A DNA stretch of 23,444 nucleotides from a virus: positions 1 to 23,444 of IMG/VR virus record IMGVR_UViG_3300023174_000647; one strand, given 5' to 3'. The notes beneath the pieces were generated by a model, which was not told the DNA's origin, ran no database searches, and saw nothing but the letters and a program-made list of their open reading frames with translations. Each line of letters starts with the position of its first letter. Positions within the stretch are counted from its first letter, which is position 1. Below are positions 1 to 23,444 of this stretch, in pieces. The translations under genes and the position numbers were made by a program.

Positions 1-1310
1 CTAGTCAAAGCCTTCTGCGCAGTTGTAGAACCCTTCAACGCATCCGTGTATTTCAGCATTTTCTCTTTGAAAGTAGCGACAGCATTACCAGCCTTTGAAG
101 TTCCAGAACCCAGCTTGTCCAACGATGAAGTCATCCCATCTGTCGCTTCCTTAGCCTTCGGCAAAACCTTCGTTCCAATCTTGTCAAACTGATCAACAAG
201 TGGACTCGTTTTGTTTCCTTGCAAATTCATCGCAATACCAGCATTAGTGACAGCATTGCGCATTCTGTCAAAACTTGTTTTCACACCTTCGGTGCGGTCA
301 ATCAACATTTGTTCAATGGTGACAACACCATCGCCACCAGTGATGGCACTGGCGAAACCTCTCAACAGATCAATCGCTGCCGCTACAGGTCCAAAGAAAT
401 GAACGATAGCCAATTCAAGGTTGGTGAAGCCGAGAATAATTCCTTCTAAAGAGTTAAGAACTTTGAACGTGGTATCACCCATCGCTGCGCCAAAGTATTT
501 CAAAGCACCAGAAATGCCCTGATCTTTGAAACCTTCAACTGCGTACTGCAACGCAGGCACCAGACGTGTTTGGAAGAACTCAACCAGCTTCATGGCTGCT
601 GGGAGAAGAAGATAGCCGATAGATTCTGTGACCTCTCCCAACGAAGTTTTAAGAATCTTTACACGACCAGAGAAGGTGTCGGCAGCGACCGCAGACGCAC
701 CAGCGAACTGTCCTTCAAGTTGTAAGAGGATTGAACTAAAGTCTTTTGACTTCTTCGCACCTTCATCTAACGGAATGCCGAGTCGAGTCAACGCACCGAT
801 GTTGCCTGTCGCCGCACGACCCAAACCTAAGGTCACGGATTCCAAGTCGCGTGATGTAGCTGCCGAGATATTTAACGCCAAATTGAACAAACGCTGAGAC
901 TGTGTTAGATCACCTGTTGCTCGAACCAAGTTGGCAAACGCTGGACGAAGATCATCATCGGCCACACCAGTCGCCAACATCGCTGCTGTGATGAACGCTT
1001 CCGTCGCCTGCACTTGAGCCAATGTCGCACCGGCTGAACGCTCCAACTGTGCTTGCAAAAGTTTCTGAGACTTCTCATCTTCCGCAGCCATATACACGGC
1101 ACCAGCTGCTGCACCAGCAACAGCAGTCAAACCACCTAAAGCAATTAACGCGCCTTTCTTTACAACATCGAAAGCGTCACCAAGTTTTGAGCCAACAGAT
1201 TTGATCTTGTCAAGAGAATCCATGCCTTCACGCGCAAGGTTCTTGAACGCAGTTATTGCGCCGTCAGAATTGCCAAGAATTTTTACAACAAAAGTGCGTT
1301 CACCTGCCAT
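1..1310 (-). CDS. Tape measure protein, N-terminal part (cut by left edge)
   Basis: The reading frame is open from ATG at 1310 to the window edge (436 residues seen), so the C-terminus is missing. It begins MAGERTFVVKILGNSDGA, followed by a Gly/Ala-rich hydrophobic segment at about residues 45-66 and then long Ala/Leu-rich helical sequence containing AATGNIGALTRLGIPLDEGA. This pattern is typical of siphovirus tape measure proteins, which set tail length and are packed inside the tail tube; the hydrophobic stretch may act in membrane insertion during DNA entry. It lies downstream of the tail tube and tail chaperone genes, as expected, but is separated from them by a gp10-like gene and a non-tail cassette. 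The gap to the preceding gene is 16 nt. Identification is from composition, position and motif, not from an alignment. Confidence 0.88.
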   Translation of the reverse strand, partial: MAGERTFVVKILGNSDGAITAFKNLAREGMDSLDKIKSVGSKLGDAFDVVKKGALIALGGLTAVAGAAAGAVYMAAEDEKSQKLLQAQLERSAGATLAQVQATEAFITAAMLATGVADDDLRPAFANLVRATGDLTQSQRLFNLALNISAATSRDLESVTLGLGRAATGNIGALTRLGIPLDEGAKKSKDFSSILLQLEGQFAGASAVAADTFSGRVKILKTSLGEVTESIGYLLLPAAMKLVEFFQTRLVPALQYAVEGFKDQGISGALKYFGAAMGDTTFKVLNSLEGIILGFTNLELAIVHFFGPVAAAIDLLRGFASAITGGDGVVTIEQMLIDRTEGVKTSFDRMRNAVTNAGIAMNLQGNKTSPLVDQFDKIGTKVLPKAKEATDGMTSSLDKLGSGTSKAGNAVATFKEKMLKYTDALKGSTTAQKALT

Positions 1311-1326
1311 GGTGATTGAATTCTAC

Positions 1327-2040
1327 TCAGTTCGTAGCCATCCGTTTACGCAACTCAGCCCACTCACGTTTCATATCAGCATGAATCTCACCCTGGCTCA
1401 TACCGTCATACTGCGACAAATCAACTGGAGCATCCCACCACTTCGGATCCTGAACACATCGCATCGCTTTACCGCTTCGAGGCTGACGTGTTGAACGAAT
1501 GTTAGGTGTATTGAATGTGCGTGTCGGCGCAGCGATGTCGGTGATGGTTGGGTCAATAAAACGCCAACCCGAATGATGTGTGCGGAATGGTTGACCAGCC
1601 TCGTGTTGTGGCAGGTAGAAGATACGAGCAGGATCTTTCGTTGCTGGGTCGCCTTTGAGACGGAGACGAGCGTGTGTCTCATGCCAAACTTCCTCCCAGT
1701 TGTCAACCGGTACAGCCTGCTCGAATGGGATGACAACGTGCCAGTGAGGATTATCTTCACGATGCGACCAGGTTGTGTACGCGAAATGGATATACGATCC
1801 GATATCACAATTCTCAAACGCTTCACCGTCAAGGTCGGCGACTAACGCCCAGATGTGCGACACGTTGCGATTGCCTCGGGTTGTGTGGTCACGATAGGTG
1901 ACAGGCGAGTAGAGCGAACCGTCAGACTTCTTGTCGTGTTCTTCATGTTTGCCAAGCATTGAGGCAAACTGCATCCACGATTCGGCGATCGTCTTTGGAT
2001 AGACAGATTTGACCGATGGGAACCCGACGACTTCAAACAT
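1327..2040 (-). CDS. Stand-alone AEP/PrimPol-like (replication-initiator-type) protein
   Basis: 237 residues from ATG 2040. A TTG at 2058 would add six residues, but the ATG overlaps the previous stop in an 8-nt ATGTTTGA junction with GAGG/AGG upstream. Visible motifs fit an archaeo-eukaryotic primase core: VADLDG at residues 67-72 (DxD, metal binding), NPHWHVVIPF at 97-106 (motif II His), then KDPARIFYLPQ at 135-145, a segment common in PrimPol-like and Rep-type proteins. There is no helicase domain; after about residue 165 the chain is a basic, probably flexible tail. Family knowledge suggests primer synthesis or replication initiation, but activity is inferred. It sits between tail genes, last in a three-gene coupled cassette after a CopG-like protein. 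A separate PrimPol-helicase is encoded at 17339-19198, so this is a second primase-type gene. An inactive paralogue or a regulatory Rep-like protein remains possible. Confidence 0.7.
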   Translation of the reverse strand: MFEVVGFPSVKSVYPKTIAESWMQFASMLGKHEEHDKKSDGSLYSPVTYRDHTTRGNRNVSHIWALVADLDGEAFENCDIGSYIHFAYTTWSHREDNPHWHVVIPFEQAVPVDNWEEVWHETHARLRLKGDPATKDPARIFYLPQHEAGQPFRTHHSGWRFIDPTITDIAAPTRTFNTPNIRSTRQPRSGKAMRCVQDPKWWDAPVDLSQYDGMSQGEIHADMKREWAELRKRMATN

Positions 2041-2173
2041 TGTGCAGACCTGCCTCAATATATCGGCGAAGTAACTCTGACACGCTCACATCTTCACGCT
2101 TCGCTTGACGCTCAATCAGAGTCTTGACTTCTTGGTCAAGTCTGATCGTGATGGTTGGATATTTGATTGTCAT
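2033..2173 (-). CDS. CopG-like ribbon-helix-helix protein (46 aa)
   Basis: A small protein with the full ribbon-helix-helix layout: a short beta strand (YPTITIRLD, about residues 5-13), helix 1 (QEVKTLIERQAKRED), the turn VSVSE and helix 2 (LLRRYIEAGL). RHH proteins of this size (Arc, CopG) bind DNA operators as dimers through the beta strands. Its start overlaps the previous stop (TGATG), and its stop overlaps the start of the AEP-like gene by 8 nt, so all three genes are likely made from one coupled message. Two 12-bp direct repeats in the candidate promoter upstream (2371-2403) are the obvious candidate operators, so autoregulation is likely but inferred. It could instead be an antitoxin-type RHH, but no toxin-like partner is recognisable. 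Confidence 0.8.
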   Translation of the reverse strand: MTIKYPTITIRLDQEVKTLIERQAKREDVSVSELLRRYIEAGLHNV

Positions 2174-2355
2174 CACATCACCACGATTGATTGGATGATT
2201 TCGTTGTCAACAATCAGAAGGTTTGCGTAGTAGACCTTGGTTCCCTTTGGTCGTTGTACTGCTGCGAAGTGTGTCCAGCCTGTTGTGCGCATGCTTGGAG
2301 TGTGTTCTTTGATTTCGATAACTTTGAGTGTTTGGTTCTTGTGTTTGATTTGCAT
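2173..2355 (-). CDS. Small protein of unknown function, first gene of the RHH/AEP cassette (60 aa)
   Basis: Starts MQIKHKNQTLKVIEIKEH and ends EIIQSIVVM. The start is fixed by a near-perfect Shine-Dalgarno (AAGGAGGT, 4 nt before ATG 2355); longer in-frame versions would run through the repeats and promoter region upstream. The composition suggests a small beta-rich soluble fold with a basic segment QRPKGTKVYYAN. I do not recognise a family. Its stop overlaps the start of the RHH gene by one base (TGATG), making it the leader gene of the cassette. A role in control of the RHH or the AEP-like protein would be a guess from position only. Confidence 0.65.
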   Translation of the reverse strand: MQIKHKNQTLKVIEIKEHTPSMRTTGWTHFAAVQRPKGTKVYYANLLIVDNEIIQSIVVM

Positions 2356-2370
2356 GACTACCTCCTTAGG

Positions 2371-2409
2371 TATGTAAGACAATCTAACAACTATGTAAGA
2401 CAAATGCAA
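2371..2409 (-). promoter_or_regulatory. Candidate cassette promoter with two direct-repeat operators
   Basis: On the minus strand a -35-like TTGCAT (2409-2404) is followed after exactly 17 nt by a -10-like TAGATT (2386-2381). The 12-mer TTGTCTTACATA occurs twice, at 2403-2392 (filling the spacer) and 2382-2371 (over the -10 edge and likely start), with a 21-bp period, i.e. two helical turns on the same DNA face. The strong Shine-Dalgarno of the 60-aa gene follows. Both promoter boxes match consensus at only four of six positions, so the promoter call is moderate; the repeat itself is exact. The CopG-like protein two genes downstream is the natural candidate ligand (inference). Confidence 0.5.
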
Positions 2410-2430
2410 CTATCTTTTGAAAGATTTTTT

Positions 2431-2451
2431 AAGCCTTATTCTGTAAGGCTT
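2431..2451 (-). other. 8-bp perfect inverted repeat between gp10-like gene and cassette promoter
   Basis: AAGCCTTA / TAAGGCTT with a 5-nt loop, 18 nt downstream of the gp10-like stop. On the minus strand it is followed by AAAAAA rather than a U-tract, and on the plus strand only by TTTCAG, so it is not a good intrinsic terminator in either direction. It may be an RNA stability element, a transcription-insulating boundary or a protein site. A second small palindrome (ATCTTT/AAAGAT) lies next to it at about 2412-2425. Confidence 0.4.
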
Positions 2452-2468
2452 TCAGCCGATTGCAAGCA

Positions 2469-3083
2469 TCAGATGTTCAGTTGTTCAATCACTTTGTCTA
2501 AGCCATCTAGGTATTCTTTGGCGATCGCGTTCTTGCGTTTGCGGACAGTCGGCCAGAAGAAGTAACCAGACTGACCTCGATGTCTCAAGAACTGTTTCGT
2601 CTTAGAAGTTGCGCCACCACCGAACTCTGCACCGAAGAAGATGTCACTCAACACAACCCTTTGGTTGCGACCTTTAATCTTCTTGCGGTCATTCTTGTTC
2701 ACAGGTCTTGTGGTTGATCTGAATGGTTCGTTGCCACGAAGTTTGATTGTCGGCACATTGTCATTGTTCGCTCGAAGACCTTTGGCAACTTGGAGATATT
2801 GTCGCGCTCGACCAGGTGAAGCTCCAGCGAGTCCGGCTTCAATCTTGACTCTGCCTTGTAGATCTTTGGCGATTGCGTATGCGACTTTGCGCATCTCCTT
2901 CTTGAAGAGAGGACTTGCCTTCTCGTATCGGCGCAAAGTTTCAAACAAGTCTTTGACGATGACCGTGTTGCCATTAGGCACCACACTGAATCCGAGATTC
3001 TGACCTTTGAGCATTCCACTGCCACGACCGACAGTTGAACCAGCATCACCTGGAAGATCTGGGAATGCCGAGAAGTATGCCAT
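2469..3083 (-). CDS. HK97 gp10-like tail/neck completion protein
   Basis: 204 residues. The C-terminal half carries FGAEFGGGATSKTKQF followed by GYFFWPTVRKR and a terminal helix, a layout seen in HK97-gp10-family proteins (head-tail joining or tail completion). The central part is basic and helical (KEMRKVAYAIAKDLQGRVK). The start ATG 3083 overlaps the stop of the frameshifted chaperone product by one base (TGATG), strongly supporting both starts. gp10-like genes usually sit between the head adaptor and the tail terminator; here that slot is empty and the gene lies after the chaperone, so it may have moved or be a diverged minor tail protein. The family assignment is moderate. Confidence 0.6.
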   Translation of the reverse strand: MAYFSAFPDLPGDAGSTVGRGSGMLKGQNLGFSVVPNGNTVIVKDLFETLRRYEKASPLFKKEMRKVAYAIAKDLQGRVKIEAGLAGASPGRARQYLQVAKGLRANNDNVPTIKLRGNEPFRSTTRPVNKNDRKKIKGRNQRVVLSDIFFGAEFGGGATSKTKQFLRHRGQSGYFFWPTVRKRKNAIAKEYLDGLDKVIEQLNI

Positions 3084-3501
3084 CAGTTGATCCTTTGCGG
3101 TGGGTTCATCTTGACACTCTTCCAGCGCAGATAGCCGAGCATCGTGTACAGCATTCTAGGTGATTCTTGCAGAAGTAAAGATGGAGCGATGTGAGTCTCA
3201 CACGCCAGGTATGCGATCAGCCAGTGAGCTGAGTTTTCTCCAAAGGGTTGATCACCGCAGAATCGGTTCCAACCTCCACGCTCTCGATTGTTTCAATCCA
3301 TTCTTCAAACTTCATCGCAGTATTCTTCGTGCGTTTCGTTGCGTGCCACGCCAACCATGCAAGGTCGGTGAGGCGTAGTTCTGTTTGAAAGTTTGCGACC
3401 GAACGATTCTTTTCTGTTTCGAATGCGATGAAGTCGGCAAACTGTGCAGACACTTTCGTTGTGACGGCGTCCAGCGTTGTTACTTCTAGATTGATTTTCA
3501 T
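3083..3501 (-). CDS. Tail assembly chaperone, long form made by -1 frameshift
   Basis: Joined product: codons 3501-3241 in the first frame, then a -1 slip on C CCT TTG (3247-3241) and continuation from 3241 to the stop at 3085-3083. The fusion is 139 residues. The second part reads GENSAHWLIAYLACETHI and then ESPRMLYTMLGYLRWK, a pattern found in the C-terminal half of tail assembly chaperones (lambda gpGT equivalent). The long form is thought to bridge tape measure and tail tube subunits during tail assembly. Support comes from the canonical XXXYYYZ heptamer in the right phase, an open -1 frame of about 50 codons with a family-like sequence, and a stop that forms TGATG with the next gene. Frameshift efficiency is unknown. 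Confidence 0.85.
3217..3501 (-). CDS. Tail assembly chaperone, short form (gpG-like)
   Basis: 94 residues ending LEKTQLTG, read without frameshifting. It has an N-terminal beta segment (MKINLEVTTLDAVTTK) and a helical body with RLTDLAWLAWHATKR, typical of gpG-type chaperones placed between the tail tube and tape measure genes. The start at ATG 3501 has a clear AGGAGGT 6 nt upstream. Most ribosomes should end here, giving an excess of this form over the long form, as in lambda and other siphoviruses. Confidence 0.88.
   Translation of the reverse strand: MKINLEVTTLDAVTTKVSAQFADFIAFETEKNRSVANFQTELRLTDLAWLAWHATKRTKNTAMKFEEWIETIESVEVGTDSAVINPLEKTQLTG
3241..3247 (-). promoter_or_regulatory. -1 ribosomal slippery heptamer CCCTTTG
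   Basis: Zero-frame codons are AAC CCT TTG; the heptamer C CCT TTG is exactly X XXY YYZ in phase and allows re-pairing as CCC TTT. It sits seven codons before the short-form stop (3219-3217). No strong downstream stem-loop is obvious within about 15 nt, so stimulation may be weak or use another element. Confidence 0.85.
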
Positions 3502-3529
3502 TCTTACCTCCTGATTGTTTATTTAAGAA

Positions 3530-3940
3530 CTATGCAACAGTTTTTGTGATCGCTCCGCTGATTGGCCACGTTACGTCCGCTGTATTTAATTCTCCAACGG
3601 CGCCATTCACTGGAGTGAACTCGGTGCAAAGTACTGAGAACGTGTAGTGAGGCGAAGCCGATCCTGCTGCTGCTGTTCCTGCTGGTTTCACAATCATCGT
3701 GACTGCGGTCGAGCCAATCAATGGCGTGATGAGTCCGTCAATGGCGTTGTAGTCATTGTGCAACGAGAGTGTCACCGAGTTGTCGATCAATCCTGACACG
3801 CGGGTCACTGCGCCACCACTGCCGAACGAAGTTGTTGGAACTTCGGCTGCTGAGGTGCTTAGAGTTATTGCAGCCACGCTTGAGGTGATATCTGTGCCAT
3901 TCAAAGAAACATTTGAGTTGAGAAGGACTAACTTTGCCAT
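3530..3940 (-). CDS. Major tail tube protein
   Basis: 136 residues, rich in Ser, Thr, Val and Gly as expected for the all-beta tube fold. It starts MAKLVLLNSNVSLNGTDITS and ends with DVTWPISGAITKTVA; the TWPxSG-like ending is common in actinophage tail tube proteins. An AGGAG box sits about 10 nt before ATG 3940. It lies directly before the tail assembly chaperone and tape measure, the conserved siphovirus order. It should polymerise into hexameric rings forming the tail tube. At 136 residues it is at the short end for the family and shows no added Ig-like domain. Confidence 0.85.
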   Translation of the reverse strand: MAKLVLLNSNVSLNGTDITSSVAAITLSTSAAEVPTTSFGSGGAVTRVSGLIDNSVTLSLHNDYNAIDGLITPLIGSTAVTMIVKPAGTAAAGSASPHYTFSVLCTEFTPVNGAVGELNTADVTWPISGAITKTVA

Positions 3941-3942
3941 GA

Positions 3943-4110
3943 TTATTTATCTCCTGCCGTATCGGCTTTCGAGGTTGATTTATCTGCGACCAAGACAATG
4001 CGACCCGATTGCACTAATGAGTCTAGATGATCAACATCAGCCTCATCAATAGTGGCTGGATATTGTTTGTCAAGAACAGTGAAGCCCTCAACTACCTGAT
4101 ACTTTGCCAT
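3943..4110 (-). CDS. Small conserved-position protein before the tail tube gene (55 aa)
   Basis: Starts MAKYQVVEGFTVLDKQYP and ends KADTAGDK. It is mixed beta/alpha, acidic in the middle (IDEADVDHLDSLVQ), with a hydrophilic tail. It fits the 173-nt space between tail terminator and tail tube genes almost completely, with 3 nt to the preceding stop and 2 nt to the next ATG. No Shine-Dalgarno is seen before ATG 4110, so translation probably depends on the upstream gene. The next gene's ribosome site (AGGAG) lies inside its 3' end. Small proteins of this kind are often found here in actinophages, but I do not know their function. Confidence 0.7.
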   Translation of the reverse strand: MAKYQVVEGFTVLDKQYPATIDEADVDHLDSLVQSGRIVLVADKSTSKADTAGDK

Positions 4111-4113
4111 GAT

Positions 4114-4524
4114 CTAAGCGTACACCACGACCCGAAAGTCAACAGTCAGGTAGGTGGTGTCGTTCGCGTCAACTGTTGAGATGTTGGATGCCTCTTCAAC
4201 AATAAGAGTCTGGGCATATCCGCCGAGTGTTTGGTCGGCTTCAATAGCGGCACGAATCCCGCTGTCGTAAGACAGATAAGTGTCGAGCAGGTTCTGTGAT
4301 GTGCGTTCAGCTGCTCGTCCGACGATCACACTGACGGTGAAGACATGTGTGACAAGTCCTCTGCCCATCGCGCCGTGGTAGGTGATTGATTCCAGTGTCG
4401 GCCATGCAAGTCCGCCGATTGAAGGGTTGACCTGGTCGGGTTGTTGTGCGAATGCGCGAAGGTTCGTGATTGTTGCGAGACGGGTCTGCAATCCTGTTTT
4501 GAGTTCGGTGACTGTTGCGGTCAT
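4114..4524 (-). CDS. Tail terminator / tail completion protein
   Basis: 136 residues: an N-terminal helix (TVTELKTGLQTRLATIT), a proline/glycine-rich middle, beta strands (HVFTVSVIVGRAAERT), a helix (SQNLLDTYLS) and a closing strand (TYLTVDFRVVVYA). This alpha/beta layout and length match lambda gpU/HK97-type tail terminators, which cap the growing tail and join it to the head connector. It overlaps the adaptor gene by 4 nt (ATGA) and is followed by the tail tube module, which is the usual place. The assignment rests on position and secondary-structure pattern rather than a diagnostic motif. Confidence 0.7.
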   Translation of the reverse strand: MTATVTELKTGLQTRLATITNLRAFAQQPDQVNPSIGGLAWPTLESITYHGAMGRGLVTHVFTVSVIVGRAAERTSQNLLDTYLSYDSGIRAAIEADQTLGGYAQTLIVEEASNISTVDANDTTYLTVDFRVVVYA

Positions 4525-5147
4525 GCAAACATTCGCATTCGGCGATAAGGCTCGACAAGTTGTGCGACGTCTGGGTCGAGTGCGCGTGTCACTCTTATCG
4601 CACCTAAGTCTCCGAAGCCTGCAACGCCGAGCGGTGAATCGTAACGCTTAAAAATTCTTGATGCCTGAATGATCACCGCTTGAGTGATCGGTTCAGGCAC
4701 GGACGGCCAACCATAGACCGCGGTCAGTTGCACTAATGCTTCTGATCCATAGTTTGCGTTCACGGTTGGGAATAGGAAGTCGCCGACTGCGCGGATGCGT
4801 GTGAACGGAACAGTCAATCCGTCAAGGATTCCGTTGACTGGTTCTAGTTGATAGTCGGTTCGTGTGAATGTGACATCAAAGTTGCCATCAGCCATCGTTG
4901 AAGTTTTGAGTGTGATTGCAGTTCCTGAGATGTCATCAATCTCGCAAACATATTCGTCACCAGCAGTGAAAACTCTGGTCGTCGCAGAACCGTACGCCCA
5001 GAACTGTCGATTGGCATAACCATCAATTAGTCGACTGGCAGCTCCGGCACAGTTGTCTATCAGTTCGTCGTCTTGTGTGTCGGCTGTACCGATTCGAAGT
5101 GCAGCCTTGATCTGGTTGCGTGTGGCGTAGCCGTTAGTGATTGCCAT
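4521..5147 (-). CDS. Head-tail adaptor (HK97 gp6-like connector)
   Basis: 208 residues. The N-terminal helical part (NGYATRNQIKAALRIG, then DELIDNCAGAASRLIDGYAN) and the C-terminal helix (ITQAVIIQASRIFKRYDSPLG) are typical of gp6-like connectors that dock under the portal; a beta-rich insert lies between. AAGGA precedes ATG 5147 by about 6 nt. It follows the glycosyltransferase block with an 11-nt gap and is coupled to the tail terminator. No separate stopper protein is seen, so its role may be filled by this protein, the gp10-like protein or the 74-aa protein (inference). Confidence 0.8.
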   Translation of the reverse strand: MAITNGYATRNQIKAALRIGTADTQDDELIDNCAGAASRLIDGYANRQFWAYGSATTRVFTAGDEYVCEIDDISGTAITLKTSTMADGNFDVTFTRTDYQLEPVNGILDGLTVPFTRIRAVGDFLFPTVNANYGSEALVQLTAVYGWPSVPEPITQAVIIQASRIFKRYDSPLGVAGFGDLGAIRVTRALDPDVAQLVEPYRRMRMFA

Positions 5148-5158
5148 AGTTCCTTATC

Positions 5159-5821
5159 TTACTTCAAGATCCGTGGTGGGAACTCTACTCCAGGCACAAC
5201 TTCATGTTCACGCAAGATTGCTCGCATCTGCTCACACTCAAGTTCGCCGTTCGCCTGCGGTGCAATCGAGTAGGAATCTGATCGCCGAATATGATCGCCA
5301 CACGGATTGCCTCGGAACGCGACTTTGTAGCCAAGTTTCTTGATCTCCATCCACTGAATCCAATCATTCCAAACAACTTGTCGATATGGGATTGACCATA
5401 AAACTGACCTACGAATCAAGATTCCGCCAAGCATTGGATTGTGAGATACATGAAGAATCTGATTGAAGCCTTCTTCGGATGCAGCCCAAACTTGTCCATC
5501 TTGCATCCACGGATTACAAATAATCTTCACATCCTCACCAACATCGGTCAGACCGTCAAGCGCGTCAGGGAACCAAATGTCATCCATCCCGACTGGCATC
5601 ACCCAGTCCGAGTTCGCTGCAAACATGGTGTCATTCCAACTATTCCATTTGTGATGCGGTTGAACAATTTCGTGCCAATGCTTCGGAAGATTCAACGGCA
5701 CAGGTGAAGACACAATCACCTCATCAGGTTCAGTGTTCAACTTCTCCATCTGTTCAATGAACTGTCCGCCGAACCGATCCCAGAAGTCACCCCAAACTGT
5801 GACACACACAGCGATGCTCAT
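5159..5821 (-). CDS. Glycosyltransferase-like protein (GT-A type)
   Basis: 220 residues. The N-terminal strand SIAVCVTVWGDFWDRF and DEVIVSSPVP, then ANSDWVMPVGMDDIWFPDAL, fit a GT-A nucleotide-sugar fold; MDDI is a plausible DxD-like metal and sugar-nucleotide motif at about residues 78-81. The C-terminal half has conserved-looking Trp/Asp residues (VVWNDWIQWMEIKKLG). It starts 1 nt after the stop of the preceding glycosyltransferase and forms a three-gene block with it. The likely role is sugar transfer to a virion component or to host envelope polymers; the acceptor is unknown. The family is less certain than for the next two genes. Confidence 0.65.
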   Translation of the reverse strand: MSIAVCVTVWGDFWDRFGGQFIEQMEKLNTEPDEVIVSSPVPLNLPKHWHEIVQPHHKWNSWNDTMFAANSDWVMPVGMDDIWFPDALDGLTDVGEDVKIICNPWMQDGQVWAASEEGFNQILHVSHNPMLGGILIRRSVLWSIPYRQVVWNDWIQWMEIKKLGYKVAFRGNPCGDHIRRSDSYSIAPQANGELECEQMRAILREHEVVPGVEFPPRILK

Positions 5822-5822
5822 G

Positions 5823-6476
5823 TCAATCCCAACTCAGATCAAGTCGGCGTTGCAGATCCCATTGACCTGCATCAAGTCTCGCGTTGCGAAGTTTGAACAG
5901 TTCAAGATTTGATGCGAAAGTTTGCGCGTTCTTACCTTGCAACGCCACATCGGACAGAAGTGTTGACGAGTTGTCGTGCATGATGATGTCTTGTGACTTG
6001 CGAATAGTTTTGCCCATCCGCACAGCGCGACGCTCATAATCGTTGTCTTCAAAGTATGCGGGATGGAATGCTTCGCAGAACAGTCCGACATCTTTCACAA
6101 CTTCAGATCCGATCCACGCGCAAGCCCACTCTGGTGAACCAGTGAGATGAATCTCATCTCGGTCACATCCATTCCAGAACTGTTCAAGTTTGTCTGGTAA
6201 GAACCAGGCGTCCGAGTTGAGAAGAATCCAACCCGATGCGAACGGTGTCATCTTGATACCAAGATTCCACGATGTCGCCACACCAAGATTGCTAGGCATG
6301 TCCATAATGTAGGTCTTGCCGTGACGACTATGTCGTGGCATCATCAAACAGTCCTGCTCGATCTTGCCTCCGTTGTCGATGATGATGATCTTCTCGACTG
6401 GGAAGTCAAGCGAATCTATGCACCGTTCGAGAAGGTCGTATCGGTTGAGGACTGGGATGATTACGACCGGCACCAT
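5823..6476 (-). CDS. Family 2 glycosyltransferase
   Basis: 217 residues from ATG 6476, which has AAGGAG 8 nt upstream; a TTG at 6506 would add ten residues and is less likely. It is a classic GT2 layout: VPVVIIPVLNRYDLLERCI (strand 1 and helix), IIIIDNGG, NLGVATSWNLGI, ILLNSDAWF (NSD in the DxD position) and YFEDNDYERRA (ED motif near the active-site base). The fold uses a nucleotide-sugar donor and inverts configuration in most members. It overlaps the upstream glycosyltransferase by 16 nt. The acceptor cannot be read from sequence. Confidence 0.85.
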   Translation of the reverse strand: MVPVVIIPVLNRYDLLERCIDSLDFPVEKIIIIDNGGKIEQDCLMMPRHSRHGKTYIMDMPSNLGVATSWNLGIKMTPFASGWILLNSDAWFLPDKLEQFWNGCDRDEIHLTGSPEWACAWIGSEVVKDVGLFCEAFHPAYFEDNDYERRAVRMGKTIRKSQDIIMHDNSSTLLSDVALQGKNAQTFASNLELFKLRNARLDAGQWDLQRRLDLSWD

Positions 6477-7756
6477 GCGGACAACTCCTTCATTGTTGGC
6501 TTCCAATGCTGTTCAAATACTGTGTCGGCTCCATACCCTTGCGCATGGCTAATAGCCTGCTCAGAACGCCCTCTAGGCGCGTTATACGCCGACTTGAGAG
6601 CATTCACGATGTCAGGCACTGACGGTGTGAAGAACCACGACTTCTGAGCCGCATCCCACCATGGCTGACCTTCAACCGTCCAGCCGTCGCCGACCAGCTC
6701 AGGTTGTGCGGTGAAGTTTGAGACAATCACTCGACATCCACACGCTTGCGCTTCGATCACTGGAATGCCGAACCCTTCACCCATCGAGCAAGCCAACAGA
6801 ACATCGGACGCCGTGTACATCGCAGCCATCAAGTTCTGTGGCATACCGTGTCGATATGCGTACTGGTCAACGATCTTGTACTTGTCTGAACTGACTCCGC
6901 AAGCGTCAAGAAGTTGAATCAGATTGATACCAGACATCGCACCCATCGGCTCGGTGTAAAGATACAGAACCGCATCAGGATGATCTTTCGCAAAGATTGA
7001 ATACGCAAGCAGATTCTCTGCCCATGCCTTTCGCGCAGGCTGACTGCCTTTGTTCGTTGCGACCATTGAGATGACGAATTTGTCTTCTTCCCATCCCATA
7101 AACTTTCGGCCAGTCATCTTGCCACCATCAGCCAACGCGACAGTCTCGGTCGGTTTGAACACTGGTTCAATCGCGTGAGGAACATAAAGATGATCGATGC
7201 CTGCGATGTTCAACATTCGTGAACCAAACTTCGACATCGCGATCGGTTTCACATTCTCACGCGCACACCACTCCAACACTTCTGGCGGTGCAGGCTGATG
7301 ATCAATCGGAACCCACGACGCAATGTTCTTCAACTCTTTCAACGAATCAGATTTCAACACCCAAACATCAAACAAAGTCATCAACAATGTTGGTGTTGAA
7401 AGATCTTGACTAGCCCATTCCATTGTGTGCGCAACCACAACATCGTCGCTGTATGTCGCGAGTCCTTGTGGATACATTTTGAAACCATTCCAAGTCGATA
7501 CCGAACCCGCAAGTCCGTACATCGCGTGGACTGCTATTTGGTGGTCTTCTTTCGCGAGCCTTTGGATGACTTGCGCGGTTTGCTGACCGTATCCTGTTGC
7601 AGCCCAAGGTGCGTTTGAATACCAGACGACTCTGAGTCGGTCGGGATTGGTTTGTCTGATATTTCCAAGTAGTGCGCTGCGCCCGCTCGGACTAATCGCT
7701 CCGCCAACGCTCCTGGCATTTCCACTGGTCTGCCTTTGACTATTACCGTTTCCCAC
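6461..7756 (-). CDS. GT-B fold glycosyltransferase (group 1/GT4-like)
   Basis: 431 residues if started at GTG 7756. The recognisable domain begins at about residue 41 with LRVVWYSNAPWAATGYGQQT, where the GYG loop is typical of GT-B enzymes. The C-terminal donor domain has SMGEGFGIPVIEAQACGCRV, the E(x7)E region of GT4/GT1 enzymes. The first 40 residues overlap the 74-aa gene in another frame and look low-complexity, and there is no other ATG, GTG or TTG before the domain. The Shine-Dalgarno AGGAGG is 5 nt from this GTG and 3 nt from the ATG of the other gene, so initiation here is plausible; a -1 frameshift from the 74-aa frame is the alternative. The role is presumably sugar transfer, acceptor unknown. 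Confidence 0.85.
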   Translation of the reverse strand: MGNGNSQRQTSGNARSVGGAISPSGRSALLGNIRQTNPDRLRVVWYSNAPWAATGYGQQTAQVIQRLAKEDHQIAVHAMYGLAGSVSTWNGFKMYPQGLATYSDDVVVAHTMEWASQDLSTPTLLMTLFDVWVLKSDSLKELKNIASWVPIDHQPAPPEVLEWCARENVKPIAMSKFGSRMLNIAGIDHLYVPHAIEPVFKPTETVALADGGKMTGRKFMGWEEDKFVISMVATNKGSQPARKAWAENLLAYSIFAKDHPDAVLYLYTEPMGAMSGINLIQLLDACGVSSDKYKIVDQYAYRHGMPQNLMAAMYTASDVLLACSMGEGFGIPVIEAQACGCRVIVSNFTAQPELVGDGWTVEGQPWWDAAQKSWFFTPSVPDIVNALKSAYNAPRGRSEQAISHAQGYGADTVFEQHWKPTMKELSAWCRS

Positions 7757-7758
7757 AT
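7534..7758 (-). CDS. Small capsid-distal protein, overlapping the GT-B gene (74 aa)
   Basis: Begins MWETVIVKGRPVEMPGALAE and continues RLVRAGAAHYLEI, a compact sequence resembling small proteins often found just after actinophage capsid genes; it ends in a Lys/Ser-rich tail (SKPRKSSKGSRKKTTK). Its whole length overlaps the glycosyltransferase frame. In the first 110 nt this frame looks like the real protein; in the last 110 nt the glycosyltransferase frame is clearly coding, so that part is dual-coding or this protein has a different end. Shine-Dalgarno spacing to ATG 7758 is only 3 nt; an in-frame ATG at residue 14 is an alternative. Function unknown; a head-tail joining or capsid-associated role is inferred from position. 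Confidence 0.55.
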   Translation of the reverse strand: MWETVIVKGRPVEMPGALAERLVRAGAAHYLEISDKPIPTDSESSGIQTHLGLQQDTVSKPRKSSKGSRKKTTK

Positions 7759-7774
7759 GATCCTCCTAAGAATA

Positions 7775-7853
7775 GTGCAGGAATAGATAAAGCCTCGGCA
7801 AGTCCTGCACGACCGACCGAGGCTTAATCTTAGTCACAGCCCTTGCGGACTGC
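7775..7853 (-). ncRNA. Structured leader RNA: GNRA hairpin plus H-type pseudoknot
   Basis: In the 125-nt gap after the capsid gene the minus-strand RNA has (a) a 7-bp stem 7853-7847/7842-7836 closed by a GCAA (GNRA) tetraloop, with two G-U pairs that exist only in the minus-strand RNA; and (b) two interleaved perfect stems: AAGCCTCGG (7825-7817) with CCGAGGCTT (7798-7790), and GTGCAGGA (7810-7803) with TCCTGCAC (7782-7775). The loops are 6, 4 and 7 nt, a standard H-type pseudoknot. It ends 7 nt before AGGAGGA (7767-7761). It is not a simple terminator, since no U-tract follows. Control of translation of the 74-aa/glycosyltransferase start, mRNA stability or ligand sensing are all possible. 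I cannot match it to a named RNA family. Confidence 0.65.
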
Positions 7854-7874
7854 TATGTCTTTATTCGGATTAGT

Positions 7875-7889
7875 TCCTGATTATCAGGA
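7875..7889 (-). other. Small palindrome across the capsid stop codon
   Basis: TCCTGA TAA TCAGGA: 6-bp arms with a 3-nt loop spanning the TGA stop (7886-7884). It could be a weak RNA hairpin and may be part of the structured intergenic RNA just downstream. Too short to call a terminator. Confidence 0.3.
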
Positions 7890-9080
7890 TGCGCCACCGA
7901 TGAAGTATTTGACATGGCTTGGTTGTGGCAAGTTGCCGTCAACACGCATTGTTGCGCGGAAGGTAACAAGTCCGGTGTTGAATGCGAAGTCATCGCTTCG
8001 ATCCAAACGGATGCCACCGACTTGGCGAACATAGTACGAAGGAAGGTGTCCGAAGATAACCGACTTCGCTGCTGTTCCTGTTGATGCCATTGCTGGGTTC
8101 TCGAACACTGGGTATCCGAGGAGCAAGTCTTGCGCATCAGCGTTGAGTGCTGGTGAGAACACATAGTTGCCTGCTGTGTCCTTCAACGAGCGCATCTTCG
8201 CAATTGAAGACGAGTTCATCTGGAAGCCTGAACCAGCCAAACGACGACCAGCTGTGTCTACCGAGTAGACGAGGCTGATCAAGTTGTCTGCTGTGAACTG
8301 ACCAGTTGTTGCTGTTGCACCAGTGATACCAGAACCTGCTGCTGCGACGATACCTTTTGGTGCATTTGTGCCTGAACCAGTTGTCAACGCATCGTTAACT
8401 CGGAAACCAAGTTCGTTGCCGACCTGAGTTGCCAAGAATGACAAGATGTCAACACCGCTGTCTTCGATCAACTCTTGTGAGAGTTGTACGAGGAACGAAT
8501 ACTTGTACGCGCCCAAAGTGATGAATGAGTTGAAGATTGGATCCGACTCGCTGATTGCTGTTCCTTCGCCAACGATTGCAGCAGTTGAATACTGGGCAAG
8601 CGATGGAATCTGAAGGTTCTCACCTGATGCTGTGTTCAACACTGTTGAAGTTGTAAGCATTGGACCAACGTGACGAGCGAGCAAGATAACTTGATCGTAG
8701 AACGAAGTTGGAACTGGTGAACCAGTTGATGTTTTTACAACGTCGCGCTTTTCAAATGAGTGCGAACGAACTTCGCCTTTTGCCATCGAGCGGATGACAT
8801 CAACATCTGAACGAACACCGCGTGGAGCGTCAGCGACAGGACGAACCTGGTCTGCCATCTCGCGTGTTGCTGCATCCAAACGAAGTTCACGAGCCTCATC
8901 GGCGCGATACTTCTCGATTGTCACTTGACGATCTTCAAGTTCTTTGCTGATCTTCTCGTATGTCTGTGTCTCTTCTGCTGTCAAGTCACGCTTCTCAGCG
9001 GTTGCAACATCAAGAATCTTCTTAGCGGCTTCCCACGCTGTTGCGCGTTGTGCCATTTGTTGTTCAATAAATTGTTTCAT
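7884..9080 (-). CDS. HK97-fold major capsid protein
   Basis: 398 residues. Residues 1-95 are a charged coiled-coil delta/scaffold domain (MKQFIEQQMAQRATAWEAAK). The mature fold begins after about residue 100 with PVPTSFYDQVILLARHVGPM, IPSLAQYSTAAIVGEGTAI, the E-loop/spine region (YKYSFLVQLSQELIEDSGVD) and GTNAPKGIVAA. This is the standard phage_capsid (HK97 gp5) family. The S78 protease encoded just upstream should remove the N-terminal domain during maturation. The start has GAGGAAACC directly before ATG 9080. The gene is preceded by a 124-nt non-coding gap with 19-bp direct repeats and followed by the pseudoknot leader, so it may be expressed as its own unit. Confidence 0.95.
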   Translation of the reverse strand: MKQFIEQQMAQRATAWEAAKKILDVATAEKRDLTAEETQTYEKISKELEDRQVTIEKYRADEARELRLDAATREMADQVRPVADAPRGVRSDVDVIRSMAKGEVRSHSFEKRDVVKTSTGSPVPTSFYDQVILLARHVGPMLTTSTVLNTASGENLQIPSLAQYSTAAIVGEGTAISESDPIFNSFITLGAYKYSFLVQLSQELIEDSGVDILSFLATQVGNELGFRVNDALTTGSGTNAPKGIVAAAGSGITGATATTGQFTADNLISLVYSVDTAGRRLAGSGFQMNSSSIAKMRSLKDTAGNYVFSPALNADAQDLLLGYPVFENPAMASTGTAAKSVIFGHLPSYYVRQVGGIRLDRSDDFAFNTGLVTFRATMRVDGNLPQPSHVKYFIGGAS

Positions 9081-9132
9081 GGTTTCCTCGTGTGTGGTTG
9101 TGATTGGATATGCGAATGTAGTTGTCTTCCGA

Positions 9133-9179
9133 TCGTAGCGGAACGCTTACCAATCTCTAGTCGTAGCGGAACGCTTACC
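9133..9179 (-). repeat. Two 19-bp direct repeats upstream of the capsid gene
   Basis: GGTAAGCGTTCCGCTACGA occurs exactly twice on the minus strand, at 9179-9161 and 9151-9133, 28 nt apart start to start. Each copy is itself an imperfect inverted repeat (GTA-A-GCG TTC CGC-TAC). They fill the middle of the 124-nt gap 9081-9204 between protease and capsid genes, the largest gap in the head operon besides the one after the capsid. They could be protein sites, paired small hairpins in the capsid mRNA leader, or an RNA processing site. I see no convincing -35/-10 pair in the gap. Confidence 0.7.
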
Positions 9180-9204
9180 GACAAGAAGAACTATAGACGA
9201 GAAG

Positions 9205-11481
9205 TTAGAACGATTTCAATAGTTCAAGATGTTTGGCAAGAATGTTCACGGAGGCAGGAACTTGCGCTGGTTCGGCGCGAAGTTTGCTGACCGCGCTCGA
9301 TAGCAGTTCGGCTGATTCGTCCGACAAAGTGTTGCCAGATTCGAGCATCGTGATCGCCTCGGCGAGCTTGTCTGCGTCAACACCTGTGCGTTTGGCAAGT
9401 AGGTCAAGAGAACGAACACTTGCCGAAGTTGCCTTGTAAGCAGGGAAGCCAGTCACGACCGACACTTCATGCAAACGAACCTGGCGTAGTTCGCGTGTCA
9501 TGCCGTCATCTGACCATGAGTCTCCACCGGCAGGAACTGAGAAGCCAAACGACATCGAGTCAACATCGCCTCGTTGCATAAGAACACTCAGATCACGGCC
9601 GACAGTCGTGTCTGGCAGATCTGCGTTCACTAACAATCCTTTAGAATCTTCTTCAAGTCGTAAAGTCCTTGACCTTGTCGAAGCGAGAAGCATTGACGAA
9701 TCATGGTTCATGTACATTTTGATCGGCTGACGACTCTTCAAAGATTTCTTAAATGCACCTTGCGCGATTCGCTCGATGAATGGCAACGGTTCAGAATCAG
9801 AGTTGAACACTGCTGCATAACCTGTGAATGACATTCCGTCACCTGTTGGACCTGCTCGCAGTTCAAACTCGTTGACTTGGATGCGACGTGTCTCGACCTT
9901 GTTGTCTTCCATGCCTGGAATGTTAGCAAAGTATTCAGACTTGGTGCGATAGAAGTTGAACAATCCTCGTTCGGCTTTGATCGCGTTCGCTTTACGCTCG
10001 TACCAGTCTCGTGCTGGTTGAGGGTTCAACGGATTGATGCCCCACAAATAATGTGCTACAGCACCCGCACCAGGAAACTGATCGTTCGTTGAGTCCGAGT
10101 TCTTTGGTGCTTCTAGATCGACTGCGTGTCGTTGCGCCCATGCGTTTGATCGGATGACTTTGTCTTCCGTGATGTCGCCTCTTGCCAGATCTCGTGCTTC
10201 ACGAACGGTTCGATCGACCAGCCCTTCACCCGCGAGTCCTTGACCGTAATAGTCCAATCCTTTGCGAGCAGCCGTGCGAATGTACACAGGTATCTCAAGA
10301 GATACTTGCCGATCTTCTTCAACCATGTCTTCATGTGGTTGCCAAGCGTTGCAATAGAATCCGCCGTTGACATAAGCATCCCATCTCTCGCAATACGCTT
10401 TGAGATTGTCACCTTCGCCTTGAACATTTGATTCGTCGTAAAAGTGACAGTTCCCACATGCGCGACCTTCAGGAACATCAGGCGACAAGGCTGGTCGATA
10501 GTTGTCAGGAAGTGCGCGTTCAGCTTCGGAATGTTTCGGATGATCAACATGTAACAGATCGTTGTCGGTGATGTAGGCAGGATTCTGCGGATGACCAGTG
10601 CGACTCAAGTACAGGAACGCATTCACACGCGCCATCGACCAAGCCGCTCGACTAACACCAGGACGATGCGATGTCGAATAGGCACCAGACCCGCGACGAT
10701 AAACCGACTTCAACACACCAAGCGTCACACGAGTCCAAACTGGCCGATCACCTTCAGTCATCTTCTCGTTGTGATCGGTGACTTTGTTTCGCAACGCAGT
10801 TTCGGTCGCTTCATTGATTTCAATCCCACCTTGTTTGCCTGCTGCTGAACCGGCAGGATTCTTGTCGCTACCTGTGATCTGATCTTCTGGTGGTGCTGGT
10901 GCGCGTTGAGAAGGCACATCAAGCGAAACTTGACGCATAGATGGCATCTCGTCTGCTGTAATTGTTTTCGGATCTTTCGTTGCAATACCAACTGAAGCAT
11001 ATGCACGTCGAGCGTCAGCATCATTATCAATCGCCAACTTGACTGGATTCTCTTGAAGAATATCTTGAGCAGTCATTTTCTTGTATTCAGGAGTTGACAT
11101 TGACATATCTTCATTAAATTGAATGTCATTGAATTGAACTCCAGCATCAGCAAGTTCTTTTATCGTTTTCGCTTCATCCGAATCTGGACGACCTGTCACG
11201 ATATAAATGTAATAATCGGTATATAACAGATTTACATAGTCAATATTTTTTTGGATACCACGACTGCCAGAAAGCAGCGTTCCATCAATATCAACGATGA
11301 TGACTTCATTGGCTCGAAAATTGCGTTCGCCACCTGGTTCCATGTCTTCGGCGATAGACACCGCGACCATCTGATCGATTGCGTCTTGTTTTGTTTCGTG
11401 ACAGCCGATCACTTCGCCGTCTTCTTTGATAGTTGCCCAACCAGAACAGTCTGGTGACTTGTCAGTAATGAAGTAAGGCAT
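9205..11481 (-). CDS. Multidomain prohead protease (S78) polyprotein with HAD-like insert
   Basis: 758 residues, far longer than a typical 200-residue prohead protease. In order: an N-terminal phage domain (residues 1-55, YFITDKSPDCSGWATIKEDG); a HAD phosphatase-like domain (58-165: VDIDGTLL, VTGRP, IDNDADARRAY); a region with HRPGVSRAAWSMARVNAFL (272-290); a four-Cys motif C342-x2-C345-x18-C364-x12-C377 resembling HiPIP iron-sulfur or zinc sites; a domain at 397-500 (IRTAARKGLDYYGQGLAGEG); and the S78 protease (about 530-690) with MNHD (H593), MSFGF (S644) and LHEVSVV (E672) as likely catalytic residues. It should process capsid and scaffold in the prohead. The HAD part (about 10980-11330) is visibly AT-richer than its surroundings, suggesting a later insertion. 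The start overlaps the previous stop (TAATG). Confidence 0.88.
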   Translation of the reverse strand: MPYFITDKSPDCSGWATIKEDGEVIGCHETKQDAIDQMVAVSIAEDMEPGGERNFRANEVIIVDIDGTLLSGSRGIQKNIDYVNLLYTDYYIYIVTGRPDSDEAKTIKELADAGVQFNDIQFNEDMSMSTPEYKKMTAQDILQENPVKLAIDNDADARRAYASVGIATKDPKTITADEMPSMRQVSLDVPSQRAPAPPEDQITGSDKNPAGSAAGKQGGIEINEATETALRNKVTDHNEKMTEGDRPVWTRVTLGVLKSVYRRGSGAYSTSHRPGVSRAAWSMARVNAFLYLSRTGHPQNPAYITDNDLLHVDHPKHSEAERALPDNYRPALSPDVPEGRACGNCHFYDESNVQGEGDNLKAYCERWDAYVNGGFYCNAWQPHEDMVEEDRQVSLEIPVYIRTAARKGLDYYGQGLAGEGLVDRTVREARDLARGDITEDKVIRSNAWAQRHAVDLEAPKNSDSTNDQFPGAGAVAHYLWGINPLNPQPARDWYERKANAIKAERGLFNFYRTKSEYFANIPGMEDNKVETRRIQVNEFELRAGPTGDGMSFTGYAAVFNSDSEPLPFIERIAQGAFKKSLKSRQPIKMYMNHDSSMLLASTRSRTLRLEEDSKGLLVNADLPDTTVGRDLSVLMQRGDVDSMSFGFSVPAGGDSWSDDGMTRELRQVRLHEVSVVTGFPAYKATSASVRSLDLLAKRTGVDADKLAEAITMLESGNTLSDESAELLSSAVSKLRAEPAQVPASVNILAKHLELLKSF

Positions 11482-12155
11482 TAGACCAACAATAATATCT
11501 CAGCGTCATCGTCCAAGATGCTGAATGTGATCGAGCTGGTCGCAGTGCAACTTGCACCATTGAGGATGGCCGAGGCGACCGCGTAGCGTCGCTTCGGTTG
11601 GATGACAGGTATCTCGACTTGCGGTAATGGTTCAATCTTCTTGCGTGGTGATGTTGAATAAACTCGGCGTCCGCCAGACGGTGTCGGCTCAGGTACTGGT
11701 ATGTCGCCTGCGGTAGCGATTGCGACAAGCCCGCCAAGCGTCGCAGTGAATACTGGGAACCCTTCAGCCTGAGCAATGGCTGTGGCATCTAAACCACCAA
11801 GCGGTGCAGATAAGACAGCGAACTGGACGACAGTTGCAGAAGCATTCGCATCTAAACCGCCAAGCGGAGCAGACAAGACTGCAAACTGCGTGACAGTTGC
11901 GGACACATTGGCATCTAGACCACCAAGCGGAGCAGATAAGACTGCAAACTGTGTGACAGTCGCAGAAGCGTTCGCGTCTAAACCGCCAAGACTCGAAGAT
12001 GCTGTTGCGGTAGTAAGAAACGGTGAACCGTTTAGAACCTCTGCGCCGTCAAGTTGCGAACTGTCAAGAATGAACGACCGACCAGAAGGACCGTCTAAAC
12101 CGTAGGCAGTGTCATCTAACTGTGAAAGGTCTAACTTGAATCTTATGACCGCCAT
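11481..12155 (-). CDS. Repeat-containing structural-type protein (224 aa)
   Basis: Starts MAVIRFKLDLSQLDDTAYG. The core holds three near-identical 21-residue repeats of the type SAPLGGLDANASATVTQFAV plus degenerate copies on both sides; each ends in hydrophobic strands, suggesting a repetitive beta structure. A Pro-rich linker (VPEPTPSGGRR) and a basic stretch follow, and the C-terminus (SAILNGASCTATSSITFSI) looks like a further diverged copy. It sits between another small structural-type gene and the protease and overlaps the protease start by one base. I do not recognise the family; a head decoration, fibre or adhesion-type virion protein is plausible from the repeats and location only. There is no obvious Shine-Dalgarno, so it probably relies on the gene 7 nt upstream. 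Confidence 0.7.
   Translation of the reverse strand: MAVIRFKLDLSQLDDTAYGLDGPSGRSFILDSSQLDGAEVLNGSPFLTTATASSSLGGLDANASATVTQFAVLSAPLGGLDANVSATVTQFAVLSAPLGGLDANASATVVQFAVLSAPLGGLDATAIAQAEGFPVFTATLGGLVAIATAGDIPVPEPTPSGGRRVYSTSPRKKIEPLPQVEIPVIQPKRRYAVASAILNGASCTATSSITFSILDDDAEILLLV
11791..11979. repeat. Three 63-bp tandem repeats inside the structural gene
   Basis: Units 11791-11853, 11854-11916 and 11917-11979 differ at few positions and each encodes 21 residues, so copy-number changes keep the frame. A partial unit (11980 to about 12000) and a degenerate one (about 11728-11790) flank them. High DNA identity points to recent slippage or recombination expansion. Confidence 0.9.
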
Positions 12156-12162
12156 AGCGGAA

Positions 12163-12546
12163 CTAACTTGCGACTGTTAAGGAAGCACTGAGGTTGCCTG
12201 CGGTGATCGTGTAAGTATCGCCTGCGGTGTAAGCACCAGCGACGACAGTTCCAGAGAACAAGAAATTGCCTGCCGTCAAATTATCCCAAACTGTAAAGTG
12301 TGTTGCGTCTTGCGAACCTGCGATGTTCGTCCAAGAAATATCTGCGTCAGAAGTAATCACACCGGCAGAAGCAACACCGAAAGAAATTGCTTTGCGAGTA
12401 GTTTCAGTCGCAGGAAACGCAGTGCCAAGCGGACCAGGATCTTGCGTATGAAGTTTCACATAGGCAACAGCAACAGCGAACGAAGTGTTGTTGCCGACAG
12501 CGTCAAGAATTGCGTTGCAAAGATAAGCCGATAAACCGTGAGCCAT
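12163..12546 (-). CDS. Conserved phage structural-type protein (127 aa)
   Basis: Contains YVKLHTQDPGPLGTAFPATE, TRKAISFG, DISWTNIAGS, HFTVWDNLTAGNFLFSG and GDTYTITAGNLSASL. This is a recurring all-beta actinophage protein, also found as a domain at the end of minor tail proteins and fibres. The likely role is a virion surface or fibre-associated protein. The start ATG 12546 forms TAATG with the portal stop, so it is translated by coupling. The exact role is not known to me; the family resemblance is recalled from motif pattern. Confidence 0.75.
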   Translation of the reverse strand: MAHGLSAYLCNAILDAVGNNTSFAVAVAYVKLHTQDPGPLGTAFPATETTRKAISFGVASAGVITSDADISWTNIAGSQDATHFTVWDNLTAGNFLFSGTVVAGAYTAGDTYTITAGNLSASLTVAS

Positions 12547-14075
12547 TAGTCTTCGGTCCTTTCAGTGATAGTCAAAATACGACCCTCAGCATCACGTTCA
12601 ACTGTTCGCACAGTCGGACGGTTCTCAGGAATGTTTACACGCACAACAGTCTCAGGCACATTGATCACAGGTGCAGCGACATTCACTTGAGCCGGTGGAA
12701 CATTCACCAGAATCTCTGGCATCGTCACATTCACATCACGCTGATTCACATCGTAAGACGGAGCAGGATCGGCAACAGGTTGCAACATGGTCGGTGCAAC
12801 ACCAGTGTGTTTGATCGGATCAACATCAAGTGCTTTCAAAACTGACGCAGGTTCGAAACCTGCGTTGATGAGACGCTGAACCATTGTTGTCTTGCGGTCA
12901 AGTTCTGTCAGACCAGCTGCACCAAGATCGACGTTGGCGAGCGGTACACGGTAAGCCTCGCCACCTTCGGCTGGTCGTAGATCTTCGAATCGTCGCACAT
13001 CATTGATTGACAACCAACCCGCTTGCAAACCTGATGAGTAGCCTGCGACACGCGAACCGAAGTCGCCGCGCATCAACCCATCCAAGTTGAACTTCATGAA
13101 CGCGCCGTTGGTTAGAAGTTGGCGAGAATATCCGTCTTCAATCTTGGTGACATAAGGTCGCAACGTGTGCATCACGAAATGGATGCCGTTCATTTCGACT
13201 GATGCGTATGCTTGCGCACCGGCTTGAATCACTCCAGCCATTGATGGTGGGACACGGAATGCGCGAAGGATTTCTTCAACTGCGAACTGTCGTGACTGTA
13301 GAAACTGTGAGTCGTCTGGTGCGACCGAGGTTGTGGTGTACTTAGCACCGCCAAACAGGATGCCTGGTCGGTGTGAGCGTCGTAAACCTTTGTGACCTTC
13401 TTCGAATCCGTCAACAAGCGACTTGGCTTGTTCGCGGGTCAGGTTGCCTGGGAACTCGATGATGCCAGAAGTGTGCGAACCTTGACCGAAGAACCTTGCA
13501 GCGAACTCTTCCAATGCTTTCGATAGTCCGAGGTTTTCTTTGACAAGTTCGATGCGTGAACGGCCACGAAGATCGCCTGGCAAACGCAACTCAGACAGAT
13601 GAATCATGTCTTCATGTTCGATCACGTCACGGTTGTCAAACACATAGATGATTCGGCGAGACTCGTCACGCTTCACTTCAACCTTTAGAGGATTCAATAC
13701 AGCCAAACCTGCAACACCTTGATTGTCACGAATGATTCGAGTGAACGAGTTACCGTTCAACAGCATCGACACGAGAACCTGCTGGAAGTGATCGGTGCGT
13801 GACACGCCGATCTCAGGCATGTCCAACCATTCAGGTCGCGGACGGTAAGGACGACGATCACCGTCAACACGAATGAAAGTGTCCACCGGTAATGTTGAGA
13901 TCGAGTCGGCGATAAGTCGGACACACGCATACACGGTTCCGATCTTTAGCGAATCTTCTTGAGTGACTACCGTGCCAGAGTTCGTTGTGAATTGGAATGC
14001 GTCACCTGCTGCGAACAGCGACTGGAACGAGACCGCTCGTTGCTCGCTTCTTGAATCAAACAGTCTTGACAACAT
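12546..14075 (-). CDS. Portal protein (HK97/SPP1-like)
   Basis: 509 residues. The typical siphovirus portal features are all seen: VVTQEDSLKIGTVYACVRLI near residue 40-60, STLPVDTF, LLNGNSFTRIIRD, NPLKVEVKRDES, a stem/clip region with SLVDGFEEGHKG, and FRVPPSMAGVI. The last 80 residues are a Val/Pro/Asn-rich tail (PEILVNVPPAQVNVAAPVIN), common as a disordered extension in actinophage portals. It forms the dodecameric DNA channel at the unique capsid vertex. The start overlaps the stop of the small membrane protein gene (TGATG). It lies between terminase and protease, the standard order. Confidence 0.93.
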   Translation of the reverse strand: MLSRLFDSRSEQRAVSFQSLFAAGDAFQFTTNSGTVVTQEDSLKIGTVYACVRLIADSISTLPVDTFIRVDGDRRPYRPRPEWLDMPEIGVSRTDHFQQVLVSMLLNGNSFTRIIRDNQGVAGLAVLNPLKVEVKRDESRRIIYVFDNRDVIEHEDMIHLSELRLPGDLRGRSRIELVKENLGLSKALEEFAARFFGQGSHTSGIIEFPGNLTREQAKSLVDGFEEGHKGLRRSHRPGILFGGAKYTTTSVAPDDSQFLQSRQFAVEEILRAFRVPPSMAGVIQAGAQAYASVEMNGIHFVMHTLRPYVTKIEDGYSRQLLTNGAFMKFNLDGLMRGDFGSRVAGYSSGLQAGWLSINDVRRFEDLRPAEGGEAYRVPLANVDLGAAGLTELDRKTTMVQRLINAGFEPASVLKALDVDPIKHTGVAPTMLQPVADPAPSYDVNQRDVNVTMPEILVNVPPAQVNVAAPVINVPETVVRVNIPENRPTVRTVERDAEGRILTITERTED

Positions 14076-14224
14076 CAGTTCTTATCCGCTTTCTTTGACC
14101 GTTCCCATGCCAAGGTGAATGCGAGCATTGATAGTCCTATAAAGATTAGCGCAAGCGGAAGCGAGATGTAAAACACGCCGAGCGCAATCAAGAACACTGC
14201 GATCATCTCTAAAACTAGAATCAT
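14075..14224 (-). CDS. Small membrane protein between terminase and portal (49 aa)
   Basis: Starts MILVLEMIAVFLIALGVF and continues through a second hydrophobic run (LPLALIFIGLSMLAFTLAW) to a charged tail RSKKADKN. It has two predicted transmembrane helices with a short Ser/Pro turn. The positive tail suggests the C-terminus stays in the cytoplasm. AGGAGAG lies 3-4 nt before ATG 14224, and the stop shares a base with the portal start. Tiny membrane proteins are known at this position in other phages, but their role is not established; holin-like or superinfection functions would be speculation. Confidence 0.8.
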   Translation of the reverse strand: MILVLEMIAVFLIALGVFYISLPLALIFIGLSMLAFTLAWERSKKADKN

Positions 14225-14232
14225 CTACTCTC

Positions 14233-15702
14233 CTAAACTATGAAGAACCCTGGTTGCTGAATTGTCTCTGTCCGTCTTGTCGCACGATCCACTGCCATCG
14301 CCAATGCTATCGCAGCGTCAATCTTGCGTTTGGATTTGCCTTTAGATAATCGCCAACCCATATCGGTTGACCGTTGTGCAGCCGACAACACCTGATCAGT
14401 AAAGACAGGATGACCATCATGAGCGATCTTCTGATTGACGATCATCTCATACAAAGTTCCGCAAGCCGGAACCATACGCGCAGTCGACTGAGAGAACTCA
14501 ACCATCGCAAACCCTTCATCACTCATTGCTTCGGCTGACCGTTGAAAGAAGGCTGGGTCATAAGCGAACTCTTGCACCGTGAACTCTCGACCAAGTTCTC
14601 GGATGTGTTGCTCAACTGCTGACACATCCATGACACCGCCGTCAGGATGCCATATCTTGGCACGAACAACTATCTGACCAGACTCTTGCGGTTGCGCGAC
14701 CACGACCGCAATCGAGTCATGCTTCAACGCCATGTCAATGCCGACGAACACAGGAATGTTCGGATCAAGTTCAGACTCACTGCGACACAACTCCCACGCT
14801 CCTTTTGGCAGCCAAGACTCACCATCGGTGCGAACCCACTGGTTCAGACGGTAACGACGATACGCCGTCTCTGCCGTTTGCATCATTGAGATCTCCATAT
14901 CTTCAATGTCAAGAAGTCCTTCAGCCAAGTTTGGGTTCGCGATATTCCAAGCATCACGATCCGACACATCACAATCCGCTGGTGCTTCCCACCACCAGAA
15001 TCCGAACCGCTCATCAACCTGATCACCAGAGATCACACGCTTGCCATAGTTGTACAAACTTCCGCACACCGTATCCAAGTCAAACCCTGCGGTCGTGATC
15101 GCCACAATGTTCGGATCTTTACGCGCACCAGAACCCAAAGTCAACGCATCCCACAGATCAGAGTTCGGCTGAACATGCAACTCATCAAACACAACCGTCG
15201 AAGGATTTAACCCTTGTTGCAATTTGGCGTCACTTGATAACACACGATAGATCGCACCAGTCGAAGGCACCTCAACAACATCTCGATACACCTTGCACAC
15301 ACCCGACAACGCAGGCGACTGAGTGATCTGCCACTTCGCTTCATTGAATACAACACGCGCTTGCTGTCTGTCACCTGCAGCCGAATAAACCTCGGCACCA
15401 GGTTCACCTTCAATCAAACCCACCAATGCGACCAATGTTCCTATAAGCGATTTTCCATTTTTCCGAGCCAAACCGATCAGGCTGCGACGGTAACGAAGAA
15501 GACCATCATCACGACGCTCATACAAACCGTCAAGAAGTGCGACCTGCCAGTCGGTAAGAATCAGAGGTTGACCGGCGCGAACACCTTTGCTGACATGCAA
15601 GAACGTGCGAGCAAAGTCAACGACCTTGTGACCGTCAGATCTGCTGTATAACTTCGGCGTCGACCAGGTTGGAGTTCCTCTGTCGGTATGAGTCAAGCTC
15701 AT
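14233..15702 (-). CDS. Terminase large subunit
   Basis: 489 residues. ATPase domain: adenine-binding/Q region near residues 50-53 (TDWQ), Walker A-type LARKNGKS at 78-85, Walker B TVVFDELH at 169-176. Nuclease domain: VGIDMALKHDSIAVV at about 315-330 (first metal-binding Asp) and KRKIDAAIALAMAVDRA near the C-terminus (last Asp). It is the motor that cuts and pumps phage DNA into proheads through the portal. It overlaps the small terminase by 68 nt and is followed by the small membrane protein and portal genes. Length and motif order are normal for HK97-type terminases. Confidence 0.95.
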   Translation of the reverse strand: MSLTHTDRGTPTWSTPKLYSRSDGHKVVDFARTFLHVSKGVRAGQPLILTDWQVALLDGLYERRDDGLLRYRRSLIGLARKNGKSLIGTLVALVGLIEGEPGAEVYSAAGDRQQARVVFNEAKWQITQSPALSGVCKVYRDVVEVPSTGAIYRVLSSDAKLQQGLNPSTVVFDELHVQPNSDLWDALTLGSGARKDPNIVAITTAGFDLDTVCGSLYNYGKRVISGDQVDERFGFWWWEAPADCDVSDRDAWNIANPNLAEGLLDIEDMEISMMQTAETAYRRYRLNQWVRTDGESWLPKGAWELCRSESELDPNIPVFVGIDMALKHDSIAVVVAQPQESGQIVVRAKIWHPDGGVMDVSAVEQHIRELGREFTVQEFAYDPAFFQRSAEAMSDEGFAMVEFSQSTARMVPACGTLYEMIVNQKIAHDGHPVFTDQVLSAAQRSTDMGWRLSKGKSKRKIDAAIALAMAVDRATRRTETIQQPGFFIV

Positions 15703-16180
15703 TGGCCACCCTTATCTCGGCAAGACCCAACCTCGCACGATCGCTCGGAGTAAAACCGAGCAGACACAACCAAGCCGTGCACTGCGCATCCATCTGCTCG
15801 ATCTGTTTCACCGCAGGATGAGTCACAACCTGACCGTTCGGCGACGTGTACCAGCGCGTCGTCACGTCGTCGCCGAGCCAAAGTTCCAGATCGTAGATCT
15901 TCTGATAGTTGCGACACAACCGACCCATCAACGGACCGTCGTGCAACTCCGACAAATGACGCCGGCCACCAGTCCACAACACAGTCCAGTACTCGGTCGC
16001 AACTTTGCCGAAACCTGTCGGCACCACCGGCACAACCGACATGTCGACTAGCGCGAGCGCTGTCTCTGGCATCGGTGAAGCAGCCTTCATCGGACGCTTG
16101 CCAGGATTCCCACGCAATCGCTTGACCTCCGTAGGAGTTGAATTGCCTCCACGGCCGACACCGGTTACTGGTCGAGGCAT
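15635..16180 (-). CDS. Terminase small subunit (P27 family)
   Basis: 181 residues. The N-terminal EVKRLRGNPGKRP motif (about residues 18-30) is diagnostic of P27-type small terminases; after a Pro/Ala linker the helical body contains GPLMGRLCRNYQKIYDLE and the C-terminal helix RARLGLAEIRVANELDS. It recognises phage DNA and regulates the large subunit. The 68-nt overlap with the large-subunit gene is longer than other overlaps here, but both frames are well supported there. ATG 16180 lies within the end of the HNH gene (16-nt overlap); a weak GGCAAT-type context suggests coupling. Confidence 0.88.
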   Translation of the reverse strand: MPRPVTGVGRGGNSTPTEVKRLRGNPGKRPMKAASPMPETALALVDMSVVPVVPTGFGKVATEYWTVLWTGGRRHLSELHDGPLMGRLCRNYQKIYDLELWLGDDVTTRWYTSPNGQVVTHPAVKQIEQMDAQCTAWLCLLGFTPSDRARLGLAEIRVANELDSYRQRNSNLVDAEVIQQI

Positions 16181-16800
16181 AACACATGTGCAGGCAATCT
16201 ATCGCTCTTCTTGGAATTGCAACCCATATGAACCAATCTTGCATTCTCCATCTTGTGTAAACCACCTTTGCTTATTGGAATAATGTGATCAAGACTAACT
16301 CGCTCACGCTTCACACCAGTTTGCCAATCCATAAGTTCACCGCATATCTGACACAACGGTCCGTCACGAACTAGCAAGTCATCAAAGGTAATTTTCTCAC
16401 CAGCCTTGATGATCTCTCGACGAAGATTTGCTTTGTGACTTCCACGACCAGCATCACTCTGTCTGAACTGTGCTTTGCGACAATCAAGACATTGACGATG
16501 CTTACCTCGATTAACTTTATTTTTTTTGTAAGGATGTGGGCAAGCCAAGTTGCCACAATCACAAACTGGCAACACAGAATGGTCGGCGACACCGAAGCGT
16601 TCAAGTTGATGATGGTAGTTTTTGCCACATTCAACGGAACAGAACTTTGGACGATTTGCAAGTTTCACAAAACACCACAAACAATTTTCAGAACTCACAG
16701 AACAATGATAGGCGGTAGTGCAGCAGTGCGCATGCACAAAGGTGCCAACGGCATGGGTCATAAATCGCTCAACCGTCAAACATTTTGCCCACCCTCCCAT
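16165..16800 (-). CDS. HNH endonuclease with N-terminal zinc-finger-like region
   Basis: 211 residues from ATG 16800; an ATG at 16761 is an alternative, since the first 13 residues look unremarkable. N-terminal Cys pairs CLWC and CSVEC, then CDCGNLACPH and CLDC, suggest zinc binding. The HNH core is CQICGELMDW, then SLDHIIPISKGG (catalytic DH), MENARLVHMGCN and KK. Such nucleases cut DNA and are often homing enzymes. The DNA is visibly AT-richer than the terminase genes, with runs of T/A around 16520-16530, which fits recent entry. It ends 16 nt inside the small terminase gene. Packaging-linked HNH proteins (HK97 gp74) are an alternative role, but the adjacent smaller HNH fits that better. 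Confidence 0.82.
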   Translation of the reverse strand: MGGWAKCLTVERFMTHAVGTFVHAHCCTTAYHCSVSSENCLWCFVKLANRPKFCSVECGKNYHHQLERFGVADHSVLPVCDCGNLACPHPYKKNKVNRGKHRQCLDCRKAQFRQSDAGRGSHKANLRREIIKAGEKITFDDLLVRDGPLCQICGELMDWQTGVKRERVSLDHIIPISKGGLHKMENARLVHMGCNSKKSDRLPAHVLCLDQ

Positions 16801-16812
16801 TGTGTACCCGCC

Positions 16813-17112
16813 TTACTTCGCGTCGCCGCGTCGAGAATTGCACGACCGATGCGCAGGTAGGAGCGGTGAATCAATATCACCAGGTATGACGTGATCGGCT
16901 GTCCACGGGTCATCGAGCCGTGCGCCTTCCATACAGATCCAACAGTATTGTGCGGAGTCGCGGACTTGCTTCGCTCGTGCTTGGTAGTTGCCTGAGTAAT
17001 GCGGTCGCTTAGGTTTGGGATGGAGTCGGTTGTAGGTGGTCTGGCAGTCTGGGCATCGGCGTGGGTTTGTTGTCAACTGGCGACATGTGAGACATGGTCT
17101 TGAGATGGTCAT
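16813..17112 (-). CDS. Small HNH endonuclease (packaging-associated type)
   Basis: 99 residues with two N-terminal Cys pairs (CLTC, CPDC), the segment RPHYSGNYQARAKQVRDSA, CWIC, DDPWTADHVIPGD (catalytic DH) and LLPAHRSCNSRRGD. This compact form is very common next to actinophage terminase genes. HK97 gp74-type HNH proteins are needed with terminase for cos cleavage, so a packaging role is likely but inferred. No strong Shine-Dalgarno precedes ATG 17112; the candidate origin repeats lie directly upstream. The composition matches the surrounding phage genes, unlike the larger HNH next to it. Confidence 0.88.
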   Translation of the reverse strand: MTISRPCLTCRQLTTNPRRCPDCQTTYNRLHPKPKRPHYSGNYQARAKQVRDSAQYCWICMEGARLDDPWTADHVIPGDIDSPLLPAHRSCNSRRGDAK

Positions 17113-17131
17113 GGTGTGGTGCCAGAGTGGG

Positions 17132-17324
17132 TCACGCCGTCACGCCAAGTAATACTTGGCGCGTGACGGCGTATGAGACAAATTATGTTTCACGCCGTAT
17201 TTCACGCCGTCAGTGTATCCCAATAGATATATGGCTTTTGCGAGGTAAACGGCGTACGCCGTGGTCACGCCGTGTGTGTTCGGCGTGACGGCGTGACACC
17301 CTGTTTTGTACCGTTTCACGCCGT
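17132..17324. repeat. Cluster of CACGCCGT/ACGGCGTG repeats, candidate replication origin
   Basis: At least nine copies of (T)CACGCCGT or its complement lie in about 190 bp: 17132-17140, 17165-17172, 17190-17198, 17202-17210 (12-bp period with the previous copy), a perfect 14-bp palindrome ACGGCGTACGCCGT at 17249-17262, 17265-17273, 17281-17288, 17288-17296 and 17316-17324. Three copies extend to TTTCACGCCGT. An AT-rich patch (17180-17190, 17221-17240) lies among them. Iteron clusters beside an initiator/helicase gene are typical of replication origins in phages and plasmids; the PrimPol-helicase gene ends at 17339. An operator array is the alternative. Confidence 0.65.
17134..17172. other. 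Long imperfect hairpin at the end of the repeat cluster
   Basis: The arms 17134-17151 and 17153-17172 pair over 18 bp with one 2-nt CG bulge; a few central pairs would open to form the loop. There is no U-tract on either side, so it is not a classic terminator. It incorporates two copies of the CACGCCGT repeat and could extrude as a cruciform in an origin or block transcription between replication and packaging genes. Confidence 0.6.
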
Positions 17325-17349
17325 GCGTGCCATACGGTTCAAAAGTCAT
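17140..17349 (-). CDS. Possible small protein across the repeat cluster (69 aa), uncertain
   Basis: An open frame from ATG 17349, overlapping the PrimPol-helicase stop (ATGACTTTTGA, 11 nt), to a TGA at 17142-17140 inside the hairpin. It starts MTFEPYGTHGVKRYKTGCHA. The GT..RY..GC start loosely recalls small actinophage proteins of the HGTxxRYxxGCxC type, but the second Cys is missing. Four same-direction repeat copies encode [HDY]GVK/T in one codon phase, which hints at coding; other copies are out of phase. No Shine-Dalgarno is seen. It could equally be a chance open frame over non-coding iterons. Confidence 0.35.
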   Translation of the reverse strand: MTFEPYGTHGVKRYKTGCHAVTPNTHGVTTAYAVYLAKAIYLLGYTDGVKYGVKHNLSHTPSRAKYYLA

Positions 17350-19198
17350 TGAACATGGTTTCTTTGGCTTGGTTTTTGCGCATGGTTTGTGCTTTGCGTG
17401 CATCTTTGCGGACGACACGGTAGATGGTTTCGGCTCGGTCTTTGACTTCTGCCCACATCGGGTCGAGTGCCATGGTTGGGTCGATGTTGAGTTCGTCTAG
17501 CATCTTGAGTGCTTGGTCTAGTCGTTCGCCGCCTTTGATGTCTTGTGTGAACATGCGGTGCTGGTCGTGGATGGTGAGGTTGATTCGTTCTGGTATCCAA
17601 GTGTGTCGGTGTTTCTGTCGGAGTAGTACGAGTTGGCCGTCTACCTTTGTCATCTGCCAGACCAGGTCGACATCGTCGTTCTTTGCGCTGGTGCCTCGTG
17701 CGCCTTTCTTGAGGTCTTTGCCTGCGTGGTCGATGCGCATGAGTGATCTGCCTTCTTGTTTGAGGTTCATTGCTGTCCAGCGGTAGAAGTTGCGGACTGT
17801 GTCTGCGTCGTTCTCTGCACCTTCGACTGCTCGCGCAAAGGTGTCGATGATGACTAGGTCGGCTTGGCATGATCGTGCTAGGTCGCAGATCTGTTTGGCT
17901 CCTTCGGGTTTGTCTAGTGATCCGATTGGTGGTAGTGAGGCGTAGTGGAGTAATGAGAGGTCTGTCTTGTTGTCGTATCCCATTGCTGTGAGTCGTTCGT
18001 AGAGTACGGCTTGACTCATCTCGTAGTCCATGTAGAGGACGCTGGTTGGTGGTTTGGCTTCTGTGAAGATTTCTTTGCCGGTGGCGAGTGCTGCTGCGAT
18101 GTATAGCGCGAGTAGTGATTTGCCTGTTCCGCCTGGTGCGAAGATGACGACGAGCTGGTTGCGTGGGATGATCGGTTCGATGAGCCAGTCTTCTGCTGGG
18201 AAGTCTTGTGACCAGAACTTCTGCCAGTTGATGAGGGATGCGAGTAGGTCGTCGGTGGCTGTGGGTTGCTCGACTGGGATTAGGGCTTTGCCTTGTTGGA
18301 GTAAATGTTTTGCGAACGCCGATCTGTCTCCGTTGTGGAACATTTGTGCTGTGTATTGTGCGCGATTGTAAGCACCTGCTGGAAGGTTTGCGATGCTGGT
18401 GGTGAATACTTTGAGGATGTCTTTACCTTGCCATCCTGTGGTGGCGGAGGTGCCTTCTCGTGCGTCTTTGCCTGGTCTGACCCAGTGTGTCTCGCCTGTG
18501 TGGTCGGTGTGGGCTTGTGTCCAGCCGTCTGCTCTTAATAGTTCTGGCCATGTGGTGGCTGCGCAGTAGCGGTCAAGCGGTCCGCCTTCTTCACGGAGAA
18601 GCGATAACGATGGTGGTGTTATCTGATCAGGTAACGGTTGAACCGATAATTGTGGTTGTGTTTTGGTTTTGAGTAGTAGCACCATCCACAACGGCATGTC
18701 GGCTGGTTTGCGTTCGGCGATTGATTTACCTTCTACCCATTCATAGTTTTTGCCGTTCGGATGTTTCGTTGGTGGTGCGAGTACTTGTCCGCCGATGCCT
18801 CGGATGTCGATGCCGATGCCAAGTGTGCCTGATGCTTCGTTGCGGATGGGTTCGTCGGTGAGGAAGTAGATGTGTCGTCCGCCTGAGCCTGTGATGACTT
18901 CTACTGTGTCTGGCAGTTTGCCGTGTAACTGTTCTAGGTCTGCGAGTGTTTCGCTACCGCTGAACTGTTGTCGGTCGTCTATGTCAATGACGATGAGGTA
19001 TCGGTCGCGGAACTCGCCTGTTGCGATTCCTAGTCCGCAGTCTTTGAATTGTCCTTCGAACCATGTGCGGATGGTGGTCGGGTCGGATGTTGCAGCGTTT
19101 TGCCATCCTTGCATCGGCGGTCGTTTCTCGCCTTGTTTGATTGGTATGACGCGGACTTGTTTGTTGGCGTAGGCAAGTGCAGTTGATAGAACGCTCAT
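17339..19198 (-). CDS. PrimPol-helicase fusion (primase/polymerase + RepA/AAA_25 ATPase)
   Basis: 619 residues. Residues 1-175 form a Prim-Pol domain: IDIDD at 71-75 (DxD metal site), GSGGRHIYF at 104-112 (motif II His109), GIDIRGIGGQVLAPPT at 129-144 (motif III Asp131). A linker follows, then a RepA/DnaB-type hexameric ATPase: Walker A APGGTGKS at 354-361, YMDYEMS at 389-395, Walker B DLVIIDTF at 447-454, and RIDHAGKDLKKGARGTSAK in the sensor/finger region. This is the likely replicative primase and helicase of the phage, acting at the fork and perhaps at the adjacent repeat cluster. The start has AAGGAGGG directly before TTCAATG 19198. Length and order match actinophage bifunctional proteins. 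Confidence 0.9.
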   Translation of the reverse strand: MSVLSTALAYANKQVRVIPIKQGEKRPPMQGWQNAATSDPTTIRTWFEGQFKDCGLGIATGEFRDRYLIVIDIDDRQQFSGSETLADLEQLHGKLPDTVEVITGSGGRHIYFLTDEPIRNEASGTLGIGIDIRGIGGQVLAPPTKHPNGKNYEWVEGKSIAERKPADMPLWMVLLLKTKTQPQLSVQPLPDQITPPSLSLLREEGGPLDRYCAATTWPELLRADGWTQAHTDHTGETHWVRPGKDAREGTSATTGWQGKDILKVFTTSIANLPAGAYNRAQYTAQMFHNGDRSAFAKHLLQQGKALIPVEQPTATDDLLASLINWQKFWSQDFPAEDWLIEPIIPRNQLVVIFAPGGTGKSLLALYIAAALATGKEIFTEAKPPTSVLYMDYEMSQAVLYERLTAMGYDNKTDLSLLHYASLPPIGSLDKPEGAKQICDLARSCQADLVIIDTFARAVEGAENDADTVRNFYRWTAMNLKQEGRSLMRIDHAGKDLKKGARGTSAKNDDVDLVWQMTKVDGQLVLLRQKHRHTWIPERINLTIHDQHRMFTQDIKGGERLDQALKMLDELNIDPTMALDPMWAEVKDRAETIYRVVRKDARKAQTMRKNQAKETMFNDF

Positions 19199-19223
19199 TG
19201 AACCCTCCTTGGGTTTCGTTAGT

Positions 19224-19682
19224 TTAGTGTTTAGAAATTATGTTCACGATGTCTTGCGGTATCTTTCGTCCGCGCATCTCATACAACCATGAAACGAAGA
19301 CAAGTTCGCTGAGCTTGGTGTCGTTCGCGTTGCTCGGTAGATCAGTGCCGTGTGCGTACACGTTGAGCGGAATGATTTGGAACCATGGCACCGAGTCTTC
19401 TGGTACCTCACCCCACCAGCCGTCTTGGTTGGAGTGACCGTAACGAACAATGAACGCTGGGATGCCTGCCATGTCGCCGAGCGCGGTCAGCGTTCTGTTG
19501 TTCGCCGATTCAAGATAGATGACGCCGTGTTCATGTTTGTAGTCGATCAGCGCGACCGGTACACATTTGTCATACTCAGCGAGGATGAAGTCCAAGTCCA
19601 TTGCTGGCACGTTGCTTCCCCACACTCGATGTCTGCCTGACAGCCAAGCGTCTCGTTTGAAGTGTTGTTCGTTACTTGCCAT
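19224..19682 (-). CDS. PD-(D/E)XK-like protein, probable nuclease (152 aa)
   Basis: Central segment DLDFILAEYDKCVPVALIDYKHE (residues about 29-51) has the spacing of a PD-(D/E)XK core: Asp at the start of a strand, then a strand ending in D-Y-K as the E/D-x-K motif. The N-terminus includes SGRHRVWGSNVPAMD, and the C-terminal half is Trp-rich (QDGWWGEVPEDSVPWFQIIP). AGGAGG lies about 7 nt before ATG 19682. It sits between a helix-turn-helix gene and the PrimPol-helicase, so a resolvase, recombination or replication-linked nuclease role is likely. The catalytic assignment is by eye only. Confidence 0.6.
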   Translation of the reverse strand: MASNEQHFKRDAWLSGRHRVWGSNVPAMDLDFILAEYDKCVPVALIDYKHEHGVIYLESANNRTLTALGDMAGIPAFIVRYGHSNQDGWWGEVPEDSVPWFQIIPLNVYAHGTDLPSNANDTKLSELVFVSWLYEMRGRKIPQDIVNIISKH

Positions 19683-19932
19683 AGTGTTCCTCCTGTTTTT
19701 CGTACCAGTCTGACCAGATGGTCGCTGGGTGCATACCTATTCGACATGCGTAATGATCTGCCTTAAATATGTTCAGATCACTTTCTTCGGGTCGGTTGAC
19801 CCACCGAATGATCGTTCCTCTGCTGACGCCGAACACGTCAGCAAGGAACCGATTGTTTTTGTCCTTCGAGTAGAGTGCCAACAGATTTTGTGCGTTGTAT
19901 GTTGGCAGTGCTTTAGATTTTCTTGTTTTCAT
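19672..19932 (-). CDS. Helix-turn-helix DNA-binding protein (86 aa)
   Basis: A basic N-terminus (MKTRKSKALPTYNAQNLLAL), then FLADVFGVSRGTIIRWVNRP (about residues 29-48), a clear helix-turn-helix with GVSRGTI as turn and recognition helix, and a following segment ADHYACRIGMHPATIWSDWY common in small actinobacterial and phage HTH proteins. AGGAGGT lies 7 nt before ATG 19932. It overlaps the next gene by 11 nt. The likely role is transcriptional regulator or excise-like DNA-bending factor; the target is unknown. Confidence 0.75.
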   Translation of the reverse strand: MKTRKSKALPTYNAQNLLALYSKDKNNRFLADVFGVSRGTIIRWVNRPEESDLNIFKADHYACRIGMHPATIWSDWYEKQEEHYGK

Positions 19933-19950
19933 TGTGCAGACCTCCTATGG

Positions 19951-20196
19951 TCATTCGTCTTGCAGTAACTGTCTAGCTATTCTTAGTTTCTCGGCAGCCG
20001 AGGCTGATTCGAGAAGTCCGATAGTAGTAGATGTAACTTGCTCAGGCGGGCATATCGTGAAAAACTTTTCTTCGGCAGTAACAAAGTTTTGGATGGTGGC
20101 GACCAGTGTGTAAGCCGTGCAAACATTGTCGACATCGCATTGCGACTCAATCAGGTATTTGAGACGGTCATCAAAGGTTTGTTCTTCTTCACTCAT
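19951..20196 (-). CDS. Hypothetical acidic helical protein (81 aa)
   Basis: Starting at ATG 20196 it reads MSEEEQTFDDRLKYLIESQC and ends EKLRIARQLLQDE; a GTG at 20217 would add seven residues. A GGAG is 16 nt upstream, too far to be ideal, so the start is uncertain. The protein is acidic and mostly helical with two Cys (DVDNVC, FFTICPP). I recognise no family. It lies in the run of small genes between the PrimPol-helicase and the ssDNA-binding-like gene, with a 75-nt gap to the ribbon-helix-helix gene upstream. Confidence 0.55.
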   Translation of the reverse strand: MSEEEQTFDDRLKYLIESQCDVDNVCTAYTLVATIQNFVTAEEKFFTICPPEQVTSTTIGLLESASAAEKLRIARQLLQDE

Positions 20197-20271
20197 CGTC
20201 GTCTGGCTTATCTCCACAGCATGGATGGGCTGGTAGCAATCTGGTAGGAAGACAGGAGCAGAGTTTGGGTT

Positions 20272-20436
20272 TCATTTGTTGTCAAGTCCGAAGTGCTGTT
20301 CCAAGATACTTCGCACGACCGCCGAGATTGTGACATCTTGTTTGTCGGCTGCTAGTTCTACGGCGTCGCGTAACTCGTGTGAGATTGCTGCGCACACATA
20401 ACTTCGTCCGCGCACATAGTTTGTGACCGTCCTCAT
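20272..20436 (-). CDS. Ribbon-helix-helix protein (54 aa)
   Basis: RSYVCAAISHELRDAVELAA, then DKQDVTISAVVRSILEQHFG. A short strand, helix (HELRDAVELAADKQD), turn (VTIS) and second helix (AVVRSILEQHF) match CopG/Arc-type RHH repressors. The start overlaps the stop of the DUF6378-like gene (ATGA), and the stop at 20272 leaves a 75-nt gap. It is a second RHH protein, different in sequence from the one at 2033-2173 and without a Rep-like partner next to it. Likely a small phage regulator; its operator is unknown. Confidence 0.7.
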   Translation of the reverse strand: MRTVTNYVRGRSYVCAAISHELRDAVELAADKQDVTISAVVRSILEQHFGLDNK

Positions 20437-20750
20437 TTTTCGGCCACTGTCCGCGGGAACGGCAGATCGTTGTATGCCTGGTTGAGTAGTCCGAGGTAGC
20501 CGAGCGTGTCGAGCAGACTGTCGTGGTGAAGTCGGTTCTTGTCTAGGTTGGTGCGGAGTCGCGCCAGTTTGACTGACACCATGAACAGGAGCGCGTCGGC
20601 GATACTGAGCTTCACACCGGTCAAGCCTTCGAAGATTGCGATGACTTTGCTGTAGTCCTCGGTCACGTTGCCGTACGAGTCTTGTCGTGCGCCTGTGACG
20701 AGCAGGTGGGCTTCTAGCAGGATGTCTGCACCGACTGATTCAGTTTTCAT
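20433..20750 (-). CDS. DUF6378-like phage protein (105 aa)
   Basis: Contains ILLEAHLLVTGARQDSYGNV, then ALLFMVSVKLARLRTN and DSLLDTLGYLGLLNQAY. The order LLxEAxxLVxGxRxxxYG ... lKlaRl ... DsllDtxGYl is characteristic of the DUF6378 group, common in phages and all-helical; some relatives resemble MazG-like/all-alpha nucleotide hydrolases, but the metal-binding residues of MazG are not obvious here. AAGGTATTGAACT precedes ATG 20750. It overlaps both neighbours by 4 nt. The biochemical function is unknown. Confidence 0.7.
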   Translation of the reverse strand: MKTESVGADILLEAHLLVTGARQDSYGNVTEDYSKVIAIFEGLTGVKLSIADALLFMVSVKLARLRTNLDKNRLHHDSLLDTLGYLGLLNQAYNDLPFPRTVAEK

Positions 20751-20971
20751 AGTTCAATACCTTGCTGGATGTGAAGCCGTAGACGGTCAACGACCGAGTT
20801 GGCGATTGCCAGTTTGGCTTTCGTGGATTCCAGTTCTTGATGTAATGAATCTGAGATGTCACGATTCGAGTCGCGTTGTTCGGTAACTGTCTCAAGTGCG
20901 ACAGATAGTTCTGCGACACGAGTTTGCAACTCGATTATCTCTTGACTCATTGCGTAGATGTCTGCGGTCAT
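20747..20971 (-). CDS. Small coiled-coil protein (74 aa)
   Basis: Nearly all residues fit heptads: QEIIELQTRVAELSVALETV and SLHQELESTKAKLAIANSVV, ending RLHIQQGIEL. No Cys, no catalytic motif. AGGAGG lies 7 nt before ATG 20971, and an internal ATG at residue 8 is a weaker choice. It overlaps the next gene start (ATGA). Such short coiled coils may oligomerise or act as adaptors; the role is unknown. Confidence 0.65.
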   Translation of the reverse strand: MTADIYAMSQEIIELQTRVAELSVALETVTEQRDSNRDISDSLHQELESTKAKLAIANSVVDRLRLHIQQGIEL

Positions 20972-21222
20972 AGTGTGTCCTCCTCAATCACTTCAATAAA
21001 TACTGAGGCAATCAAAGTCAAACCTGTTTCATCTTTGTCAGTAAATGCTGAAAATTTTACAATTCGACCTGTCTCTTTATGCGTGGCTCGCCATATTTCA
21101 TAACCTTCGTCGCAATAATCGCTTTCAGTTTTGTCAAAAAATAATTGCCATCCCGCGTTTTTTACTATTTCAAGTGGACTCTTTGGAAAATAACCGACTA
21201 GTTCTTCTGCTGTCTTGCTCAT
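20968..21222 (-). CDS. Hypothetical protein (84 aa)
   Basis: Starts MSKTAEELVGYFPKSPLEIV. The sequence alternates helix and beta strands (IVKFSAFTDKDETGLTLIA, then SVFIEVIEE), suggesting a small alpha/beta domain. AAGGAG is 9 nt before ATG 21222. The base composition is AT-richer than neighbours (runs of A/T at 21040-21180), a hint of separate origin. It overlaps the genes on both sides by 4 nt. I recognise no family. Confidence 0.65.
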   Translation of the reverse strand: MSKTAEELVGYFPKSPLEIVKNAGWQLFFDKTESDYCDEGYEIWRATHKETGRIVKFSAFTDKDETGLTLIASVFIEVIEEDTL

Positions 21223-21350
21223 TTCTTGGCTCTCCTTGTTAGTTCGTCTTTAAGTGATTTGATTACTTCAAACAGTCGGTCTTGACTGCCTGGTCCTACG
21301 AATATCTTCTCTAAGAATGCGATCGCATCCTCGATGTCTTTCTTTGTCAT
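21219..21350 (-). CDS. Small hypothetical protein (43 aa)
   Basis: Reads MTKKDIEDAIAFLEKIFVGP, then two charged helical turns ending LTRRAKK. AAGGA sits 6 nt before ATG 21350. The stop overlaps the next start (ATGA), and the next gene's Shine-Dalgarno lies inside its 3' end. It is a short helical, basic protein with no recognisable family; overlap and ribosome-site geometry are the main support. Confidence 0.6.
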   Translation of the reverse strand: MTKKDIEDAIAFLEKIFVGPGSQDRLFEVIKSLKDELTRRAKK

Positions 21351-21372
21351 TTGTGTCCTTAATGTCAGAAAC

Positions 21373-21413
21373 CCGACCCAGCCGAAACAGAGGGACCAAA
21401 ACGGCTGGATCGG
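21373..21413 (-). terminator. Candidate hairpin terminator or attenuator downstream of the OB-fold gene
   Basis: On the minus strand CCGATCCAGCCG (21413-21402) pairs with CGGCTGGGTCGG (21384-21373): 12 bp with one U-G pair that forms only in this orientation, and a 17-nt loop. It is followed by GTTTCTG, a weak U-tract, so it may be a leaky terminator or a processing hairpin. It lies 15 nt after the OB-fold gene stop and 23 nt before the 43-aa gene start, the only real gap in this stretch. Confidence 0.45.
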
Positions 21414-21427
21414 ATTTCCTTAGATTT

Positions 21428-21829
21428 CTACCAACGGTCGTCTGTAGCGACCTTCTCAACTTTGGCGGCGAACAGCTTCGCAGCGTTGAATCCAGCCTTC
21501 TTCTCACCATCAGCCGAATACTTGACCGAGATCTTGTTGCCGGTCAACTCGGTGACTGATGCTTGCTTTGCAGCCTCACGGATTGCGGTGATCATTGCAC
21601 CACGCGCCCACAAGTTGGCATTGCCATCACCAGTCTCTGTCTTGAGTGTGATCACATAGACGAATCGTGGATCACCGTTCGGCCATGTCTTGGCGACACC
21701 TGCCGGATCTCGGTCTTCCAGTTTCTTGACATCGAGCACGATGCCTGTGTGAACATCACCTATTTTCTCGAACTTCAAACTTGGAAGTTTGGGTCCGCCT
21801 CCTGCAAGGAGATCTTGTTCATCTGACAT
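21428..21829 (-). CDS. ssDNA-binding-like OB-fold protein (133 aa)
   Basis: Core: LKFEKIGDVHTGIVLDVKK (strand 1 with GxVxxV pattern), RDPAGVAKTWPNGDPRFVYV (the ..P..WP.G.PR segment typical of actinophage SSB-like proteins), ITLKTETGDGNANLWARG, AITAIREAAKQ and NKISVKYSADGEK. These features fit an OB-fold single-stranded DNA-binding protein acting in phage replication and recombination. The N-terminus is acidic and flexible; there is no acidic C-terminal tip of the bacterial SSB type (it ends ATDDRW). It overlaps the previous stop (TAATG) and lies near the nuclease and PrimPol-helicase genes. Confidence 0.65.
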   Translation of the reverse strand: MSDEQDLLAGGGPKLPSLKFEKIGDVHTGIVLDVKKLEDRDPAGVAKTWPNGDPRFVYVITLKTETGDGNANLWARGAMITAIREAAKQASVTELTGNKISVKYSADGEKKAGFNAAKLFAAKVEKVATDDRW

Positions 21830-22272
21830 TACTTACCTACTTTCTGGTTGTTTGGGAATCTGAGGTTGAATGTATTTGTTTCATCTTCGTAACTCATTTC
21901 GGCTTCGTCATAGCGCACATGGTTGCAGTATTTCTTGAACTCTTCTGCTTCCATGGCGTTTAGATGTCCGACCGCTCCGCCTGCTGTGTTCATTATGTAC
22001 CCTGTCGCCGCATAGCAGACGCTGCGGATCAGGTCTTCGTCGAAGTTGTCTGATAAGGCGAGGTCTATTAGACCGCGTCCGATGCAGAACCTTCGATGAG
22101 ATTTCATCTGGTCAAACGAAATTGTTTGACCGTATTCGTTGCATTCTGTCGCAACCTTCTTAATCATCGCCCGATGTTTAGGTCTGAGTGTGTCGAAGTC
22201 TGCTTGAAGTTGTAGTGCGCTGGTTCGGTCACTGCCGGTTGTGTAGATGCGTCCTTCAAAGTCGTCGGTCAT
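21829..22272 (-). CDS. Conserved phage protein of unknown function (147 aa)
   Basis: The start is set at ATG 22272 (MTDDFEGRIYTTGSDRTSAL) because AAGGAG lies 7 nt upstream; a longer in-frame reading to 22359 has an Arg-only low-complexity head overlapping the Cys-rich gene and is a shadow. The body is helical with FDTLRPKHRAMIKKVATECN and FDEDLIRSVCYAATGYIMNT, then an acidic tail. I do not recognise the family. The operon position between nuclease and OB-fold protein suggests DNA metabolism, but that is inference. Confidence 0.7.
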   Translation of the reverse strand: MTDDFEGRIYTTGSDRTSALQLQADFDTLRPKHRAMIKKVATECNEYGQTISFDQMKSHRRFCIGRGLIDLALSDNFDEDLIRSVCYAATGYIMNTAGGAVGHLNAMEAEEFKKYCNHVRYDEAEMSYEDETNTFNLRFPNNQKVGK

Positions 22273-22424
22273 TCGTCGTCTCCTTCTGTGGCGTGTTCTT
22301 CTTCCCATTCGCAATACGAGCATGAGCCGTCTTCGTTGTTCCAGTTCGCGCACACGCATCTGCGATGTGGGTTGACGCCTCGGTTCTCGTTCGGGTCGTA
22401 TTCTTTGTCAATGCGTGAGATCAT
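22269..22424 (-). CDS. Small Cys-rich, possible zinc-binding protein (51 aa)
   Basis: MISRIDKEYDPNENRGVNPH is followed by C23-x-C25, C35 and C38 (RRCVCANW ... GSCSYCEW), with His20 and His44 nearby, so a single zinc site is plausible. The tail is very acidic (EWEEEHATEGDDE). The start ATG 22424 overlaps the nuclease stop (ATGA), and its stop overlaps the next start (ATGA). These double overlaps are the best support that it is real. Function unknown. Confidence 0.7.
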   Translation of the reverse strand: MISRIDKEYDPNENRGVNPHRRCVCANWNNEDGSCSYCEWEEEHATEGDDE

Positions 22425-23444
22425 TTGATTACCTTCGGCTTTGCAGTTTTGCGTGGCTTTGGTGGTTTAGTCGGGTCAGCCATGAAGAACTGGACGTTGT
22501 GTGAAGTCTCAACGGATTGCAGAACTTCTACAACTTCGTCAAGTTGATCGTTGGTGCATTCCGATATTTTCGGCACACCATCAGGCCAGGTGGCTTTGAG
22601 TAGCATTTGTGCTTCCGATGGCATTGCGATGATTCGAGCGGTAAGCCATTCTTTGCGTGGTTGTAAATATGGAGTTTCTGCAACTTCTACGACCGGCAGC
22701 TCAACAACTTTACCTTCAACGAAGCGTTGGTGGATGTCGTTGCGTTTACGCCAAGCACGAACATCTAAAGCAAGCCGTAATCCTTGTTGTCCTGCTGTGA
22801 GGTCTACCCAGTAAAGTTCGCAGCGTGCTTCACCTGCTGGTAGGTGAAACACGATACCCATTTCACGATTGATGTCGGGCATCGGTTGACGTGTTGATGT
22901 CTTCCAATCGTAAATATGTTCGGCTTGTGCGTAGGCGTTGAGTTGGATTGAAATTGATCGCCACGAGTACGACAGATCTGTACCAGTTTTTAAATCGGCA
23001 ATATATTTGACACCGTCAACTTCTACGATGCGATCTAATGTGCCTGCGTATTCGAGTGTGTCGTTGATGACGACTGATTCAATATATTCTTTCAAGATTT
23101 TTATGTTGCATCTTTTTAATTCCGCAACATAGGCGTTCACGTCTGCTTGTAACCCTGGCAGGATTGCTGGTTTGTTGCCTAGGTCAACTTGTTCTGTGAT
23201 TGAGTGCAACGCTGTGCCCAGGTTTGCGCGTGATGAACCGCCACCAGCTGTGATTGCTTCGTCAGCGATTTTGTTTAACGCACCTTTGTCTTCGAGTTTT
23301 GTTGACGCTTGTGCGAGTAGATCTGATCGGTTCACAAGTCCTGTGATGACCATTCGGTTCGCCCATTGTTTTAGTGCGTTGGTGTCATCTGTTGTTGATG
23401 AGATGGTGGTGACTCTTGTGTAGCCACGCTGCTTACCATCTGGT
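22421..23444 (-). CDS. RecB/Cas4-like PD-(D/E)XK exonuclease (start beyond right edge)
   Basis: The frame is open from the stop at 22423-22421 to the window edge, so the N-terminus is missing; ATG 23353 is not the real start, because the upstream codons read GYTRVTTISSTTDDTNALKQ, a conserved-looking leader. The nuclease core is LEYAGTLDRIVEVDGVKYIA then DLKTGTDLSYSW: Asp of GTLDR, and D-x-K of DLKTG, with QLNAYA after it as the RecB-family QxxxY motif. The Lys-rich tail (KPPKPRKTAKPKVIK) may bind DNA. Such enzymes act in phage recombination or end processing, often beside an SSB-like protein, as here. 341 residues are visible. Confidence 0.85.
   Translation of the reverse strand, partial: PDGKQRGYTRVTTISSTTDDTNALKQWANRMVITGLVNRSDLLAQASTKLEDKGALNKIADEAITAGGGSSRANLGTALHSITEQVDLGNKPAILPGLQADVNAYVAELKRCNIKILKEYIESVVINDTLEYAGTLDRIVEVDGVKYIADLKTGTDLSYSWRSISIQLNAYAQAEHIYDWKTSTRQPMPDINREMGIVFHLPAGEARCELYWVDLTAGQQGLRLALDVRAWRKRNDIHQRFVEGKVVELPVVEVAETPYLQPRKEWLTARIIAMPSEAQMLLKATWPDGVPKISECTNDQLDEVVEVLQSVETSHNVQFFMADPTKPPKPRKTAKPKVIK

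Follow-up and report, generated by a model that had tools for sequence, protein, structure and literature searches.

A repeat array following a phage PrimPol-helicase gene is a probable iteron-type replication origin whose word changes with the helicase C-terminal domain

Results

In the window, i.e., the whole 23,444-nt stretch of virus DNA analyzed here (IMG/VR record IMGVR_UViG_3300023174_000647), a cluster of short repeats next to the PrimPol-helicase gene is quite probably an iteron-type replication origin that would be recognized by the helicase's own exchangeable C-terminal domain. The earlier note on this DNA had placed a likely origin at 17132-17324; the coordinates are right, and the origin reading is supported by the conservation of the repeats in relatives and by equivalent arrays beside the RepA-type helicase genes of unrelated phages.

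A dense array between the replication and packaging genes

The long genes of the window are all on the minus strand, in the order exonuclease-like gene, early genes, PrimPol-helicase, array, HNH1, HNH2, TerS, TerL, and portal, the last assigned by position and sequence only. With the PrimPol-helicase stop codon at 17339-17341 and the start of HNH1 at 17112, the array, already described as directly downstream of the helicase gene at the border of the two modules, fills the 226-bp gap between the replication and packaging genes. Coordinates of the main features are collected in Table 1.

Table 1. Features of the array and its surroundings, in window coordinates
Feature	Position	Strand	Evidence
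Iteron array	17132..17324	.	Nine exact ACGCCGT/ACGGCGT cores plus partial copies; conserved in 24 related contigs
Stem-loop	17134..17172	-	Hairpin core CGCCAAGTATTACTTGGCG (17143-17161) between two facing iterons; z = -6.9
12-bp tandem pair TTTCACGCCGTA/TTTCACGCCGTC	17188..17211		
Spacer with AT-rich stretch, between two iteron groups	17213..17248	.	Alignments of relatives
14-bp palindrome ACGGCGTACGCCGT (two back-to-back iterons)	17249..17262	.	Intact in 20 of 21 distinct aligned type-A arrays
PrimPol-helicase	17339..19198	-	PF09250 1e-40, PF13481 5e-27; RSF1010 RepA 1g8y E 2e-6
HNH-like gene (HNH1), between array and cos-like end	16813..17112	-	PHROG HNH matches E 3e-4; sequence retained when iteron word changes
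Probable cos end	16745..16757	.	11 related contigs stop at the equivalent of 16757 (0-3 nt)

The exact 7-mer cores lie within 17134-17324, in the plus orientation at 17134, 17192, 17204, 17256, 17267, and 17318 and in the minus orientation at 17166, 17249, and 17288, with partial copies at 17140 and 17282. Nine or more copies of CACGCCGT/ACGGCGTG had been claimed, and this number holds for the 7-mer cores, whereas the 23.4-kb window contains only six exact copies of the 8-mer CACGCCGT, each inside 17133-17324. All six exact TCACGCCGT sites in the window's contig are likewise inside the cluster, and exact ACGGCGTGA sites in the relatives are, among the matches listed, confined to one such cluster per contig.

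The density is, as had been judged from the sequence, far above chance. Six copies of CACGCCGT were reached by none of 100 shuffles, and 100 Markov simulations of the whole window produced at most six copies of any 7-mer in 200 bp, against nine cores in the array; when the cluster's own composition was simulated, nine copies were reached once in 2,000 runs. No 7-mer exceeds four copies per 200 bp elsewhere in the window; 7-mers are clustered most densely at the array, both here and in most related genomes. Iteron origins are marked by multiple repeats of one word beside the initiator gene, and nine such repeats are found in the window and 7 to 10 in the relatives.

The tandem pair, the palindrome, and the AT-rich patches are present as first described. 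The hairpin, previously given as 18 bp, is real, but its core is 19 nt and extends to a 39-nt stem-loop of -20.2 kcal/mol as single-stranded DNA. Across lineages the arms of the hairpin vary by matched changes that keep their complementarity, and the core variants among type-A relatives, CGCCAAGTATTACTTGGCG, CGCCATACATAGTATGGCG, and CGCCATGTATAACATGGCG, are each self-complementary. An Rfam search gave only a sub-threshold miRNA match, which we regard as chance. The core of the spacer is AAACCC(T/A)TA in most relatives, also after the word swap described below, and AAAGCCATA in the window itself. The AT-rich stretch in or beside the repeats that belongs to an iteron origin is found in the window and in the type-A alignment; it is weaker in type-C arrays.

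Relatives were collected through PrimPol relatives in IMG/VR and by a DNA pattern scan. Conservation of the repeats, the lack of which would by the earlier note have counted against an origin, is borne out: 24 other environmental phage contigs carry 7 to 10 copies of the same core directly after the PrimPol-helicase gene. Motif columns of the type-A alignment are 97% conserved, compared with 85% for other columns, with a p value of 2e-9 that is indicative only, because the aligned sequences are related. No PrimPol relative was found in host genome contigs. The nearest relative by terminase, Pontimonas phage phiPsal1, carries a replication module of the RepO type that is unrelated.

The word is exchanged together with the helicase C-terminus

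The PrimPol-helicase consists of an AEP primase-polymerase domain (residues 6-170), a RepA-type/AAA_25 helicase domain (residues 331-494), and a C-terminal domain of about residues 520-619. The model of the C-terminal domain has three helices with pLDDT 71-79 and is low-confidence overall (pLDDT 64), the full-length model is poor (pLDDT 47), and a fold search of the PDB with the C-terminal model returned no confident match. We infer that this domain binds DNA.

Nine contigs (L022, L024, L031, L075, L078, L079, and L081-L083) carry a replaced word, ACAAGCAA, and always a different helicase C-terminal domain. Their layout is kept, with a left group of sites, an AAACCC(T/A)TA-like spacer, and a right group with a hairpin, here CGCTATCGTAGATAGCG or CGCTAACGTAGTTAGCG, between facing sites. 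Word type matches helicase C-terminal type in all 34 distinct contigs, the window included (25 with ACGGCGT and nine with ACAAGCAA). The nucleotide identity of L024 and L014 is 94-100% over the first 900 nt of PrimPol, drops to 39-61% over the C-terminus and the array, and returns to 83-87% beyond, which is the pattern of an apparent cassette exchange of C-terminus plus array. None of the features tested, other than the helicase C-terminal domain, follows the word swap; HNH1 and a 152-aa protein are common to both word types. Against this model, C-terminal types CA and CB are about 30% identical and are both paired with the same word, ACGGCGT, and the C-terminal domain adjoins the array, so that linkage alone may explain why the two are inherited together.

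The evidence points to the C-terminal domain of the PrimPol-helicase, rather than a small HTH protein, as the probable reader of the repeats. An improbable alternative is that the array is a set of operators at which a phage repressor or activator controls the late genes from HNH1 on. The words are short, occur in two orientations, and lie between early and late genes, and a small HTH gene (19672-19932) is nearby, but that gene went undetected in many of the contigs with a retained array (G002, L013, L017, L019, L023, and L025), a scan of 16700-17500 found no sigma-70-like promoter and no terminator, and the word changes with the helicase tail and not with a regulator.

A cos-like end close to the array

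Eleven of the 23 related contigs that hold the region (L008, L009, L011, L012, L019, L020, L023, L024, L027, L031, and L034) stop at one homologous place, 41-44 nt past GGAGGGTGGG, regardless of the preceding sequence, and contigs that run through this site carry the conserved word CCATGCCGTTGG. This shared end, which lies just before HNH2/TerS at a distance of 0.4 kb from the array, probably represents a cos end.

The GC skew proposed as a check does change sign in the neighborhood, but within about 150 bp of the cos-like end, 0.4 kb from the array and not at it, which makes it a weak test; because the flip falls at the cos-like end, it gives no independent support for an origin at the array. 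We rejected GC skew as proof of an origin for this reason and because skew follows gene modules in coding sequence. In window positions 16600-17300 and in the relatives, GC and AT skew both flip sharply at the cos-like end though the genes all run the same way.

A cos site usually lies just before the terminase genes, and in phage lambda repeats near cos bind the small terminase. The repeats might by analogy be terminase-binding sites, cosB/cosQ-like, of the cos-like end, which lies just before HNH2/TerS/TerL. We consider this highly improbable, since TerS is swapped in G002 and L025 (30-31% identity) with the word unchanged, and the word is replaced in L022 with TerS still 81% identical, which is not the behavior of a cosB site; moreover, the array is about 1.1 kb and not about 0.4 kb from the end in L027, and in Streptomyces phage mu1/6 the array (14.1-14.3 kb) and the terminase gene (18.9 kb) are separated by more than 4 kb. 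As an observation in its own right, G002 and L025 are otherwise similar phages in which TerS was replaced by a protein about 30% identical.

Very doubtful, too, is a centromere-like partition/incompatibility site or a copy-number control element like P4 crr, with the true origin elsewhere: iterons occur in control arrays too, and P4 possesses a crr in addition to its ori, but there is a single array of this kind per genome in the phage family tested, window included, and the hairpin and AT-rich spacer are present as in origins.

Arrays at the helicase genes of other phages

Loci around RepA-type helicase genes were scanned for 7-mer clusters; the loci were chosen by similarity search, not at random, with helicase genes of other kinds left out. 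Arrays of other words were found at the 3' end of the RepA-type helicase gene in the isolate phages Alteromonas XX1924 and PB15, Idiomarinaceae 1N2-2, and Streptomyces mu1/6, and in all four the array closes, like that of the window, with a hairpin between facing sites. The GGTTCA words of XX1924 and PB15 and the GGTACA words of 1N2-2 are just past the stop codon, and in mu1/6 CCTGCCC occurs 10 times in the 3' coding end of gp21. XX1924 and 1N2-2, whose helicase proteins share 66% identity, show an apparent concerted change of the word, with one and the same base difference at nearly all sites (GGTTCA/GGTACA). The array is the densest 7-mer cluster genome-wide in four of the six complete genomes scanned.

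Placement is not uniform. Karkharias and Peas have AGTGACA words just after the gene, the matched part of which is the primase-polymerase and not the helicase; in MW202711 the array is inside the gene and in MW202742 it is upstream. In L106-L108, eight to nine copies of CCGCGCC are within the helicase 3' coding end and not after the gene. The same scan found no array in Caulobacter RW, Vibrio 1.076, and Roseobacter CRP-810, all phages with a RepA-type helicase, and only weak arrays in Mycobacterium phages.

Several individual loci deserve mention. Arrays of ACCGCGCC and ACCTGCCC lie inside helicase 3' coding ends (L106, 5890-6015; L107, 5890-6061; L108, 5890-6015; L120, 4135-4320), so that they also dictate a low-complexity protein tail. 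MW202742 (L136) has two arrays of the same word, GCGGAAA, one upstream of repA and one just before the large terminase gene (28475-28574 and 34551-34686). In another PrimPol phage contig (L114, 3382-3537), six GCATAATA sites precede the PrimPol gene at a distance of about 0.5 kb on its upstream side. The near-identical Alteromonas phage helicases of L124 and L137 are accompanied by the same iteron word and by completely different hairpins (GGCTCTCTAAAGAGAGCC and CACACCTTATAGGTGTG).

These arrays raise the possibility of a general class of phage origins. In such origins a RepA-type helicase-primase would use an exchangeable C-terminal domain to read a lineage-specific iteron word at the 3' end of the gene that encodes it, and a hairpin flanked by two facing iterons would close the array; in phages infecting Actinobacteria, Alteromonas, and Idiomarinaceae, word and domain would evolve or be swapped in concert. 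We regard the existence of such a class as an evenly balanced proposition.

Discussion

The system of the window works like a fusion of the RSF1010, pRN1, and PLE types, and it departs from the full definition of each: the helicase does not belong to SF3, and a separate RepC was not detected. We did not find the arrangement described in phages in open-licence papers.

RSF1010 is described as having iterons, RepA, and the priming hairpins ssiA/ssiB (PMC4234260). The window shares with the RSF1010 oriV a helicase of the RepA-type hexameric family (1g8y; PF13481), iterons, and a hairpin. It differs in having one fused PrimPol-helicase where RSF1010 has three proteins, RepA, RepB', and RepC, in a primase that is a PF09250 PrimPol, and in a hairpin held between facing iterons; no RepC-like match was found among the window proteins scanned, and the separate RepC and RepB' of the RSF1010 type are absent from that set.

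In the alpha protein of phage P4, a TOPRIM-type primase, a helicase, and an origin-binding domain at the C-terminus are joined in a single polypeptide, and the origin has iterons (PMC4234260). The window likewise has primase, helicase, and C-terminal domain (origin binding being predicted here) in one protein with iterons. The P4 alpha helicase belongs to SF3, and the window differs from the P4 type by its PF09250 PrimPol and AAA_25 RepA/SF4-type helicase.

For replication, pRN1 depends on a stem-loop located 3' of the PrimPol gene, and phages of the Bordetella phage BIP-1/BPP-1 type have a predicted stem-loop at the 3' end of the PrimPol-helicase gene (PMC4234260). As in pRN1 ORF904 and BIP-1, the PrimPol-helicase gene of the window is directly followed by a stem-loop. 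The pRN1/BIP-1 type, however, joins PrimPol, SF3 helicase, and winged helix to a single large 3' stem-loop without iterons there, whereas the window has an iteron array, a short hairpin, and a RepA-type helicase.

In the PLE satellites of Vibrio cholerae the RepA domain and the iterons exchange together and only cognate pairs replicate (PMC8263062). The window resembles the PLE replicon (RepA_N plus iterons) in that an initiator DNA-binding domain, predicted here, and the origin are swapped as a module. It differs in initiator family, and cognate specificity was established by experiment in PLE and is seen by comparison alone here.

For the iteron-type origin that we favor, we envisage that the C-terminal domain would bind the iteron words and load the DNA with rings of the RepA-type helicase. 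Melting of the AT-rich spacer would follow, and the hairpin, exposed as a single strand, may mark or position the first primer, which the PrimPol domain would synthesize before forks depart from the site. Iteron binding, helicase action, and priming at a hairpin, the respective tasks of RepC, RepA, and RepB' in RSF1010, would thereby be united in one protein.

Many phages have a primase-helicase but no recognized initiator. In the contigs compared here nature has in effect carried out a swap experiment, which singles out a likely reading domain together with its DNA word, and the joint swap of word and helicase tail suggests how the enzyme may find its start site. A search rule, to look at the 3' end of a RepA-type helicase gene for the most densely packed short words closing with a hairpin, gave candidate origins in several isolate phages.
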